This document shows, piece after piece, positions 1 through 64,000 of a DNA stretch of 64,000 bases. Origin of the DNA: Thermus caldilimi (GTDB lineage Bacteria; Deinococcota; Deinococci; Deinococcales; Thermaceae). The notes under the pieces are model-generated. The model searched no databases and was not told the origin of the DNA. It saw only the letters and a list, made by a program, of their open reading frames with translations. The stretch covers positions 434,001-498,000 of the forward strand of contig NZ_CP038452.1 in the NCBI RefSeq assembly GCF_004684245.1, given 5' to 3'. Made by a program: the position numbers and the translations under genes. Numbering within the stretch: position 1 is the stretch's first letter; each line of letters opens with the position of its first letter.

Positions 1-152
1 GGCTCAAAAACCACCTGCCCCTCGAGGGTAGGGTTGACCCCACGGAAAGCCCCCAGGGGAGCCCGGGCCTCGTAGAGGGTCTCCCCGCTCACCTGGTAGG
101 TGGCGGCCGCGGCCCATCCCAGGAGGAAAAGAAGCGCTATTCCCCGCAACAT
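1..152 (-). CDS. YceI-like secreted protein, 5' part only (cut by window edge)
   Basis: Only the first 50 or so codons are inside the window, so the gene is partial at its 3' end. The start at 152 is preceded by a GGAGGT ribosome site with good spacing. Residues 1-17 form a signal peptide. The following segment (T-Y-Q-V-S, then A-P-L-G-A-F-R-G and L-E-G-Q-V-V-F) resembles the first strands of the YceI lipocalin-like fold, whose members bind isoprenoid-type lipids in the periplasm. This family call rests on about 30 mature residues and is tentative. Its promoter region shares an 11-bp direct repeat with the next gene. Confidence 0.5.
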   Translation of the reverse strand, partial: MLRGIALLFLLGWAAAATYQVSGETLYEARAPLGAFRGVNPTLEGQVVFE

Positions 153-171
153 TGCCTTACCTCCCACCTCG

Positions 172-203
172 AGGTTAGAAGGAAAGCGTAAACGGGTCGT
201 AAG
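172..203 (-). promoter_or_regulatory. Candidate activator-type promoter with 11-bp-period direct repeat
   Basis: On the minus strand, TTACG occurs twice exactly 11 bp apart (blocks at 187-192 and 198-203). A TAACCT -10-like box follows 10 bp downstream (172-177). The same layout stands before the DUF5666 gene at 1700-1731, at nearly the same distance from its start codon. Eleven-base direct repeats at the -35 position suit an OmpR/PhoB-type response regulator. The regulator is not identified. Confidence 0.4.
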
Positions 204-244
204 CAAGGGGCGGGGCCTTGAGCCCCGCCCCCAGGTCCTTATGC

Positions 245-1681
245 CTAGCGGCCCTTAAGCTCCACCTTCTCTGCGGCGATGGTGGTTCCGGAAAGAGTCC
301 CTTTTACCTCCACGCGGTCTCCGTTCTGCAAGAGGGTGAAGAAGTCCGCCCGGCTATAGGTTTGGTTGCGCCACTCAAAGCGGGTAGCCTCTGTGGTGGT
401 CACGGTGTATCCCAGTAGCTGGAAGGTGTAACTGGTGGCATCCAGGTGGGAAACTGGGCCCTCCCACTCCTCCATCCCCTCGCCGTCCTGGTTGGTTTTC
501 ACCTCCACCTTGACGGCATAGTAGCGCATGTCGGCATTGGTCCGGGTGGGGTCGTACTGCACCTCCACGTAGTCCCCCACCTGGATGTCGGCGAAGGCGA
601 TGGGGCCGTCGGGGTCATCGCGTTTGAGGACGGTGGTGGCGTCCACGTAGAAGCCAAGGCTCCCCAGGGAGAAGGTATTGCCCTGGTGATCTATGGCGCT
701 TACCGTTCCCTTGGCCTCCGCCCTGGCCGGGTAGCTCTTGGGGTACTTTACCTTCACCAGCTGGGCGTGGAAGAGGGTAGGGTCGTTGGCATCCACCTGG
801 CCCTTGGCCTCCACGTAGGCCCCGTCAACCAAGGTGCCCACTACGTTGGCGGCGCTATAGTCCACGGTGTAGCCAAGGAGCTGGAAGGTTTTTTGGGTGG
901 GATCCAGCCCGAGGATGGGTCCTTCCAGCTCCACCCGCCTCGAGGCTCCGAACTGGTTGTTCCCCGAGGTCTTGAACACCACCTTTGTAGCCTGAATGAG
1001 GGTACCGGAAAGGGTTCCCTTCACCTCCACCCACACCCCCTCCCTGGGGGTTCCCACCACATGGGCTTGGCCGTAGTCCACCGTGTAGCCGTTCAGGGTG
1101 AAGTGCTTGGCCGGCTCATCCAGGTTGGTGGCCCGGCCTTCCAGCTCCACCTCGTTGTTTCCCCTGGGGTGGCGTTCAATATAAGTGGCGAGGATGCCGC
1201 TTTCTGTAGCGGTTCCCTGGACCTCCACCACATCTCCTATTGCGAGATCGGAAAGGAGCAGGGTGCGGTAGGAACCCCCCACCTTTTCATAAATCCGGGT
1301 GTTGGCATCGGTGAGGACCTGTTGGCCAAGGACCGTGAGGGTTCCGGCGTTCACGTCCAGGGCAGCGATGGGGCCTTTGAGTTCTACCTGCACCTCGAGG
1401 CTCTGGAGGCGGAGGGTGTTTCCCTGGTCAGTGCCCTGAGCCACCACCACCATACCCGGCAGGACCGAGCCGCCATAGGGTTCCCCCTCCTTGGTCAGGG
1501 ATGTTCCTTGCAGGTCCAAGGGCTTGCCCAGAAGGGTGGGCTTGGTTTCCGTGCCCCCCACCACCCCCGCCACCTGGACTGCCTGGGGAATGGACCCCGA
1601 GGGGTTCATCTGGCAGGACGCCAGGATGGCTAGGCCCAGCGCCAGCCAGACCAGCCGCGAAAAGCGCACCTCCTTAGCCAT
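245..1681 (-). CDS. Lipoprotein of tandem DUF5666 beta-repeats
   Basis: The 478-residue protein starts at 1681 behind a GGAGGT site. Residues 1-23 are a lipoprotein signal ending in the lipobox L-A-S-C, so the mature protein should be lipid-anchored outside the cytoplasmic membrane. The rest is about five or six copies of a 60-75 residue unit. Each unit has a start like V-E-L-E-G-P, then L-D, a F-x-L-x-G-Y-T-V-D strand and a G-x-x-V-E-V-K-G strand, as in DUF5666. The biochemical role of the family is unknown; a binding or structural scaffold role is my inference. It shares promoter architecture with the YceI-like gene and may be co-regulated with it. Confidence 0.75.
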   Translation of the reverse strand: MAKEVRFSRLVWLALGLAILASCQMNPSGSIPQAVQVAGVVGGTETKPTLLGKPLDLQGTSLTKEGEPYGGSVLPGMVVVAQGTDQGNTLRLQSLEVQVELKGPIAALDVNAGTLTVLGQQVLTDANTRIYEKVGGSYRTLLLSDLAIGDVVEVQGTATESGILATYIERHPRGNNEVELEGRATNLDEPAKHFTLNGYTVDYGQAHVVGTPREGVWVEVKGTLSGTLIQATKVVFKTSGNNQFGASRRVELEGPILGLDPTQKTFQLLGYTVDYSAANVVGTLVDGAYVEAKGQVDANDPTLFHAQLVKVKYPKSYPARAEAKGTVSAIDHQGNTFSLGSLGFYVDATTVLKRDDPDGPIAFADIQVGDYVEVQYDPTRTNADMRYYAVKVEVKTNQDGEGMEEWEGPVSHLDATSYTFQLLGYTVTTTEATRFEWRNQTYSRADFFTLLQNGDRVEVKGTLSGTTIAAEKVELKGR

Positions 1682-1699
1682 GGTTCACCTCCGGTAGCC

Positions 1700-1731
1700 A
1701 CCCTAACCCATCCCCGTAAACGGAGCGTAAA
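1700..1731 (-). promoter_or_regulatory. Candidate activator-type promoter with 11-bp-period direct repeat
   Basis: TTTACG appears twice on the minus strand with an 11-bp period (1715-1720 and 1726-1731). A TAGGGT -10-like box lies at 1700-1705, leaving the same 10-bp gap seen before the YceI-like gene. The repeat is centred about 42 bp upstream of the start codon at 1681. Confidence 0.4.
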
Positions 1732-1756
1732 CGCCCGGTACCCCACCCACCTGGGC

Positions 1757-2443
1757 CTAGACCTTCAGAAGGCCAAAAAGAGGCCAGTGCTCCTTGATTA
1801 GCTCCGGGTGCCACTGGACCCCCAGGAAAAGGGGATGCCCATCCAGGGCTACCGCCTCCACCAGGCCGTCCGGGGCCAGGGCGATGGGCTTTAAGCCCTC
1901 TCCCAGGTCCTTGATCCCCTGGTGGTGGTAGGAGTTCACCCGGAAGCTAGGGGGGAAGAGGCGGGCGAGGGGGCTTTCGGCCACCAGCTTCATCCCGTGG
2001 GCCAGGGCAGGAGGGGGACTTTTTTCGGTGTGCTGGATCTCCCGGAAGCCCTGGGCCTCGAGGTCCTGGTAAAGGGTTCCCCCCATGGCCACGTTCATCA
2101 CCTGGATTCCCCGGCATATCCCCAGGGTGGGAAGCCCCTTCTCCGCCGCGTAGCGGGCCAGGAAGAGCTCGTGTTCGTCCCGCTCGGGGCTGACCTCGCC
2201 CAGCCTTGGATGGGGTTCCTCCCTGTAGCGATCCGGGTCCACGTCGCCCCCTCCGGGAAGAAGGAGCCCATCCAGGTGGGGAAGGATTCTTTCCAAGGCT
2301 TCCGGGCCCTGGGGTGGAAGGAGCACATAGGCCAGGCCCTGGGAGGAGAGGGCTTCCAGATAGAACTCTAAAAGGCCCCAGAATCTTTTCGCCAGGAGGC
2401 CCTCGGCCATGCGGTACTGGGTGGCGACACCGATGAAGCGCAT
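1757..2443 (-). CDS. Gamma-glutamyl hydrolase-type class I glutamine amidotransferase (peptidase C26, PuuD-like)
   Basis: This 228-residue cytoplasmic enzyme has the class I amidotransferase fold. The oxyanion segment L-L-P-G-G-G-D-V-D-P lies near residues 61-70. The nucleophile elbow G-I-C-R-G gives Cys110, and W-H-P-E gives His212 and Glu214, completing the Cys-His-Glu triad. The G-G-G-D-V-x-P signature is typical of gamma-glutamyl-gamma-aminobutyrate hydrolases, which release glutamate from gamma-glutamyl amides in putrescine breakdown. No other polyamine gene lies nearby, so the exact substrate is open. It diverges from the amylase gene. Confidence 0.8.
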   Translation of the reverse strand: MRFIGVATQYRMAEGLLAKRFWGLLEFYLEALSSQGLAYVLLPPQGPEALERILPHLDGLLLPGGGDVDPDRYREEPHPRLGEVSPERDEHELFLARYAAEKGLPTLGICRGIQVMNVAMGGTLYQDLEAQGFREIQHTEKSPPPALAHGMKLVAESPLARLFPPSFRVNSYHHQGIKDLGEGLKPIALAPDGLVEAVALDGHPLFLGVQWHPELIKEHWPLFGLLKV

Positions 2444-2469
2444 GGCTTCATGCTATGCCAGGTGGAGGG

Positions 2470-2497
2470 TTGCCTGCCGGGGTGGAGGCAGTATGAT
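2470..2497 (+). promoter_or_regulatory. Sigma-A-type promoter for the amylase gene
   Basis: TTGCCT (2470-2475), a 16-bp spacer and TATGAT (2492-2497) form a recognisable -35/-10 pair. They lie 37 bp before the chosen start codon at 2534, which has an AAAGGAGG ribosome site. Confidence 0.5.
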
Positions 2498-2533
2498 GGA
2501 AGCGCTTCTATGCGGGTAGGCAAAGGAGGCAAT

Positions 2534-4672
2534 ATGGGAAGAATCCTGGCGGTGTGGGTATGGCTTAGCCTGGCCCTGGCGGTCCCGGTGACCTTCCGCT
2601 ACACACCTCCTTCGGGCCTCGAGGTGCGCTCGGTAAGCCTCCGGGGCTCCTTCAACAGCTGGGGGGAAACCCCCATGCAGAAGGAGGACGGGTCCTGGGC
2701 GGTAACCGTGGACCTGGATCCAGGGGAGCACCAGTACAAGTTCTTCATCAACGGCCAGTGGCCCAGGGACATGTGCAACGATCCCACCTTCGGCACGCCC
2801 ATGGTGGACCCGAAGGCGGCAGGGTGTGTGGACGATGGCTTTGGGGGTCAGAATGCCGTGATCGTGGTCCAGGCCCCGGTAGCCCCCACCCCTCCTGCGG
2901 GGCCTGTGGCCCTGGACTTCACCCATGATCCGTTGGACGCCCAGTATGTGTCCCATGCCGACGGCAAGCTTTCCGTGCGCTTCCGGGCAGGGGAGGGGGC
3001 AGTGGCGGCCGCCTGGGTGGAGGTGCAGGGAAAGAGGCTCCCCATGCACCTGCAGCTGAGTTTTCCGGGAAGCGAGGTTTGGCGTGGGACCTTACCTGGA
3101 GGCGTGGGAGCCTACCGCATCCTGGTGCGGACCCAGGATGGCAAGGAGGAGGTGTTCGGCCCCTTTAACCCTCCCGAAAGGCCCTTCGCCGAGGTGGCCT
3201 GGGTGGGCGAGGGGGTGGGTTATCAGATCTTCCCCGAGCGCTTCTACAACGGGGATTCCAGCAACGATGCCCTGGCCCTGGAAACCGACGAGTACCGCTT
3301 TAACCAGGTGTGGCAGCGCTCCTCTGGGCCCAAGCCCCATCTTTCCCGCTGGGGCGATCCCCCCTCGCCCCTGCACTGCTGCCACCAGTACTTCGGGGGG
3401 GATCTTGCCGGGGTGCTGGCCAAGCTTCCTTACCTGAAGGCCCTGGGGGTTAGCGTCCTCTACCTGAATCCCATCTTTGATTCCGGGTCGGCCCACGGCT
3501 ACGACACCCACGACTACCTCAAGGTTTCCCCCAAGTTCGGCGACAAATCCCTCTTGCGCAAGCTGCTGGACGAGGCCCACCGCCTCGACATGCGGGTGAT
3601 CTTTGACTTCGTCCCCAACCACACTGGCCTGGGCTTTTGGGCTTTTCAGGATGTGGTAAAGAGGGGTCCCCGTTCCCCTTACTGGAACTGGTACTTCATC
3701 AAGCGGTGGCCCTTTGTGCCGGGTGACGGATCGGCCTACGAGGGATGGTGGGGGTTAGGGAGCCTGCCCAAGCTGAACACCGCAAACCCCGGGGTGAAGC
3801 GCTACCTGATCGAGGTGGCCAAATACTGGGTACGCTTCGGCTTTGACGGGGTGCGGGTGGATGTGCCCGGGGATGTGCTAAATCCTCACGCTTTCTTTAA
3901 GGAAATGCGGGCTGAACTGAAGGCCATCAAGCCCGACGCCTACCTGGTGGCGGAGATCTGGCAGAGGGATCCTAGCTGGCTTCGGGGGGATGAGTTTGAC
4001 TCCCTGATGAACTACGCCATCGGCCGGGATATCCTCCTCCGCTTTGCTAAGGGGGGAAGCCTAGCCCTGTACAACGCCCGCCGAGCCTTGGCGGACCTAG
4101 CCCGGGTTTACGCCCTTTACCCGGAGGCGGTGGCCGGGATGGGCTTCAACTTGATCACCTCCCACGATACGGCCCGCCTCCTTACCGAGCTTGGGGGCGG
4201 GGGCCTGAAGGACCTTCCCAGCCCGGAAGCCAGGGCCCGGCAGCGGCTTGCGGCGGCCATGCTCTACGCCCTTCCCGGCCTCCCCGTAACCTTCCAGGGG
4301 GATGAGTGCGGTTTCACCGGGGAAAGGCCGGCCGACCCCCCTCACGAGCTCAACCGGTATCCCTTCCAGTGGGAGAAATGCCATGGGGAAACCCTGGGCT
4401 TTTACCAGGAGCTGGCGGGGCTGCGCCGGGAGCTTGCGGCCCTCAGGAGCGCCGTGTTCCGGACCTACTTCGGAGAGGGCCATCTTCTGGCCTTCTTCCG
4501 GGGTGAGCCTGGAGAAGGGGAGGTGCTTGCCGCCTTCAATAACGGGGTGGAGGCCGCCACCTTGCCCTTGCCTCCTGGGGGCTGGCGGGATCCCCTCGAG
4601 GGGCGCACCTACCGGAAGGAAGTGAGCCTGCCCCCCCTGGGCTTCCGGTACCTGGTCCACCTGGGGCGGTAG
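2534..4672 (+). CDS. Secreted GH13 alpha-amylase / neopullulanase-type glycosidase
   Basis: The start at 2534 is chosen because AAAGGAGG precedes it and a clean signal peptide (residues 1-17) follows; an upstream in-frame ATG at 2450 lacks both. The mature protein has an N-terminal AMPK/CBM48-like beta domain (about 19-115), a second beta domain (about 126-212) and a GH13 barrel from about 225. The four GH13 regions are visible: D-F-V-P-N-H (358-363), G-V-R-V-D with nucleophile Asp443, V-A-E-I-W with acid Glu474, and S-H-D-T with Asp545. It should cut alpha-1,4-glucans outside the cell. Two N-terminal domains before the barrel suit neopullulanase/cyclomaltodextrinase relatives, but linkage specificity cannot be read from sequence. 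Length is 712 residues. Confidence 0.87.
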   Translation: MGRILAVWVWLSLALAVPVTFRYTPPSGLEVRSVSLRGSFNSWGETPMQKEDGSWAVTVDLDPGEHQYKFFINGQWPRDMCNDPTFGTPMVDPKAAGCVDDGFGGQNAVIVVQAPVAPTPPAGPVALDFTHDPLDAQYVSHADGKLSVRFRAGEGAVAAAWVEVQGKRLPMHLQLSFPGSEVWRGTLPGGVGAYRILVRTQDGKEEVFGPFNPPERPFAEVAWVGEGVGYQIFPERFYNGDSSNDALALETDEYRFNQVWQRSSGPKPHLSRWGDPPSPLHCCHQYFGGDLAGVLAKLPYLKALGVSVLYLNPIFDSGSAHGYDTHDYLKVSPKFGDKSLLRKLLDEAHRLDMRVIFDFVPNHTGLGFWAFQDVVKRGPRSPYWNWYFIKRWPFVPGDGSAYEGWWGLGSLPKLNTANPGVKRYLIEVAKYWVRFGFDGVRVDVPGDVLNPHAFFKEMRAELKAIKPDAYLVAEIWQRDPSWLRGDEFDSLMNYAIGRDILLRFAKGGSLALYNARRALADLARVYALYPEAVAGMGFNLITSHDTARLLTELGGGGLKDLPSPEARARQRLAAAMLYALPGLPVTFQGDECGFTGERPADPPHELNRYPFQWEKCHGETLGFYQELAGLRRELAALRSAVFRTYFGEGHLLAFFRGEPGEGEVLAAFNNGVEAATLPLPPGGWRDPLEGRTYRKEVSLPPLGFRYLVHLGR

Positions 4673-4753
4673 GGGGTTTGGCGGTAGCCCGTTGGCCAGG
4701 GCGGCTGAACGTAGGTCTTGCCACGGGGTATGGGCTCTTCGCTTTCCTTCACC

Positions 4754-4780
4754 TTGCTTTCAGCCTCGCCTCCGTATAAT
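4754..4780 (+). promoter_or_regulatory. Promoter of the plus-strand fluoride operon
   Basis: A consensus TATAAT -10 box lies at 4775-4780, with a TTGCTT -35-like box at 4754-4759 (15-bp spacer). The transcript would begin about 6-8 nt downstream, right at the 5' edge of the riboswitch aptamer. Confidence 0.6.
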
Positions 4781-4786
4781 GTCCTC

Positions 4787-4838
4787 GAGGCGATGGGGCC
4801 CGCCTGAAACCGCCCAGCCGGGCTGATGGCTCCTACCC
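4787..4838 (+). ncRNA. Fluoride riboswitch (crcB motif) aptamer
   Basis: The element matches the fluoride aptamer part by part. It begins GGCGATG, closes the first hairpin with CGCC (GGCG/CGCC stem), continues with GAAAC and a GCCC/GGGC hairpin, then GCTGATGGC and CTCCTACC. The loop GGGGCC (about 4795-4800) can pair with GGCTCC (about 4828-4833) to form the defining long-range helix. A terminator overlaps its 3' end, as in transcriptional ON switches: bound fluoride would stabilise the aptamer and allow read-through. The controlled gene is the antiporter at 4886. A second copy at 12296-12344 has compensating changes in the same helix. Confidence 0.93.
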
Positions 4839-4860
4839 AGAAGGGGTAGGGGCCTTTTCT
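4832..4860 (+). terminator. Riboswitch-controlled intrinsic terminator
   Basis: CCTACCC (4832-4838) pairs with GGGTAGG (4844-4850) across a short loop, followed by GGCC and a CCTTTTCT tract. The 5' arm is also the 3' end of the aptamer, so aptamer and terminator are mutually exclusive. Confidence 0.85.
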
Positions 4861-4885
4861 CCTACCCCGGAAAGGAGGAAACCCC

Positions 4886-6055
4886 ATGGACTGGAGTGCG
4901 GCGGCAATCTGGATGGGCTTGGCGGTGGTGGCGGCCCTGCTTTCCATCTGGTTCCGGGTCTCCGTGGCCCTAACGGAGATCCTGGTGGGGGTAGCCGCAG
5001 GAGCCCTTATAGGCAAGGAGGCCCTTCACACCATGGCATCCTGGGTAACCTTTCTGGCAGGGGTGGGAAGCGTTGTCCTCACCTTTCTGGCTGGGGCTGA
5101 GCTGGATCCGGAAACCCTGAAGCGAAGCTGGAAGGAGGCCTTTGCCATAGGGCTCGCGGGCTTCTTTGCCCCGTTTCTTGGGTCAGCCTTCGTGGCCCAT
5201 GCCCTCCTGGGCTGGGATCCCCGGGCCAGCTGGCTTGCTGGTGTGGCCCTGTCCACCACCAGCGTGGCCGTGGTCTATGCGGTGATGCTGGAGCTGGGGC
5301 TGAACCAGACTCCCTTTGGCAAGGTGATTTTAGCCGCTTGTTTCGTCAACGACCTGGGGACGGTTCTGGCCTTGGGCCTCCTATTCGCCCCCTTTGGGAC
5401 GGCCACCTGGGTGTTTGCCCTAGGCCTTGGGGTAGGGTTGTACCTGCTCATCCGGGCTACCCCATGGCTGTTCGCTCGCTACGGCGGCAGCACCCATGAA
5501 CTGGAGGCCAAGTTTCTCCTCTTCGCCCTCTTCGCCCTGGGGGCCTTAGCTGCCTGGAGCGGCTCGGAGGCGGTGCTTCCCGCCTACCTGGTGGGTATGG
5601 TTTTGGCCGGGAGTGTGGGCAAGGACCACGCGTTGATCCGCCGCCTGCGTACCCTTACCTTGGGGCTTCTCACGCCCTTCTATTTCATCAGGGCGGGTAG
5701 CCTGGTGAGCCTTCCCGCCCTCCTGCTCGGCCTGGGGGGTTTTTTCGTTTTGTTGCTGACCAAGATGGTAAGCAAGGTTCTTGGGGTCTATCCCATCACC
5801 CTGGTCTTTCGCTACCGGAGAAGGGATGCCGCCTACACCACCCTCCTCATGTCCACAGGGCTCACCTTCGGCACCATCAGCAGCCTTTACGGGTTAACCC
5901 ATGGAATCATCAGTGAAGACCAGTATTCCCTGCTGGTGGCTGCGGTCATCGCCAGCGCCGTGGTGCCCACCTGGATCGCCAACCGCTTCTTCCTGCCCCA
6001 CCATCACATTCAGGCAGCGCGGATTGGCCTCGAGGAGGTGCGGAATGAAGGATAG
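4886..6055 (+). CDS. CPA2/Kef-type cation:proton antiporter under fluoride control
   Basis: The 389-residue membrane protein has about 11-12 hydrophobic segments and an AAAGGAGG ribosome site before its start. It resembles NapA/Kef-type monovalent cation:proton antiporters (Na_H_Exchanger family). In the core, S-T-T-S-V-A-V-V-Y (about 123-131) precedes F-V-N-D-L-G. The ion-binding pair is therefore Asn155-Asp156 rather than Asp-Asp; in this superfamily an Asn-Asp pair is usually linked to electroneutral exchange. There is no C-terminal TrkA-N/RCK domain. The fluoride riboswitch directly upstream implies a role in fluoride tolerance. Antiporters are among the known gene classes behind this riboswitch, but whether this protein moves fluoride or restores pH/ion balance is unproven. 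Confidence 0.85.
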   Translation: MDWSAAAIWMGLAVVAALLSIWFRVSVALTEILVGVAAGALIGKEALHTMASWVTFLAGVGSVVLTFLAGAELDPETLKRSWKEAFAIGLAGFFAPFLGSAFVAHALLGWDPRASWLAGVALSTTSVAVVYAVMLELGLNQTPFGKVILAACFVNDLGTVLALGLLFAPFGTATWVFALGLGVGLYLLIRATPWLFARYGGSTHELEAKFLLFALFALGALAAWSGSEAVLPAYLVGMVLAGSVGKDHALIRRLRTLTLGLLTPFYFIRAGSLVSLPALLLGLGGFFVLLLTKMVSKVLGVYPITLVFRYRRRDAAYTTLLMSTGLTFGTISSLYGLTHGIISEDQYSLLVAAVIASAVVPTWIANRFFLPHHHIQAARIGLEEVRNEG

Positions 6056-6087
6056 GTTGGGGCTGAGGGAAGAGGAGGTGAGAAAGC

Positions 6088-6507
6088 ATGTTTCGTAGGA
6101 TTTTGGTAGGATACGATGGATCGGAGCCTGCTAAAAAGGCCTTAATCGCTGCCCTGGAGCTGGCCCAGGCCTTCCGGGGGGAGGTATTGGCGTTGGCGGT
6201 GGTCCGGCCACCGGAGTTCGCAGAGCTGGGGATCGAGCTGGAAGGGGTACTGGAGGAGGCCAAAGGGCCCTTGGCCGAGGCCTTTCGCTTTGCCCAGCGC
6301 GAGGCCGCACGGCGGGGGGTGGTCCTGAGAACCCGAAGCCAGGTGGGGCATCCGGCGGAGACCCTGGTGCGGGTGGCGGAAGAGGAAGGCTTCGACCTCA
6401 TCGTACTGGGGCGGCGGGGCCTAACCCCGGTCCAGCGCTGGATGCTGGGCTCGGTCTCGGAGAGGGTGTTGCGCTACGCCCCCTCTGCCGTGATGGTGGT
6501 GCACTGA
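6088..6507 (+). CDS. Universal stress protein (UspA family), ATP-binding type
   Basis: A single Usp domain of 139 residues. It starts F-R-R-I-L-V-G-Y-D-G-S with the conserved Asp10 and ends with the nucleotide motif G-x2-G-x9-G-S, seen as G-R-R-G ... M-L-G-S-V. This marks the ATP-binding subfamily. It is the second gene of the fluoride-riboswitch operon, 32 nt after the antiporter. Usp genes often pair with transporters and may modulate them. Its stop overlaps the next start (TGATG). Confidence 0.9.
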   Translation: MFRRILVGYDGSEPAKKALIAALELAQAFRGEVLALAVVRPPEFAELGIELEGVLEEAKGPLAEAFRFAQREAARRGVVLRTRSQVGHPAETLVRVAEEEGFDLIVLGRRGLTPVQRWMLGSVSERVLRYAPSAVMVVH

Positions 6508-6908
6508 TGGAACTGCCTCCCTGCCCCTACCGTCAGGAGGGCCGCTGTAGCGCCGAAGAGGACCGACCCATCACCCCGGAGGACTGCCAGCGTTGCCCGA
6601 TTCCCGAGGCCTTGGCCCATCCACAGGCGTGCCTGTACCTGGTTCCCTTCCGCATGGAAGGAACGGCTCTATTCGCCTGCCGTTTCACCTTCACCTGGGC
6701 CAGGGAACCTGCGGTGGCGGACTGGAGGTGCCTTTGCCCCTGCCCCTACTGGTTCCCCCGGGCCCCGGAGGAGGCATGGATCCGCGACCTCCGCTCCCTC
6801 CAAGACCGCTACCGCCGGGTGCTTAAGGGCGAGGAGCCCCGGTATCCTCCCTTGGTGCCCCCGAAAACCGACTCCCGAAGAAGGAGGTGGCCGTGGTCCA
6901 AAGGCTAG
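6507..6908 (+). CDS. Cysteine-rich small protein of unknown function (fluoride operon)
   Basis: I do not recognise this 133-residue protein. It has at least nine cysteines in its first 80 residues, including C-x2-C (C-Q-R-C) and C-x-C-x-C (C-L-C-P-C) clusters, which suggests a bound metal or Fe-S site. The C-terminal 20 residues are strongly basic (S-R-R-R-R-W). No signal peptide or membrane segment is present, so it is probably cytoplasmic. Its start overlaps the stop of the Usp gene, which argues for translational coupling and for a real gene. Its place in the fluoride operon is the only clue to function. Confidence 0.6.
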   Translation: MELPPCPYRQEGRCSAEEDRPITPEDCQRCPIPEALAHPQACLYLVPFRMEGTALFACRFTFTWAREPAVADWRCLCPCPYWFPRAPEEAWIRDLRSLQDRYRRVLKGEEPRYPPLVPPKTDSRRRRWPWSKG

Positions 6909-7180
6909 TCTTGGTGGGGCCCGAAGACCTCCACCGTACCCCACTTTTCCTGTCCCCACACCCCCAGCCACTTCCCCAGGTGCTGGAAGTTCTGCGTAGG
7001 TCCGTGGATGAACCCATGGACGGGGATCCCAGGGCCAGCTTTGTCCTTTACGAGGAGGGGCGTGCGCAACTTTACCGTGTACAGTACGACCTTCAGGGGC
7101 TTCTCGGGGCCCTGGAAGGTTTGCCGTTAGGCAAAGAGCAAAGGGCGGAGCTTCGCCGACTATATGAACGGGCTGGGTGA
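6893..7180 (+). CDS. Small unknown protein, fluoride operon
   Basis: A 95-residue protein with no family I recognise. The GTG at 6893 is preferred because AAGGAGG lies six bases upstream; the GTG at 6887 is part of that ribosome site. It overlaps the preceding Cys-rich gene by 16 nt. Residues 1-8 form one hydrophobic strand; the C-terminal half is charged and helical (L-G-K-E-Q-R-A-E-L-R-R-L). The same ribosome-site/start string occurs at the first MutS-like gene across the island. Confidence 0.5.
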   Translation: MVQRLVLVGPEDLHRTPLFLSPHPQPLPQVLEVLRRSVDEPMDGDPRASFVLYEEGRAQLYRVQYDLQGLLGALEGLPLGKEQRAELRRLYERAG

Positions 7181-7184
7181 AAGC

Positions 7185-7520
7185 ATGCGGGGGCATGAGG
7201 AAGCCGTGCTCTTGAGGATCTTTGTGAGTGAATCGGATCGCTACGAGGGTCGGCCCCTTTACCAGGCTATAATCCTAGAAGCCAGGAATCGGGGTCTGGC
7301 GGGAGCCACAGCCTTTAAGGGGTTTCTGGGATACGGGGTCCACTCCCGCATCCACAGCGCTAGATTTATTCGTTCCGAGGACTTGCCGGTTATGGTGGAG
7401 GTAGTGGATACGCAGGAGAAGATCCTCTTCTTCCTGAACGTCCTGAAGGGGATGCTGGCGGAGGGCTTGGCCACCCTGGAGCGGGTGGAGGTGATCAGAT
7501 CTTCGCCGGAGGCGAGATGA
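7185..7520 (+). CDS. DUF190 family protein (PII-like, fluoride/CrcB-associated)
   Basis: The sequence carries the DUF190 signature: L-L-R-I-F-V-S-E-S-D-R-Y-E-G-R-P-L-Y, then R-G-L-A-G-A-T, G-x-G-x-H-S-R-I-H, and D-L-P-V-M-V-E-V-V-D-T. DUF190 proteins have a PII-like trimer fold and commonly sit beside crcB fluoride channels. Here no crcB is seen, but the operon is led by a fluoride riboswitch, so the association persists without the channel. The start at 7185 gives the usual family N-terminus; an ATG at 7164 is possible. It overlaps the next gene by 4 nt. Confidence 0.85.
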   Translation: MRGHEEAVLLRIFVSESDRYEGRPLYQAIILEARNRGLAGATAFKGFLGYGVHSRIHSARFIRSEDLPVMVEVVDTQEKILFFLNVLKGMLAEGLATLERVEVIRSSPEAR

Positions 7521-8632
7521 ACCCCGCCTGGCGTTTCGTGGTGGCCATCGGCTTGGTGAGCCTTTTTGCTGATCTTACCTACGAGGGAGGGCGCAGTATT
7601 GCTGGAGCCTTCCTGGAAACCCTCGGCTCCTCTGCAGCCCTGGTAGGCTTTGTTGCCGGGTTTGGGGAATTTCTAGGCTACTTGGTGCGCTTGGTTTCCG
7701 GAGGGCTTGCAGACCGGTTTCGGTTTCACTGGCCCCTTCTCTACCTGGGCTACGGGGTGAACCTGCTCTCGGTGCCGGCTCTGGCCTTGGCCCAAGGTCC
7801 TGTGGGGGCGGGCCTGCTTCTTTTTCTGGAACGCCTCGGGAAAGGTCTGCGCACTCCTGCCCGCGATGCCCTTCTGGCTAGGGCCGGGAAGGAGGTGGGT
7901 CACGGTAGGGTCTTTGGCCTGCACGAGACGGTGGACCAGATAGGTGCCTTTCTGGGCCCCTTGCTGGTGGCCTTGGGGGTAGCCCTGGGAGGCTACCGTC
8001 TCGGTTTTGCCTTCCTTCTTCTTCCCGCCCTCCTGGCCTTAGGCTTCCTCCTTCGGGCGCGCGGCCTCGAGCTCCAGGAGGAGAGGGTCCTTCAGGTCCA
8101 GCCCCTGCCCTCGGGCTTTTCCCTTTACCCGCTTTACAGCGCTCTCTTCGCCTTGGGATTCGTGCACTTTCAGCTTCTGGCCTTTCATCTGGAAAAGCTG
8201 GGGGCCGGGCCGGTACATATCCCCCTTTTCTACGCTTTAGCCATGGGTGCGGATGCCCTTTTTGCCCTCCTGGGTGGCCTGGCTTTTGACCGCTTGGGCC
8301 TAAGAAGCTTGTTCTTTGCTCCCCTTTTCGCCCTCGCAGCCCCCCTCCTCCTGGGGAATAACCCGGCCCTTTGGTGGACGGGCAGCTTCCTTTGGGGAGG
8401 GGCTCTGGGGCTGCAGGAAAGCGTCCTGCGGGCCGGGGTGGGCCACCTAGGGGGTTCGGCCTTTGCCTACGGGGTTTTCGACACGGCCTTCGGCTTTGCC
8501 TGGTTCTTGGGAAGCGTGGCCATGGGTTTCCTTTACGAGACCTCGCCGGTTCGTGCGATGGCCTTCGTAGGCGGCAGCGAGGTCTTTGCCCTCCTTGCCC
8601 TCCTTGCCCTTCTGGCTCGCATACGGAGGTAG
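7517..8632 (+). CDS. Major facilitator superfamily transporter (fluoride operon)
   Basis: A 371-residue membrane protein with 11-12 hydrophobic segments. It has an MFS-like loop 2-3 motif (G-G-L-A-D-R-F, about residues 63-69) and a repeat of it in the second half (G-L-A-F-D-R-L-G-L-R). The cytoplasmic segment E-R-L-G-K-G-L-R-T-P-A-R-D resembles drug-efflux MFS proteins. The start overlaps the DUF190 stop by 4 nt. The substrate is unknown; fluoride-responsive expression is inferred from operon position. Confidence 0.78.
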   Translation: MNPAWRFVVAIGLVSLFADLTYEGGRSIAGAFLETLGSSAALVGFVAGFGEFLGYLVRLVSGGLADRFRFHWPLLYLGYGVNLLSVPALALAQGPVGAGLLLFLERLGKGLRTPARDALLARAGKEVGHGRVFGLHETVDQIGAFLGPLLVALGVALGGYRLGFAFLLLPALLALGFLLRARGLELQEERVLQVQPLPSGFSLYPLYSALFALGFVHFQLLAFHLEKLGAGPVHIPLFYALAMGADALFALLGGLAFDRLGLRSLFFAPLFALAAPLLLGNNPALWWTGSFLWGGALGLQESVLRAGVGHLGGSAFAYGVFDTAFGFAWFLGSVAMGFLYETSPVRAMAFVGGSEVFALLALLALLARIRR

Positions 8633-8637
8633 AGACC

Positions 8638-9246
8638 ATGGGGTTTTTCAGCCGGAATCGTCCGAAACCCAAGGATGCGGAAAGCGACCGCATGGTGGAG
8701 GAACTCAGGGCCAGCCTGGCCAAAGCGCAGGAGGAAATCGCCTTTCTGCGCTCGCAAAACGATCGTCTAAGCCAGGAAGCGGCGCCCGCCTTGAAGGAAA
8801 ACGCGGTGTTGCGTTACGAACTCTTCAAGTGCCAAACGGACCGTCAGGTGTTGGAGTTCCACCTCTTTGGCCTGCGCGCCGAGCTGGGAGGGGCTCTGGC
8901 CCTTTTAGCCCGCTTGGCTCCGGGCGAACCCCCGAAGGAGCAGGCTGTGCTCCAGGCCTTTTTGGATCTGATGGAGGTGGGGCGGCGCCTGGGGGTGGAG
9001 GTCAGGGAACTCTACGAAGCGGAAACGCTGGCCAAGCGCTCCCTGGATGGGCCGCAGGGGTTTGATCCGGAGCGCTTTCTCCGTCTGCGCCTTGTCGGCA
9101 TCCTGGCAGCTGTGGAGCGGATCCTAGGGGAGGAAATCCGGAGGGCGGAGCGGCCCGGGGAAGCCCTTGCCGGGTTCCCCGAGCATCTTCAGGAACTCCG
9201 TCAGCTCCTGGCCAAGGCCCTCTCCTCTTGGGCGGGGGCCAATTAG
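8638..9246 (+). CDS. Coiled-coil cytoplasmic protein of unknown function (last gene of fluoride operon)
   Basis: The start at 8638 is chosen for its GGAGGT site and lies 5 nt after the MFS stop. The 202-residue product begins with M-G-F-F-S-R-N-R. Residues about 15-75 then form a heptad-rich coiled coil (E-E-L-R-A-S-L-A-K-A-Q-E-E-I-A-F-L). The rest is alpha-helical, Leu/Glu/Arg-rich, with no membrane segment. I recognise no domain. It converges on the MutS-like pair, with only 7 nt between the stop codons. Confidence 0.6.
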   Translation: MGFFSRNRPKPKDAESDRMVEELRASLAKAQEEIAFLRSQNDRLSQEAAPALKENAVLRYELFKCQTDRQVLEFHLFGLRAELGGALALLARLAPGEPPKEQAVLQAFLDLMEVGRRLGVEVRELYEAETLAKRSLDGPQGFDPERFLRLRLVGILAAVERILGEEIRRAERPGEALAGFPEHLQELRQLLAKALSSWAGAN

Positions 9247-9253
9247 GCCTTGC

Positions 9254-10714
9254 CTAGCCGAAGATCCGGCGCAGAAGGTCGAGGCCGTAGGCGGTGGGCT
9301 CGGGAGGTGCCTCCTTGAGGCGGTAGGTGCGCCGGCCGTCGGGGAGGCGCTCGGCTCTTAGAAAAAGGGCCTTGGCGTTGCCTAAGAAAGCTGCCGCCAG
9401 GGTGTAGAAATGGGTGACGAACACCACCCGTATCCCCCGTTCCACCAGGGCTTGGATCACCTGTGCCCCCAGTTCCGATCCCTCGGGCTCGCTGGTGGCC
9501 GCGAAGCTCTCGTTGAAGAGAAAGAGCGGCCGGGCGGTCAGGTGGTCCACCAGGTCGCTAAGCCGCCTGAGCTCCTCCTCAAACCTCCCCGCCTCGAGGG
9601 ATGGGTCCTCTTCCCGTTTGAAGTGCGTGAATAGGCCGTCCACCAGCCCGCTTTCAAAGAACTCGGCTCCCACGAAAAGCCCGGCCTGCATCATGATTTG
9701 GGCTAGGCCTAGGCTACGCAAAAAGGTGGTCTTGCCCCCGCGGTTTGCCCCAGTGATCAGAATCGGGTTCTTGCCGTGGGCTTCCAGATGGTTGCCCACC
9801 GCATACCCTTGCCGAAGGGCAAGGCCCACATCGTAGAGGTTGCGGAAGGCTAGGCGAACCCCTTCGGCAGGAACGGGAAAGGCTAAAGGCAGGCCTAGTG
9901 CCCGAAGCCTGTTGGCCAGCCGGATGGCTCCCAGGAGAAAGCCTACCTCGGCTCGGAGAGCCTCGAAGAACCGGGTGACTTCTTCCACCGCCAGCGCCAA
10001 GGCGCGTGCGGCGGCAAACACCCCTCTCTCCCGAAACTCCCCCAGGATCCTTGCCCCAGCCTCGTCCCGGGGGTGAAGGGTGAGAGTGAAGGCCTTCGGC
10101 CTGCTGCCGAAGGGCCAGGGGATGGGGTTTCTTTTCGGGAGCAAGAGGGTGTAGTCCCGGCTCCTTCCCCCTGGGCCCAAGGAAGCCGTCATCCAGATTC
10201 CTTGGGGAAAGCGCAGGGCTCGAAGGTGCCCTTCCGCTTCCCGGAAAAACTCCGGGGTGAGGTGGGCAGCCAGCTGATCCTTGAGACTCCGAAAGCCCCT
10301 CGTGGCCAGGTGAGCCGATTCCAGGAGCTCCCGTACCCCTCGTAAGCCCTCCAGAAGGGCCTCCATCGCCTTGATGCCCCCGTAGAGATCGGGGCGATCC
10401 CGCCGGAAAAGACCCCAGGACTCCTTGCGTTTTTCTTGCAGGGTTTGCCCGGCCAGGCGGTAAAGCGCTTCTATGAGCCTGGGATGCTCTAAAGCCTCGC
10501 GGAGCACCTCCTGACGGTGGTGGATGACCCGGGCTTCCTGGGATAATCCCTGGGCCAGGACCTGGCGGGCTACGTCTAGCAGGTAGGTGTCGCCCTCCGC
10601 CATGGCCTCCAGGACCGTTCCCAACCCGAGGTCGTGTTCCACCTCGGCCCAGGAGTAGGGGAGGGGCTTGGCCAGGCTTAGGTCCTCGTCCGGGTGCAGG
10701 AGTCCCACCCTCAT
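9254..10714 (-). CDS. MutS-like ATPase A (lever and ATPase domains only), fluoride-controlled
   Basis: A 486-residue protein whose C-terminal third is a MutS/ABC-type ATPase. The Walker A is G-A-N-R-G-G-K-T-T (about 317) and the Walker B ends L-F-L-F-N-E-S. It is followed by a switch-like V-T-H-F. The N-terminal part is helical and matches a MutS core/lever arrangement; the mismatch-recognition domain of canonical MutS (F-x-E) is absent, so post-replicative mismatch recognition is unlikely. Walker B has Asn-Glu where MutS proteins usually have Asp-Glu. It overlaps the upstream paralogue by 4 nt, so the two products may form a heterodimer. The pair is preceded by a fluoride riboswitch. Confidence 0.8.
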   Translation of the reverse strand: MRVGLLHPDEDLSLAKPLPYSWAEVEHDLGLGTVLEAMAEGDTYLLDVARQVLAQGLSQEARVIHHRQEVLREALEHPRLIEALYRLAGQTLQEKRKESWGLFRRDRPDLYGGIKAMEALLEGLRGVRELLESAHLATRGFRSLKDQLAAHLTPEFFREAEGHLRALRFPQGIWMTASLGPGGRSRDYTLLLPKRNPIPWPFGSRPKAFTLTLHPRDEAGARILGEFRERGVFAAARALALAVEEVTRFFEALRAEVGFLLGAIRLANRLRALGLPLAFPVPAEGVRLAFRNLYDVGLALRQGYAVGNHLEAHGKNPILITGANRGGKTTFLRSLGLAQIMMQAGLFVGAEFFESGLVDGLFTHFKREEDPSLEAGRFEEELRRLSDLVDHLTARPLFLFNESFAATSEPEGSELGAQVIQALVERGIRVVFVTHFYTLAAAFLGNAKALFLRAERLPDGRRTYRLKEAPPEPTAYGLDLLRRIFG

Positions 10715-12258
10715 GCCCCGCCTCCTAGGCGGCGCTTCAGCGCCTCGTAGGTCAGTCCGTGTCTGGCCGCCAAGGCCAGGGCGTAGGCCTTACCCTCCGC
10801 AGGCTTTTCACGGATGTGGAACGTCCGCCTTGAGGGGTCACTGGGATCCACTTCTGCCACCAGGCTCCTGGTTCCGGGAAGACGGGCAAGCTCATCCAAG
10901 AACGTGACCACCAGGGCCAAGCTCCCCTTGTCGCGTATCTTTTCCAGCAGAAAGCGGCCTATCATCCTTGCATCCACGAGGGTAGCGGAGGCCAGGGGCT
11001 CGTTCAGGATGAGGAGGGAACGAGCCGTGGCCTGCTCAAGGATATCCCTTAGCCTCAACAGGTCTGATTCCAGCTTGCTTCTAAGGTCCTCGGGGTTTTC
11101 CCGGACTTCGAAGTGGCTGAGAATCCGGTCGGGTAGAAGGAGGCGGGCCCGTCTTCCGGGCACCGGAAGACCCAGGGAGAAGAGGTGGTGAACCTGGCCT
11201 ACCATACGGGCAAAGGTGGTCTTTCCCCCCTGGTTGGGCCCGGTGATCACGAGGATGTGCTCCCTTTCCACCCGAAAGTCGTTGGGTATGGGCACTTTTC
11301 CCTCGGCCACCAGCTTGGCTGCCAGGACCAGGTCGAAGGCTCCCTCCACGAAAAAGGGCGGGGTGTCCGCAGGTTCCGGGTAGGTAAAGGGAAGCCCCGC
11401 GGCACGCAAGGGGGAAAGAAAGTCCAGATAGGCCAGAAAGAAGCGCACTTCCCGCTCCAGCCGGGCCAGAACGGGGTCCAAAAACCCCTGATGGGTTGCA
11501 AAAAAGGACTGAAGGCGGGCAAAGGGCCCCGGGAAAAGAAGGGCCAGATGGTCCAGGAGCCACTCCTCTATGTGGTTGAGGATGGGGCCTTCTTCCATCC
11601 CGGGCTCTGGGAAGGTGGGGGAAGAAGGGCCGAAGAAGGGCCTGAAGGTTTCCATTATCCTCCGGCCGTAATCCCCTTCCCCCTGGTAGGCGCGAAGGGT
11701 AAGCCGCCCCTCGTGCACATGGAGCACGTAACGGAGCCCCTGCAGGTCCTGCCAGACGGTTTCTGCTTCCCGGCGTAGGTTGGAGAAGCCAGGGGATTGC
11801 AAGTAGGCCTCGAGGTGGGCGGCGTACGCCCTCAACCCTGGAGAATGGGGGGGAAGGAGGGACCAGTCCCGGCCCAAGGCCCCCACCCCCGCAAGGTAGG
11901 CCCGGGCGGCCTGCAGGTGGTAGAGGGCTTTTTGCCAGGGGTGCCGGGCCTTTTGCGAAAGCCCAAGCCGCCCCCGCACCTCCTCCATGGAGCGAAGGAA
12001 GCCCCGCAAGGAGGAGGCCTTTCCCTCCAGCTCCCGGCATACCGCCTGGCGGTGGAGCACTGCCGTTTTGTGATTGGGAAGGTTCCGGAAGAAGCTGAGG
12101 AGCCCAAAGCCGTCCTGGGAAGCAAGGAAGAGCCCCTCCAACTCGTCCAGAAGCAGATCCTGGAAGTAAGGAGGCGGGGGAACCTCCGGGGGGACCTCTT
12201 CCTCCGATCCCAAAAGGCTTGGCCTCCCCATCCATCGTAGAAGTTCCTCCTTGGCCAC
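10711..12258 (-). CDS. MutS-like ATPase B, first gene after the minus-strand fluoride riboswitch
   Basis: About 515 residues. The C-terminal ATPase has Walker A G-P-N-Q-G-G-K-T-T and Walker B L-L-I-L-N-E-P, with the same Asn-for-Asp change as its neighbour, and an S-x-x-x-S-D-L-L-R-L signature-like helix. The N-terminal half is helical (core/lever), without a mismatch-binding domain. The start is GTG: AGGAGG lies just upstream, and the GTG at 12258 has better spacing than the one at 12264, which abuts the ribosome site. It is separated from the riboswitch terminator by about ten bases, so its expression should require fluoride read-through. MutS-like genes have been noted among crcB-motif-associated genes, as I recall. 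Confidence 0.8.
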   Translation of the reverse strand: MAKEELLRWMGRPSLLGSEEEVPPEVPPPPYFQDLLLDELEGLFLASQDGFGLLSFFRNLPNHKTAVLHRQAVCRELEGKASSLRGFLRSMEEVRGRLGLSQKARHPWQKALYHLQAARAYLAGVGALGRDWSLLPPHSPGLRAYAAHLEAYLQSPGFSNLRREAETVWQDLQGLRYVLHVHEGRLTLRAYQGEGDYGRRIMETFRPFFGPSSPTFPEPGMEEGPILNHIEEWLLDHLALLFPGPFARLQSFFATHQGFLDPVLARLEREVRFFLAYLDFLSPLRAAGLPFTYPEPADTPPFFVEGAFDLVLAAKLVAEGKVPIPNDFRVEREHILVITGPNQGGKTTFARMVGQVHHLFSLGLPVPGRRARLLLPDRILSHFEVRENPEDLRSKLESDLLRLRDILEQATARSLLILNEPLASATLVDARMIGRFLLEKIRDKGSLALVVTFLDELARLPGTRSLVAEVDPSDPSRRTFHIREKPAEGKAYALALAARHGLTYEALKRRLGGGA

Positions 12259-12274
12259 GGCCACCTCCTAATAG

Positions 12275-12303
12275 AAAAACTCCTACCGGTTTCCCGGTAG
12301 GAG
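12275..12303 (-). terminator. Riboswitch-controlled intrinsic terminator before the MutS-like pair
   Basis: On the minus strand CTCCTACCGG and CCGGTAGGAG form a 10-bp perfect stem (12280-12303) followed by TTTTTC. Its 5' arm is the 3' segment of the fluoride aptamer, so formation of one excludes the other. Confidence 0.9.
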
Positions 12304-12344
12304 TCATCAGCCCGTTTCGGGCGGTTCAGGCGGACTCCATCGCC
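12296..12344 (-). ncRNA. Second fluoride riboswitch (crcB motif) aptamer
   Basis: Read on the minus strand the element runs GGCGATGG, CGCC (GGCG/CGCC stem), TGAACC, a GCCCG/CGGGC hairpin with an AAA loop, GCTGATGAC, CTCCTACC. The long-range helix is GGAGTC with GACTCC. In the other copy it is GGGGCC with GGCTCC, so two positions have changed while pairing is kept. That covariation supports both elements as functional RNAs. It controls the two MutS-like ATPase genes. Confidence 0.93.
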
Positions 12345-12352
12345 CTCTCTTT

Positions 12353-12358
12353 AGTATA
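12353..12358 (-). promoter_or_regulatory. -10 box of the MutS-like operon promoter
   Basis: TATACT on the minus strand lies 9 bp upstream of the aptamer start. The matching -35 would fall inside the 3' end of the upstream secreted-protein gene, where no strong consensus is visible. Confidence 0.45.
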
Positions 12359-12365
12359 CCTCCCC

Positions 12366-12782
12366 TTAAGGTTTTTTGGGGGCATGGGCTGCCGGTGCGG
12401 TGACCTTAACCGTCACCAAATTGCCGTCTTTGCCAATAGCCACATGGCGGTTCTTAAGCAGGATGGCCAGGGTGTAGGTGCTCTTCCCAATGTGCACCCG
12501 CAGGGCCTCGAGGCTACTGGCCTTTCCCACCACGGCGTAGCGATAGCTCTTCCCGTGGGGCAAGGCGAAGACCACGTAGGCTGCCTTGCCCAGCTCCTCG
12601 GCGCTCGGCAACATGCCCTTGCCCGTCTGCCACATCGCCAAACCCTTGGCATCTTCCAGGACGATGGCCGTACCCGGGGGCAGTGCCCTGGGCGGGAACA
12701 CGCTGGACACCTTGAGGCCGCCACCCATGGGCGCTGCCAGGGCCAGAGCCGAAACCATAAGGAACCCAAGCATCCGTTTCAT
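12366..12782 (-). CDS. Small secreted protein of unknown function
   Basis: A 138-residue protein with a signal peptide (residues 1-16, M-K-R-M-L-G-F-L-M-V). The mature part is beta-rich with a Lys/Pro/Ala tail. I recognise no family. It starts 17 nt after the kinase stop on the same strand. It is therefore probably the last gene of the cytochrome c552/regulator/kinase operon, and a candidate sensor partner or target of that system. Confidence 0.6.
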   Translation of the reverse strand: MKRMLGFLMVSALALAAPMGGGLKVSSVFPPRALPPGTAIVLEDAKGLAMWQTGKGMLPSAEELGKAAYVVFALPHGKSYRYAVVGKASSLEALRVHIGKSTYTLAILLKNRHVAIGKDGNLVTVKVTAPAAHAPKKP

Positions 12783-12799
12783 CCCTTCACCTCCGGAGC

Positions 12800-14049
12800 C
12801 TACGCTCCAAGGTCCATTGAAGGGGAAGAGGCTGAAGGGGGCCTGAAGAGCAGGCGGATCCGGAACCCGCCCTCCTGGGCAAGGTGGAGATTCGCTCCCA
12901 AGGCCTCGGCCACCTGGCGCACCACCCTCAGGCCCAAGCCCTCCCGGGCCCTGGGGGATGGTCCCGGTCCCTCATCTTGGACCTCCAGGTAAGCCTGCCC
13001 ATCCGTGGTCCCCGTCCGCACGTACACCGTACCTTGGCCGTGAAGGAGGGCGTTGTGAACCAGGTTGTTCAAGGCCCTCTCCAAGAGGCGGGGATCGGCC
13101 ACGGCTTTGGCCGGTTGGGTTTCCAGGATGAGTTCCCGCCCCCTGGCCACCGCCAAGGGTTGGAAGCGGTCGAAGGCCAGACCCGCCAGCTCGGGGAGGT
13201 CCACCTCCACCAGGCGCAGGTCCTGGGACTGGGTTCGGGAGAGGGCGAGGAGGTTTTCCGCCAGGGCCTCGAGGCGCTCCGCCTGGACCTTTAGCTTGGC
13301 CAGGGCGTCCCGTTCCAAGTGGGGAGCCTTGAGCAGGCGCTCCAACCCCACCCGAAAGGCGGCAATGGGGGTGCGCAGTTCATGGCTGGCTAAGGCCAGG
13401 AAGGCCTGCTCCCGCTCTCGTTCCGCCTTAAGGGTGCGCAGGAGCTTGGCAAAGGCCTGGGCAAGGCGGGCCACCTCGTCACGGCCCCCGGGGGCTCCAC
13501 CACCTGGAAGCGCATGGCCCCGTCGGCCAAGCGGCGCAAGGGGCTGAGGGCCAGTCCCGCTAGGAAGTAGGCCAGCACCCCGGTGACCACCCCCACCAGG
13601 AAGAGAAGGGGCAGGCCCAGGCGTAGGTAAAGGAGGGCCAGGTGTTCCACCACGCCCAGGGGCTGGGCCACCACCAAGCGGTACTCTTGGCTCTCGAGGG
13701 TATAGATGCGCCAACCAGCCAGGCTTTGGGGGGTTTTGCCCTGGACCGAGCGTAGAAAAAGGGGAGGAGCAGAAAGCCCACCCGACCAAACCAGTTCTCC
13801 CTTGCGGTAGAGCCAGGCTGCTCCCGGGAGTTCCCCTGCCAGCACCTCCTGCTCCACCTCGGGGGGCACCAGGTGGTCGGGCTCTTCCCGAACGGTTTCC
13901 AGGAGGACCTTGGCCTGGAGCTTTAGGGCGTGGTCCACCTCAGCCAGGGCCAAGCGAACCAGGAACAGGCTGGAGAGCCAGAGCCCTAACCCCAGCCCCG
14001 AGAGGGCTAGGGCTGCGGTGATCAAGGCAAGGCGGAGGCGCAAGCTCAT
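12800..14049 (-). CDS. Sensor histidine kinase, frame broken by one apparently missing base
   Basis: Two frames together encode one kinase of about 416 residues. The first (from 14049) gives a membrane helix, an extracytoplasmic sensor segment, a second helix and the start of a HAMP linker. The second gives the rest of HAMP (R-D-E-V-A-R-L-A-Q-A-F), the H-box A-S-H-E-L-R-T-P, the N-box N-N-L-V-H-N and a G-L-G-L ATP lid. The switch point is the CCCCC-GGGGG run at 13485-13494, where one extra G on the minus strand restores a continuous protein. It overlaps its response regulator by 4 nt. I infer a sequencing error more than decay. Confidence 0.8.
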
Positions 14050-14708
14050 CCGGGAACACGGTAGCCTAGGCCCCGGATGGTTTCAATGACCTCCTCGCCC
14101 AGCTTCTTGCGCAGGTTCTTCACATAGACCTCCACCAGGTTGGACTCCCCCTCGTAGCCGGGCCCCCAGATCCGCTCCAGGATCTCATCCTTGGAGAAAA
14201 CCCTTCCGCGGTTAAGGACGAGGAGTTCCAGCACCTGGTATTCCTTAGCGGTGAGGCCAATGGGAAGGCCGCCCTTGAGGACCCTCCGGGCTTCCACCTC
14301 CAGGACCACTTCTCCCACTTCCACCCGCCTGGGCCGCACCTCTCCCCTGCGGAGGAGGGCCCGTATGCGGGCAACCAGTTCGGAAAGGGCGAAGGGCTTG
14401 GTCAGGTAGTCCTCGCCCAGCTCGAGGCCGTGGAGCCGGTCGTCCAGGGCATCCTTGGCGGTCAGGAAGAGGATGGGTTGGGTGAAGCCCGCCTCCCGCA
14501 GGGTGCGGGCCAGGTGGAATCCCGCCTCTTCCCCTTCGGGAAGGCGCACATCCAACACCAGGGCCTGGAAAGGAACATCCCACAAGGCCTCCCAGGCCTC
14601 CTCCTGGGAGGTGGCCCAGACCACCTGGAAGCCATGCTCTTCCAGGGCCTGGGTTACGGTCCTTCCCAGGTCGGGATCGTCCTCCACCAGGAGAAGCCTC
14701 GTACCCAT
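14046..14708 (-). CDS. OmpR-family response regulator
   Basis: A 220-residue regulator. The receiver domain has acidic residues E9-D10-D11, phosphoacceptor Asp53 (L-V-L-D-V-R-L-P) and Lys in Y-L-T-K-P-F. The C-terminal winged helix (about 130-220) ends in E-T-I-R-G-L-G-Y-R-V-P. It is placed between a cytochrome c552 gene (1-codon-phase TGATG overlap) and its cognate kinase. It is therefore a DNA-binding output for a redox- or metal-linked two-component system. Family members bind 11-bp direct repeats like those seen at 187-203 and 1715-1731, but no link is proven. Confidence 0.92.
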   Translation of the reverse strand: MGTRLLLVEDDPDLGRTVTQALEEHGFQVVWATSQEEAWEALWDVPFQALVLDVRLPEGEEAGFHLARTLREAGFTQPILFLTAKDALDDRLHGLELGEDYLTKPFALSELVARIRALLRRGEVRPRRVEVGEVVLEVEARRVLKGGLPIGLTAKEYQVLELLVLNRGRVFSKDEILERIWGPGYEGESNLVEVYVKNLRKKLGEEVIETIRGLGYRVPG

Positions 14709-15154
14709 CAGAGCTTCAAAGTCTGCCGCAAGGCGTAGACCTTCTGTGGCGTAAGCTTCCTGGCCCGCTCCTTTTTTACCTCATCTGCGGTGTAGGGCTT
14801 GAACCCGGCCGGGGGTTTGTTGCCGAAGGCGGTGGTGATGTGGTTAAGGATGGCGGCGATAAGGTCGTCCTTGAGCTGGGGCCCCCAGGCTGGCATGGAT
14901 CCGTTGTACGTCTGACCCTTCACCTTGATCTGTCCCTGCAGGCCAAACAGCACCACATCGAGCAGATAGGTCCGTCCGTCCTTCTTGGCCAGAATCTCGG
15001 GCACATGCCCAGCCAGCGGGGGGAAGGCCCCGGGTAGGCCCTGGCCATTGGCTTGGTGGCAGCTGGCGCAGTACTGTCCGTAAAGGGCCTGTCCGCTTTG
15101 TGCCGTGGCCAAACCTAGGAGAACCACCAAGGCCGCAAAGCCCAACTTCCTCAT
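14708..15154 (-). CDS. cycA: Cytochrome c552-type monoheme cytochrome
   Basis: A 148-residue exported electron carrier. Signal peptide residues 1-18, heme site C29-x-x-C32-H33, and a probable axial Met87 in N-G-S-M-P. The stretches G-Q-G-L-P-G-A-F-P-P-L-A-G-H-V and F-K-P-Y-T-A-D-E-V-K-K closely resemble Thermus cytochrome c552, the periplasmic donor to the ba3 oxidase. The long basic C-terminal extension is also typical. It has a GGAGGTGAAG ribosome site. It leads an operon with a two-component system. Confidence 0.88.
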   Translation of the reverse strand: MRKLGFAALVVLLGLATAQSGQALYGQYCASCHQANGQGLPGAFPPLAGHVPEILAKKDGRTYLLDVVLFGLQGQIKVKGQTYNGSMPAWGPQLKDDLIAAILNHITTAFGNKPPAGFKPYTADEVKKERARKLTPQKVYALRQTLKL

Positions 15155-15229
15155 GCTTCACCTCCAGGATTTCAGGGTACTCCAAGAGCTGAAGGGGAAA
15201 TGAAACCCCCCTGACTGGGGTCTTGGGTG

Positions 15230-15235
15230 TATCCT
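15230..15235 (+). promoter_or_regulatory. Candidate -10 box for a leaderless mntH transcript
   Basis: TATCCT sits six bases before the start codon at 15242 and no ribosome site is present. This suits a leaderless mRNA starting at the ATG. The -35 is unclear. Confidence 0.35.
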
Positions 15236-15241
15236 TAGGGC

Positions 15242-16474
15242 ATGGGGCTTTTAGGCACGCCTAAAGCCCGGCCATGGTGGTGGTATCTGGGCCCGGGGTT
15301 TCTTGTTTCCGTGGGGTATATGGACCCTGGAAACTGGGCCACGAGCCTCGAGGCGGGAAGCCGGTATGGCTACCGACTCCTCTTCGTGGTGACCCTCTCC
15401 AGCGCCATGGCTGTTCTCTTTCAGGCCATCGCCGCCCGGCTCGGGGTGGCCACGGGGAAGGATCTCGCCGAGCATATGCGGGCGCACTATCCCGGGGCCT
15501 GGGGGCGCTTTCTTTTTCTCACCGCCTTCCTGGCCATGGTGGCCACGGACCTGGCCGAGTTCATGGGGATGGCGGTGGCCTTAAACCTTCTGTTTGGCCT
15601 TCCCCTGGTCCTGGCCGCCTGGCTGACGGTTCTCGATGTGTTCCTGATCCTTTACCTGGAACGCTTTGGTTTCCGGGCCCTGGAGTGGGCCATCACCGCC
15701 CTGGTAGCCGTAATCGGCCTAGCCTATGTGGTGGAGGTAGCCTTGGCTAGACCCCCGGCCCTGGAACTAGTCCGGCACCTTTTCCTTCCCAACGCCGCCT
15801 TGGGGGATGCCGGGGCCCTTTATGTGGCCTTGGGCATCCTCGGGGCCACGGTGATGCCCCATAACCTTTTCCTGCACTCCGCCCAGGTGAAGACCCGGCT
15901 GGGGGAAGGGAGGAAGCGGGTCTATCGATTCCTCCTCCTGGACACGGTGCTGGCCCTGTCGGGGGCCTGGCTGGTTAACGCCGCCATCCTGGTGGTGGCA
16001 GCTAGCGTTTTTCACACCCATGGCTTGGTCATCCGGGACCTTGGGGAGGCCTACCACACTTTGGTTCCCCTGTTGGGGCCCTTGGCGGCGTTCGCCTTCG
16101 GCATAGGCCTCCTGGCCAGCGGCCTCTCCAGCACCGTTACCGGCACCTTGGCCATGCAGGTGGTGGTGGAGGGTTTTCTGGGGGCTAAGGCCAACCGGGC
16201 CCGGCTACGGCTTCTGACCCGGATTTTGGCGGTACTCCCAGCCTCCCTGGCCCTCACCCTCCACGCCTCCCCCATGGCCCTCATCGTCTTCTCCCAGGTG
16301 CTCCTTTCCCTGCAGCTTCCCTTCACCCTCTTCCCGCTCATGCGGTTCAGCGGGGACCCCAACCTGATGGGTTCCTTGCTGGGACCTTCCTGGCTCCGTT
16401 TCCTGGGATGGGGGGCAACTTTTCTGGTGCTGGGCCTTAACCTCTACCTCCTCAAGCAGGCGCTGGGTTCATGA
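15242..16474 (+). CDS. mntH: NRAMP divalent metal (Mn2+/Fe2+) transporter
   Basis: A 410-residue membrane protein of 11 helices with the two metal-site motifs of the family. D28-P-G-N31 in helix 1 lies after G-Y-M, and M-P-H (about 203-205, in T-V-M-P-H-N-L-F) marks helix 6. These bind Mn2+ or Fe2+ for proton-coupled uptake. It lies alone between the divergent cytochrome/regulator operon and a terminator. A VIT-type transporter at 23241 may act in the opposite direction on the same metals. Confidence 0.92.
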   Translation: MGLLGTPKARPWWWYLGPGFLVSVGYMDPGNWATSLEAGSRYGYRLLFVVTLSSAMAVLFQAIAARLGVATGKDLAEHMRAHYPGAWGRFLFLTAFLAMVATDLAEFMGMAVALNLLFGLPLVLAAWLTVLDVFLILYLERFGFRALEWAITALVAVIGLAYVVEVALARPPALELVRHLFLPNAALGDAGALYVALGILGATVMPHNLFLHSAQVKTRLGEGRKRVYRFLLLDTVLALSGAWLVNAAILVVAASVFHTHGLVIRDLGEAYHTLVPLLGPLAAFAFGIGLLASGLSSTVTGTLAMQVVVEGFLGAKANRARLRLLTRILAVLPASLALTLHASPMALIVFSQVLLSLQLPFTLFPLMRFSGDPNLMGSLLGPSWLRFLGWGATFLVLGLNLYLLKQALGS

Positions 16475-16576
16475 GAGGGCAGAAGCCAACAGGGAAGGAT
16501 TTGGGGCAACCAGGGTTCGAGGGGAGAGGGGTGATCTACGGCAGAGTTCTGCAAGCGTTACCTTGAGCCCTGCTTC

Positions 16577-16603
16577 AGGCCAACTTCAGGGTTTGGCCTT
16601 TTC
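16577..16603 (+). terminator. Intrinsic terminator after mntH
   Basis: AGGCCAA (16577-16583) pairs with TTGGCCT (16593-16599), followed by TTTCC. It ends the mntH transcript just before the next gene. The remaining sequence from 16475 to 16576 holds nothing I can name. Confidence 0.7.
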
Positions 16604-16611
16604 CTCAGGGC

Positions 16612-17532
16612 ATGAGGCCTATAGCCTTGCTCCCGCTCCTTGGGTTGCTGTCCCTCGCCTGGGCAAAAGACCCCTTGGACAAGGGTGTGGTCATCGCTGA
16701 TGCGGGCAACCACCGTTTGGTGGAGCTCGCTGGGGAGGGGAGGCTTGTTCGGGTGGTTCCCCTGCCCAGACCGTTCCGCTATACGGATGACGTCTTCTTG
16801 GCCCCCGGGGGGTCGGTGGCGTACATTACCGATCCCGAGGTGGATGTGGTGGGTGCGGTGGGCTATCCAGCGGGACGATTGCTTTGGCTCTACGGGCGGC
16901 CGGGCCACCCCGGAGCGGGACCGGGTCAGCTGGACAATCCCGATGACCTGGTGCCCTTGCCCTCGGGCCTGCTGGCCCTGGCGGACATCCGAAACTGCCG
17001 CATTCTCCTTTTTAGCCGGGAAGGAAAACTACAGAAGGTCCTGGGCCGGACAGGGGTCTGCCGCAACGCCGATGGGTTTTTCAATAAGCCCAATGGTGCT
17101 TTCCCCTTGGGGAAGGACAGGCTTCTGGTCACGGAGATCGCTGGGCATGACCTGGCGGTGGTGGACCTACAGGGCCACCGACTTGCCACCATTTCCCTTC
17201 CTGTGCACTACCCTTCCGACGCCAATCTGACGCCCTGGGGCACGGTTTTGGTGGTGGACTGGTGGTCCCCAGGGGCCGTGGTGGAGGTGGACCTTAAGGG
17301 GCACCTCCTCTGGCGCTACGCCCCTGAGGGGAAGGAGGAGCACCTCAACCATCCCTCGGTGGCCCTGGGCTTGAGGAATGGACTTGTGGTCTTTACCGAC
17401 GACTGGCGACACCGGGTTCTGGTGGTGGATCGCAAGGAAAACCGGGTGGTCTTCCAGTACGGTAGGACCGACACTCCCGGCAGCGATCCGGGCTTCCTCC
17501 GGTATCCTGACGGCCTGGACCTTATCCGCTAG
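16612..17532 (+). CDS. Secreted NHL-repeat beta-propeller protein
   Basis: 306 residues with a signal peptide (1-18). The rest is a series of about 40-residue NHL-like units, seen as A-D-A-G-N-H-R-L-V-E-L, A-D-I-R-N-C-R-I-L-L-F-S-R-E-G and D-D-W-R-H-R-V-L-V-V-D. These form a six-bladed propeller that usually binds ligands or proteins. No catalytic site is evident. It starts right after the mntH terminator and is followed 9 nt later by a polysaccharide deacetylase, so a cell-envelope role is possible. Confidence 0.7.
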   Translation: MRPIALLPLLGLLSLAWAKDPLDKGVVIADAGNHRLVELAGEGRLVRVVPLPRPFRYTDDVFLAPGGSVAYITDPEVDVVGAVGYPAGRLLWLYGRPGHPGAGPGQLDNPDDLVPLPSGLLALADIRNCRILLFSREGKLQKVLGRTGVCRNADGFFNKPNGAFPLGKDRLLVTEIAGHDLAVVDLQGHRLATISLPVHYPSDANLTPWGTVLVVDWWSPGAVVEVDLKGHLLWRYAPEGKEEHLNHPSVALGLRNGLVVFTDDWRHRVLVVDRKENRVVFQYGRTDTPGSDPGFLRYPDGLDLIR

Positions 17533-17541
17533 AGTGGGATC

Positions 17542-18669
17542 ATGCTGGCCTTACTTCTGGCTTTGGCCCCCTTACCTTTGGTGGAGGGGTATGCCCCACC
17601 GAAACCCCTGCCCCAGGAGCCCTTGCCCTCCTTGACCCTGCGACTTCCCCAGGTGGTGAGGGCAAACTACCTGGGCAACGGTTATATGGAGGTGGGGTAC
17701 GTCCTCCTTCAGGTCGCCTCTAGGGAAGCATCCCCTGCCAATCTTCTTCGCCTGGCCCAGGAGGCGGTGAGGGGTGCCCTCGAGGCCCGGGTAAGCTTGG
17801 CCGAGGTGGATCTGGCCATCTACCCTGCTCCCTACGCGGGTCCAAAGGACCTCCCCCTCTTTACCGCCAGCGTGCCGAAGGCCCGCGCGCCCGAGTTTTT
17901 GGCTTTAAGGACGCCCCTCGGCTACGATCGCCTCTGGTTGAACCCCGGGATCCGTCAGGAGAAGCCCTTGGAGGCCATTCTGGAGGACCGCCCTCGGTAC
18001 GAGGGCCCCGAGGCCTACCGGGCCAAGGAGAGGGCCGAGCAAATCCTTGCCAGCCGGGTAGGCCACCGGGGAGGTGTCCTCTACCACGGCAACCCTGGGC
18101 GTCCCTACGTGGCCCTTACCTTTGACGATGCTCCCCATCCCCTTTTTACCCCTCTCCTGCTGGATTTGCTCAAGCGGGAAGGGATTAAGGCCACCTTCTT
18201 CGTGATCGGGCGGAACGCCGAAGCCTATCCCTACTTCATCCGGGATCTGGTGGCGGCGGGGCACGAGCTGGGCAACCACACCTACCACCACGTCCGCCTT
18301 CCCGGGCTTGAGCCAGGCGAGATCCGGAGAGAGCTTCTCCTTTGCAACCAGGTCCTGGAACGCCTTACCAGGGTTTCTCCCCGCTACTTCCGCCCGCCTG
18401 GGGGCCGGTACGACCGCACGGTGCTCCAGGTGTCCCGGGACCTGGGCCTGACCACGGTTTTCTGGACCGATGATCCCGGGGACTATGCGGGGCTTTCCCT
18501 CCCCGTCCTGGAAAGGCGCCTCGAGGACCACCTCCGCCCGGGAGGCATCGTTCTTCTTCACGACAACGTGGCCAACACCCTTAAGGTCCTTCCTGTCTTC
18601 ATCCGTAAGGCCCGGGCCCAGGGGCTCGCCTTGGGTACGGTGGAGGGCCTGGTACTAGCCCAGCGATGA
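17542..18669 (+). CDS. Secreted polysaccharide deacetylase (NodB domain)
   Basis: 375 residues with a short signal-like N-terminus. An N-terminal domain of unknown fold (about 20-180) precedes a NodB domain. The five catalytic motifs are visible: T-F-D-D with catalytic base and metal Asp, H-E-L-G-N-H-T-Y-H-H with the metal histidines, R-P-P-G-G, W-T-D-D, and L-L-H-D. It should remove N-acetyl groups from cell-wall or capsular glycans outside the membrane. It overlaps the following membrane acyltransferase-like gene by 4 nt, which suggests linked deacetylation and acylation of an envelope polymer. Confidence 0.87.
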   Translation: MLALLLALAPLPLVEGYAPPKPLPQEPLPSLTLRLPQVVRANYLGNGYMEVGYVLLQVASREASPANLLRLAQEAVRGALEARVSLAEVDLAIYPAPYAGPKDLPLFTASVPKARAPEFLALRTPLGYDRLWLNPGIRQEKPLEAILEDRPRYEGPEAYRAKERAEQILASRVGHRGGVLYHGNPGRPYVALTFDDAPHPLFTPLLLDLLKREGIKATFFVIGRNAEAYPYFIRDLVAAGHELGNHTYHHVRLPGLEPGEIRRELLLCNQVLERLTRVSPRYFRPPGGRYDRTVLQVSRDLGLTTVFWTDDPGDYAGLSLPVLERRLEDHLRPGGIVLLHDNVANTLKVLPVFIRKARAQGLALGTVEGLVLAQR

Positions 18670-19669
18670 CGCTCTCGGCGCGGAGCCTGGCCCTGGATGC
18701 CTTTCGGGGGCTCACCGTGGCCCTCATGCTTTTCGTCAACAACCTTCCCCCGGGGGCACCCCCGTACCTGGAACACGGCCCCTTCGGCGGAAGCGTCTAC
18801 CTCGCCGACCTGGTCTTCCCCTGGTACCTCCTGGCCATGGGGGCCGCCATCCCTTTTAGCCGCGCCAGCGCCCTAAGGAGGGGCGTGGCCGAGTGGCTCT
18901 ACGAACTCCGTATTCTTCGCCGGGTCGTTCTTTTGTTCCTCCTAGGCCTGGGTCTCACCAGTTTGCAGATGGGTCGGTGGGTCTTTGCCTTGGACGTCCT
19001 GCAGCTTCTGGCCCTGGCCTACTGGCTTGGGGCTTGGCTTTATGATCTTCCTCTCCTCCGCCGTACCCTTCTTGCCCTGTTCCTCATGGTCGCTTACGGG
19101 GCGGCCATTCTCCTGGTTCCCGTACCCGGAGTAGGGCCGGGGATCTTTGCCGAGGACCGAAACCTGCTCCTCCATCTGAACCGCACCTATCTGATGCCCT
19201 TGGGCTTAAGGGGGCTTCCTTCCGCCATACCCACGGGCGCCTTCGTCCTTTTGGCCACGGGCTTGGGGGAGGCCCTCATGAAAGGGCGAAGCCTCTGGCC
19301 GTGGGGGTACTGGGCCTTGTTGGGGGACTAGTTTTCCTGCCCTTTCTTCCACCCGATAAGACCTACTGGACTCCCACCTACCTCCTCCCAACCCTGTTCC
19401 TGGGGGCCTTGACCCTGGAGGTCCTTAAGCGCCTGCCCCGGGGTATCCTCCGGCCCCTGCGCCCGTTTGGGGCCAACCCCCTCTTGGCCTATGTCCTCCC
19501 CCTGGCCCTCAAGCTCACCTGGCTCCGGGGGTTTTGGAGCTTGCTCCTGGGAACCTTCTTGGCGCATGGGGGGCCTGCTGGGGGATACCTTTTCACCCTC
19601 AGCTATATCCTGTTCTGGTGGCTGGTGTTCTGGGTTCTGGACCGGCTGGGGCTATACCTTCGCCTTTAG
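18666..19669 (+). CDS. HGSNAT/DUF5009-like membrane acyltransferase homologue, frame broken by one apparently missing base
   Basis: Two frames make one protein of about 334 residues and 8-10 membrane helices. The N-terminus (R-S-L-A-L-D-A-F-R-G-L-T-V-A-L-M) is the hallmark of the heparan-alpha-glucosaminide N-acetyltransferase-like family. The first frame stops at 19331. The second continues with F-L-P-P-D-K-T-Y-W-T-P-T-Y and F-G-A-N-P-L-L-A-Y. One extra G in the G5 run at 19322-19326 joins them exactly. Family members move acyl groups across the membrane; the substrate here is unknown. Confidence 0.75.
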
Positions 19670-19899
19670 CCTCGAGGGGGCCTTTCACCCTCGACCGGGG
19701 GTTTGGGCTGAGGAGCGTGGGGAACCGCTTGTGGATCCTCCTTCTCCGTTTTGGGTTCCTCGGCCAGGCCCTCCACGCTTTTCTTGAACTCCCGCACCGA
19801 TTGCCCTAGGCCTCGGGCCAGCTCAGGCAACTTCCTCGGCCCAAACAGGAGAAGGGCTACCACCAGGATGGCCACCAACTGCGCTGGGCTGTCAATCAT
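19666..19899 (-). CDS. tatA: Twin-arginine translocase subunit TatA/E
   Basis: A 77-residue protein with the TatA plan: one N-terminal membrane helix (about 8-20), the F-G-P-x-K-L-P hinge motif, an amphipathic helix (L-A-R-G-L-G-Q-S-V-R-E-F-K-K) and a disordered acidic/proline tail. It would form the pore of the Tat pathway for folded proteins. It converges on the upstream plus-strand gene with a 4-nt overlap and is not accompanied here by tatC. Confidence 0.9.
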   Translation of the reverse strand: MIDSPAQLVAILVVALLLFGPRKLPELARGLGQSVREFKKSVEGLAEEPKTEKEDPQAVPHAPQPKPPVEGERPPRG

Positions 19900-19961
19900 A
19901 GCTCTACCTTAGGCCGGGAAACTGAATCCCACCTGAAGCCCGCGCCTTTGCGGGGGAGAGC

Positions 19962-21284
19962 CTAAACCTTGGCAAGGGGAAGCGTTATGGCCACCCGGGC
20001 ACCTCTAGAGGTATTTTGGGCGCTAACGCTCCCCCCATGCCACCGTACGATCGCGGCTACAATGGACAGGCCCAGACCGCTACCCTGAAGGCGGTGTTCC
20101 TCTTTAGCCTGGTAAAAACGCTGGAAAACGTAGGGCAAAGCCTCCTCGGGAAAACCAGGCCCTTCGTCCTCCACGGCCAACACGGCATATCCCCCTTGCC
20201 TTTGGAGAAAGAGGGTTACCCTGGCTCCCTGTGGGGAGAACTTGAGGGCGTTATCGAGGAGATTGCGCACTGCCATGGCCAGGGCTATCGGGTCTCCCCA
20301 AAGGATTAGGAGCTCCTGGGGTAGCTCCATCTCCAGCCTCACCCCCCTGGCGGCGAAGAGGGGAGAGATGTCCTCCACGGTCTCCTGGATTACGGCGCTA
20401 AGGTCTAGCCGCTCTCGCCTGAAGCCCTGGCCTGCTTCGGCCCTTGCCAAGTGCAGGAGGTCTTCCACCAATCGCAAAAGCTTTTGCCCTGCCTTTAAGG
20501 CCTGGGCTAAACGGAGTTCTAGGCGGGGGTCCCGGTTTTCCTCCCGGGCCTGTTCCAACCTCCCCAGGAGGACGGTGAGGGGGGTACGGAGTTCGTGCGC
20601 GGCGTCTTGAGTGAAGCGGCGTTCCCTTTCCAATGCCGACAACAGGGCGCTAAAAAGGGCGTTAAAGGCCTCAGCCAGGGTACGGAGCTCATCCTGGGAA
20701 GACGGCAAGGGGAGGGGTTCCCAAGTCTGGGTGTGGGCTCTGGTGTGGGCAGCCAGGGTAAGTTGGCGCACGGGTGCCAGGGCTCGGCCTACAAGGAGGT
20801 ATCCCAGCAAACCGGTAAGCGTAAATGCCAGCGGACCAATCCAGAGCAGAACTCGGTCCATAGCCTCCAGGCTTTCCTGTATTCCCTCCAGGGGACGCCC
20901 GGCTAATAACACGCCACCCGGAAGTTTAAGCCCGCAAAAACGCCATGCTCTTTGGGAGAAGCATCCTTCCTGGAGGGATGAGGGGGGCGCAGGAGGCAGC
21001 TTCCCCAGGGTGCCCACGAGGTTTCCCTCACGGTAAAGCAGGATGGCCAAGTCTCCCGGGAGCTCCTTAAGAGCGGGGTCTTCCTCCCCAGGGTGCTCCA
21101 GGCGCAGGTGCCCATTTTCCTCATTGACCAAGGGGCGGGCAAGGGCCAGGGCCTCGAGGAGGGAGCGATCTAGGTTGGACCGTAAGAGGGTGGCAAGCCC
21201 CTGACGGAGACCAAGTCCCGAGACTAGGAGCACGGCCGAAACCAAGAATGCCGCAAAGAGGGTTAGGCGAAGCCTGAGGCTCAT
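19962..21284 (-). CDS. Sensor histidine kinase
   Basis: A complete 440-residue HisKA kinase. Membrane helix about 8-30, extracytoplasmic sensor region, second helix about 145-168 and a HAMP domain. Then come H-box D-A-A-H-E-L-R-T-P-L, N-box N-L-L-D-N-A-L-K, G1 D-E-G-P-G-F and G2 G-S-G-L-G-L-S. It overlaps the response regulator gene by 4 nt. Together with the PAP2 and PepSY genes upstream it forms one minus-strand run. The signal is unknown; the PepSY neighbour points to an envelope cue. Confidence 0.92.
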   Translation of the reverse strand: MSLRLRLTLFAAFLVSAVLLVSGLGLRQGLATLLRSNLDRSLLEALALARPLVNEENGHLRLEHPGEEDPALKELPGDLAILLYREGNLVGTLGKLPPAPPSSLQEGCFSQRAWRFCGLKLPGGVLLAGRPLEGIQESLEAMDRVLLWIGPLAFTLTGLLGYLLVGRALAPVRQLTLAAHTRAHTQTWEPLPLPSSQDELRTLAEAFNALFSALLSALERERRFTQDAAHELRTPLTVLLGRLEQAREENRDPRLELRLAQALKAGQKLLRLVEDLLHLARAEAGQGFRRERLDLSAVIQETVEDISPLFAARGVRLEMELPQELLILWGDPIALAMAVRNLLDNALKFSPQGARVTLFLQRQGGYAVLAVEDEGPGFPEEALPYVFQRFYQAKEEHRLQGSGLGLSIVAAIVRWHGGSVSAQNTSRGARVAITLPLAKV

Positions 21285-21937
21285 CCCACCAACCGGTAGC
21301 CCAAACCCCGACGGGTTTCGATGACGTCTTCGGCAAGTTTTCGCCTGAGGCGGGAAATGTAGGCGTCAAGACTCCTCGGATCCACGCTTGCCTCGCCGGG
21401 CCAGAGGTGCTCTAAAAGATCCTCCCGTTGAAAAAAGCGCCCGGGATTTAGGGCCAGGAACTCCAGAAGCGACCACTCCTTGGAGGTGAGGGAAACTTCT
21501 TCGCCTAGCCAAAAAGCCCGTTTTGCCCATAGGTCCAGGCGAAGCCGGCCGATCACCACCTGGTTGGCCGCCTCGCCAGCTGCCCGTCGCAGAAGGGCAC
21601 GCACCCGGGCTCGCAGTTCCCGCAGGTGGAAGGGCTTCACCAGGTAGTCGTCTGCCCCGGCCTCCAGCCCCTCCACGCGGTCATCCACTCCATCCCGGGC
21701 AGTGAGGATCAGCACGGGCACACGGCTACCCCTCTGGCGCAGGTATTTTAGTACCCGTATACCGTCCTGCCGGGGTAAGCCAAGGTCCAGAACCAGGAGA
21801 TCGTAGGGAAAAGCCTCTGCCAAACCTAGAGCTTCTTCCCCGTCGTGAGCCCAGTCCACCGCGTGAAGCTCCCCCTCGAGGGTTTCCTTTACCAAGGCTC
21901 CCACCTCTGGGTCGTCCTCCACGAGGAGAATCCGCAT
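21281..21937 (-). CDS. OmpR-family response regulator
   Basis: 218 residues. Receiver with E7-D8-D9, phosphoacceptor Asp51 (L-V-L-D-L-G-L-P), and Lys in D-D-Y-L-V-K-P-F. The C-terminal winged helix ends in I-E-T-R-R-G-L-G-Y-R-L. It acts as the transcriptional output of the adjacent kinase. The PepSY gene at the head of the same run is a typical target for such QseB/PhoP-like regulators. Confidence 0.92.
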   Translation of the reverse strand: MRILLVEDDPEVGALVKETLEGELHAVDWAHDGEEALGLAEAFPYDLLVLDLGLPRQDGIRVLKYLRQRGSRVPVLILTARDGVDDRVEGLEAGADDYLVKPFHLRELRARVRALLRRAAGEAANQVVIGRLRLDLWAKRAFWLGEEVSLTSKEWSLLEFLALNPGRFFQREDLLEHLWPGEASVDPRSLDAYISRLRRKLAEDVIETRRGLGYRLVG

Positions 21938-21947
21938 ACCAACCCCC

Positions 21948-22586
21948 TTAGGACTTATTCGGCTGGAGCCAGACGAGAAGGGTCCAAAAGGTGGCTAAGG
22001 CCCATCCCGCCAGCACGTCCGAGGGATAGTGCACTTGGAGGTAGAGCCGTGAGATGCCTACCAAGAAGGCCCAGGGTAAGCCGAGGACCAAGACCCAAAC
22101 GGCCTTATCGGGGAATCGGTGCCGAAGGAGAAAATATAGGCCTAACACCAAGGCCAGTGACGCCACGCTATGTCCGGAGGGGAAACTGAAATCGTGCTCT
22201 GGCGTGAGCTGGGGAAAGAGGTGAGGCCTTCCGCGGGCAAAGGCTAGCTTCCCCGCCTGGGTGAGAAGCACTGCTCCTCCGAAACCCAGGACAAACCGTG
22301 GCCAGGGCCAACGCCAGAGGTAGCCTCCCACCGCAAGGACCAATGCTAGTGGGCCGATAACCTTGGCCGAGGCGGTCTGGGTTAAGGCCATGGCCAATTG
22401 GTCCAAGGTGGGTGACCGCCACTGATGCAGCTGGTGCAGGATGGGCGTATCAAAGGGGAACCCCTCCTTCTCGTAAACGTCCTCAGCCAAGGATAGGAAC
22501 CCCAGAAGAGCGATGAGGGAAATCCCCCACGCCCAAACAAGCGCCAAGGTGCCGGAAACTCGGAGGATGGGCCATCTGATTTTCAC
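21948..22586 (-). CDS. PAP2-family membrane phosphatase
   Basis: 212 residues and about six membrane helices. The three PAP2 active-site motifs are present: K-L-A-F-A-R-G-R-P, P-S-G-H-S and S-R-L-Y-L-Q-V-H-Y-P-S-D. The family dephosphorylates undecaprenyl-pyrophosphate or phosphatidic-acid-type lipids on the outer face of the membrane. It starts 10 nt before the regulator on the same strand. Confidence 0.9.
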   Translation of the reverse strand: MKIRWPILRVSGTLALVWAWGISLIALLGFLSLAEDVYEKEGFPFDTPILHQLHQWRSPTLDQLAMALTQTASAKVIGPLALVLAVGGYLWRWPWPRFVLGFGGAVLLTQAGKLAFARGRPHLFPQLTPEHDFSFPSGHSVASLALVLGLYFLLRHRFPDKAVWVLVLGLPWAFLVGISRLYLQVHYPSDVLAGWALATFWTLLVWLQPNKS

Positions 22587-22605
22587 AGGTCCTCCCGGTC
22601 AGAAT

Positions 22606-22639
22606 CCTAGCCTCGGGGCCGGTCGGCCCCGAGGCTAGG
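22606..22639 (-). terminator. Strong hairpin between PepSY and PAP2 genes
   Basis: A 15-bp perfect inverted repeat, CCTAGCCTCGGGGCC with its complement across a 4-nt GGTC loop. There is no clear U-tract on the minus strand, so it may attenuate transcription or stabilise the pepSY transcript end more than terminate fully. Confidence 0.6.
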
Positions 22640-22656
22640 ATAAGTTTAAGGCTTAC

Positions 22657-23088
22657 TTATTCCTCACTTTCTCCTTCTTCCCCTCCTTGATCCTCGTGCT
22701 CACCTCCCTTGCCCTCGTGCTCCTCGTAGCCTGTAGCTTCCTTGTGGAGCACCTGCCCGTTGCCGGCATCCACCTTTACCTCCTGGCCAGTGATCACCAC
22801 TTCCCAAGCCAAGTAGCCGTTCTCCACGGAAAGCTTCACTGCCGTTGGGGAAGCCTGGGTGCCCAGGGCTTTTTGAGCCACCCGTACCGCTTCGTCCGCC
22901 GTGACCTTGGCCAGGGACTGGTAGGCCTGGGAGGTAGCGTCCTCCTGCACAGGGATGCTCCCCACATAGCTAGGGGACTGGGCGCCGGCTTGGCTGGAGG
23001 AGTTCCCACCCATACCCTTCTGGGCTACAGCCATAACGCTTGCCAAGCTGCCAAGGGCCAACAGGATCCACTTTGCGTTCCTCTTCAT
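22657..23088 (-). CDS. Secreted PepSY-domain protein
   Basis: The start at 23088 has an AAAGGAGG site and begins a signal peptide (M-K-R-N-A-K-W-I-L-L to about residue 22). The 143-residue product has one PepSY domain (about 55-120: A-D-E-A-V-R-V-A-Q-K-A-L, Y-L-A-W-E-V-V, V-D-A-G-N-G-Q-V-L). The tail is very acidic (E-H-E-G-K-G-G-E-H-E-D). PepSY proteins often bind or inhibit peptidases or sense envelope stress. It heads the PAP2/regulator/kinase run and diverges from the VIT-type transporter. Confidence 0.82.
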   Translation of the reverse strand: MKRNAKWILLALGSLASVMAVAQKGMGGNSSSQAGAQSPSYVGSIPVQEDATSQAYQSLAKVTADEAVRVAQKALGTQASPTAVKLSVENGYLAWEVVITGQEVKVDAGNGQVLHKEATGYEEHEGKGGEHEDQGGEEGESEE

Positions 23089-23178
23089 CTTCGCCTCCTT
23101 TTTCCGAGCCTTCCGCCCGGACACCCTTACCCTAGGGGGGCAACCTTGCATGGCGGTGACAAGGCATGAGATGAGGAT

Positions 23179-23234
23179 GATAACTTATTGCGAACGATAA
23201 CTACTTGTATTTGGTTGACCTACTCCCTATACTG
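23179..23234 (+). promoter_or_regulatory. Leaderless promoter with GATAAC direct repeats (candidate metal-regulator operator)
   Basis: TTGTAT (23206-23211), a 17-bp spacer and TATACT (23229-23234) lie 6 bp before the ATG at 23241, so the mRNA is probably leaderless. Just upstream, GATAAC occurs at 23179-23184 and 23196-23201, framing TTAT...ATAA symmetry at 23185-23200. This resembles Fur-type sites loosely. An iron or manganese repressor would fit the gene. Confidence 0.5.
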
Positions 23235-23240
23235 GTACCC

Positions 23241-23738
23241 ATGAAGCTGGCCGACCTGGTTCAAAGTGAGCGCCATCTGGTCCTTCAGGTGGTTCAACCC
23301 GCCCTTCTTGGCCTCATGGACGGATCTGTGGCTACGCTGGCTCCTCTGTTTGCGGCTGCTGAGCTTACAGGGCAACCCCATAGTGCCTTTCTGGTAGGCA
23401 TGGCCGCAGCCTTGGGGGCGGGGATTTCCATGGGCCTGGCGGAAGCGGTTTCCGACGACGGGAAGCTTTCGGGCCGGGGGCACCCCTTGCTAAGAGGAGG
23501 TGTTACAGGGTTAGCCACCTTCCTGGGAGGTACGTTTCACACCCTGCCCTTCCTGATCCCTCAGATCAGGCTGGCCCTCCTCCTGGCCTCCATGGTGGTG
23601 GTGGTGGAGCTCCTCGCCATCGCCTGGATCCGGTACCGCTATATGAAAAGCTCCTTGTGGAGCACTGTGATTCAGGTGCTCGGAGGGGGTTTGATCGTTT
23701 TCTTCGTGGGCTTGACCCTGGGTCGCTTCGGGGGTTGA
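23241..23738 (+). CDS. VIT1/CCC1-family iron/manganese transporter
   Basis: 165 residues from the ATG at 23241; an upstream TTG would place the promoter inside the gene. It has five hydrophobic segments and the family signature in helix 1 ([17 protein letters not shown]). The [13 protein letters not shown] motif follows. The cytoplasmic metal-binding loop of classic VIT1 is short here. VIT proteins export Fe2+ or Mn2+ from the cytoplasm in exchange for protons. This suits detoxification opposite to the NRAMP importer at 15242. Confidence 0.8.
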
Positions 23739-23765
23739 GCCCAGAGGGGGGTTCATCATGGTGTT

Positions 23766-24284
23766 ATGGTCGAGCATGTCCGGGAAGTTTTGGGAGACCC
23801 CACCACGGTGTTGTTCACCCTTCTGCGCGTGGCTGTGGTTTACCTGGTTCTCCTCGCGTACCTCCGGCTGAGCGGGAAGCGGGTCTTAGGCCAGATGACT
23901 CCTTTAGACCTTCTTACCCTCTTACTGCTATCCAACGTGGTGCAAAATGCCATGATCGGCCCGGACAACAGCCTCGTGGGTGGGTTGCTGGGGGCTGGAC
24001 TGCTGCTGGCCTTGGACCGGCTCCTCTCTCAAAGTCCCCTGCGGCGGAGCTTTCTTGGGCACCCAACCCTTTTGGTCCATGATGGAAAGCCTATCCCCGA
24101 CAACCTGTTGCGGGAAGGAGTGGACCTCGAGGAGCTCATGGCTGCCCTTCGCGAGCATGGAGTAGGGCACCTTGAGGACGTGCTAAGCGCTGTGTTGGAA
24201 GTGGACGGCACCATCAGCGTGGTACCCAGGGATCACCTCTTGCCTAAGCGCCTTAGGAAGGTACGCTCCAGCCGAAACCGCTAG
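23766..24284 (+). CDS. DUF421 (YetF-like) membrane protein
   Basis: 172 residues with three N-terminal membrane helices. The DUF421 signature is K-R-x-L-G-Q-M-T-P-L-D-L-L, then a cytoplasmic YetF-type domain (H-P-T-L-L-V-H-D-G-K, E-L-M-A-A-L-R-E-H-G-V, V-L-E-V-D-G-T-I-S-V-V). Function in the family is unresolved, with links to spore and membrane proteins in Bacillus. It follows the VIT gene by 27 nt and likely shares its transcript. Confidence 0.85.
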   Translation: MVEHVREVLGDPTTVLFTLLRVAVVYLVLLAYLRLSGKRVLGQMTPLDLLTLLLLSNVVQNAMIGPDNSLVGGLLGAGLLLALDRLLSQSPLRRSFLGHPTLLVHDGKPIPDNLLREGVDLEELMAALREHGVGHLEDVLSAVLEVDGTISVVPRDHLLPKRLRKVRSSRNR

Positions 24285-25234
24285 GGGGCCATGGGCGGGT
24301 TGGAGGCGGGAGTAAAAAGCTCGTTCTTCCGCACAAAGGCCTCCATGAAGCGCCCGAGAATCTCCATCTGGCTACGATGGGCTTTAAGGGCTTGCAGTTT
24401 CCTTGCCTCCTCCTCCGGAGTGAGGTCCAGGCGCTGCCAGGCGAGGTGCCGGCCCCTGGGAGGCGGTTCCAGATAGAGCCCGGGGTGAAGGCCTTTAGGC
24501 AAGGGCCACTCCAGCCCCCCGTGGACGATGTAGAAACGGAGCCTGGAGAGCCATCCTCGCTCCCCTAGGAGCCTCAAGGCCATGTAAGCCGTGGCGCGGT
24601 GGTCCACGTGGGCATCCTCGGGGGCGGGCGCCACCACGATATCCGGGGCCACCCGCTCCAGGATACGTCGCAAGTCCGTTTCCCAGGCCTCCCCCGTGTA
24701 GGGGGCCCCTGGGGAGACGGTGCCGGGGTAGGCCACGCGATCCATGCGGGTGGCGGGGGAGCGGTAGGGGGTGAAAAAGTTTTCCAGGAACAGGTGAAGA
24801 AGACCCCGGTCCGGATACCCCAGGAAGAAGAGGTGGTTCTCGGGAACCCCTAAGGTGCGGGCCGCCGCCTTGGCTTCCCCAAGGCGCCTTTCCGCCAGTT
24901 TCCTAAGGTCTTCAGGCCTGGGCCTAAGGGTACGGTCCAAGAGAGCGGCGTCCCACTGGAAACCATCCCCCAGGGTCATCCAGGCTATGAACACCTGTCC
25001 TCCTGAGGCCTGTACCTTCTGGATCAGGCCACCCGCAGCCAGGGTTTCGTCATCGGGGTGGGGGGCCAAGACCAGGAGCCTCTGCCGGAACGACCCTTCC
25101 CAGGGTGTTAAGGCACCAACCCGGCCCCGATAGTACCATGCATACCCCTGTTGGAGAAGCCAAGGTGCGTTGATTACCAAGGCTGTCAGCAGGATTAGAA
25201 AAACGAAAAACCCAATGGCCATCCGCCGCCCCAC
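24281..25234 (-). CDS. PIG-L family deacetylase, membrane-anchored
   Basis: About 317 residues. An N-terminal membrane helix precedes a LmbE/PIG-L domain with the zinc motif A-P-H-P-D-D-E and the second zinc site A-H-V-D-H-R. The family removes acetyl groups from N-acetylglucosamine conjugates, as in bacillithiol and mycothiol synthesis or envelope glycans. The membrane anchor suits a surface glycan or lipid substrate. The GTG at 25234 or the ATG at 25222 could be the start. Its end overlaps the DUF421 gene by 4 nt. Confidence 0.85.
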   Translation of the reverse strand: MGRRMAIGFFVFLILLTALVINAPWLLQQGYAWYYRGRVGALTPWEGSFRQRLLVLAPHPDDETLAAGGLIQKVQASGGQVFIAWMTLGDGFQWDAALLDRTLRPRPEDLRKLAERRLGEAKAAARTLGVPENHLFFLGYPDRGLLHLFLENFFTPYRSPATRMDRVAYPGTVSPGAPYTGEAWETDLRRILERVAPDIVVAPAPEDAHVDHRATAYMALRLLGERGWLSRLRFYIVHGGLEWPLPKGLHPGLYLEPPPRGRHLAWQRLDLTPEEEARKLQALKAHRSQMEILGRFMEAFVRKNELFTPASNPPMAP

Positions 25235-25332
25235 AGCTTCAACCTAACACGGAACACTTGCCGGGGTAGAGGTCGGGGTTTCAGGTGGGCTACAGACAGG
25301 CGGACCACGCTAAGGGTGGAGGTGAGGTGGTT

Positions 25333-25884
25333 ATGCTCAGGCGGTTGTGGATGGTAGCAGCAACGTTGGTTTTGGCTTTGGCCCAGGCCCAGGTTCAACC
25401 TCCAGACCCTGCCCAGTTTGGCTTTCCCACCGTGACGGCAAGCCTTATCGTCCAGCCGTGGGATTACATGCGCCTTGGGCTGGGCGGCTTGGTTCTCACG
25501 GTACCCTCTGGGGCCTTCGGACAGGATCCTGTGCGGCTGGAAATCCTGACCGGGGACCCTGCTTACTGGCAGGCCTACGCTCCCCAGGGGGAAAAGGTGG
25601 TCTTTGCCTTTGCCCTGCGGGTTACCGATCTCAAGACCGGACAAAGGATCCTGCGCTTTGCCAAGCCTCTCCACTTTTCCTACTATGGCCCCGCCATTAC
25701 GCCTGATTCCCACTACCTGGATGTGAGCCTGACCAGTCCCCCTAGCGTGGCCCCCAATCCGGTGAAGCCCAACGTGGAGATCTTTCCCCTGGGGCCAAGG
25801 CATCGCAACGGACGGCTTTCCCATCCTATCGTGGGGGCCGGTGTGGGCTGGCTGGTGACTTCCCCCGCTACTACTTCTAGGTGA
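25333..25884 (+). CDS. Secreted protein of unknown function, head of an eleven-gene run
   Basis: Start at 25333 (GAGGTGG upstream) gives a signal peptide (M-L-R-R-L-W-M-V ... A-Q-A) and a 183-residue product. The mature part is beta-rich (W-D-Y-M-R-L-G-L-G-G-L-V-L-T-V), somewhat like periplasmic immunoglobulin-type domains. I recognise no family. It is 7 nt upstream of an HtrA protease and may be its substrate or partner. Confidence 0.6.
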   Translation: MLRRLWMVAATLVLALAQAQVQPPDPAQFGFPTVTASLIVQPWDYMRLGLGGLVLTVPSGAFGQDPVRLEILTGDPAYWQAYAPQGEKVVFAFALRVTDLKTGQRILRFAKPLHFSYYGPAITPDSHYLDVSLTSPPSVAPNPVKPNVEIFPLGPRHRNGRLSHPIVGAGVGWLVTSPATTSR

Positions 25885-25891
25885 GGTCCCC

Positions 25892-27109
25892 ATGTCCCGG
25901 CAGCACGCAGCCCTGGTCCTGGCGCTGGTGGCGCTTTCGGGCGGCATGCTTTGGTGGGCTCTGGATCGGGCCGACGGACAGGGCAGCGCACCGCCGCCAC
26001 TCCCTTCGTCCGGAAACCTGCAAGGGCTTCTTCCGGATGAGGCCAACACGGTGGAGATCGCTGCCCGCTACGGCCCGGGGGTGGTTCTGGTGCAAAGCTT
26101 CCTTCCCGGACAAACCCTGCCTCCCAACGTGCCGCCCCAGTTTGCCCCCTTTTTCGCTCCCTTTCTCCAGCCTCCGCAGGTGGGTACGGGATCCGGGTTC
26201 TTTGTGGACCTCAAAGGTTACATCCTCACTAACTATCACGTGGTGCAGGGGGCGGAACGCATCCAGGTACGCCTTCAAGGGGATCCCAGGGCGTATCCCG
26301 CTTGGGTGGTGGGCTCCGTACCCTCCTTGGACTTGGCCCTGCTCAAAACCGATGCCAAGCCCCCTGTGGTGTTGCCCCTTGGGGACTCAGACAGGGTCTT
26401 GGTGGGCCAGAAGGCCATCGCTATCGGCAATCCCTTTGGCTTGGAGTTTACCGTGACCACCGGGGTGATCTCCGCCATCCGGCAAAACCCCGGGGCCGTG
26501 GATCCCTTGGTGCCCAAGCTTCTCCAGACCGATGCCCCTATCAATCCGGGAAACTCCGGTGGGCCCCTATTGGATTCCCGGGGTGAGGTGATCGGAGTGA
26601 ATACCGCAATCCTTTCCCCCACGGGGCAGGTGGGAGCGCCCCAGTATTCCGGGGTAGGCTTCGCCATCCCCATCAACTTGGTGAAGGAGTGGCTACCCGC
26701 CATGAAGGCGGGGAGGCAGGTCACAGAAGGGGAGGTCTTGGCCAGGAGGCCGAGGCTAGGGGTAGAGGTTCTTCCCCTGAGCGCCCTGCCACCCACCTTG
26801 CGGGCCCAGTACCGTTTTCCGGACCAGGGTCTTTTGGTTCAGAAGGTGGCCCCGGGTTCCCCTGCCGCCTTAGCAGGGCTAAAGGGGGCGAGCCGCTTTG
26901 TTACGCTGGCCGATCCGGCGAGCGGGCAAGGCCTTCGGGTGGGGGTGGACGGCGACGTGATCCTCGAGGCTAACGGGAACTCCCTGGACCAGCCATGGGA
27001 CCTGCAGAACCTCTTGGCCAACCTGGGTCCAGGCGAGACGGTGGTCCTAAAGGTTTGGCGGCAGGGTCGGATCCTGCAGGTCCGGGTGATGCCGGAAAGG
27101 GGTAGGTGA
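25892..27109 (+). CDS. HtrA/DegP-type serine protease with PDZ domain
   Basis: 405 residues. N-terminal membrane anchor or signal (about 5-24). The trypsin-like domain has the catalytic triad His116 (N-Y-H-V-V), Asp147 (S-L-D-L-A-L-L) and Ser222 (G-N-S-G-G-P). One PDZ domain lies at about 290-400. It degrades or refolds damaged extracytoplasmic proteins. The stop overlaps the start of the next protease gene (TGATG), suggesting that the two work together in envelope quality control. Confidence 0.92.
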   Translation: MSRQHAALVLALVALSGGMLWWALDRADGQGSAPPPLPSSGNLQGLLPDEANTVEIAARYGPGVVLVQSFLPGQTLPPNVPPQFAPFFAPFLQPPQVGTGSGFFVDLKGYILTNYHVVQGAERIQVRLQGDPRAYPAWVVGSVPSLDLALLKTDAKPPVVLPLGDSDRVLVGQKAIAIGNPFGLEFTVTTGVISAIRQNPGAVDPLVPKLLQTDAPINPGNSGGPLLDSRGEVIGVNTAILSPTGQVGAPQYSGVGFAIPINLVKEWLPAMKAGRQVTEGEVLARRPRLGVEVLPLSALPPTLRAQYRFPDQGLLVQKVAPGSPAALAGLKGASRFVTLADPASGQGLRVGVDGDVILEANGNSLDQPWDLQNLLANLGPGETVVLKVWRQGRILQVRVMPERGR

Positions 27110-27945
27110 TGGATTTCGGTAGCCTGATCAACAACCTCTTCTGGCTTTTCCTCGTCTTTGCCTTCTTGAGCCCCTATTTCCAGCGCCAGGCCCTCGAGGC
27201 CGCCCGCACCCGGCAGATCCTAAGCCTTGAAAGGAAGCGGGGAAGCCGGGTCATCACCCTGATCCACCGCCAAGAGGCCATCAATCTTCTCGGGATTCCC
27301 GTGGCCCGGTACATTGACGTGGACGACTCCGAGGAGGTGCTAAGGGCCATCCGCCTCACGGATCCCGGTATGCCCATCGACCTCGTTCTCCACACCCCCG
27401 GGGGGTTGGTCCTGGCGGCGGAGCAGATTGCCCTGGCTCTCCTGAAACACCCGGCCAAGGTAACCGTCTTCGTTCCCCACTATGCCATGTCTGGGGGAAC
27501 GTTAATCGCCCTGGCCGCCGATGAAATCATCATGGATGAGAACGCGGTCCTGGGCCCAGTGGATCCGCAGATCGGAGAGTATCCGGCGGCGAGCCTCCTT
27601 GCCCTGGTTCAGAGCAAGCCCCTGGATAAGATCGAGGATGCTACCCTCATCAGGGCAGACATGGCTGCCAAGGCCATCAAACAGGTGGCGGAACTGGCAG
27701 AAAAGCTTCTGGCAAAGCACATGGACCCGGAGAGGGCCGCCACCACTGCCCGCCTCCTTTCCCAAGGCACCTGGACCCACGATTACCCCATCACGGTGGA
27801 AGAGGCCAGGGGACTCGGCCTTCCTGTATCCACCAGTATGCCTCGGGAGGTGTACGCCCTTATGAGCCTGTACCCCCAGACCCAGATTCGGCGACCCAGC
27901 GTGCAGTACATTCCCCTTCCCTATACCAAAGGGGGTCAAGAATGA
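27109..27945 (+). CDS. SDH-family Clp-like membrane serine protease (SppA/ClpP fold)
   Basis: 278 residues. One N-terminal membrane helix (about 8-24), then a ClpP-crotonase-type domain with H-T-P-G-G (about 95-99) and the nucleophile Ser128 in H-Y-A-M-S-G-G-T. The later D-E-N-A-V-L-G-P-V-D-P-Q-I-G motif is characteristic of the serine dehydrogenase proteinase (SDH_sah) family. A Ser-Lys or Ser-His-Asp mechanism is likely. The pairing with HtrA resembles other membrane-protease modules. The ATG at 27109 is favoured over the GTG at 27106. Confidence 0.85.
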   Translation: MDFGSLINNLFWLFLVFAFLSPYFQRQALEAARTRQILSLERKRGSRVITLIHRQEAINLLGIPVARYIDVDDSEEVLRAIRLTDPGMPIDLVLHTPGGLVLAAEQIALALLKHPAKVTVFVPHYAMSGGTLIALAADEIIMDENAVLGPVDPQIGEYPAASLLALVQSKPLDKIEDATLIRADMAAKAIKQVAELAEKLLAKHMDPERAATTARLLSQGTWTHDYPITVEEARGLGLPVSTSMPREVYALMSLYPQTQIRRPSVQYIPLPYTKGGQE

Positions 27946-28865
27946 GACGAAAACAGGAACCGTTAGGCCTTACCCAGACCATCCTTCTGGCGCTTCTTGT
28001 GGCCTTTGCAGGCACCACTTTTTACTTTGCCCTCAACTACCTGGCCTTGCGTGAACAGGGGGTAAGCAAGGGTTCCGCTACCGCCAACATCAGTGGCTCT
28101 ATCCCTGCCCTCCCCCAGGACTTTCCTGGGAGTCTAGACCAGACCGTGGCCCTTGGTAAGGACATCTTCATGAACACCAAGGACCATCCCTTGAGCAAGG
28201 CCTATGTGGGCAACGCCCTCAGCTGCACCTCCTGCCACCTAAATGGGGGCACGGATCCCAAGGGGCTCACGTTGGTGGGCACTGCCACCGCCTTCCCCGC
28301 CTACTCCCCTCGGGAAAAGGCGGTCATCACCCTGCAAAACCGCATTGGGGACTGCTTTATGCGGAGCCTCAATGGTACCCTTCCCCCATTAGGGGGTCCG
28401 GTTCTGGTGGCCCTCGAGGCTTACATCGCTTCCCTTTCCCAGGGCATGCCCCTGCACATGAACCCCAAAAGCCCCACCGGACCCAATGCCTTAAAGCCCC
28501 TCTCGGTGGACTGGACCCGAGCGGACGCGCAACGGGGGAAGAGCCTCTACCAAGCCAAGTGTGCTGTCTGCCATGGGGCTGAGGGCCAGGGACAAGTAGG
28601 ACCCCCCCTTTGGGGTCCGAAATCCTACAACGCCGGTGCCGGGATGGCCAACTGGAGGAATCTGGCCGCCTTCGTCCACGGGGCCATGCCCCTGGGTAAC
28701 CCCAACTTATCCCCCGACGAGGCCCGGGACATCGCCGCTTATGTGGACAGCCAGCCCCGGCCCACCTTCCGCTTACAAGAACACCTTCCTCCCTCAGGGG
28801 AGCTAGGGGTTTACACCTCCAAGGTGCTGGATGAGGTTAAGGAAGTTCAGCCGGTGAGACCATGA
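27942..28865 (+). CDS. Membrane-anchored diheme cytochrome c, TsdA-like (thiosulfate dehydrogenase family)
   Basis: 307 residues. An N-terminal membrane helix (about 11-35) precedes two cytochrome c domains with heme sites C95-x-x-C98-H99 and C207-x-x-C210-H211. Between them, N-R-I-G-D-C138-F-M-R-S-L-N-G matches the segment that supplies a Cys axial ligand to the active heme in TsdA enzymes. The family oxidises thiosulfate to tetrathionate or runs the reverse reaction. Sulfite-exporter-type genes lie downstream in the same run, which fits sulfur chemistry. The specific reaction is inferred. Confidence 0.75.
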   Translation: MRRKQEPLGLTQTILLALLVAFAGTTFYFALNYLALREQGVSKGSATANISGSIPALPQDFPGSLDQTVALGKDIFMNTKDHPLSKAYVGNALSCTSCHLNGGTDPKGLTLVGTATAFPAYSPREKAVITLQNRIGDCFMRSLNGTLPPLGGPVLVALEAYIASLSQGMPLHMNPKSPTGPNALKPLSVDWTRADAQRGKSLYQAKCAVCHGAEGQGQVGPPLWGPKSYNAGAGMANWRNLAAFVHGAMPLGNPNLSPDEARDIAAYVDSQPRPTFRLQEHLPPSGELGVYTSKVLDEVKEVQPVRP

Positions 28866-30229
28866 TGGGGAGAGCCTCGGCGGACCATGCTGCTTCAGGA
28901 GGGCCCGTTACCCATTTGGTGGTCTTGGGGATCAGCGGGGACCTGGCCCGGCGCCTTCTTGTGCCAGCCCTCGTGAGGCTCCAAGGGCAGGGTCAGCTTC
29001 CTCCCCTGAGGATATGGGGGTTTGGCGCAGAGAGCTGGGACACCGGGGAGCTTCTTGCCCACCTCGAGGCAGCCCTCCGGGAAAAGCCGGGTCTGGACCT
29101 TTCTGCCTGGCAGCGGCTGAAGGGATCCATCCGCTACCGGAACGCGGAGATCTCCCCGGAAGGGCTTTCCCCCTTGCGCCACCTGGAGGGGCCGGCCCTC
29201 TTCTACCTGGCCCTGCCCCCAAGCCTCTTTCCAAAGGCGGTGTTGGCCTTGGGTGAGCTCAATCTGGCCCAGGAAAACACGGGTTGGAGGCGGATTGCTG
29301 TGGAAAAACCCTTCGGCTACGACTTGGCTTCCGCACAGGCCTTGAACCGGCTTCTCCAACGCTACTTTCGGGAAGACCAGATCCTCAGGGTAGACCACTT
29401 CCTGGGCAAGACCTCCGTGACCAATCTCCTGGAGCTTCGCTATCGGAACCCTTCCCTTGAAGCCTTGTGGGAGCGGAAGGGAGTCGCCTGGGTAGAGATC
29501 ACCTATGCGGAGACCTTGGGCCTCGAGGGAAGAGCCCGTTATTACGAGCAGGCCGGGGCTTTACGGGACATGCTTCAGAACCACCTGCTCCAACTCCTGG
29601 CCCTGGTGGTCATGGAACCCCCTTCCCGTCTGGAAGCCGCCTCCATTCGCGCCCAGAGGGCGGAGGCCCTGCGGTCGGTGCAGACGGCGGAGCCCCGCCT
29701 GGCCGTCCGCGGCCAGTACCAGGGTTACCTGGAAGAGCCCAGGGTGGCCCCGGATTCCCCGCGCGAAACCTTTGTGGCCGTAAGGCTTGCTACCCATGCT
29801 CCCAGGTGGCTTGGCGTACCTTTCTACCTGCGGAGCGGCAAGCGCCTAGCGGCGCGGTCCGGCTTCATCTTCCTGGCTTTTCATTCCTCCCCCGAGGGCC
29901 AAAGGGGCGGGCTTCTCCTTCGCCTGAGCCCAGAGGTGGGACTGGACCTGACCCTGCTGGGAAGGGGCAAGCCGGAAACCCTTTCCTTCCGGCTGGGGCC
30001 CGAGCCCGAGTTCGACGCCTACGAGGAAGTGCTCCTTGCCGCCTTATCCGGGGACCTCACCCCTTTTCCTTCCCAGGAGGAGGTGGAGGAGGCCTGGCGC
30101 ATCCTTGACCCCGTGCTGAAGGCTTGGGAAGAGGGGGAACCCGAGGTCTATCCCCAGGGAAGCGAGGGACCTAGGGGCCAGATGGGGATCCTGAAGCCTG
30201 GCCATGCCTGGGTTTCCCTAAGGGGGTGA
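28862..30229 (+). CDS. zwf: Glucose-6-phosphate dehydrogenase
   Basis: 455 residues. The coenzyme site G-I-S-G-D-L-A-R-R lies near residue 24, the catalytic signature R-V-D-H-F-L-G-K near 178, and E-K-P-F-G-Y-D-L between them. It oxidises glucose 6-phosphate to 6-phosphogluconolactone, the first step of the oxidative pentose phosphate pathway. The gene overlaps both neighbours by 4 nt. It is followed by the genes for the next two steps, so the full oxidative branch is in one operon. Confidence 0.93.
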   Translation: MMGRASADHAASGGPVTHLVVLGISGDLARRLLVPALVRLQGQGQLPPLRIWGFGAESWDTGELLAHLEAALREKPGLDLSAWQRLKGSIRYRNAEISPEGLSPLRHLEGPALFYLALPPSLFPKAVLALGELNLAQENTGWRRIAVEKPFGYDLASAQALNRLLQRYFREDQILRVDHFLGKTSVTNLLELRYRNPSLEALWERKGVAWVEITYAETLGLEGRARYYEQAGALRDMLQNHLLQLLALVVMEPPSRLEAASIRAQRAEALRSVQTAEPRLAVRGQYQGYLEEPRVAPDSPRETFVAVRLATHAPRWLGVPFYLRSGKRLAARSGFIFLAFHSSPEGQRGGLLLRLSPEVGLDLTLLGRGKPETLSFRLGPEPEFDAYEEVLLAALSGDLTPFPSQEEVEEAWRILDPVLKAWEEGEPEVYPQGSEGPRGQMGILKPGHAWVSLRG

Positions 30230-31130
30230 AGATGCTGGGGTTGATAGGGCTGGGACGCATGGGTTTGGGCATGGCCAAGAGGTGGCGGGCCCGGAGTCTG
30301 CCGGTGGTGGGGTATGACCCGGATCTGGAGGCTCAGGCCTGGGCCGGGAAAGAGGGTATAGGGTTGGCCACGAGCTTGGTGGCCCTTGCGGGGCAACTTC
30401 CTTCGCCCAAGACCTTCTGGCTCATGGTGCCGGCCGGGGCCGTGGACAGCGTTCTCGAGGGCTTGACCCCTCACCTTTCCCCAGGAGATTTGGTGGTGGA
30501 TGGAGGAAACTCCTTCTACCGGGAAAGCCAGCGCCGGGGGGAAGCCCTAGCCCAAAAGGGGGTGGGCTTCGTGGATGTGGGGGTTTCCGGGGGCCTCTGG
30601 GGGCCAAGGAAGGTTACGGGCTTATGGTGGGAGGGGAGGCCAGATGGGTGGCCCGGCTTGAACCCTACCTGGCAGCCCTGGCCCCGGAGGGAGGGTGGGT
30701 GCACGCGGGGACGCTGGGGGCGGGGCACTACACCAAGATGGTACACAACGGGGTGGAGTACGCCCTTATGGAAGCTTATGCGGAGGGCGCAGAACTCCTC
30801 TATGCTGGCCGGGAGGAGTTGGGTTTGGATCCAGCCCGCATCCTTTCCGCTTGGCGCCAGGGGACCATCGTGAGGAGCTTCCTTCTGGACAGGCTAGCCG
30901 AGGTAGTCCAGGGCCCTTTGGAGGGGATAGCCCCGTTGGTGGAGGATTCGGGCGAGGGGCGCTGGGCGGTGGAGGAGGGCCTGCGCCGAGGGGTTGCCCT
31001 ACCGGCCATGGCCCAGGCCTTGTTCGCTCGCTGGAAAAGCCAGGGCCGGGCCGACCTGCGCTTCCGGCTCTTAGCCCTATTGCGCCGGGCCTTTGGCGGC
31101 CATGCGGTGAGGAGGGAGGATGAGGGTTAA
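30226..31130 (+). CDS. gnd: 6-phosphogluconate dehydrogenase, short form, frame broken by one apparently missing base
   Basis: Two frames together give about 301 residues, the length of the short GndA-type enzymes. The first frame has G-L-G-R-M-G-L-G-M and D-G-G-N-S-F-Y-R. The second has the catalytic K-M-V-H-N-G-V-E-Y. They join at the G5 run 30599-30603: one extra G restores the conserved V-S-G-G-L-W-G-A-K-E-G-Y-G. It converts 6-phosphogluconate to ribulose 5-phosphate, CO2 and reduced coenzyme. It is 4 nt overlapped with zwf and 11 nt with pgl. Confidence 0.83.
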
Positions 31131-31746
31131 AACCTTCCCTAGCCCGCAGGCGGCCCTGGCGGGAGCCCTTGCCTGGCTTATGGAGAACTTGCTCTACGCC
31201 TCCTGCGGGGTTTTAGCCGGAGGGGAAACCCCTCTACCCGTGTATCGGGCCCTTGCCCGGCAGGGGGTCCGCTATCCTGGGGTTTTGCTCCTGTCGGACG
31301 AGCGCTGGCTGGAACCGGGGGATCCCGGAACCAACCTCTACCGGGTAGGCCAGGCCCTGGGGCCTCTAAGGGAGCGGCTCCTTCCCTTTCCCCTGGGGCT
31401 TTCCCCTGAGCAGGCTCGGGACTGGATGGAGGAACGGATTCGCCCTTTCTTACCCTTTGATTTTGCCCTTTTGGGGCTGGGTGAGGAAGGGCACACCGCA
31501 AGCCTTTTTCCCGGGAGTCCTGCCCTGGGGTCCTCCCGCCTGGTGGAGGTGGCGGTGGGGCCCACATACCCTTCCCTCCGCCTAACCCTCACCCCTAAGG
31601 CCCTTTCTGGCACTCGCCTGGTTCTCTTCCTGGCCCTGGGTCCGGCCAAACGGCAGGCCATCCTTCGGGTGGCCAGGGGAGAGGACCTCCCGCCTAACCG
31701 CATTCGGGCCGAAGAGAAGTGGATCTTCACCGATCAAGAGGTGTGA
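31120..31746 (+). CDS. pgl: 6-phosphogluconolactonase
   Basis: 208 residues of the DevB/SOL type. Typical stretches are L-A-G-G-E-T-P-L-P-V-Y, the L-L-S-D-E-R-W motif and the active-site L-L-G-L-G-E-E-G-H-T-A-S-L-F-P-G. It hydrolyses the lactone made by Zwf. The three oxidative pentose phosphate enzymes are thus contiguous. Only 2 nt separate its stop from the glucoamylase start. Confidence 0.93.
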   Translation: MRVKTFPSPQAALAGALAWLMENLLYASCGVLAGGETPLPVYRALARQGVRYPGVLLLSDERWLEPGDPGTNLYRVGQALGPLRERLLPFPLGLSPEQARDWMEERIRPFLPFDFALLGLGEEGHTASLFPGSPALGSSRLVEVAVGPTYPSLRLTLTPKALSGTRLVLFLALGPAKRQAILRVARGEDLPPNRIRAEEKWIFTDQEV

Positions 31747-31748
31747 GC

Positions 31749-34019
31749 ATGGAGGCCTTTGGTAAGCCGGGGATTCCGCCCACCTGGGCCAGCAGCGCAA
31801 AGGACTGGATAGGCACGGCCCTTGGGAGAAGCCGGGTCTGGTACACCCTGGGCCGCGGGATCCTCAACGAGGTTTACTGGCCCGCCACCGGCCGTCCCCA
31901 GATGCGGGACCTGGGCTTCATCGTGGCGAAAAGGGGGTTCTGGGCGGAGGTGAAGCGGGTTAACCGCTATCGCCTCGAGGCCACGCCCCTCTTCCCCACG
32001 GTGCGCGTGGTACACGAGGGCGAGGAGTACCGCCTTACCCTGGAACTGGTCCCCGATCCCCAACGGGATGTCCTGCTGATCGGTTATACCCTGGAGGGGG
32101 AAGGCTTTCGCCTGTATCCCCTCCTCGCTCCCCACCTTGGGGGAACGGGTTATGGGAACACCGCCTGGGTGAAGGAGGGCGCACTTCTGGCGGCCAAGGG
32201 ATCCGAGGCCCTAGCCCTCCTGGGCCCGTTCCTTAGGGGAAGCGCAGGTTATGTGGGTTTCTCGGATGGCTGGCAAGATTTTGCCCAAAACGGGGCTATG
32301 ACCTGGACCTTTGCCAGGGCCACGGATGGCAACGTGGCCCTCATGGGTGAGCTGGAGGGAAAGAAGGGCGTTATGGCCTTGGCCTTCGCCACTACCCCGG
32401 AGGGGGCCCTCACCCTAGGGCGGTCTGCCCTGGGGGAAGGTATAGAAACGATCCAGGAAAAAGCCTCTGCCACCTGGAGCGAGATAGCGCCACCCCAGTT
32501 TCCCGGAGAGGATGAGGAACTCTTACGGGAGGCACAGGTTTCCTACCACGTCCTCAAGGTGCACGAGGACCGCACCTACCCCGGGGCCTTGGTGGCGAGC
32601 CTGTCCGTGCCCTGGGGCAATACCCGGGACGACCCTGGGGGCTACCATCTGGTTTGGAGCCGGGACCTGGTGGAGGTGGCCTTCGCCTACCTGGGCCTTG
32701 GGCAGTTCGCCGAGACTCGAGGGATCCTCACCTACCTGGCGGCTGTTCAGGCCGAGGATGGCCACTGGGCGCAGAATTTCTACCCGGATGGCCGGGCCTA
32801 CTGGCAGGGCGTGCAAATGGATGAAGCCGCTTTGCCCGTCCTTCTGGCCCTAAAGTTTAGGGAGTTGGGGCAACTTTCCCCAAACGGCCCTCTCCGCCAG
32901 ATGGTGCGGCGGGCAGTGGGCTTTCTGGCCCGGGAGGGTCCGGTGAGCCCCCAGGACCGCTGGGAGGAAAGCCCTGGCCTTTCCCCCTTTACCTTGGCCG
33001 TAAGCGTTGCCGCCCTGTCTGGGGCTGCCTTATACGGCTTTTTGCAGGGGGAGGAGGCGGAGTATGCGCTTTCCCTTGCGGACTGTTGGAATGCGCGCAT
33101 TGAGGAATGGTGCTACGTGAAGGGTTCGGGGCTGGACCGGGCGGTAGGTGTGGAGGGCCATTATGTTCGCTTATCCCCTTCGGGTCCCCTGGGTCCCAGG
33201 GGTCGGGTTCAGGTGGCCAACCGAGCTGGTGTGGCCGTGGATGTGGCGGAGCTTCTGGGCCTGGAGTTTTTGTGGCTGGTGCGCCTGGGTCTGCGACGTC
33301 CCCAAGACCCTCGCATCGTTTCTACCCTGGCCCTGGTGGACAGGCATCTTCGGGTGGATCTTCCCACCGGCATTTTCTACCGTCGCTACCCGGAGGATGG
33401 ATACGGGGAGCATGGGGATGGAAGCGCCTTTGACGGCACTGGCCAGGGCCGGGCCTGGCCCCTTCTTACCGGGGAGCGGGGAATGTACGCACTGCTTTCC
33501 GGGGAAGACCCGTGCCCCTACCTAAGGAGCATGGCCCGGGGGACCGGGCGTGGTAGGCTCATCCCTGAGCAGGTATGGGATGCGGATCCTATCCCGGAAA
33601 AGGGGCTTCTTCCGGGCCGCCCTACCGGTAGCGCCCAACCTCTTCTTTGGGCCCATGCGGAGTACTTGAAGCTCTACACGGCCTATCACCAACGGACCGG
33701 TCCCGTGGAGCGCCTAGGACGGGTGATGGAGCGCTACGAGCGGGGGTCGTCGCCGCAGGTGCGCCATTGGCGGCGGGAGGTCCCCGTTCTTCGGCTTTCC
33801 CCCACGGAACGCCTTCTGGTGGAGTGCCGCAAGCCTTTCCGGCTCCACTTGGGCTGGGAGGGATGGAAGGATCCTGAGGATGTAGAGGCGGAACCCCTGC
33901 CGTTTGGGCTCTACGGGGTTCTTTTGGACCTCGAGGATCATTCCGAGGTAAACTTCACCTTCTTTTACCCGGACGAGAACCGCTGGGAAGGAAGGGACTA
34001 CCAAGTGCGGAGGGGTTAG
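31749..34019 (+). CDS. GH15 glucoamylase / glucodextranase-type glycosidase
   Basis: Start ATG at 31749, directly after pgl, gives 756 residues with no signal peptide, so the enzyme is probably cytoplasmic. An N-terminal super-sandwich domain (about 5-265) precedes an (alpha/alpha)6 barrel. The barrel has G-Y-H-L-V-W-S-R-D-L, Q-D-R-W-E-E (likely general acid) and a late G-S-A-Q-P-L-L-W-A-H-A-E-Y segment near the probable base. It should release glucose from maltodextrins or isomalto-oligosaccharides. The glucose would feed Zwf after phosphorylation. The chain-length specificity is not readable. Confidence 0.87.
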   Translation: MEAFGKPGIPPTWASSAKDWIGTALGRSRVWYTLGRGILNEVYWPATGRPQMRDLGFIVAKRGFWAEVKRVNRYRLEATPLFPTVRVVHEGEEYRLTLELVPDPQRDVLLIGYTLEGEGFRLYPLLAPHLGGTGYGNTAWVKEGALLAAKGSEALALLGPFLRGSAGYVGFSDGWQDFAQNGAMTWTFARATDGNVALMGELEGKKGVMALAFATTPEGALTLGRSALGEGIETIQEKASATWSEIAPPQFPGEDEELLREAQVSYHVLKVHEDRTYPGALVASLSVPWGNTRDDPGGYHLVWSRDLVEVAFAYLGLGQFAETRGILTYLAAVQAEDGHWAQNFYPDGRAYWQGVQMDEAALPVLLALKFRELGQLSPNGPLRQMVRRAVGFLAREGPVSPQDRWEESPGLSPFTLAVSVAALSGAALYGFLQGEEAEYALSLADCWNARIEEWCYVKGSGLDRAVGVEGHYVRLSPSGPLGPRGRVQVANRAGVAVDVAELLGLEFLWLVRLGLRRPQDPRIVSTLALVDRHLRVDLPTGIFYRRYPEDGYGEHGDGSAFDGTGQGRAWPLLTGERGMYALLSGEDPCPYLRSMARGTGRGRLIPEQVWDADPIPEKGLLPGRPTGSAQPLLWAHAEYLKLYTAYHQRTGPVERLGRVMERYERGSSPQVRHWRREVPVLRLSPTERLLVECRKPFRLHLGWEGWKDPEDVEAEPLPFGLYGVLLDLEDHSEVNFTFFYPDENRWEGRDYQVRRG

Positions 34020-34544
34020 ATGGAACGGGAGGATCCCACACTAAGGCGTGAGCGGCGCTTGATCCTGGCCCTGATAGGCACCAGCATGGGTTTCGCCACA
34101 CTCTCGGCACTCTTGGTGGCCAAAGACCTCATTCCCAAACCTTCGCAGACCCCCGATAAGCTTCCGCCTCAGGTAGGGGACATGGTCTACGCAGCAGGTT
34201 ACAAAGAGGGAACTCCCATTGACCCCGGGAGGCTTCCCTTGGGTGGGCCCTTCGTTCTGGCCTACCCCATGGATCCCAAGACCAGGGTCATCCGAAACGG
34301 GGATGCCAAAAGCACTCTCCTGGTGATACACCTGGACCCTGCATCCCTGGTTCCCGAAGTGCGGCAGCATGCCGTAGGGGGCGTCGTGGCCTATTCTGCG
34401 GTTTGCACCCACCTGGGTTGCATCGTGAGCCTGTGGCATCCCCAGAAGCAGTTAGCCCAATGCCCCTGCCATGGCGGGGAGTACGATCTGGCCCAGGATC
34501 GGGTGGTGGCGGGTCCCTTCACGGGGCCGGTGGGAGTAGTTTAG
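34020..34544 (+). CDS. Rieske [2Fe-2S] protein, membrane-anchored
   Basis: 174 residues. One N-terminal membrane helix (about 14-36) and a Rieske domain with C129-T-H131-L-G-C134 and C148-P-C150-H151-G-G. These give two Cys and two His ligands plus the stabilising disulfide. It would carry electrons in a quinol-oxidising complex. The chain ends about 20 residues after the second motif, without the usual proline-rich loop and last strands. No cytochrome b gene is beside it here. It may serve the nearby diheme cytochrome. Confidence 0.88.
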
Positions 34545-34548
34545 AGGA

Positions 34549-35385
34549 ATGAGCGTTTGGGAGTTTAGCCTGGGGGTTTTCCTGGGCAGTACCCTGGCGG
34601 GGTTTCTGGGGGCACTCACGGGCCTAGGGGGAGGGGTGGTGTTGGTGCCCCTTTTGGTGCTGGTCTTCCGGGTAGACCTGCACCACGCTTTGGGGGCTTC
34701 CTTGGTGTCGGTGATCGCCACCAGCAGTGGGGCTGCTGCTGCCTATGTACGGGAAGGGTACACCAATCTCCGGCTGGGTATGTTCTTGGAGCTAGCCACC
34801 ACCCTTGGGGCCCTCTTGGGTGCAGGCCTACTCGGTGTCCTGCCCAAACGGCTTGTGGCCCTGGTGTTTGGCCTTGTCTTACTTCACTCCGCCTACTTAA
34901 GCTACCAAGGTCGCCTCGAGGACCAGCCCATAGATCCCAAGGACTCGGATCCCCTGGCGAAAAGGTTGCGATTGGAAGGAGGCCTTCCCAGCCCTGAGGG
35001 GGAGCGGGCCTATGGGGTGCGCCGCCTGTTGGCGGGCCTGGGCCTTATGGGGTTGGCGGGGGTTCTCTCCGGACTTCTTGGCATCGGGTCGGGGGCCGTC
35101 AAGGTGTTGGCCATGGACCGGGTTATGGGGCTTCCTTATAAGGTTTCCACCACCACTTCCAACTTCATGATCGGAGTCACGGCCGCCGCCAGCGCTGGCA
35201 TTTACCTTAGGCAGGGTTACATTGACCCCAGGGTGAGCTTTCCGGTGATGCTGGGTGTACTCCTTGGCGCCTTCCTGGGAGCAAGGATCTTGCCGCGAAG
35301 CTCTACCTCGTGGTTGCGAACCCTCTTTGCCCTGGTTATCGCGGCCCTTGGCTTGCAAATGGTAGCTCAGGGGGTTGGGAAGTGA
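34549..35385 (+). CDS. TauE/SafE-family sulfite/organosulfonate exporter
   Basis: 278 residues, eight membrane helices, two copies of the family repeat (F-L-G-A-L-T-G-L-G-G-G-V-V-L-V-P-L and V-L-S-G-L-L-G-I-G-S-G-A-V-K-V). The family moves sulfite, sulfoacetate or related anions out of the cell. It starts 4 nt after the Rieske gene and is followed by DUF1634, its usual partner. It is distinct from the second TauE gene at 59341. Confidence 0.85.
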   Translation: MSVWEFSLGVFLGSTLAGFLGALTGLGGGVVLVPLLVLVFRVDLHHALGASLVSVIATSSGAAAAYVREGYTNLRLGMFLELATTLGALLGAGLLGVLPKRLVALVFGLVLLHSAYLSYQGRLEDQPIDPKDSDPLAKRLRLEGGLPSPEGERAYGVRRLLAGLGLMGLAGVLSGLLGIGSGAVKVLAMDRVMGLPYKVSTTTSNFMIGVTAAASAGIYLRQGYIDPRVSFPVMLGVLLGAFLGARILPRSSTSWLRTLFALVIAALGLQMVAQGVGK

Positions 35386-35390
35386 GGCGG

Positions 35391-35711
35391 ATGGAGCGCT
35401 GGCTTTCCTGGGTCCTGCGCACGGGGGTGCTCCTTGCCGCTCTTCTGGTAAGCGTGGGGGGGCTTTGGTATTTCATGGTTGACGGGCAAAGGGAGATTCT
35501 CTTGGACCGCGCTCTGAAGGGCGTGGACGTGCATCGGGGTCTGAGCCCCACTGGGTTGATCCACCTGGGCCTTTTGCTCCTGATCCTGACCCCCGTGGCC
35601 CGAGTGGCCCTGGCCTTGGGCCTTTACCTGGAGGAGCGGGATTGGACTTTTGCTCTTATCACCTTTTGGGTGCTCCTGGTGCTTTTGGGAAGCCTTTTGG
35701 GCTACCTTTAA
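35391..35711 (+). CDS. DUF1634 membrane protein, TauE partner
   Basis: 106 residues with three membrane helices. The sequence G-L-S-P-T-G-L-I-H-L-G-L-L-L-L-I-L-T-P-V-A-R-V spans helix 2 and is the DUF1634 signature. The gene is commonly adjacent to TauE-type exporters and may be a subunit. The ATG at 35391 is chosen; a GTG at 35382 overlapping the TauE stop is also possible. It ends the eleven-gene run. Confidence 0.8.
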   Translation: MERWLSWVLRTGVLLAALLVSVGGLWYFMVDGQREILLDRALKGVDVHRGLSPTGLIHLGLLLLILTPVARVALALGLYLEERDWTFALITFWVLLVLLGSLLGYL

Positions 35712-35796
35712 CCCCCGTTGGGACGAGGGTTGGGATGGGGTGGTCGGTCCTTTGTTCCGGAGGTGCCAGGCTCTAGCATAAGGGGGGTTGTTGCCT

Positions 35797-36738
35797 ATGG
35801 AAACGCCACCTGTCCGCCGCTGGTTTTTAAGCCTGGCCCTTTTCCTGCTGGCCCTTTGGGCCCTCGGCCGCCTCTACAACCTTTTGCTCTGGGTCTTCCT
35901 CGCCTTTACCCTGGCTGCTGCCTTAGATCCCTTGGTGGGGCTTTTTGCCCGCAGGCTTCCCCGACCCTCTGCCGTTTTCCTGGCCTACCTCATGGTCCTG
36001 GGGGTGATGGGCCTGGGGTTTTACCTGGCTGCACCCCTCCTGGTCCTGCAGTTCCACCACCTGGGGGAACTCTTGCCCATGGTCCTCAAGTGGCTTCAGG
36101 ATAACCTGGCCCTTTCCCTCCCTGACCTGGCCTCCTCCCTGGCTTCCTCCGCCCACGTGGCCGGGGATCTTCTCCTCAGGGTGGGGGAGACGGTTTCCGA
36201 GATGGTTTTGGCCCTGGTTCTTGCAGTGATGATCGCCCTCGAGCCCCACTTGGTGGCCCGGGCGGCACCGTACCTTCCCGGGAGCGGCTGGACCGAGGTG
36301 CTGGAGGATACCTGGAAGCGCATGGGCTACTGGGCCCGGGCTCAGTTCCTCATCGCCCTCTCCTTTGCCCTCCTCTTTGGGGGATGGCTTTTCATCCTTG
36401 GCGTTCCCAGCCCCTTCGCCCTGGGGGTGCTGGGCGGGGTCTTGGAGGTGGTGCCCTTTGTGGGCGGGATCGCCACCGCTTCCCTGGCGGCATTGGTGGC
36501 CCTTTCGGCCAAGGGCCCTTTGGCGGCGCTACTTGTGCTTACGGGTTATGGGGTCATCGCCCTTTTGGAGGGAAAGGTCCTCATTCCCTATATCTACGGG
36601 CGCACCGTGGGCTTTCATCCCGCCCTGGTGCTCCTCGCCATCTTCGCCTTCGGCAAGCTCTTCGGTTTTCTGGGCATATTCCTGGCGGTACCCATGACCA
36701 TCCTGGGGGCGGGAATCCTGAAGCACTGGCGGCGCTAG
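35797..36738 (+). CDS. AI-2E (PerM) family transporter
   Basis: 313 residues with seven or eight membrane helices. A long amphipathic region between helices 3 and 4 and the C-terminal L-G-V-P-S-P-F-A-L-G-V-L-G-G-V-L-E motif match the family. The late segment I-Y-G-R-T-V-G-F-H-P also matches. Family members export the quorum signal AI-2 or act as sodium/proton antiporters, so the substrate is uncertain. The ATG at 35797 is preferred to an upstream TTG. It converges on the APC permease with a 4-nt overlap. Confidence 0.85.
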   Translation: METPPVRRWFLSLALFLLALWALGRLYNLLLWVFLAFTLAAALDPLVGLFARRLPRPSAVFLAYLMVLGVMGLGFYLAAPLLVLQFHHLGELLPMVLKWLQDNLALSLPDLASSLASSAHVAGDLLLRVGETVSEMVLALVLAVMIALEPHLVARAAPYLPGSGWTEVLEDTWKRMGYWARAQFLIALSFALLFGGWLFILGVPSPFALGVLGGVLEVVPFVGGIATASLAALVALSAKGPLAALLVLTGYGVIALLEGKVLIPYIYGRTVGFHPALVLLAIFAFGKLFGFLGIFLAVPMTILGAGILKHWRR

Positions 36739-38612
36739 CCTCCCACGTGCACGAAGGGGCGCTGGCTCCGATCGGGTTCGGTGCGGCGCAGGATCTCATG
36801 GGTAAGGGTGGGTACATCCCCTTCCCCGAAAAGGAGGAAGTCTAAGGCAGCCTGCAGGGGTCCCTCGTCCGACCACTCGAAGTAAATGTGGGGCCGTCGG
36901 CCGGTGCGGTTTCTCAGGTAGAGCAAAAAAGCAGCCAGGGTATTGGGTGCCGCTGTACCCAGGATGCGGAAGATGCGGGCCTCAGGGCGGTCCACCCCCC
37001 AGACCCGGGCTTGGGCGGTGAACTCCGAAGGATCCTGCACAAAGACCTCCACGAAGTAAATGGGATCCCCCACCGGGATGTGGGTGGCCTCGCGGATGCG
37101 GCGCTCCTTCTCCCAGTACACCCCCCGGCCTCCTCGCTCCGGCCGGTGGGCCACCAGGCGGATGGGGGCCTCCTGCGCCTTAAGCTGGGACACAAATTGC
37201 TCGGCCATCTCGTCCAGCTGGAAGCCCTCCACCCTGAGTTCAAACGCCCGTAGGGTCCGGGAGAGCAGGGAGATGATCAGGGTGGCCGCAATGAAAAAGG
37301 AGGCGATCTTCACCCCATCCGGTCGCTCCAGGACGTTGGCCAGAAGCACGTAGGCGAAGAGGGGGAGGAGGAGGCGGTAGTACCCGCTTTCGGGACGCTT
37401 CTCCTGCTCCGCCAGCAGGGCCGCCGAAAGGGCAGCGGAGGTCATGACCACCAGCACGCCGGTGGCGTAGGCAGCTGCCTGGGCCTCCACCCGGGCCTGG
37501 AAAAGGAGGGTGAGGGCAAAGGCCACCCCGGTGAAGAAAAGGACCATGGGACGTTGTTTCCTAGCCCATTCCGGGGCCATGCCAAAGCGGGGAAGGTAGC
37601 GGGGGACGATGGTAAGGAGGCCCGCCATGGCGCTGGCCCCAGCGAACCAGAGGATGACGATGGAAAGGAGGTCGTAAAGGGTGCCGAAGTCTTCCCCCAG
37701 GTAGCGGTGGGCCAGAAAGCTTATTGCCCTGCCGGAAACCTCCTCGCTGCCCCATAGCTCCTGGGGGATGAGGAGGGTGGTGGCGAAGCCCGCCCCTAAG
37801 AGGAAGATACCCATGACGAGGGCTGCGGCAAAGAGGAGGCGGTATGTTCCCCGGATGCGGCCCCAGGGGCGCTCCGGGGTATCCCCGGGCAGACCCTGGA
37901 TCAAGGGCATGACGGCTACCCCGGTTTCGTAACCGGAAAGCCCCAGGGCCAGCTTGGGGAAGGCTAGGGCTGTGGCCAGCACCAGGCCTAGGGGGTCGGG
38001 CTGGCTGGAAAGGAGCTTCCGCCACCAGTCCTCCAGGTGCTCCGGGCGCACGTGGGGCAGGGCGGAGAGGAGGACTACTCCGTTGAGGAAGAGATACCCC
38101 AGGGTGATGGGTACCGCCAGGCCGATGGCCTCCCGGAACCCCAGGTAGAAGACGAAGCCCAGGAGGCCAATAAGCAGAAGGGTGAGGCCCACCTGGTGTC
38201 CCTGAAGCCAGGAGGGAGCCAGGGGGTTGCCCAGGAAGTGAACGGCGGCGTCGGCAGCGGAGAGGGTGATGGTGATCATGAAGTCCGTGGCCATGAAGCC
38301 CAGGACCACCAAAACCAAGACCTTGCCCCGCCAGCCGGGGATCAACCGGGTGAGAAGCCCGATGGATCCCTCACCGTGTGGGCTTTCCTCTGCTACCCGG
38401 CGGTAGACGGGGTAGACCGCCAGGAAGGCGAAGAGGACCAGGGCCAGGTTGGCCAAAGGGGACAGGAGCCCCGCGGCCAAAAGGGCGATCCCCGGCTGGT
38501 AGCCCAGGGAGGAGAAGAGGTCAACCCCTGTGAGGCAGAGAACCTTCCACCAGGGGTAGCGCCCCTCGTCTTCCGGGTGCCCTGAACCGGGGGGAGAAGC
38601 AGGGGGTTTCAT
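36735..38612 (-). CDS. APC-superfamily permease with C-terminal cytoplasmic domain
   Basis: 625 residues. Twelve or so membrane helices (about 25-470) with an APC-like first helix (G-V-D-L-F-S-S-L-G-Y-Q-P-G-I-A). A 150-residue soluble domain follows that contains no recognised motif. The layout resembles amino-acid/polyamine or KUP-like permeases of Thermus and Deinococcus. The substrate cannot be told. It overlaps the upstream transglutaminase-like gene by 4 nt. Confidence 0.75.
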   Translation of the reverse strand: MKPPASPPGSGHPEDEGRYPWWKVLCLTGVDLFSSLGYQPGIALLAAGLLSPLANLALVLFAFLAVYPVYRRVAEESPHGEGSIGLLTRLIPGWRGKVLVLVVLGFMATDFMITITLSAADAAVHFLGNPLAPSWLQGHQVGLTLLLIGLLGFVFYLGFREAIGLAVPITLGYLFLNGVVLLSALPHVRPEHLEDWWRKLLSSQPDPLGLVLATALAFPKLALGLSGYETGVAVMPLIQGLPGDTPERPWGRIRGTYRLLFAAALVMGIFLLGAGFATTLLIPQELWGSEEVSGRAISFLAHRYLGEDFGTLYDLLSIVILWFAGASAMAGLLTIVPRYLPRFGMAPEWARKQRPMVLFFTGVAFALTLLFQARVEAQAAAYATGVLVVMTSAALSAALLAEQEKRPESGYYRLLLPLFAYVLLANVLERPDGVKIASFFIAATLIISLLSRTLRAFELRVEGFQLDEMAEQFVSQLKAQEAPIRLVAHRPERGGRGVYWEKERRIREATHIPVGDPIYFVEVFVQDPSEFTAQARVWGVDRPEARIFRILGTAAPNTLAAFLLYLRNRTGRRPHIYFEWSDEGPLQAALDFLLFGEGDVPTLTHEILRRTEPDRSQRPFVHVGG

Positions 38613-39556
38613 AGACCCTTAAGGATAGCGGCCACGCTACGGGGTACGTGGCCATAGGCCCGGTAGAGGGCATGGGCCTCGAGGAGTAGGGACTTGGCCT
38701 CCATCCCCCTTCCCTCCTTTGCTAGGGTAAGCCCAAGGAGGTACCGGGCAAGAGGATTCCGGGGATCCAGGGCCACGGCCTTCCTCAGCATAGCCTCGGA
38801 GCGGGCGAGGCCTGTGGGAGTCCTCGGGGGCTTAAGAACCCCTCCTCGAGCCTGCTCGCCCCGATAGTAATAGAACTGGCTCCGGACGAAAGCGTAGGGC
38901 AGGGGCCCAACCTCATCGGGAAGCCACCTTCTTCCGTGGATGCGGTAGGCCACAATGGCTCCATCCCGGGCGTAGATGGGTTCGGCAAACCGGTACCCCT
39001 CCTTGGTGTTGAGGAAGACCCCCAAGTGCCGGGGGAAAGGAATGGGTTCCGAGGGATCCACCAGGTAGTCCTTTCCCTTAAGCCGTAGCACGGCCACGGC
39101 GTGGCCTAGGTTGCTCTCCCGGCCCTCAGGGTTTTTCCACACCATGTAGATGCCAGCGGAAAAACCCATGCTCTCCAAGAGACCTTGGACCAGGGTGGCC
39201 TGGAGCAGGCACTGCCGTTCCCCTTTCAAGGTGGCATAGGCGAACTCGTAGCCTTCCTCCAGGCTGAACCGGGGCAGTAGACGCTTCACCACCTGGAAGG
39301 CCCAGGTGGCGGCTTCTACGGGAGGGCGGTGGGAGAGTTGGCGGAGGGCCTCCTCCAGATCCCCAGGGTAGCCCCCAGGGGAGGATCTGGCAAAACCCTT
39401 ACGGTAGGCGGACTTCAGCCAATCCAGAAAGGAAGGGGCTCCGGGAACCTGGTCGTAGGAGTCCTTTACGAGTCGCTGGAAAGCCGGGCTCTCCAGGGGA
39501 AAGGCCAAGGCAGTGGGGGATAGGATCAGGACAAAGGCTAAAACCCAAGGGACCAC
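38609..39556 (-). CDS. Exported transglutaminase-like cysteine protein with TPR tail
   Basis: About 315 residues from a GTG at 39556 that begins a clean signal peptide (M-V-P-W-V-L-A-F-V-L). The only upstream start is a poor TTG at 39601. A TATATT box lies 8 nt before the GTG, suggesting a leaderless mRNA. The core has a transglutaminase-like triad: Cys in G-E-R-Q-C-L-L, His in L-G-H-A-V-A-V, Asp in L-V-D-P-S-E-P. A TPR unit follows near the C-terminus (A-V-A-L-D-P-R-N-P-L-A-R-Y-L-L-G). It may cleave or crosslink envelope peptides. The coupled APC permease is a possible partner. Confidence 0.6.
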   Translation of the reverse strand: MVPWVLAFVLILSPTALAFPLESPAFQRLVKDSYDQVPGAPSFLDWLKSAYRKGFARSSPGGYPGDLEEALRQLSHRPPVEAATWAFQVVKRLLPRFSLEEGYEFAYATLKGERQCLLQATLVQGLLESMGFSAGIYMVWKNPEGRESNLGHAVAVLRLKGKDYLVDPSEPIPFPRHLGVFLNTKEGYRFAEPIYARDGAIVAYRIHGRRWLPDEVGPLPYAFVRSQFYYYRGEQARGGVLKPPRTPTGLARSEAMLRKAVALDPRNPLARYLLGLTLAKEGRGMEAKSLLLEAHALYRAYGHVPRSVAAILKGL

Positions 39557-39613
39557 GATAAAGGAATATACACCCGACCCAGGCCTGCTGGGGTAAGGCA
39601 AGCGGGCGTGCGG

Positions 39614-40870
39614 CTATCTGGAGGGATGGGGCAGGTGGAGCATCCGGCTTCCCTCGTGGTAGGCCAGAAGGCCAGCGTACCGCCCCCACTCCAGGAGCAC
39701 CGAGAGAACCCTTTTGGCCTCCGGTTCCGGCAGGTGTTCCTTTAGTCGGTTGAGCACCCATCCTTCAGGAACCCTTCTACGCTCCAAAAGGGCCCGGTGT
39801 AGACGAGCAAAAAGGGGTATCCGCCTAAGGAGGTGTTCGGCGAACATCACCTTGCGCTCCTCGAGGCTGGCCTCCGCCCAAGCCACGCCTGCCGGGGTGA
39901 GCTCCACGTCCCCCTTTTCCACCCGGGCAAATCCCAATAGCTCGAGGGCCTCCAGGAGGGGGAAGAGGTCGTCCACCTCGAGGCCTTCCTCCTCTGCCAG
40001 AAGGGGAAGGTCGGCCCGCCCCCCCAGGCGGGCGATGGCCTCGGCCAGGCTCATGAGGGCACCCACTCGGGCATCGGGCAGGCGGAGAAGCTCCTCCTCC
40101 AGACGCCTTTCCACCTCCTCCCGAGGGGTTAGGGCCTCATAGATTTGGTCTACCAGGGCGCGGAACTGGGGGTCGCTGGGGTCCCTGGGATGGGGAAGAG
40201 GGATGCGGATCTCCCTCCCAATGCGGGCTGGGCTTCCCTCGAGGATCAGGGCTCGGTCGGCCAAGGCCACCGCCTCCTCGATGTTGTGGGTGACCATGAG
40301 GACCGCCTTGGTGGAGATCCGCCCCGAAAGCCAAAGGTCCAGGAAATCCCCCCTAAGCCCCTCGGCAGTAAGGGGGTCCAGGGCGGAGAAAGCCTCGTCC
40401 AGGAGAAGGACCTCGGGTTCCACCACCAAGGCCCGGGCGAAGCCCACCCGTTGCCGCATCCCCCCGGAAAGCTCCTTGGGAAGAGCCTCCTCAAACCCCC
40501 TTAGGCCGATAAGGGCGATGGCCTCGCGAGCCCGTTTTAGGCGCTCTCCCTTGGGTATTCCCCGGGCCTCGAGGCCCAGGGCTACGTTGTCCAGCACCGT
40601 GAGCCAGGGGAAGAGGGCGAAGGTCTGGAAGACCATGGCCATGCCTTCCACGGGGCCTTCCACCCGCTTGCCCTTAAAGCGCACCTCCCCCGCATCGGGG
40701 AGGATGAGGCCCGCCAGGATGCGCAGGAGGGTGCTTTTCCCCCCTCCCGAGCGCCCCAGGAGGGCCACCACCTCGCCCTCCCTCAGGGTCAGGTTCACCC
40801 CGAAGAGCACCGGGTAGGCCCGTTCCCCTGCCCGGAAGGCCTTGACGATGTCCTTGGCGCTGAGCAGCAT
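39614..40870 (-). CDS. ABC transporter ATP-binding protein (NitT/TauT type) with AAA-associated C-terminal domain
   Basis: 418 residues. The ATPase half (1-245) has Walker A G-R-S-G-G-G-K-S-T, the signature L-S-G-G-M-R-Q-R and Walker B V-L-L-L-D-E-A-F-S-A-L-D. The second half matches the AAA-associated C-terminal domain (winged-helix-like, E-E-V-E-R-R-L-E-E-E-L). This domain accompanies nitrate/sulfonate-type importers and may sense the substrate. It starts 9 nt after the permease gene. No binding-protein gene is nearby. Confidence 0.87.
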   Translation of the reverse strand: MLLSAKDIVKAFRAGERAYPVLFGVNLTLREGEVVALLGRSGGGKSTLLRILAGLILPDAGEVRFKGKRVEGPVEGMAMVFQTFALFPWLTVLDNVALGLEARGIPKGERLKRAREAIALIGLRGFEEALPKELSGGMRQRVGFARALVVEPEVLLLDEAFSALDPLTAEGLRGDFLDLWLSGRISTKAVLMVTHNIEEAVALADRALILEGSPARIGREIRIPLPHPRDPSDPQFRALVDQIYEALTPREEVERRLEEELLRLPDARVGALMSLAEAIARLGGRADLPLLAEEEGLEVDDLFPLLEALELLGFARVEKGDVELTPAGVAWAEASLEERKVMFAEHLLRRIPLFARLHRALLERRRVPEGWVLNRLKEHLPEPEAKRVLSVLLEWGRYAGLLAYHEGSRMLHLPHPSR

Positions 40871-40879
40871 ACTTTCCCC

Positions 40880-42553
40880 CTAGAAGCGGAACCTTTCCTC
40901 GGCCAGGCGGTATAACCGCCGCCAGACAAAGCGGTTGATGACCACCACGTAAAGGCTCATCACGGCTATGCCCAGGAGGAGATGGGGTCCTTGCCCTTCC
41001 TCCAGGGTCCAGCGGGCGATGTAACTGCCAAGGCCGGTGGCCTGGAGGGTGAGGGAGCCCCACTGCACCACCTCGGCCACGATGGCGGCGTTCCAGGTGC
41101 CCCCGCTGGCGGTGATGAGGCCCGTGAGAATGTGGGGGAAGGTGCCGGGCAGAAGAAGCCTTCTCCAAAGGGTTAGGCCCTTAAGGCCAAAGCTTCGGGC
41201 CGCTTCCTTCAAGTCCTCGGGCAGGGCCATGCTGCCCGCCACGGCGTTGAAGAGGATATACCACTGGGTCCCGAGGGCCATGAGAAAGGCGGAGAACACC
41301 TCCAGAGAGAGGTGGTGGCGGAGGAGGAAAAGGGCCAAAAGGGGATAGAGCAGGTTGACGGGGAAGGCGGCGAGGATCTGGAGAAGGGCCTCTACCCGCT
41401 GGGCAACCCGGGGCCTCAGGCCCAGGAGGATGCCCACGGGCACCCAGATGGCGGTGGCCAACAGGAGTACCCCCATGACCCGGAGGAAGGTGAAAAAGCC
41501 CAGGAGGAAGACCCGGGCCACCTCCAGCCATCCCAGGGGCTGAAGCTGGCGCCAAAGGATAAAGGCCCCAATCCCCCCGAGGAGAAGGAGGGGAAGGACC
41601 AGGACCCACTGGGGAAGGATAGGGCGGCGCGGAGGGCGCCTCCGTTCCAGCTGAAAGAGGGCCTCGAGGGCCCAGGAAAAGGTGGCCTCGGCGATTCCCC
41701 TTAGGGTGTGGGTCCGCCTTAGAAGGTCCAGAACCCAGCTTCTTGCTGGCTCGAGCCCGGGCCGTTCCTCGTACTTGAAGCGCTGGCTCCAGGCCACCAG
41801 GGGCCGGAAGAGAAGCTGGTCGTAGGCCAGGATGGCCACCAGCATGCTCAAGGAAGCGAGAACCACCGCCCGACCATCCCCCTGGGCGATGGCGGTGGCC
41901 AGGTAGGACCCGATGCCGGGAAGTTCCACCTGGGTCTTGCCCACGGCGATGGCCTCCGAGGCCACCACAAAGAACCATCCCCCCGACATGGACATCATGG
42001 CGTTCCAGACCAGGCCCGGCAGGGCAAAGGGGAGTTCCAGGCGAAAGAAGCGTTGCCAGGGGGAGAGGCGAAACAGGGTGGCCGCCTCATCCAGTTCCCG
42101 GGGAAGGGTTTTCAGGGACTGGTAGAAGCTGAAGGCCATGTTCCAGGCCTGGGAGGTAAAGACGGCGAAGATGGCCGCAAGCTCGTAGCCCAGGGCCCGT
42201 CCGGGGAACAAGGCGGCGAAGGCCCCTGCCGTGGCTGCCAGGAAGCCCAGGATGGGAACGGATTGCAGGATGTCCAAGAGGGAGATGAGGAAGGGCTCCA
42301 GCCGGGTCTTGGCCGCCAGGGGAGCGTAGACCAGGGTGAAGAGCGTGGAAAGCAGGAAGGCTACCCCCATGCGGAAGGCAGTGCGCAGGGTGTATTCCGG
42401 TAGCTTTAAAGGATCCAGGGAGATGGGATTTGGGTGAAAGGGACCTACTGTTTCCCGGGAAGCCTCGAGGAAAAGAGCCAGGAGGCCCAGGGTTAGGACA
42501 AGGGCCAGGAGGTCGTGGCGGTTCGGGCGTTCGGGAAAGCGGGTCAGGGCCAT
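40880..42553 (-). CDS. ABC transporter permease with two fused permease halves
   Basis: 557 residues containing two binding-protein-dependent permease domains in one chain. EAA-type loops appear at about 175 (E-L-D-E-A-A-T-L-F-R-L-S-P-W-Q) and 450 (D-L-K-E-A-A-R-S-F-G-L-K-G-L). Family members import nitrate, taurine, sulfonates or thiamine precursors; usual systems use two identical 250-residue permeases. With the linked ATPase this gives the membrane part of an importer. The solute-binding protein and substrate are not seen. Confidence 0.85.
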   Translation of the reverse strand: MALTRFPERPNRHDLLALVLTLGLLALFLEASRETVGPFHPNPISLDPLKLPEYTLRTAFRMGVAFLLSTLFTLVYAPLAAKTRLEPFLISLLDILQSVPILGFLAATAGAFAALFPGRALGYELAAIFAVFTSQAWNMAFSFYQSLKTLPRELDEAATLFRLSPWQRFFRLELPFALPGLVWNAMMSMSGGWFFVVASEAIAVGKTQVELPGIGSYLATAIAQGDGRAVVLASLSMLVAILAYDQLLFRPLVAWSQRFKYEERPGLEPARSWVLDLLRRTHTLRGIAEATFSWALEALFQLERRRPPRRPILPQWVLVLPLLLLGGIGAFILWRQLQPLGWLEVARVFLLGFFTFLRVMGVLLLATAIWVPVGILLGLRPRVAQRVEALLQILAAFPVNLLYPLLALFLLRHHLSLEVFSAFLMALGTQWYILFNAVAGSMALPEDLKEAARSFGLKGLTLWRRLLLPGTFPHILTGLITASGGTWNAAIVAEVVQWGSLTLQATGLGSYIARWTLEEGQGPHLLLGIAVMSLYVVVINRFVWRRLYRLAEERFRF

Positions 42554-42738
42554 GGGGGTCTCCTTTCCCGGAGGGAAATGGACGGTGAGCGCAGACCTGA
42601 GGTCGGGCTCGGTGGGATTAGGGCCGCACTCCTCTTCCGCCGCCTCTCGGTGGATGGCGGCTTTCCTTTCCCGTTATACTCCTTTCTCCTGCGAAAGGGG
42701 CTCCCCCGCCCAAGGCACTATGATGACAATGGAAAGTG
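42554..42738 (-). other. Structured 5' leader and promoter region of the ABC operon
   Basis: About 185 bp upstream of the permease start. A TATAAC -10-like box (42673-42678, minus) would give a leader of about 110 nt. Within it, GCCGCC/GGCGGC arms form a hairpin (42639-42661). TTTCCC/GGGAAA form another (42564-42578) that abuts the GGAG ribosome site. CCACCGAG is repeated. I cannot assign it to a known riboswitch class. Confidence 0.4.
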
Positions 42739-42739
42739 A

Positions 42740-42770
42740 TATTGACAAATGACCCTGTCAATACTACGCT
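42740..42770 (+). promoter_or_regulatory. MerR-gene promoter with 24-bp palindromic operator, leaderless
   Basis: TTGACA (42742-42747), a 17-bp spacer and TACGCT (42765-42770) lie 6 bp before the ATG at 42777. A perfect 8-bp inverted repeat, TATTGACA with TGTCAATA (42740-42763), covers the -35 and most of the spacer. That suits repression of the promoter, probably by the MerR-type product itself. Confidence 0.65.
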
Positions 42771-42776
42771 AGGAAC

Positions 42777-43394
42777 ATGCAGAACCTGGAGGAGCTTTTA
42801 CGGCAGGGGGTGGAGTGGGACCTCGAGGGCCTGGTGCGGGAGGCCAACGCCCGCCTTTCCCGTTACCTTCCCGAGATGGGAAGCCGTCGGGTGCGGAATG
42901 CCCTCACCCCCCGCCTGGTCCGCCACTACGCCGGGCTCGGCATGCTGGACGAGCCCATCCGCAAGGGCAGAAGGGCCCTCTACACCCCCCGGCACCTGCT
43001 CCAGCTTCTGGTTCTGCGCCGGCTCATGGCCGAGGGGCATGCGGCAAGCGCCCTGGGGGACTTGGTTCGCCAGAAGAACGACCAGGAGCTCCTGGCCCTG
43101 TTGGAGGGCGGGGCCACCCTTGCTCCCAATCCCGCCCTGGGTTACTTGTCCGAGCTTCGGGAGCGTTACTCCTACTCCTACATGGTGCCGCCCACCGAAT
43201 CCTCTCCGTCGCCACCTGAAAGGGAGGAGATTTGGCACCGCCTGGCGATTGCCCCGGGCCTCGAGGTGCACGTGCGGGAGGACTTCCGCCCGCCCAGGAC
43301 CCAAAGCGAGATGGAGGCGGTTTTAGAGGAGGTAAGAAGGCGGTTAAAAGGACTAGCCCCCCACCGAAGCAGCAGCCGGACCTCAAGGAGGTGA
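42777..43394 (+). CDS. MerR-like transcription regulator paired with a vWA gene
   Basis: 205 residues. The N-terminal half contains a MerR-type winged helix: L-T-P-R-L-V-R-H-Y-A-G-L-G-M-L-D, then G-R-R-A-L-Y-T-P-R-H-L-L-Q-L-L-V-L-R-R-L. The C-terminal half has no cysteine cluster or cobalamin domain, so the effector is unknown. The next gene follows after 5 nt, so the pair is co-transcribed. The palindrome over its own promoter suggests autoregulation. Confidence 0.75.
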   Translation: MQNLEELLRQGVEWDLEGLVREANARLSRYLPEMGSRRVRNALTPRLVRHYAGLGMLDEPIRKGRRALYTPRHLLQLLVLRRLMAEGHAASALGDLVRQKNDQELLALLEGGATLAPNPALGYLSELRERYSYSYMVPPTESSPSPPEREEIWHRLAIAPGLEVHVREDFRPPRTQSEMEAVLEEVRRRLKGLAPHRSSSRTSRR

Positions 43395-43399
43395 TCTGG

Positions 43400-44644
43400 A
43401 TGAAGAACAAGAAGAAGGCGGTTTCCCAGGCAAACCCTCGGCCCGAGCTGGAGCTCCTTCCCTTGAAGCCCGGGGTGCGGGCCACGGGGCCAACCCGCAT
43501 GCCCGTGCTCCTAAGGGTGAAGATTCCCCCCGTTCAGGCGGAGGTGGAGCGCCCGACCTTAAACCTGGCCTTTGTGCTGGACCGCTCGGGCTCCATGGCC
43601 GGCGATAAGCTCAGGTTCGCCAAGAAGGCCGTGGCCTACGCCGTGGAGAACCTGCGCCCCCACGACCGGGTGGCGGTGGTCATCTACGACCACCAGGTGG
43701 AGGTGGCGGTGCCCAGCACCCTGGCCGAGAACAAGGAGGAGATCCTCCGGCGCCTCCGGCCCGTGAGGCCTCGAGGCTCCACTAACTTGCATGCTGGTTG
43801 GCTGGAAGGATCCACCCAGGTGGCCGCCCATCTGGATGCCAAGCGGCTCAACCGGGTGATCGTGCTTTCCGACGGCCTCGCCAATACGGGGGAAACCAAC
43901 CCCAACGTCATTGCGGAGCAGGTGCGGGGCCTATCCCAAAGGGGAGTGAGCACCAGCACCCTGGGGGTGGGCCTGGACTACAACGAGGACCTGATGATGG
44001 CCATGGCCGAGGCCGGGCAGGGGAACTACTACTTCATCGAAAGCCCCGATGACCTGCCCGGCATCTTTGCCCAGGAGCTTTCCGGCTTGGCCACCACCCT
44101 GGGCGCGGGGGTCAGGTTATGGCTTACCCCGCCCCACGGGGGAGAGATTCGCCTTCTCCACGACCTGGCTCGGGAAGACGGTGGAGTGTACCGGCTTCCG
44201 CCCCTGGTGGGCGGGCGAACCCTGGAGTATTTGCTGGAGGTGGAGGCCCCGGGAGGGGAGGCCTGGGTTGGGGTGAGGCTGGCCTGGGAAAGCCCGAGTG
44301 GCGGGGTGCACCAGGAGGAAGCCAGCCTGCATCTTCCCGCCCTGGAGGATGAGGTTTACCAAGGCCTGGACTCCCTGCCCGAGGTGGAGGCCGCGATGGC
44401 CAAGCTGAAGGCCACCTGGGCACGCCAGCAGGCCATGGAGGCTTTGTACCAGGGCGACTTCCATACGGCCCGGTCCTCCCTAAGCGCAACCCTGCCCCTG
44501 CTCGCCCCGTACCAACAGCTCCTGGAAACGGAGGGGGAAGAGCTAGAGGCGCTTCTTGAGGAGCTGGACCGCTCCCCCGCCCGTGCCCGCAAACTCCTTT
44601 CCAGCCAGGTCTACCGCAACCGCCAGGGGCGAAAGGATTCCTAG
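43400..44644 (+). CDS. von Willebrand factor A domain protein
   Basis: Start at 43400 with AAGGAGG upstream; 414 residues. The vWA domain spans about 54-230 with a complete metal site: D61-R-S-G-S65, a Thr in R-G-S-T-N-L, and Asp in L-S-D-G-L. A beta-rich region follows (about 240-340), then a helical tail. No signal peptide is seen, so it may be cytoplasmic. Its MerR partner suggests regulated expression in response to an unknown cue. vWA proteins of this type act as scaffolds for metal-dependent complexes. Its end overlaps the convergent receiver-like gene by 4 nt. Confidence 0.82.
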   Translation: MKNKKKAVSQANPRPELELLPLKPGVRATGPTRMPVLLRVKIPPVQAEVERPTLNLAFVLDRSGSMAGDKLRFAKKAVAYAVENLRPHDRVAVVIYDHQVEVAVPSTLAENKEEILRRLRPVRPRGSTNLHAGWLEGSTQVAAHLDAKRLNRVIVLSDGLANTGETNPNVIAEQVRGLSQRGVSTSTLGVGLDYNEDLMMAMAEAGQGNYYFIESPDDLPGIFAQELSGLATTLGAGVRLWLTPPHGGEIRLLHDLAREDGGVYRLPPLVGGRTLEYLLEVEAPGGEAWVGVRLAWESPSGGVHQEEASLHLPALEDEVYQGLDSLPEVEAAMAKLKATWARQQAMEALYQGDFHTARSSLSATLPLLAPYQQLLETEGEELEALLEELDRSPARARKLLSSQVYRNRQGRKDS

Positions 44645-45021
44645 CCTGGGGGTTGTACCGGCCCGGAGCGCCCGAGGCGGCGCTTGGGCCGGACTTCCAT
44701 CCGGATCAGGGTGTAGGGGTAGCGGATGACCTCGAGGCCCTGTTTCCGGAGCCAATCCTCCAGCAGGGTGGCCTCGAGGCCCGCCGTGGAGTGCACCACG
44801 TAAAGCCGGCCCGCAAGCCTTTCCGGAGGTAGGCGCTTTAAGGCCTCCAAGGCGGTGCATCCCGCCAGGTGGTAGTCCAGGCTGACCACCCAGGCCTCTC
44901 CGAAGTCCTCGGGAACCTCCGGGGAGAAGCGCACCGCCTCCACGCCCCAGCGGGAGCGTAGAAAAAGCCCCAGCACCTCGTACCGCTCTGGGGAGTCGTC
45001 CACCACCCAGGCCCACCTCAT
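44641..45021 (-). CDS. Receiver-like single-domain protein, possibly cyclic-phosphate-processing receiver type
   Basis: 126 residues. It has an acidic pair near the N-terminus (W-V-V-D-D-S-P), a central S-L-D-Y-H-L-A-G and V-V-H-S-T-A-G, but no conserved receiver lysine. The S-L-D-x-x-L-x-G plus H-S pattern recalls the cyclic-phosphate-processing receiver-like family better than a CheY domain. That comparison is from memory. The tail is basic and proline-rich (R-P-K-R-R-L-G-R-S-G). It overlaps the methyltransferase gene by 4 nt. Confidence 0.45.
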   Translation of the reverse strand: MRWAWVVDDSPERYEVLGLFLRSRWGVEAVRFSPEVPEDFGEAWVVSLDYHLAGCTALEALKRLPPERLAGRLYVVHSTAGLEATLLEDWLRKQGLEVIRYPYTLIRMEVRPKRRLGRSGPVQPPG

Positions 45022-45971
45022 CCTTCCACCTCCCCCACGAAGAGGTGCCAGTCCTCCCGCCCATCCCGGCTCACCGCCAGGTGGTAGCGAAAGGGTCGGA
45101 GCCTGGGGTCCACCTCGGCCAAGGCCCGCTCAAAGGGCGAGAGGAAGAAATCCCGGCCCGCTCGCCGTTCTCCCCGGGTTACTTCCCTCCTCGGCCGCAC
45201 CACCAGGGCGAGCTTCCCCCCGGGGCGCACCGCCTCGAGGCTCAGGCGGAGGAGCTCCATCAGGTACTCGATGTAGGCCGCATACCGCTCTTCCGGAGGC
45301 TCCCGGTGTCCTTCCGAGGCCAGCCAGGAGGCAAAGGTGGGCGGATGGAGGACCAGGAGGGCGGCCTCGCCCTGGAAACGCTCCGGAAGGGTCCGGATGT
45401 CCGCCCGTTCCACCAGGGGTCCCTTGGGATCGATGTCCCCGCCCCAGGCCCGGCGGCCCAGGGCCCTGGCGGCTTCCACCACCGTGCCGTAGCCGGCCAT
45501 AGGGTCCACCACCAGCTCCCCTCTTTCCGTGTAAAGGCCCACCAGGGCCCGGGCTACCCCCTGGGGCAAGGCCTCCTTCCGGGTTTCTGGGGGGAAAAGC
45601 CACACGGGAGCCCTGGGATCCAGGTCCTCCCCGTTCCTTCCCAGGCCGACCCACGCCTCCAGGGGCCGGTGAGCCAGGTCCTCCAGGGAAACCTTTCCCC
45701 GCTTCAGGGCCCGGGCCAGGCGGTGGGCCTCGCGCAAGGGGAGGCCCACCGCCAGGGCCTGCCGCAAGGGCTTTGGGAGGAAGGCCATGGGAAGGAGATC
45801 GTACCTGAGGTACTTGGCCTGTAGACCCACCGCCTGGGCGAAGGCCAGGAACGCCTCCCGGGGCAAGTCCAGAAGAGCCCGGGCCACCTCCTGCTCTTCC
45901 CCTTGGGCCAGCCCCTGCCGGCGAGCAGCCTCCAGAACTTCTTGGTAGATCAGCCACGCCCTACGCCTCAT
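45018..45971 (-). CDS. SAM-dependent nucleic-acid methyltransferase-like protein
   Basis: 317 residues. An N-terminal helical domain (about 1-130) precedes a Rossmann methyltransferase. Motif I is D-P-M-A-G-Y-G-T (about 153-160, with L-V-V before it). The catalytic-loop motif is L-H-P-P-T-F in place of the D/N-P-P-Y of amino-methyltransferases, as in some TRM11/N4-type enzymes. Substrate could be DNA or RNA. No restriction endonuclease gene is adjacent, so it is not an obvious restriction-modification unit. It overlaps the receiver-like gene. Confidence 0.65.
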   Translation of the reverse strand: MRRRAWLIYQEVLEAARRQGLAQGEEQEVARALLDLPREAFLAFAQAVGLQAKYLRYDLLPMAFLPKPLRQALAVGLPLREAHRLARALKRGKVSLEDLAHRPLEAWVGLGRNGEDLDPRAPVWLFPPETRKEALPQGVARALVGLYTERGELVVDPMAGYGTVVEAARALGRRAWGGDIDPKGPLVERADIRTLPERFQGEAALLVLHPPTFASWLASEGHREPPEERYAAYIEYLMELLRLSLEAVRPGGKLALVVRPRREVTRGERRAGRDFFLSPFERALAEVDPRLRPFRYHLAVSRDGREDWHLFVGEVEG

Positions 45972-45987
45972 GCCTCCAGGCTAGGGG

Positions 45988-46635
45988 ATGGAAGCCTTCC
46001 GTCGGACGGAAAAAACCTCCCTCCTATCCTGGGGCCAGGAGGTGGTTGGGGTGAAAGGAGCCTTCCGGGGAAAACCCTTGCTTAAGGACGGGGCCCTGTG
46101 GCGGTACCAGGGGGAGTGCGGCCTCTGGGAGATATGGAGGGTTTGGGGCAAGGGGGAGAAGGAGGACCAAGGCCAGGAGCTGGCCTACCGGCAGCTGGAC
46201 TGGTTCAGCGTGCGGGGGCGTAGCGGAAGCCTGCGTAGCCCCCGCCGCTTGCACCGGGAGCTGGTGCTTTCAGGGGAGGCGGAAACCCGGTTCCTCCGGG
46301 ACCAGAGGGGGAAGCTTTGGCTCTACCTGGCCACGGTGGCCGAGGGAAGGCCCCAACTCGTCTGCCGGCCCTATGCCTTCCTGCAAAGGCACCAGGCCAG
46401 CCTGGTCCACAGCGTCCTCACCGATGGGGAGGGGTTCCTGCTCCTGCCCGGGAATCCCCCGGGGGATGGCACCTTCCTGGGCAAGAGGCACCCTTCCTGC
46501 CCTCCCCTGCCACCGGACCTGGACCCGGCGGTGGTCTATGGCCTCGAGGAGCGGACCCTCTGGTGGGAGCTCTTGGTCTTGCATCGGGACTGGCTCCGCC
46601 GGAACGGGGCAAAGCCCAAGGGCGAGAGAGCGTAA
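45988..46635 (+). CDS. Protein of unknown function
   Basis: 215 residues, Arg/Trp/Leu-rich, no signal peptide, no membrane helix and no motif I recognise. It contains paired tryptophans (C-G-L-W-E-I-W-R-V-W) and a basic middle part (R-G-R-S-G-S-L-R-S-P-R-R-L-H-R). It diverges from the methyltransferase gene with only 16 nt between the two starts, which suggests a shared control region. The 99 bases after it hold only a weak CTGGG/CCCAG hairpin. Confidence 0.5.
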   Translation: MEAFRRTEKTSLLSWGQEVVGVKGAFRGKPLLKDGALWRYQGECGLWEIWRVWGKGEKEDQGQELAYRQLDWFSVRGRSGSLRSPRRLHRELVLSGEAETRFLRDQRGKLWLYLATVAEGRPQLVCRPYAFLQRHQASLVHSVLTDGEGFLLLPGNPPGDGTFLGKRHPSCPPLPPDLDPAVVYGLEERTLWWELLVLHRDWLRRNGAKPKGERA

Positions 46636-46734
46636 ACCCTACTGGGGGTGAAACCCAGATGCGTCCCGTGCCTTCTGCGATGGCTTATGGAGGTACTTCG
46701 TTGCCGATCTAGTCCATCCTACGATGGTTTTCTT

Positions 46735-47586
46735 TCAGCGAGGTCCCCATGTGAGGAACCCCAGAACCAGACCTACTCCATAACCTAATGTAGCCACCAG
46801 GAACAAAGCCTTCCGGGTGCTTTCGTGGGTAGGAGAGGGGGCTTCTTCGTTTAAAGCGTACGCTCCCCGTTTGCGCAAACGGACCCCGAGCCTTAAGGCT
46901 AAAGCAGCCATGGGGAAGCCGGCGTTGGGGGAAGGGGTTTTGGGGGCCTCCGTTAGAAGCCGGGGCCAAAGCCTCGGGGGGCAAACGAGGAGGCCGGCGA
47001 TGCGGGAGGGAAGCAGGTTAAGGAGGTCGTCGGCCCGGGCGGCCACGGTGCCCCGGGGGCCATGCTGGGGATAGCCCCACATGGCATCGGCGGTGTTGGC
47101 ATATCGGTACAGGGCTGCCCCTGCGAGGCCGAAAAGGGTGTAGTAGAGGAGGGGGGCGAGGAGGCTATCCGAGAGGTTCTCGGCCAGGCTTTCCAAGGCG
47201 GCTTCCCGTACCTCTTCTGGGGAGAGGTCCTTGGTGGGGCGGCTTACGATGCGGGAGAGCCTTGCCCTGGCTTCCTCCAAATCTTCTCCCAAGGCAGCCT
47301 CCACCCCCCTCACCTCCTCCAGAAGCATCCGCAGGCTGAAAAGGGGCTTCAGGAGAAGCCCTAAGGCTACCCAGCCCCAGGCCAGGGGCCTTAGGAGGAG
47401 GTCCAGAAGGAGGGCGGGGAAGGTGAAGAGGAAAGCCCCGAGGCCCCAGAAGAAGGCCCCGGACCAGAAACCCCGCACCCTGGGCCAAGCCCAGGCCAGG
47501 TAACGGCCCATGAGGACCACAGGGTGGATGCGGCTTGGAGGCTCGCCCAGGAGGGCGTCTAGCAGGAGGGATAATATCAGGCTCAT
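46735..47586 (-). CDS. cobD: Adenosylcobinamide-phosphate synthase
   Basis: 283 residues, a CbiB/CobD membrane protein. It begins L-L-D-A-L-L-G-E-P-P-S-R-I-H-P-V-V-L-M-G-R. It contains S-R-P-T-K-D-L-S and the family motif Y-R-Y-A-N-T-A-D-A-M-W-G-Y. It attaches aminopropanol phosphate to adenosylcobyric acid in late cobalamin synthesis. The other cob genes lie 6-10 kb away on the plus strand, so the pathway genes are split by unrelated genes. No cobalamin riboswitch box was found upstream. Confidence 0.93.
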   Translation of the reverse strand: MSLILSLLLDALLGEPPSRIHPVVLMGRYLAWAWPRVRGFWSGAFFWGLGAFLFTFPALLLDLLLRPLAWGWVALGLLLKPLFSLRMLLEEVRGVEAALGEDLEEARARLSRIVSRPTKDLSPEEVREAALESLAENLSDSLLAPLLYYTLFGLAGAALYRYANTADAMWGYPQHGPRGTVAARADDLLNLLPSRIAGLLVCPPRLWPRLLTEAPKTPSPNAGFPMAALALRLGVRLRKRGAYALNEEAPSPTHESTRKALFLVATLGYGVGLVLGFLTWGPR

Positions 47587-47663
47587 GGGGCAAACTCCGT
47601 CCTTGGGCCCACGTGCGCTTCCATTATCCTAAGGAGCCTGGTCCGCGGTGGCCATCCCTTCGG

Positions 47664-47703
47664 TAAACGCAAACCCCTGTGGGGCAACGGGTCCCCACAA
47701 GGG
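47664..47703 (-). terminator. Terminator-like hairpin after the bicupin gene
   Basis: CCCTTGTGGGG and CCCCACAGGGG form an 11-bp stem with one mismatch (47674-47703), followed on the minus strand by TTTGCGTTT. Plus-strand sequence after it (CTTTTGGTTT) could also serve, so it may be bidirectional. Confidence 0.6.
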
Positions 47704-47719
47704 CTTTTGGTTTGAGCCA

Positions 47720-48451
47720 CTAGCGGGTTATGGTGAGGCTAGCTCCCTTGGGGAGTAGAAAGGTCACCGCAACCACCGCCCTGGTGGAGCCCGGGTTCCC
47801 CACCACGGCGTACTCCCCCGGGATTTCCACCCAGCCCTCTCCCGGCCTGTAGGTTTTTTCCCCTCCCTTCGCTCGCACCAGAATGCTACCCTCCACTACG
47901 GTGGCGTAACCCAGGCCGCCATGGGTGTGCTCGGGAGTCCAGGTTCCGGGTGCGAAATCCAGCACGACCTGAACCAGATCGAACTGGGTGGGAAGATTGA
48001 CTTCCTCAAAGCGGTTCTGGTAGAGGGTGGTTGGCCCGGGGGGAAGGGTTTGCCCGGCGGTGGCGGTGGGCACGACAAGGGTAAGGGCAGCTCCCTTGGG
48101 TAGGAGAAAGGAAACGAAGAGCCGGGCCTTGGCCTGGGTGGCGTTGCCCACCTCGGCGGCAGTTCCTGGGTGTTCGATCCAGGTTTCCCCGGCCTTGTAG
48201 GCGGTGGTCTTTCCCGCTTCCTTCACGGTCATGGTGCCTTCCAGGACGCTGATAAAGCCCACACCTCCGTGGGTGTGTAAGGGCGTCCAGGCTCCGGGAG
48301 CGAAGTCCAGGAAGAACTGTACCAGCTGCATGCGGTGGGCGTCGGCAAAGGTGTTGGAAGCCAATGCCTGGGGTCCTGGTGGGAGCTGTTGTGCCTGGGC
48401 TACCACCAGGAAGAAAACTGCACTCCAAAGGATCCGGCCAAGCTTTTTCAT
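47720..48451 (-). CDS. Secreted duplicated cupin (bicupin)
   Basis: Start at 48451 (GGAGGAACGAGA site) gives a signal peptide (M-K-K-L-G-R-I-L-W ... A-Q-A) and 243 residues. Two homologous cupin barrels repeat the same motif: F-A-P-G-A-W-T-P-L-H-T-H-G-G and F-A-P-G-T-W-T-P-E-H-T-H-G-G. Each has metal-binding histidines and a second motif with G-E-T-W-I-E-H or G-E-G-W-V-E-I. The second copy lacks the last His. Function unknown; oxygenase or binding roles are possible. It is 14 nt downstream of OsmC. Confidence 0.8.
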   Translation of the reverse strand: MKKLGRILWSAVFFLVVAQAQQLPPGPQALASNTFADAHRMQLVQFFLDFAPGAWTPLHTHGGVGFISVLEGTMTVKEAGKTTAYKAGETWIEHPGTAAEVGNATQAKARLFVSFLLPKGAALTLVVPTATAGQTLPPGPTTLYQNRFEEVNLPTQFDLVQVVLDFAPGTWTPEHTHGGLGYATVVEGSILVRAKGGEKTYRPGEGWVEIPGEYAVVGNPGSTRAVVAVTFLLPKGASLTITR

Positions 48452-48465
48452 TCTCGTTCCTCCGT

Positions 48466-49026
48466 TCAAACCTCGAGGCTCACCTTGACTGGCACCGGGT
48501 TGCGAAGGATATCCAGCACCGGTGAGGTCTTCTGCACGTAGTCGCACAGCTCCAGGAGCTTCTCCTGGGAGGCATCCGCCTTGACCCGATAGCGCACCCT
48601 GATGCCCTCGTAGCCGGGGCGTGCCTTTTCGGAGAGTCCCAAAAAGCCCTGGAGGTCCAAGTCGCCCTCAATATCGAACTCCAGGGCATCCACCTGGATT
48701 CCCCTGGCGGCGGCGTTGTAGATGAAGCCCACTGCCAGGCAGGAGGCCAGAGCATGCAGCACCACCTCCACCGCATTCGGGCCCTTGTCGGTTCCAAGCA
48801 GGACGGAGGGCTCGTCGCCCTCGAGGGTGAAGGGAGCGGCCCTCGAGGTGTCCTCATGCCCTGCTCCATAGAACCCCTGGATGCGGGTCTTGACGTTGCC
48901 CCCTGAAACCCAGTCGGTGTGCGAGCGGAAGCGGAAGCGGGCCAGGTTAGGGTCAGCCTGGATAGCCTGAACCGTGGCCACAAGCCCGTCGATGTCGATG
49001 CCGTTAAGCCGGTTTTGCGCGGTCAT
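48466..49026 (-). CDS. OsmC-family protein
   Basis: 186 residues with the OsmC fold. The conserved cysteines are in A-L-A-S-C-L-A-V (about residue 99) and L-C-D-Y-V-Q-K-T-S-P-V. The family reduces organic hydroperoxides with thiols or binds small molecules. This longer form with L-N-G-I-D-I-D at the N-terminus resembles the YhfA/redox-regulated subgroup. It is in one run with the bicupin and lies downstream of the large SARP-type regulator. Confidence 0.85.
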   Translation of the reverse strand: MTAQNRLNGIDIDGLVATVQAIQADPNLARFRFRSHTDWVSGGNVKTRIQGFYGAGHEDTSRAAPFTLEGDEPSVLLGTDKGPNAVEVVLHALASCLAVGFIYNAAARGIQVDALEFDIEGDLDLQGFLGLSEKARPGYEGIRVRYRVKADASQEKLLELCDYVQKTSPVLDILRNPVPVKVSLEV

Positions 49027-49225
49027 ATCCTCCTCCTTAGGTGGGGTTGGACCTTGCCATCCCCAAGCTCAGGATGGAGGAACCCTCCTTCCCAGAACCT
49101 TCCCGCGGGCATCCCAAGGGGGCTGGTTGGGGAAATACGCTTTCTGGGCCCGAGGAACTTCGAGCTGGCCAGGCTGGGTCAGGCCACCCGTGTCCATGAA
49201 GGCGAAACCAACCGGATAGGGGTCC
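49027..49225. other. Intergenic region between OsmC and the SARP-type gene
   Basis: About 200 bp. On the minus strand one open frame of 42 codons (M-D-T-G-G-L-T ... from about 49187) lacks a ribosome site. The OsmC start at 49026 has a GGAGGAGG-type site just upstream. I see no hairpin with a U-tract and no clear promoter. Confidence 0.3.
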
Positions 49226-52200
49226 TCAAGGCATAAGGAATGGAGTTCCAGAAGGTAAGCAGTCCGAGAGGCGGGGTATCAGGTCGATGGCGTGGCCCAG
49301 CGTGCGGAAAATGGAGGCGGCCTCGGCCAAGGCTACCCCGGCCTCTTCTGCCTGGCCTTGGGCAGCCAGGACCTCACCCTCCATCCACCGCGCCTGGGCG
49401 TAGCCAGACTGGTTCTGGAAGGCAGCGGCCAGTTCCGTGGCCTTGCGGGCGTAGTTCAAAGCGGTTTCCAGCTCCCCCGAGCACAGATGGTAGGCGGCAA
49501 GAGCTGGAAAAAGCTGAACGCTACAGACCGGACACTGCGCCCCGGAAACCTCGAGGCCCCTGCTCTTTTCGGCCAGCGTATGAAGGGCATCCAGGTCGCC
49601 AACGGCGAGCCGATTCCAGAGCCCGGCAGCGTAGAGGCGCGCCAGACAGTGATCGCGGACGGCCGCTTCTTGAGCGGCCTCGAGGCCCTGCTGTACCGCT
49701 TGCCACCCGGCTTCCAGCTCACCCCGTGCGGTGTGGAGTAGGGCTTCGCGCGCACGGGTGTAGGCCTCGCCCGCTGGGGAACCGATCCTTTGGTGCAACT
49801 CGAGGGCGCGTCCTAGGTGGTGCGCAGCCTGGTGGAAGTTGGCCCGAAGGAGCTCCATGCTTCCCAGCGCATAGTGGCACACCGCCACGCAACGCAGGTT
49901 GCCCATGGCTTGGGCGTGCTCCTGCACCTGGTGGACAAAGGTCTGGGCCTGCCGGTAAGGGTCTTCGCCATAGACGTGGTACTCCCATAGGCACAGGTGG
50001 GCGTCGGTGGCGAGGGCCACTTCCGGCGACCAGCCGGCCAGCCCACGCTTGAGCTCGTAGTGCAAGCCCTCCTCCCAGCGGCCCAGGGGCAGGTAGGAAA
50101 GGGCAAGCAGTTCGCAGGCTTGCTGGGCTTCCACCTGGGCACCCTGAGCCTCGGCGAGGTTCAGGACCTCGTGGGCCTCCGAGGCGGCTCGCTCGAACTC
50201 GTGCCAGTGCCAGTGGTAAAGAGCCCACACCAACAGGAGCTGGGCGCGCTCAAGGGGGGTATCGCCAAGGTGGGCCTCGGCCTTATGCAGGTAAGTTTTT
50301 GCGCTGACCATGTCGGTGGCAAGGATGGCGCAGAGGGCCAGCTTTCGGTAAAGGGCGGCTGGAGAGGAGGTGGCCTCAAGGGCTTCCCGGTAGGCCGCCA
50401 GGGCCTGATGCACGTTTCCCGTGGCCCGGTGGGCATCGCCGATGCGCTCCCAAATCCCCGCTCTAGTTTCACCGGAAAGCCCAAGCCCTAAGGCTTCCCG
50501 GTAGCGCTCAAGGGCGGCGGCATGGTCGTAGACCGCAGTGGCCCGCTCGCCCGCCTTAAGCAGGTACCCTAGCGCCTGCTCGGTCTTTCCCGCCTGGCGG
50601 TAATGGTAGGCCAGGGCCTCGGTGTAGGGTGTGGGATCAGAAGGATAGGTGGCCTCCAGGGCCCGGGCTAGCTCCCCGTGCAGGATGCTCCGTCGGGCCA
50701 ACGAAAGCCCTTGGTAGAGGGCTTCGCGGTACAGGACGTGGCGGAAGCGGTAGCCCAGTCCCTCCTCGAGGAGGAGGTGCGCCGTCAGGGCCTCCTCCAG
50801 GGTGTCCGCTAGGCGGGGTCCCACGGCCGCCTCCAGAACCGCAAGGGGTACCGTCTGCCCGGCCACCGCTATGAGTTGGAGCAGGTGAAGGGCCTCCGGG
50901 CTAAGGCGCACGAGCCAGCCACCGACCAGCGTGGCGAGGGATGGGGGTAGGGGAGGGGAACCCAGTCCGGTACAGTGCCAACCCTCGTCCGTGCGGGTCA
51001 GCTGGCCGCTCTCCTGGAGTTGGCGGGTGACCTCCAGGGCAAACAGAGGGTTGCCTTCGGAGAGACGGTAGAGTCCCTCTTCCAGGGCCGGGGCCACCTC
51101 GCCGCCCAGCAGCTTGACCAGGAGGTCCCGGTGGGCGCTTTGGGCCAAGGGTTCCAGGGAAAGCCTGTGCAGACCTAAGCCCTCGAGGCTATGGATGAGT
51201 TGCCTTAGGGCCTGGGGTGGCTCGGGTTCGCTCCGCCAAGTGCCCAAGAGCAGGACGGGACTTTCCACGCCCTGGCGGGCGAGATAGTGGAAAAGGTGCA
51301 GGGTGCCCTCGTCGCTGTTATGGAGGTCCTCTAGGACCAGGACCAAGGGGCTATCGGTAGCCCGGCGGGACAGGAAGCGCCAGACGGCGGCAAAGAGGAG
51401 CCCCTGTGCGGCAAGGGGGTCGCCGGTGAGCACCGGTGCACCGCCCGCTGGCAGTTCGGGGATGTGCGCGCGAAGTTCGGTGGGGAGCAGTTCGGAGTCG
51501 GCGGGGTTGGTGCGTAACGCTTGCCGCAGGACTTCCACGAAAGGGGCGTAGGGAAGCTGGCCCTCGGCGGCGTGGGCGGTGCCCAAGAAGGTTTGGTAGC
51601 CCCTTTGGCGGGAGAGCCGCAAAACCTCCTGGGCGAGACGGGTTTTGCCGATGCCCGGGGGGCCCTCCAGGCCCAGCACCACCTCCCGGCCCAGGGCCAG
51701 GCGTTCGAGGGCCCGGGCCATCTGGCTAAGCTCTTCCTCCCGTCCCGCCAACGGCCACGTGGGAGAGGCGGGAACCGGGGCCTCTCCGGCCAAGGGTGGA
51801 AGGGGGGCCGCCCGAAGCCGCCGGTAAAGGGCTTCGGTTTCCGGGGCAGGCTCCACGCCCAGCTCCTCCGCCAGGGCTTGCCGGCACCGGTGGTACTGGC
51901 GATCCATCTGGAGGCGGCTTCCCTGGAGGGCATAGATCTGCATCAGACCGCGGTGAGCCTCCTCGTGGGCGGGGTCCAGCTTAAGGACGGTTCGGAAAGC
52001 TTCCGTGGCCTCTGCCAACAGGCCCTGGGTCAGCCGGGCCTGGCCCAGGGCCAGGGACAGCCGCACCTGGAGTTCCTGCAGGGCTTCGCGCCGCTCTAGG
52101 GTCCAGTCCTCGTAGCGATCGGCGGGCAATAGCTCGTCGTAGCTGGCCAGGGCCTGCTCCAATTGGGTTGTCTGTCCGCTGGCTAGGGCTATCCTGGCTT

Positions 52201-52561
52201 GGGCCTCGAAGGCCTCGAGGTCGCTTATCACCCCCCCTGGAGCTTGAAGGGAGAGCACCTCGCCTTTTAGGGCCAGAAGTTCCTCGGGTGGGAGGCCTAA
52301 TCCTGCTGAGGCCAGGGCAGCCCTGGCTTGGTGCACTGCCTTGTAGAGCTGGCTCAGGGCAGCAGGGGGAGAAAGCGTGGGCCACAGCGCCTCCAGCACC
52401 TGATCCCTGTGTAGCCGATAGCCCTTTTGCAGGGACAAAAGCTTCAGCAGGCTCTGGGCCTTGCGCCGTTCAAAGGCCGCTTCGGCCACCTCGCACCCGC
52501 CCACCCGGACTGCAAAACCTCCCAGGAGGCGCAGTTCGATCGCCTCGAGCGGGCGGGCCAT
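49226..52561 (-). CDS. Large SARP/BTAD-type transcription regulator with AAA ATPase and TPR domains
   Basis: 1111 residues. An N-terminal winged helix (about 8-95) is followed by a bacterial transcriptional activator (BTAD) TPR region (about 100-250). A STAND/AAA ATPase comes next, with Walker A G-P-P-G-I-G-K-T near 300 and Walker B L-V-L-V-L-E-D-L-H. The C-terminal 500 residues are TPR repeats. No LuxR-type C-terminal helix is seen. Such signal-transduction ATPases bind an inducer on the TPR arm, oligomerise and switch on transcription. Targets may be the OsmC/bicupin run downstream. Confidence 0.85.
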   Translation of the reverse strand: MARPLEAIELRLLGGFAVRVGGCEVAEAAFERRKAQSLLKLLSLQKGYRLHRDQVLEALWPTLSPPAALSQLYKAVHQARAALASAGLGLPPEELLALKGEVLSLQAPGGVISDLEAFEAQARIALASGQTTQLEQALASYDELLPADRYEDWTLERREALQELQVRLSLALGQARLTQGLLAEATEAFRTVLKLDPAHEEAHRGLMQIYALQGSRLQMDRQYHRCRQALAEELGVEPAPETEALYRRLRAAPLPPLAGEAPVPASPTWPLAGREEELSQMARALERLALGREVVLGLEGPPGIGKTRLAQEVLRLSRQRGYQTFLGTAHAAEGQLPYAPFVEVLRQALRTNPADSELLPTELRAHIPELPAGGAPVLTGDPLAAQGLLFAAVWRFLSRRATDSPLVLVLEDLHNSDEGTLHLFHYLARQGVESPVLLLGTWRSEPEPPQALRQLIHSLEGLGLHRLSLEPLAQSAHRDLLVKLLGGEVAPALEEGLYRLSEGNPLFALEVTRQLQESGQLTRTDEGWHCTGLGSPPLPPSLATLVGGWLVRLSPEALHLLQLIAVAGQTVPLAVLEAAVGPRLADTLEEALTAHLLLEEGLGYRFRHVLYREALYQGLSLARRSILHGELARALEATYPSDPTPYTEALAYHYRQAGKTEQALGYLLKAGERATAVYDHAAALERYREALGLGLSGETRAGIWERIGDAHRATGNVHQALAAYREALEATSSPAALYRKLALCAILATDMVSAKTYLHKAEAHLGDTPLERAQLLLVWALYHWHWHEFERAASEAHEVLNLAEAQGAQVEAQQACELLALSYLPLGRWEEGLHYELKRGLAGWSPEVALATDAHLCLWEYHVYGEDPYRQAQTFVHQVQEHAQAMGNLRCVAVCHYALGSMELLRANFHQAAHHLGRALELHQRIGSPAGEAYTRAREALLHTARGELEAGWQAVQQGLEAAQEAAVRDHCLARLYAAGLWNRLAVGDLDALHTLAEKSRGLEVSGAQCPVCSVQLFPALAAYHLCSGELETALNYARKATELAAAFQNQSGYAQARWMEGEVLAAQGQAEEAGVALAEAASIFRTLGHAIDLIPRLSDCLPSGTPFLMP

Positions 52562-52703
52562 AAACGTGCCTCTTACCCAATTTGAATGCTAAATGGCAGA
52601 TGTAAAGTAAGTTGCGTTACGGATTGGAAACGCCTTTGGACTCACCCCCGCTCATTGGGTGCCCTGCAGAGCCCACGGCCAAAGTTTCCTTGTCCTTTGA
52701 CGT
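52562..52703. other. AT-richer intergenic region upstream of the SARP-type gene
   Basis: About 140 bp, visibly lower in GC than its surroundings near 52580-52640. On the minus strand TTTACA and TAGCAT hexamers occur but at non-standard spacing. No certain promoter or repeat. Confidence 0.3.
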
Positions 52704-53240
52704 TCAGGGGGCGGACTGCTGGGTTTCGCTGGGCACCAGGCGGTCCAAAACCCTCCTTGGCCAGTCCAGGACCACGGCGCTGCCAGGAGGGAGGAGGGCA
52801 TCCTCTCCCAAGGCCCGGAGCACAGCCCGGATCACCCCTCCATGGGTGAAGAGGAGGGCAGGTCCTGTGAGGCTTTCCAGAAAGCGGAAAACCCTTTCCT
52901 GAAAAGCCTCGAGGCTCTCCCCTCCTGGGGGATGGAAGCCCTCAAAGCGGAGGAGGGCTTCTTTATACCTGGGCTCCAGTTCCTCCCATAGGGCGCCCTC
53001 GAGGCTCCCGAAGTGAATCTCCCGTAGGGCAGGGGTGGGCATGGAGGGGAAGCCTGCCAGAAGGGCGGTTCTAAGGGCCCGTTGGAGGTCCGAGCTATAG
53101 GCGGGGAGGGAAGGGAGCTTCCCCCTCAGGCTTATGGCTTGGGCCTCCCCCGTGGGGGTGAGGGGCAGGTCGGTCCAGCCCAGAAGGCGGTGTTCGCGGT
53201 TCCAGAGGGTTTCGCCGTGGCGCACCAGCCATAGCTCCAT
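52704..53240 (-). CDS. cobC: Histidine phosphatase, probable alpha-ribazole phosphatase
   Basis: 178 residues of the phosphoglycerate-mutase-like fold. The catalytic phosphohistidine is in L-V-R-H-G-E-T (about residue 8). The second His is in L-L-F-T-H-G-G-V, and Arg and Glu are placed as in the family. Placement next to cobT and cobS points to CobC, which removes phosphate from alpha-ribazole 5'-phosphate or cobalamin 5'-phosphate. The start is only 25 bp from the divergent cobT start. Confidence 0.82.
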   Translation of the reverse strand: MELWLVRHGETLWNREHRLLGWTDLPLTPTGEAQAISLRGKLPSLPAYSSDLQRALRTALLAGFPSMPTPALREIHFGSLEGALWEELEPRYKEALLRFEGFHPPGGESLEAFQERVFRFLESLTGPALLFTHGGVIRAVLRALGEDALLPPGSAVVLDWPRRVLDRLVPSETQQSAP

Positions 53241-53251
53241 GCCTCAGAGCT

Positions 53252-53257
53252 TATACT
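53252..53257 (+). promoter_or_regulatory. -10 box of a leaderless cobT promoter
   Basis: TATACT lies 8 nt before the cobT ATG at 53266, with no ribosome site between. The -35 would fall inside the divergent cobC gene and has no strong consensus. Confidence 0.45.
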
Positions 53258-53265
53258 CCTGCCGT

Positions 53266-54279
53266 ATGGGATACCAGGAGGTTCTGCAGGCAGCAAGGGA
53301 GCGCATGGAACGGCTCACCAAGCCCCCTAGGTCCTTGGGCCACCTGGAGGAGGTGGCGGTGCGGCTTGCCGCCATCCAGGGAAGGCTGAAACCGGAACTG
53401 GGCCTGGGGGCGGTGGTGGTGGCTGCCGCCGACCACGGGGTGGTGGCGGAGGGGGTTTCCGCTTATCCCCAGGAGGTGACCTACCAAATGGTCCTGAACT
53501 TCCTCCGGGGAGGGGCGGCCATCAACCAGCTGGCCCAGGCAGTTGGCTCTAGGGTGTACGTGTTGGACGTGGGGGTAAAGGGCGAGCTTCCCGACCACCC
53601 TGGATTGCTTAAGCGTAAGGTGCGACCGGGGACGAGGAATCTGGCCAAGGAGCCCGCCATGACCCTCGAGGAGGCGGAAAAAGCCCTGGAAGCGGGAAGG
53701 GAGGCAGCCCGGTGGGCCGTGGACCAGGGGGCCACGGTGCTGGCGGCAGGGGACATGGGCATCGGCAACACCACGGCGGCCAGCGCCCTAACCGCCGGGC
53801 TTCTCGGTCTTTCCCCGGAAAGGGTGGTGGGCCCGGGCACCGGGGTAGGAGAGGAGGGCCTTAGGCGGAAGCGGGAGGCGGTGGCCCAGGCCCTGGAACG
53901 CTTGCGCCCCGGGATGCACTCCTTGGAGGTGGCGGCGGAACTGGGAGGACTGGAGCTTTTGGCCATAGCGGGGGTCTACCTGGAGGGGTACGAAAGGGGT
54001 CTCCCCCTTGTCCTGGACGGCTTTCCCGTTTCCGCCGGGGCCCTTTTGGCCTTTAGGCTGAACCCCCGGGTGAAGGACCACTTCTTCGCCGGGCACAAGA
54101 GTCGGGAGCCCGGACACGGGTATATCCTTGAGGCCCTGGGGTTGAAACCTCTTTTGGACCTGGACCTGGCCCTGGGGGAAGGGACGGGGGCAGTGCTGGC
54201 CATGCCCCTCCTCAGGGCTGCGGCCCGCATCCTGCACATGGCCACCTTCGAGGAGGCAGGGGTTTCCGACCGCCCTTAA
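53266..54279 (+). CDS. cobT: Nicotinate-nucleotide--dimethylbenzimidazole phosphoribosyltransferase
   Basis: 337 residues. Family landmarks: D-H-G-V-V-A-E-G-V-S-A-Y-P, D-M-G-I-G-N-T-T, and the catalytic Glu in L-G-E-G-T-G-A. It transfers the phosphoribosyl group from nicotinate mononucleotide to the lower base, giving alpha-ribazole phosphate. The start at 53266 follows a TATACT box at leaderless spacing. It leads the plus-strand cobalamin run. Confidence 0.93.
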   Translation: MGYQEVLQAARERMERLTKPPRSLGHLEEVAVRLAAIQGRLKPELGLGAVVVAAADHGVVAEGVSAYPQEVTYQMVLNFLRGGAAINQLAQAVGSRVYVLDVGVKGELPDHPGLLKRKVRPGTRNLAKEPAMTLEEAEKALEAGREAARWAVDQGATVLAAGDMGIGNTTAASALTAGLLGLSPERVVGPGTGVGEEGLRRKREAVAQALERLRPGMHSLEVAAELGGLELLAIAGVYLEGYERGLPLVLDGFPVSAGALLAFRLNPRVKDHFFAGHKSREPGHGYILEALGLKPLLDLDLALGEGTGAVLAMPLLRAAARILHMATFEEAGVSDRP

Positions 54280-54283
54280 GCCC

Positions 54284-54982
54284 ATGCTGCGGCTTCTGCG
54301 CCTGGCCCTAGGCCTTCTTACCGTCTTTCCCCTGGCTCCCCGGGAGGCCAGCCCGGAGGATTTCCGACGGAGCACGCTTTTCTTCCCCCTGGCGGGCTAT
54401 GCCCTCGGGCTTCCCCTCTCTCTTCTCGCCCTTCTCCCCCTTCCCGAAGGGTTCCTGGCCGCCTTGCTGCTCGCCTGCCTTCTCCTCCTCACGGGGTTTT
54501 TGCACCTGGATGGGCTTTTGGACGCCGCCGATGCCCTCCTGGGCTCGAGGCCCAGGGCAGAGCGGCTTCGCATTCTCAAAGACCCCCACCTGGGTCCCTT
54601 CGCCTTCGGGGTGGGAGGGCTCTACCTTCTCCTGCTCTGGCAGGTTCTGGCCCTGGTGCGGGATCCCCTTTTCCTCCTCTTCCTCCCCGGCTTTGCCCGT
54701 TTCGCCATCCTGCCCTTTCTGAACCGGTATCCCCTTCTGCACCAAGGGATGGCTGGACTCATCCGGGGGGGACCGGTTTGGGGAGCCTTCCTCCTTGCCC
54801 TTCCCTTTCCCCTCCTTTACCCCTGGTCCGCCCTTTTGACCCTCTTCACCGCCTACCTGGTGGCCCGCTTCGCGCTTGCCCGCCTGGGCGGAATCAACGG
54901 GGATGTCCTCGGGGCCATGATCGCCCTGGGGGAACTTGGGGGCCTGGTAGGCTATGTCCTATGGCAAACCCTGAGCGGGTGA
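54284..54982 (+). CDS. cobS: Adenosylcobinamide-GDP ribazoletransferase (cobalamin synthase)
   Basis: 232 residues, five or six membrane helices. The hallmark is [15 protein letters not shown] (about 67-81) with the metal-binding aspartates, and later [10 protein letters not shown]. It joins adenosylcobinamide-GDP to alpha-ribazole at the membrane. It lies 4 nt after cobT and overlaps cobO by 22 nt. A cobU (cobinamide kinase) gene is not in this window. Confidence 0.93.
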
Positions 54983-55524
54983 AGCCCTACACCCGGCCCA
55001 CCGGGGAGCGGCGGGGCCTCCTCTTGGTCTACACCGGGGACGGCAAGGGAAAGAGCACCGCAGCCTTTGGCCTGGCCCTTCGGGCTCATGGCCGGGGCCT
55101 GAAGGTGAGGATCTTCCAGTTCATCAAGCACCAAGGGGCCCGCTTTGGGGAACATCGGGCCTTTTCTGCCCTGGGGATTCCCGTGGAGGGCTTGGGGGAT
55201 GGATTCACCTGGAAAAGCCGGGACCTGGACCACTCGGCGGCCCTGGCTAGGGAAGGCTGGGAAAGGGCGAGGGCGGCCCTTCTTTCCGGGGAGTGGGACC
55301 TGGTGGTTCTGGATGAAGCCACCTATCCCGTGCGTTACGGCTGGATTCCCCTGGAGGAGTTCCTTGGGGTCCTGAGGGAACGGCCCCCCCACGTGCACGT
55401 GGTGGTGACGGGTCGGCTGGCTCCGGAGGCCCTCCTGGACCTCGCGGACACCGTGACCGAGATGCGCAAGGTGAAGCACGCCTTCGACCAGGGGGTGCCA
55501 GCGCAACGAGGGATAGAGCACTAG
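54961..55524 (+). CDS. cobO: ATP:corrinoid adenosyltransferase
   Basis: 187 residues from the ATG at 54961, inside the cobS 3' end. Walker-type site [10 protein letters not shown], then [13 protein letters not shown] and V-V-T-G-R-L-A-P, as in CobO/CobA. It transfers adenosyl from ATP to the cobalt of a corrinoid after reduction to Co(I). The C-terminal [15 protein letters not shown] segment is typical. Confidence 0.93.
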
Positions 55525-55581
55525 GGCTAAAGGGCTTGGCCTCCCTGGGCTATGGGTGGATTCCCTCACAGGGAAGGTAGA

Positions 55582-56190
55582 ATGGTACGCATGACCGATA
55601 AGAGCCTTGGCCGTTTTTATGCTTTGGCCCAGGAGTTCTGGTCCCAGCTTCCCCCCTCCGCCCGTTTCCGCCCCCTGGAGGACGCCAGGGCTTTTTCCCG
55701 GCACAAGGAGCTCATGAGGGGCTGGGTGGGCCAGGTGGTCCAGGGCTTCTACGACACCCTCTTCGGCCACCCCGCCACCCGGGCCATCTTCCGGGAAGGG
55801 GAAAGGCCAGCTCGGGAGAAGACCCTAAGGGACTGGTACCTGCGCACCGTGGAGGGCCCCTTTAACGGCCAGTATTTCGCCTGGCAGACCCTGGTGGGGC
55901 TGGTGCACGTACGCCGGGGGGTGACCAACGCCATGATGGCCGCTATGTGGAACTGGGTGGTGGATACCGTTTCCCGCCTGGCCCGAGAGCACCTTCCCCA
56001 GGAGGAAGCCCAGGCCCTGGCGGATGCCTGGCGCCGGCTGGGCTTTACCGTAATGGCCTTGATCTCCGAAGGCTATCTCCACGCCTACCTCGAGGCCCTG
56101 GCGCAGGCGGAAGGGGTGGAGGTGGGGGTTTTCCTGCAAAGGGCCCAGGAGGAAGCCGCCCGCCTCCTGGCGGGCCTTTCTCCAGGCTAA
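55582..56190 (+). CDS. Protoglobin-domain heme protein within the cobalamin operon
   Basis: 202 residues, a single protoglobin fold without an output domain. Visible family features are F-Y-D-T-L-F-G-H-P, the segment R-D-W-Y-L-R-T-V-E-G-P-F, and G-L-V-H-V-R-R-G-V, whose His is the likely heme ligand. W-N-W-V-V-D follows. Start at 55582 with GGAAGG upstream. It follows cobO by 57 nt and precedes cbiA by 4 nt. Protoglobins bind O2, CO or NO; a link to redox protection of Co(I) corrinoids is my inference. Confidence 0.75.
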   Translation: MVRMTDKSLGRFYALAQEFWSQLPPSARFRPLEDARAFSRHKELMRGWVGQVVQGFYDTLFGHPATRAIFREGERPAREKTLRDWYLRTVEGPFNGQYFAWQTLVGLVHVRRGVTNAMMAAMWNWVVDTVSRLAREHLPQEEAQALADAWRRLGFTVMALISEGYLHAYLEALAQAEGVEVGVFLQRAQEEAARLLAGLSPG

Positions 56191-56194
56191 GGCC

Positions 56195-57532
56195 ATGGTG
56201 AGGCTCCCCCGGTTGGTCCTAGCCGCCCCCCATTCGGGGGCGGGAAAGACCACCGTGGCCCTGGCCCTCCTCCAGGCTCTTGGGGAGCGGGGTCTTAGGG
56301 TCCAGCCCTTCAAGGTGGGGCCGGATTACGTGGATCCCAGCCACCTCGAGGTGGCCTCCGGGCGCAGGGTTTACAATCTGGACGGCTTTTTCCTGGACGA
56401 AACCGGCCTCCTTTCCCTCTTCCAGCATGGAGCCAAGGGAGCCGACCTGGCCCTGGTGGAGGGGGTCATGGGGCTCTTTGACGGCAAGGATCCCTTGGGC
56501 CAGGTGGGCTCCACGGCCCAGGTGGCCAAGCTCCTCAAAGCCCCCGTGGCCTTGGTGGTGGATGCTTCGGGCATGGCGGGTTCCATCGTCCCCCTGGTGC
56601 AGGGCTTCCGGAACTTTGATCCTGGGGTCCAGGTGGTGGGCGTCTTCGCCAACCGGGTGGGTTCTCCCCGGCATGCGGAACTCATACGGGAGGCCCTCGG
56701 CCAGGTGGGCCTGCCCCTTTTGGGCTGGCTTCCGCAAGACCCCCTTCTGGAGATCCCGGAGCGCCATTTGGGCCTGGTCCTCGCCGGGGAGATACGCCCG
56801 CCTTTAGCAGCCTTGCGCCGGGCTTTCCAGGTGGACCTGGAAGCGGTCTTGCGCCTGGCCACCTCCGCCTTGCCCCTGCCCGAGGCTCCTCCTTTCCTCC
56901 CCGAGGGGAGGCCGGCCTGGGTGCGGGTGGCCTACGCCTGGGATCAGGCCTTCCGCTTCTACTACCCCGAAAGCCTGGAGCTTCTAGAAGCCATGGGGGC
57001 GGAGCTTGTCCCCTTCAGCCCCATAGGGGATTCGGCCCTTCCGGAGGCAGAGGCCATCCTCCTCGGAGGAGGCTACCCCGAGCTTTTCGCAGAGCAGCTT
57101 GCGGAAAACCGTGCCATGCGGGAGGCCATCCGTCGTTTCCCTGGCCCGGTGGTGGCGGAGTGCGGGGGGTACATGTACCTGTCCCAGGGGCTTTGGGTGG
57201 GGGAGGATTTCTTCCCCATGGTGGGCCTGGTTCCGGGGGAGGCCCATATGGCGGAAAGGCCCATCCTGGGCTACCGGCAGGTGGAGGCCTTGAGGGATAA
57301 CCCGGTGGCCAAAAAGGGAGAGGCCTTCAAGGGGCACGAGTTCCACTACGCCCGGATGGAATTCTCCCCAAGCCCCGCCTGGCGGCGGGTGGGGGGAGAG
57401 GAGGTGGAGGGCTACACGGATGGGCGCATCCTGGGAAGCTTCGTCCACCTCTACCTGCCGGCCCGCCCGGAGGGAGCCGGAAGGTTCCTGGCCTTGGCCC
57501 ATGGGAAGGCGAAGTTGCGCAGGCCCAGGTGA
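56195..57532 (+). CDS. cbiA: Cobyrinate a,c-diamide synthase
   Basis: 445 residues. N-terminal P-loop A-P-H-S-G-A-G-K-T-T (about 9-18), and F-K-V-G-P-D-Y-V-D-P-S-H. The C-terminal class I glutamine amidotransferase has its nucleophile in A-E-C-G-G-Y-M-Y and a late H in G-S-F-V-H-L-Y. It amidates the a and c side chains using glutamine and ATP. It closes the cob run and converges on the sulfate-assimilation operon with 35 nt between. Confidence 0.93.
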   Translation: MVRLPRLVLAAPHSGAGKTTVALALLQALGERGLRVQPFKVGPDYVDPSHLEVASGRRVYNLDGFFLDETGLLSLFQHGAKGADLALVEGVMGLFDGKDPLGQVGSTAQVAKLLKAPVALVVDASGMAGSIVPLVQGFRNFDPGVQVVGVFANRVGSPRHAELIREALGQVGLPLLGWLPQDPLLEIPERHLGLVLAGEIRPPLAALRRAFQVDLEAVLRLATSALPLPEAPPFLPEGRPAWVRVAYAWDQAFRFYYPESLELLEAMGAELVPFSPIGDSALPEAEAILLGGGYPELFAEQLAENRAMREAIRRFPGPVVAECGGYMYLSQGLWVGEDFFPMVGLVPGEAHMAERPILGYRQVEALRDNPVAKKGEAFKGHEFHYARMEFSPSPAWRRVGGEEVEGYTDGRILGSFVHLYLPARPEGAGRFLALAHGKAKLRRPR

Positions 57533-57567
57533 GGGCCTTTCCGTCTTCCGGGGAAGCCTTGGCTGCC

Positions 57568-58620
57568 CTAGACCCCTTCTTGAAGGATAGGGATCAGTTC
57601 AGGTCGTACCAGTTCGGCGGGTGGGGTTTTGCCTTCCCTTAAGAGGGACCGCACCTTGGTCATGCTGATGGAGATCCGCCTCTCCCGGTGGTGGTCGGGG
57701 CAAGTTCTTTCCGAGGCGATCCCGCCGCAGATGGGGCAGTGAAAGACCGCGCCCACCTTCACGATCTCGATGCCCAAGGGGGGAAGCTGGTCAAAGATGC
57801 GGTGGGCTGCGTAAGGATCGTAAAAATCTCCTACCCCCGCATGATCCCGGCCCACCAGGAAGTGGGTGGCCCCGAAGTTCTTGCGCACAAGGGCGTGGAA
57901 TACCGCTTCCCGGGGGCCGGCGTAGCGCATCGGGGTGGCAAGGCCAAACAGGGCCACCCGTTCCCGGGGCAAAAAGCCGTCTATGAGGGCTTGGTAAGCC
58001 TTAACGATGACCTCCGTGGGGAAGTCGTCCTCTTTCTTGGCACCCAGGATGGGATGGACTAGAACTCCATCGGCCAGCTCCAGTCCTAACCGGATTAGGT
58101 ACTCGTGGGCCCGGTGGGGGGCGTTGCGGGTTTGAAAGGCCACCACCTTACTCCAGCCCTTTTCCCGGAAGAAAGCCCGCATCTCCTCGGGGGTTTTCTC
58201 CAGCAGTGCAGACCGGGGTCTCCAGGCCAACACCTCTACCCGCCCCCCGAGGGCGTAGGGCCCCTTGGCGAGGAGCTTCTTGACCCCGGGGTGGGCCTCG
58301 CTCTCCGTACCGAACACCTGCCGGGACAAGGTCTTCAAGTCCAGCTCGTAGGCGTCCTCTACCTGGAGAAGGGCCACCGGCTTTTCCCGGTGCACGAGGA
58401 CCACCTGATCCCCCTTGCCCACCCGGGGTCGCTCCTGGAGCTGGAGGAGGATGGGAATCGTCCAAACCTCTCCCGAAGGAAGGCGCATCTCCTGGGCCAC
58501 GGAAAGGGTTTCCTCCCGAGTCATAAAGCCTCGCACAGGGTGGAAGGCTCCCGTGGCCAGGTTTTCTAGGTCCAGCCGCTCGTCCTCGCCAATGGTCACC
58601 TGGGGTAGGGTTTCCACCAT
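57568..58620 (-). CDS. sat: Sulfate adenylyltransferase (ATP sulfurylase)
   Basis: 350 residues from the ATG at 58620 (GGAGGTTGGACC upstream). The active-site motif [10 protein letters not shown] (about 180-189) and G-R-D-H-A-G-V-G are diagnostic. A zinc-site-like C-P-I-C-G-G with later C-P-D-H-H-R resembles thermophile forms. It makes adenosine 5'-phosphosulfate (APS) from ATP and sulfate. It is the last gene of the sulfate-reduction operon and overlaps cobA by 25 nt. Confidence 0.93.
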
Positions 58621-59348
58621 GGTCCAACCTCCGCAAGGGCCCAAGCCTGTGGTGTTTTTTGGAGAACGTCAAAGACCTCCACCACCTTGCCGATCACCCA
58701 GACCGCTGGGGCGGCCACCTCCACCTTCCCCTCCGCCACCTCTTCCAGCCGGCTTAACACCTGCGCTTCCTTGGGGGTGGTGGCCCTCTCCACGAAGAGG
58801 CAAGGTTCCTTGGGATCCCTTCCCAACCGAATCAGCTCTTGGGCAATCCATGCCCGCCTTCTCACCCCCATAAGGACCACCAGGGTGGGCACCTTGGCGA
58901 AGGTGCTTAGGTCCGGGTATCCACCACCCTCTAAAACCCCGGAGACCACCGCAAAGCCCGAACTGAGGCCTCGGTGGGTGAGGGGAAGTCCTGTGGCCAG
59001 GACGCTGCTTACCCCAGGTACTACCTCCACCGCCACCCCATGGGCGCTGAGGAAAAGCACCTCCTCACCCCCTCTTCCGAAGACGAAGGGGTCCCCTCCC
59101 TTGAGCCGGACCACGAAGGGGTGGGTCCGGGCGTAGTGGAGGAGAAGCCGGTGGATGTCATCCTGCTTGCCGCTTTCCCCTTCCGCCTTGCCCACCTCCA
59201 CCCTTTTCCCCTGGATTAGGGCCAGGATCTTCCCGTCCACCAGCCGGTCGTGGAGGACCACCGGGGCTTCCCTGAGGAGACGGTAGGCCTTCAGGGTGAG
59301 GAGGTCGGGATCTCCTGGCCCGGCTCCCACCAGGTAGACCTTAGCCAT
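58596..59348 (-). CDS. cobA: Uroporphyrinogen-III C-methyltransferase (SUMT)
   Basis: 250 residues from the ATG at 59348. Tetrapyrrole-methylase landmarks: [15 protein letters not shown] near the N-terminus, [15 protein letters not shown], and P-G-V-S-S-V-L-A. It methylates uroporphyrinogen III twice to precorrin-2. In this operon that product becomes siroheme for the sulfite reductase and may also supply cobalamin. It overlaps genes on both sides. Confidence 0.93.
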
Positions 59349-60081
59349 GGGCCACCCCCCGCCAGACCATCTGGGCACCGATGAAGAGAAGCCAGAGTAG
59401 GAGGGCTACCCGGAAGGGCTGCTTGGGCACGCGGGTGGCCACGAGGGCCCCCAGGCTGGCCCCCACGATCCCTCCTAGGCTTAGGGAGAGAAGGAGGTTT
59501 GGGTCCACCTGGCCGAAGTGGAGGTGCACCCCAGCCCCCGCCAGGGAGAGGACCAGGCCGAAGAGGATGTCCGTGCCCACCACCTGCTGGGGAGTAAGGC
59601 GGGTGGCGTAGAGCAGGAGGAGGCTGCCCAGGGCCCCTGCTCCTGCCGAGGAGAAGCCCACCTCGAGGCCAATCCCGAAGGCGGCGGGAGGCAGGAGCCA
59701 GGGCCGTTCCCGGCTTAGGATTAGCCGGGCCAGGCTCCGGTAAAGCCCAAGCCCCGCTGAAACCACCACGGTGAGCCCCACCAGGAGGAGGACCATGTCC
59801 TTGGCCCCCTTGAGGTGAACCAGGAGGAGGCTGCCCAGCAGGACCCCAGGAATCCCCCCCAAAAGGAGGAGGCTCAGCACCCTACCCGCCACCTGGCGCC
59901 TAAAGAGGTAGACGGCGCCAGCGGGAACCTTGACCAGAAAACCGAAGAGAAGGGCCGTGCCCACCGCGATCTCCGGGGAAAGGCCCAGGCCCAGGATGAG
60001 GAGGGGGGCGGTGATGGTGCCGGCCCCCACCCCGGTGATCCCGATGGCGAAGGCGATGAGGAAGCCCAGAAGAAAGGCCAT
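59341..60081 (-). CDS. TauE/SafE-family membrane exporter in the sulfate operon
   Basis: 246 residues, about eight membrane helices. The duplicated family motif is seen as G-I-T-G-V-G-A-G-T-I-T-A-P-L-L and G-F-S-S-A-G-A-G-A-L-G-S-L. In sulfate-assimilation operons such proteins may import sulfate or export excess sulfite; the direction is not readable. It lies directly after cysH with no gap. It is only distantly similar to the TauE copy at 34549. Confidence 0.83.
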   Translation of the reverse strand: MAFLLGFLIAFAIGITGVGAGTITAPLLILGLGLSPEIAVGTALLFGFLVKVPAGAVYLFRRQVAGRVLSLLLLGGIPGVLLGSLLLVHLKGAKDMVLLLVGLTVVVSAGLGLYRSLARLILSRERPWLLPPAAFGIGLEVGFSSAGAGALGSLLLLYATRLTPQQVVGTDILFGLVLSLAGAGVHLHFGQVDPNLLLSLSLGGIVGASLGALVATRVPKQPFRVALLLWLLFIGAQMVWRGVAHG

Positions 60082-60750
60082 CTATTCCTCCTTTGGGTGC
60101 AGGTGGATGCCACACTCCAGCTTGCCCTTGCCCGCCCAGCGGCCAGAGCGGGGGTCCTTGGGGTCTAGGGGCTTGGCCGTACAGGGAGCGCAGCCGATGG
60201 AGAGGTAGCCTTGGTCATAAAGGGGAAGGTGGGGGAGATCGGCCACAGCCAGGTAGGCGAAGACCTCCTTCAGGGTCCAATCGTAGAGGGGGTTCACCTT
60301 GATGAGGCGGTGGCCGCTTTCTAGGATGGCTTCCTCCCGGGGCTTCAGGTGGGCCCGGGTGGGGGACTGCTCCCGTCTAAGCCCTGTGAACCAAGTGTCG
60401 TAGTCCTCGAGGGCCCGGAATAGCGGGTCCACCTTGCGGATCTGGCAGCAGCGGGTGGGGTCGGTCTCGTAGAGCTTCCCGTATAGGCGTTCCTGCTCCT
60501 CCCGGGAAAGGCTTGGGGAGAGGTTGATGAGCTGGAAGCCAAGCTTCTCCTTTAGGGCATCCCGGTAGGCGTAGACCTCCGGGAAGTGGTAGCCGGTGTC
60601 CAGGAAGAGGACGGGGATGTCGGGTTTCTCCTCCAAGAGGAGATGGAGCACCACCACGTCCTCTGCTTGGAAACTGCACGTGAAGCAGGGCTTTTGGCCT
60701 TCCGCTAGGGCGTCCCGGATAAGGGCCTTGGCGCTTGTTACCTTGTCCAT
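60082..60750 (-). CDS. cysH: Phosphoadenylyl/adenylyl-sulfate reductase
   Basis: 222 residues. PP-loop-like S-F-Q-A-E-D near residue 22, L-D-T-G-Y-H-F-P, the Cys pair in T-R-C-C-Q-I-R-K and a second pair in G-C-A-P-C-T-A. The E-C-G-I-H tail carries the catalytic Cys. The four cluster cysteines mark the APS-reducing (4Fe-4S) form. It reduces APS to sulfite using thioredoxin. That fits the absence of an APS kinase gene here. Confidence 0.92.
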   Translation of the reverse strand: MDKVTSAKALIRDALAEGQKPCFTCSFQAEDVVVLHLLLEEKPDIPVLFLDTGYHFPEVYAYRDALKEKLGFQLINLSPSLSREEQERLYGKLYETDPTRCCQIRKVDPLFRALEDYDTWFTGLRREQSPTRAHLKPREEAILESGHRLIKVNPLYDWTLKEVFAYLAVADLPHLPLYDQGYLSIGCAPCTAKPLDPKDPRSGRWAGKGKLECGIHLHPKEE

Positions 60751-61388
60751 GGCTGAACCTCCGCAAGCACTTCCTCCACCTTTTCCTTGGCCCTGGTCAG
60801 GCCGGCCTCCGGATCCAGGTCAAGTTCCTCTAAGGCCAAATCCACTAGGCGGTACCAAAGCCGCTTGCGCTCTTCGAAGCAGGGGATCTCCGCTATCCGT
60901 GGCCTAAGGTGGCGCAGGTAGGCTACAAGTTCCCCGTACTCTGGACCCAAAAGCCGAAGAAAACGCTCCTTTAGGCGCACCGCCAAGGCAGGGGCAGCCC
61001 CAGAGGTGGAAAGGGCCACCACCAACTCCCCCCTTCGCACCACGGCGGGGAGGATGGCGGTGGCGTTTTCCGGGTCGTCCACCGCCACCAAAAACACCCT
61101 TCGCCTTTCCGCTTCTGCCTTTACCTGGGGGTGGATCCCCTTGTCCCGGGGATGGCTCACCACCAGGAAGAAGCCCTCGAGGTCCCCTTCCCGATAACCT
61201 CGGGGAAGCCAGCGGATCCTTCCCTCCTTGGCCAAGTCCGCCAGATTCCAATGGTCCTCCTCAGCCAGGACGGTGACCTGGGCCTGGGCCTCCAAGAGGG
61301 CTTGGAGCTTGGTCCCCGTCTCCGGGCCGCCGGCGATTAGGAGAACCGGCCTGTCCCTCAGGTTCAGCATGAGGGGAAAGTAGGTCAT
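60738..61388 (-). CDS. Precorrin-2 dehydrogenase / sirohydrochlorin ferrochelatase (CysG N-terminal type)
   Basis: 216 residues. Rossmann domain with V-L-L-I-A-G-G-P-E-T-G (about 15-25), D-D-P-E-N-A-T and S-T-S-G-A-A-P-A-L-A-V-R-L-K-E, as in Met8/CysG-N. It oxidises precorrin-2 to sirohydrochlorin and probably inserts iron to make siroheme. The overlap with hemD and cysH by 4 and 13 nt shows tight coupling to the sulfite reductase genes. Confidence 0.9.
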   Translation of the reverse strand: MTYFPLMLNLRDRPVLLIAGGPETGTKLQALLEAQAQVTVLAEEDHWNLADLAKEGRIRWLPRGYREGDLEGFFLVVSHPRDKGIHPQVKAEAERRRVFLVAVDDPENATAILPAVVRRGELVVALSTSGAAPALAVRLKERFLRLLGPEYGELVAYLRHLRPRIAEIPCFEERKRLWYRLVDLALEELDLDPEAGLTRAKEKVEEVLAEVQPWTR

Positions 61389-62143
61389 GCCACCTCCCGG
61401 TACAGGCGTAAGAAGCCCTGGAGCATGCTTCCTAGCCGCTCCTGCTCATCCACGTAGAAGGGCTGCACCCCCCACTCCCTTAAGGCATCCGCAGTAACCC
61501 GGCCCACGGCCAGGGCCTTTACCTCGTGCTGGAAGGTTCTCCTCAACTCCGAGGGGTTCCGGGCTCCCTCAAACAGGAACTCCACCTGGATGGCGGCTAC
61601 AAAGGCTACCGCTTCCACCTCTTTGGCCAAAATGGTCTCCTCCAGAAGGCGGATCCCCTCAGGGTCCGGCAGGTGGCGGTAAGGCATGAGGGGGAGAACC
61701 TCATAGCCCCTTTCCTCCAACGCCTGTTCCAGGAGGGGTAGGGGCTTGCCGTAAAGCTGGAGGGCGGCCACTCCAGGTTCTTGGGGTAGGAGAGGCAGGA
61801 GGCTTGGCGTGGTCCCGTCTCCTACCCCATGAGGGGCAAGCCCTAGGTCCCTGAGTACCCGGGCGGCCTTGGCCCCCCGGGCCAAGCGGAGGGCTTTCTC
61901 CAGGCTCCCCTTCAGGTCTAGTTCCAAAACCCGCCCTCCTTCCAAAAGCTCCCTTACCCCTATCCCGGTGGTGGCCACGAAGAGATCCACCCCTTCTCCC
62001 AGCCGCCGGAGATGGTCCTGGTATTCGGGAACGGGTACCTTTTCCGTGGCCTGAACAGGGAGAAGGAGGGGGATTAAGCCTAGCTTTGTCGCCAGGGATT
62101 TGAACTCTTCCCTCCTCCTGAGACCGGCATAGGCGATGCGCAT
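61385..62143 (-). CDS. hemD: Uroporphyrinogen-III synthase
   Basis: 252 residues from the ATG at 62143 (GGGAGGTTGGGG upstream). Two-lobed HemD fold with T-T-G-I-G-V-R-E-L, A-R-G-A-K-A and V-A-V-G-R-V-T-A-D-A-L motifs. It closes hydroxymethylbilane to uroporphyrinogen III, the substrate of SUMT two genes downstream. It begins 12 nt after the sulfite reductase end. Confidence 0.87.
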   Translation of the reverse strand: MRIAYAGLRRREEFKSLATKLGLIPLLLPVQATEKVPVPEYQDHLRRLGEGVDLFVATTGIGVRELLEGGRVLELDLKGSLEKALRLARGAKAARVLRDLGLAPHGVGDGTTPSLLPLLPQEPGVAALQLYGKPLPLLEQALEERGYEVLPLMPYRHLPDPEGIRLLEETILAKEVEAVAFVAAIQVEFLFEGARNPSELRRTFQHEVKALAVGRVTADALREWGVQPFYVDEQERLGSMLQGFLRLYREVA

Positions 62144-62155
62144 CCCCAACCTCCC

Positions 62156-63885
62156 TTACACCGCGCACTCCCCACGGCCTAGCTGCACCCGGAAGGTTTC
62201 CCCTTCCGCCCCCAGGTCCTGGTAGTACTCTGGGGCTTCCTCATGGGAAGGAATAGTCTGGAGGTCCTCGAGAAGGGGCTTGAAGGAGGCGGCCCCCACC
62301 CGGTCCACATAAGCCTGGAAACTTTCGCCCTGCTCCCGTTCCTCCTGGTAGCGCTTCAGGATCCTTTCCACCGCCTCAGGAGTGCGCCGGGCAGGAATCC
62401 GAGCCACTACTTGGCCAAAACGGGCCTCCCCCTCCCGGGTACGCCCCCCAGGAGGAGGGTGTAGTGAGGAACTTCGTTTTCCCCTACCTTACGGCTTGAG
62501 CCGTAAAGGCCGATATCGGCTATGTGGTGTTGACCGCAGGAGTTGGGGCAACCGGAGATCTTGATGCTAATGGACCGCACCGCTGGATCATGGGTCAGAG
62601 GAAGGGTGTGGAGGTGCGCTTCCAGGGCCTGCGCCAGCCCCCGGGAGCGGGTGATGGCCAGGTTGCAGGTGTCAGCTCCAGGGCAGCGGGTTATGTCCAG
62701 GATGGTGTGGGCCTCAGGATGGGCCAGGCCCACCCGCAACAGGGCTTCGTAAAGCCCACCCAAAGCGTCCTCGGGCACGAAGCGAAGGAGTAAGTTCTGG
62801 CTGATGGCACTCCTTATTTCTCCAGCGTAGGTTTCGGCGATATCCGCCAGCGCCCTGAGCCCTTCCGGGGTGATATCCCCAAGGGGAAGGCGCACGGCCA
62901 CGGTGTAGTAGCCCTCTTGCTTTTGACGAAAGAGGTTGGTGCGGCGCCAGGCATCAAACCCGGGAGCGAAGGAGAAGGGCTTCCTGGGAGGGGAGGGAAG
63001 GCTTGGGGGTGGGAGGTCCTGCGGAGGTTGCCAGGCCTTTAGGTCCTCACCGCTTGCGGTGAGCTTCACGATCCGCCTTTCCTCCCTTACCGCCTCGCGG
63101 AAGGCGGAAATTCCCCACTTCTTTACCAGAAACTTGAGCCGGGCTTGGGTTAGGACCTTGCGGTTACCGTGGCGGTCAAAGAGACGGATGATGGCCAGCA
63201 TGGTGGGGAGGAGGTCCTCCTCTGGGGTGAAGGGTTCCAAAAGTTCCGCGCTCATGGGAGCCGCTCCCAAGCCCCCGCCCACATAAAGGCGGAAGCCCCT
63301 TTTGCCCCCCTCCACCGCGGCCACCACCCCGATGTCGTGAATGGGGGTACGGGCATGGTCTGTGGCGCACCCCTCGAAGGCAATCTTGAATTTGCGGGGC
63401 AGGTTCTGCCCCACGGGGTGACGGAGGAAGTAGCGGTAGGCGGCCTCGGCGTAGGGAGTCACGTCAAAGGGCTCCTCAGGGGAAACTCCGGCGTACGGGC
63501 AGCAGGTGATGGCTCGGATGGAGTGGCCGCAGGCCTCGCGGGTAGTGAGGCCAACTCCGTTTACAGCCCGGAGGACGTGGGGTACGTCCCTTCGGTGCAC
63601 GTGGTGAAGCTGCACCGCCTGCCGGGTAGTTACGTGGGCCAGACGGTTTTCTGCATACCGCTCCGCCACCTCTGCCAGAACCCTTAGGGCCTCCGGGCTT
63701 ACCCGGCCCACGGGGAGTTTGATGCGCACCATGTGGTGCTCTGGCCTTCCCCGAATGCTGTAGATGCCGTTTTTCAGGCGGTAGACCCGGAAGTCCTCGG
63801 GGTCCTCCTCCCCCGCCTCGAGGCGGGCAATCATGGCCTCCAGATACTGGATTTCGGCTTCGGCCTCCGCGCTGAGTCCTGCCAT
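62156..63885 (-). CDS. Assimilatory sulfite (or nitrite) reductase, siroheme type, frame broken by one apparently missing base
   Basis: Start at 63885 (AAAGGAGG site). Two frames make about 576 residues. The first has two ferredoxin-like domains and the cluster/siroheme motifs C-P-G-A-D-T-C and G-C-P-N-S-C-G, and then stops at 62407. The second gives the C-terminal tail (A-R-I-P-A-R-R-T-P-E-A-V). One extra G in the run of six at 62444-62449 (minus strand) restores R-E-G-E-A-R-F-G-Q-V-V. It leads the sulfate operon, so sulfite is the likely substrate, with ferredoxin as donor. Confidence 0.87.
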
Positions 63886-63922
63886 CCTGCCTCCTTTCCC
63901 CCCTCCCGGGGGATTGCCCGGC

Positions 63923-63952
63923 ATAATATACCATTGAGTGTATGAAAATCAA
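63923..63952 (-). promoter_or_regulatory. Promoter of the sulfate-assimilation operon
   Basis: On the minus strand TTGATT (63947-63952) is followed after 16 bp by TATATT (63925-63930), or after 18 bp by TATTAT. ATAC...GTAT symmetry with an 8-bp spacer (about 63928-63943) lies between the boxes and could be an operator. Confidence 0.55.
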
Positions 63953-64000
63953 GGGTATAGGCTCTGTTCCCCAGGTCGGGTTTTCGAGAGCCCCGCATGC

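Follow-up and report, generated by a model that had tools for sequence, protein, structure and literature searches.

Is the block of genes enclosed by two facing riboswitches in Thermus caldilimi a dedicated fluoride-response locus, and what might its products do for the cell? The block lies in a 64,000-nt stretch of contig NZ_CP038452.1 (positions 434,001 to 498,000), referred to here as the window, whose numbering is used throughout. An original prediction made from the letters alone had described two crcB-motif aptamers facing each other on the plus and minus strands, and had regarded everything between them as one fluoride-responsive unit. The analysis reported here indicates that the locus is very probably a fluoride-resistance island of two operons, each turned on by its own riboswitch, where induction by fluoride and the role of every protein are predictions.

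Riboswitches and expression platforms

Both elements matched the Rfam fluoride riboswitch covariance model (RF01734, gathering score 34) with high scores and in the facing orientation predicted (Table 1), and they are the only matches in the 2.45 Mb genome. Each has the RF01734 architecture, in which two short stems are accompanied by a long-range helix from the first loop to the 3' strand, and each keeps the conserved core residues. As had been proposed, the two long-range helices are unlike in sequence and each pairs completely, with one G-U pair in aptamer 1. Alignment showed this helix to be fully paired (100%) in 20 of 20 relatives, four of its six pairs being altered on both sides in a compensatory manner, and the three aptamer helices were 97.5%, 100% and 92.5% paired among the 20 sequences, again with compensatory changes. 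Each aptamer belongs to its own orthologous class, conserved among Thermus species, with orthologues of aptamer 1 in four other Thermus genomes and of aptamer 2 in six. The two Thermus elements match the known riboswitch in score, in both stems, in the long-range helix and in the terminator that overlaps the 3' side of this helix, and no essential difference was found. Both are genuine fluoride riboswitches, with ligand binding as a prediction.

Each terminator overlaps its aptamer and has in common with it the long-range helix's 3' strand, forming a competing expression platform. The overlapping hairpins and upstream -10 boxes that had been predicted were all located (Table 1); a -10-like box directly 5' of the aptamer occurs in nearly all aligned Thermus copies, and no good -35 box was seen upstream of either switch. 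From this arrangement, fluoride-induced read-through (an ON switch) is expected at both elements. No terminator was found between the convergent 3' ends of the two operons, so their transcripts may overlap.

Table 1. Features of the Thermus caldilimi island (window positions).
Feature	Position	Strand	Basis
-10 box TATAAT, antiporter operon	4775-4780	+	read from sequence
Aptamer 1, antiporter class, helix GGGGCC/GGCTCC	4780-4842	+	RF01734, 52.4 bits, E 1.2e-11
Intrinsic terminator 1 (stem 4828-4854, then T tract)	4828-4858	+	-22.7 kcal/mol, z -3.5
A, CPA2-type cation:proton antiporter (predicted), 389 aa	4886-6055	+	PF00999, 124.7 bits
B, universal stress protein, 139 aa	6088-6507	+	PF00582, 117.9 bits
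C, cysteine-rich protein, 133 aa	6507-6908	+	without Pfam or NCBIfam match
D, fusion remnant, 97 aa	6887-7180	+	alignment to Thermus tenuipuniceus
E, DUF190 protein, 118 aa	7164-7520	+	PF02641, 119.1 bits
F, MFS transporter, 371 aa	7517-8632	+	PF07690
G, probable coiled-coil protein, 202 aa	8638-9246	+	no confident family match
H, MutS-like ATPase b (MutSb), 486 aa, second of pair	9254-10714	-	PF00488 only
I, MutS-like ATPase a (MutSa), 517 aa, first of pair, overlaps H by 4 nt	10711-12264	-	PF00488
Intrinsic terminator 2, then T tract	12278-12305	-	-23.4 kcal/mol, z -7.0
Aptamer 2, MutS class, helix GGAGTC/GACTCC	12291-12353	-	RF01734, 63.3 bits, E 3.1e-15
-10 box TATACT, MutS-pair operon, just downstream of preceding gene's stop codon	12353-12358	-	read from sequence

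Gene content of the island

The predicted layout of seven plus-strand genes (4886-9246) and two minus-strand genes (9254-12264) that converge to stops 7 nt apart was confirmed, except that the fourth plus-strand frame is a deletion scar rather than a gene in its own right. An 862-bp deletion has fused the 5' part of a 149-aa gene with the 3' part of a metallophosphoesterase gene (PF12850) that is intact in relatives, and alignment to Thermus tenuipuniceus shows near-identical repeats of 10 bp where the two parts meet (window 7011-7020). The eight other frames are intact and 58-99% identical to Thermus orthologues over nearly their whole length. Homologues of gene C are confined to four island-bearing Thermus genomes, and those of gene G to island-bearing Thermus genomes and one remnant (G002). 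No phage-defence families were found among the island proteins. The G+C content of the island (0.61-0.65) is like that of its flanks, and base composition does not support a recent acquisition.

The gene A product is, judging from its sequence, a CPA2 cation:proton antiporter with predicted exchange activity. Its PF00999 score far exceeds the cut-off of 26.2, its profile resembles the NapA and KefC structures, and the carrier aspartate (Asp156) is invariant among 12 relatives; the score against the narrower TIGR00932 model is below cut-off (108.5 vs 238). This antiporter subfamily is switch-linked in all ten Deinococcota genomes that have it, the switch lying just upstream with a spacing of 43-52 nt in nine intact cases.

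Of 111 Deinococcota genomes, 13 encode a member of the MFS subfamily, and each of these also carries RF01734 (p 2.6e-12, without phylogenetic correction); in one genome (G092) a switch apparently controls the MFS gene and no other. Proteins related to the MFS transporter were also seen in heavy-metal contexts on Nostoc and Legionella plasmids, which weighs against the fluoride-island explanation. A DUF190 paralogue (67% identical) directly follows the genome's only crcB (C1:1972718), which is without a switch. No island protein matched CrcB or CLC, the exporters looked for under the switches, and none of the 26 Thermus genomes having crcB showed a fluoride switch at that locus. Resolution in trees of DUF190 and CrcB was too low to derive the crcB pair of Thermus, which has no switch, from the island or to reject that origin.

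Relatives in Thermus and other phyla

Fluoride switches were found in seven of 27 Thermus genomes. Thermus tenuipuniceus has an identical layout, with island genes 92-99% matched, apart from the metallophosphoesterase deletion. Elsewhere in Thermus the island genes, again with switches of their own, are arranged differently, in tandem in G013 and at two separate loci in G001; comparison across the genus thus upheld the switches as orthologous and showed the facing arrangement to be one of several.

The antiporter, universal stress protein, DUF190, MFS and MutS-like genes are shared with Meiothermus-type operons of the Thermaceae (L089-L093), where one switch precedes the whole set and crcB and metallophosphoesterase genes usually lie inside; T. 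caldilimi, in contrast, has two switches, lacks crcB and has lost the phosphoesterase by deletion. In Enterobacter cloacae FRM, likewise, a switch precedes a polycistronic resistance operon of six genes, one of them for a universal stress protein (PMC5533749). Its crcB, enolase, phosphoglycerate mutase and pyrophosphatase genes are all absent from the island, whereas the island adds the antiporter, the DUF190-MFS pair and the MutS-like pair. On enterobacterial plasmids (e.g. NZ_CP116349, L103) a switch, an antiporter (61% identical), a universal stress protein and the MutS-like pair follow in this order on one strand, with a convergent block of crcB, eno and gpm genes on the other and without DUF190 or MFS genes in the block seen. 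Overlapping gene sets occur on enterobacterial, actinobacterial and Burkholderia plasmids alike, one plasmid carrying six switches in 17.5 kb, and multi-switch islands are common on plasmids.

The gene content is therefore that of a known kind of fluoride-resistance module, and the block a local form of a widespread set. The novelty that the original prediction had implied for a two-switch island is not supported, given the same genes in other Thermaceae and the multi-switch plasmid islands. Its statement that individual links had been reported earlier was correct, for Na+/H+ antiporters, the next commonest fluoride-switch targets after exporters (PMC11139923), as for universal stress proteins (PMC5533749) and mutS (PMC2864571).

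The MutS-like ATPase pair

Genes H and I had been called MutS, a name their sequences do not bear out in the mismatch-repair sense. A MutS-type ATPase domain is clear in both, with MutS2 as the best structural match, and NCBIfam MutS scores are far under cut-off. MutS domain V was the sole domain detected in MutSa and in all 17 MutSb relatives; neither mismatch-binding domain I nor an Smr nuclease domain was detected in H or I. MutSb carries Walker A GANRGGKTT, Walker B NE and VTH, and MutSa carries GPNQGGKTT, NE and VTF instead of VTH. Asparagine replaces the Walker B aspartate in 38 of 38 inspected sequences (21 MutSa, 17 MutSb), and MutS and MutS2 homologues of canonical length are encoded elsewhere in the genome. 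By sequence, these are not mismatch-repair MutS proteins.

The pair lies behind a switch, directly or within the same operon, in Meiothermus-type operons and is switch-linked on enterobacterial, Mycobacterium, Alicyclobacillus, Burkholderia and Caballeronia plasmids. No switch was found upstream of it in Rhodococcus and Tsukamurella, even at low threshold. In 14 Deinococcota genomes the pair occurs without a detected switch (as a fragment in G002, with a decayed switch in G021), which means that the pair is not tied to fluoride alone; several of these switch-free pairs adjoin a gene for a proton-pumping pyrophosphatase or a CitMHS-family transporter. A weak RF01734 match in G002 (L047:1427-1477, 19.2 bits) was dismissed as chance, lying by eye inside an ABC-type ATPase reading frame. 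A profile scan of genome contigs with the Thermus MutSb alignment recovered Thermus tenuipuniceus only, and that of viral contigs recovered nothing. An AlphaFold2 model of MutSb built from two near-identical sequences (pLDDT 37) was set aside.

Alternative explanations

Two roles can be considered for the pair. A role in DNA repair or recombination during fluoride stress would accord with the clear MutS-type ATPase domain, with MutS2 as its best structural match, and with Weinberg et al. (2010; PMC2864571), who listed mutS among crcB-motif genes and proposed DNA-damage stress; the undetected domain I and Smr domain, the invariant Walker B asparagine, the unequal VTF/VTH motifs of the paired proteins and the canonical-length homologues elsewhere make it unlikely. 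Alternatively, the proteins could resemble KamC and other MutS-type reactivase ATPases in function, using ATP as a chaperone or reactivase to remove fluoride-metal-phosphate complexes from poisoned enzymes. For both proteins KamC figures among the top NCBIfam matches, and the pair adjoins plasmid genes for enzymes sensitive to fluoride (enolase, inorganic diphosphatase) and the proton-pumping pyrophosphatase gene in switch-free genomes. Such neighbourhoods are circumstantial, however, and the KamC alignment is limited to the ATPase region, with scores (68.6 and 50.2 bits) far under the cut-off of 300 that preclude assignment as a KamC reactivase; the idea is possible but tentative. It is doubtful that two roles hold jointly, namely that the DUF190-MFS pair provides a fluoride-efflux route, so far unrecognised, in place of CrcB in the RNA-controlled response of Thermus and that MutSa-MutSb works as a heterodimeric machine dedicated to relieving proteins of damage by fluoride.

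As for the island as a whole, functional switches might serve an ageing remnant of a fuller operon that is decaying in Thermus, several genes contributing little. The scar at gene D, the fragmentary antiporter and MutSb genes of G025, the switches retained before MutSa remnants in G005 and G020, the MutS pair of G021 with its decayed switch and no -10 box, the small share of switch-bearing Thermus genomes and the crcB and metallophosphoesterase genes usual in Meiothermus-type operons are all consistent with decay. The intact state of the remaining T. caldilimi frames, their similarity to orthologues and the core residues retained in both switches argue against it, and this account is conceivable but not the favoured one. 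That the aptamers are conserved relics or control other genes, the gene content being coincidental, is strongly disfavoured and very improbable: switches do persist before broken genes in G005 and G020, but the spacing to the antiporter is near-constant in every genome having it and the same gene set recurs with switches across several phyla. A dedicated fluoride-response locus, as first proposed, is well supported by the co-occurrence of switch, antiporter and MFS genes, the orthologous switches and the parallel islands in other phyla.

Proposed mechanism and implications

Under the preferred reading of two switch-controlled operons, the nascent leader would fold the terminator hairpin when fluoride is absent, and transcription would halt before the first gene. 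Fluoride, entering mostly as HF, would bind the aptamer with Mg2+ and stabilise the long-range helix; as this helix uses the strand of the terminator's 5' arm, RNA polymerase would read through. The plus-strand operon would then supply a CPA2 antiporter, whose proposed task is to offset acid brought in by HF, a universal stress protein with small accessory proteins, and the DUF190-MFS pair, proposed to export an ion or toxicant. The minus-strand operon would supply MutS-fold ATPases, probably a heterodimer, that may repair or remodel fluoride-damaged targets rather than act in mismatch repair. Basal fluoride export would fall to the crcB-DUF190 pair, which lies outside the island and has no switch.

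Fluoride switches flag genes that cells use against fluoride. The switch regulon stands apart here from the exporter CrcB, leaving the antiporter, the MFS-DUF190 pair and the MutS-like pair as the putative inducible response, and since these pieces recur across phyla and plasmids, the Thermus locus bears on widely distributed genes.

Riboswitches and gene content

Both of the facing fluoride riboswitches proposed in the original prediction are real, each scoring above the RF01734 gathering score of 34, and no further copy was found in the 2.45-Mb genome. The overlapping terminator and -10 box claimed for each aptamer were also present on both strands; a -35 box was sought upstream of either aptamer, with no good match. 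Both terminators had folding energies lower than all of 200 shuffles. At each switch the 3' strand of the long-range helix is also the 5' arm of the terminator hairpin, so the ligand-stabilised aptamer and the terminator would be mutually exclusive, an arrangement proposed at the discovery of crcB-motif RNA (Weinberg et al., 2010; PMC2864571). The island is presumably induced by fluoride.

Features of the fluoride island and of its MFS relatives in genome G001
Feature	Position	Strand	Details
Fluoride riboswitch, antiporter side	4780-4842	+	Rfam RF01734, 52.4 bits
Fluoride riboswitch, MutS side	12291-12353	-	Rfam RF01734, 63.3 bits
-10 box TATAAT	4775-4780	+	immediately 5' of antiporter-side aptamer
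-10 box TATACT	12353-12358	-	immediately 5' of MutS-side aptamer
Terminator hairpin, then T tract	4828-4854	+	11-12 pairs, overlaps aptamer, -22.7 kcal/mol
Terminator hairpin, then T tract	12278-12305	-	11-12 pairs, overlaps aptamer, -23.4 kcal/mol
Plus-strand genes, in order		+	CPA2 antiporter, universal stress protein (Usp), 133-aa Cys-rich protein, 97-aa frame, DUF190, MFS, 202-aa probable coiled coil
Minus-strand genes		-	two MutS-domain-V ATPases, 4-nt overlap
Island MFS copies in G001	C10:15298-16413 and C1:355325-356437		one beside each separated switch-led operon

The long-range helices had been described as differing in sequence yet fully paired, and this was borne out. Among the 20 fluoride aptamers gathered and aligned in the present study the helix is paired in every case, with four of six pairs changing on both sides; pairing and covariation signal were lost once the partner strand was slid as a control. 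Antiporter-class switches mostly carry GGGGCC/GGCTCC and MutS-class switches GGAGTC/GACTCC, each kept across the genus Thermus. The two switches of the window thus represent two orthologous lineages rather than a random pair.

The predicted layout of seven plus-strand and two minus-strand convergent genes stands, with stops at 9246 and 9254 (7 nt between) and no recognisable terminator between the operons, except that the 97-aa frame, judging from comparison with Thermus tenuipuniceus (L014), is not an original gene. That species has two genes at this place, one for a 149-aa protein and the other for a calcineurin-like phosphoesterase that is intact; the window lacks 862 bp found there, the gap is flanked by 10-bp near-repeats AACCC[A/T]TGGA, and the loss joined both gene ends in frame. 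All functions assigned to the island proteins are putative. A MutS role in the mismatch-repair sense was not supported: in all 17 MutSb relatives domain V is the sole MutS domain matched, Walker B is NE in 38/38 sequences inspected, and the best structural match is MutS2, in the ATPase region only. The motif VTF in MutSa versus VTH in MutSb, together with the adjacency of the genes, suggests a heterodimer.

Distribution in Thermus and other Deinococcota

Comparison of 27 Thermus genomes, as had been proposed, located the switch in seven, and the varied arrangements make the facing layout one of several. The same layout occurs in T. tenuipuniceus (G023; shared genes 92-99% identical in protein), in G013 both operons, each led by its switch, follow one another in tandem on the same strand, and in G001 they are split between two contigs, with an MFS copy accompanying each operon. 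The locus appears to have been lost repeatedly: antiporter and MutSb are both broken in G025, a well-conserved switch precedes a truncated MutSa remnant in G005 (L015) and G020 (L019), and in G021 the intact MutS-like pair lies behind a decayed switch (L046:11153-11214; 18.5 bits in a local model, no Rfam match) that lacks the first stem and -10 box and partly keeps a terminator-like hairpin. In G005 the next same-strand gene (L015:8562-10127), which by eye resembles a dehydrogenase gene, might have come under switch control. The exporter gene crcB is present in 26 of the 27 genomes, with a switch at none of these 26 loci.

Across 111 Deinococcota genomes, RF01734 was found in 20. The antiporter subfamily occurs in ten, always with a switch upstream, at 43-52 nt in nine intact cases (the tenth is a fragment). 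All 13 genomes with the MFS subfamily are among the 20 (hypergeometric p 2.6e-12, shared ancestry not corrected for), and in G092 the MFS gene follows a switch (L098:7628-7689), apparently alone, making this subfamily (window 7517-8632; L098:7628-8919) a candidate fluoride-related transporter. In other Thermaceae (L089-L093) antiporter, Usp, DUF190, MFS and MutS-like pair lie behind a single switch, usually also with CrcB and a phosphoesterase. The MutS-like pair is less exclusive to switch-bearing genomes than antiporter or MFS, 12 of its 26 Deinococcota genomes having a switch (odds ratio 8.3, p 1e-4). In G079, G075 and G076 (L127-L130) its neighbour is a proton-pumping pyrophosphatase or a CitMHS/TrkA-C transporter, and no fluoride switch lies close by; this may be a clue to a general role.

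Other phyla and known systems

On enterobacterial plasmids a switch is accompanied by an antiporter (61% identical), a Usp gene and the MutS pair, and P-type ATPase, crcB, gpm and eno genes converge on this set. Burkholderia cenocepacia plasmid NZ_CP073671 (L110) has six fluoride riboswitches in 17.5 kb; the genes there include two for enolase, two for diphosphatases, two of the DUF190 family and one of the dynamin family. Multi-switch fluoride islands are thus not rare. A switch directly precedes the MutS pair in Mycobacterium branderi, Alicyclobacillus, Burkholderia and Caballeronia, and probably in Rubrobacter, where an R. radiotolerans plasmid has a switch-like element (L105:6214-6293; 18.5 bits, absent from the Rfam matches at cut-off), then a terminator-like hairpin and a MutSa gene that the annotation splits into two frames. 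On an Aquicella lusitana plasmid (L151) three genes in a row encode CrcB, a DUF190 protein and a protein related to the island MFS, with no switch detected at the locus, which ties these families together independently of the riboswitch.

Genes for mutS and ion transport were already associated with crcB-motif RNA by Weinberg et al. (2010). Among switch targets Na+/H+ antiporters rank next in frequency behind exporters, and a switch controls only about 15% of Flucs (2024 review, PMC11139923). The switch-led, fluoride-induced operon of E. cloacae FRM includes a Usp gene (PMC5533749), as does the switch-led Thermus island. The island is a further example of already known switch-led fluoride operons, and the part worth testing is the roles of the MutS-like pair and the DUF190-MFS pair.
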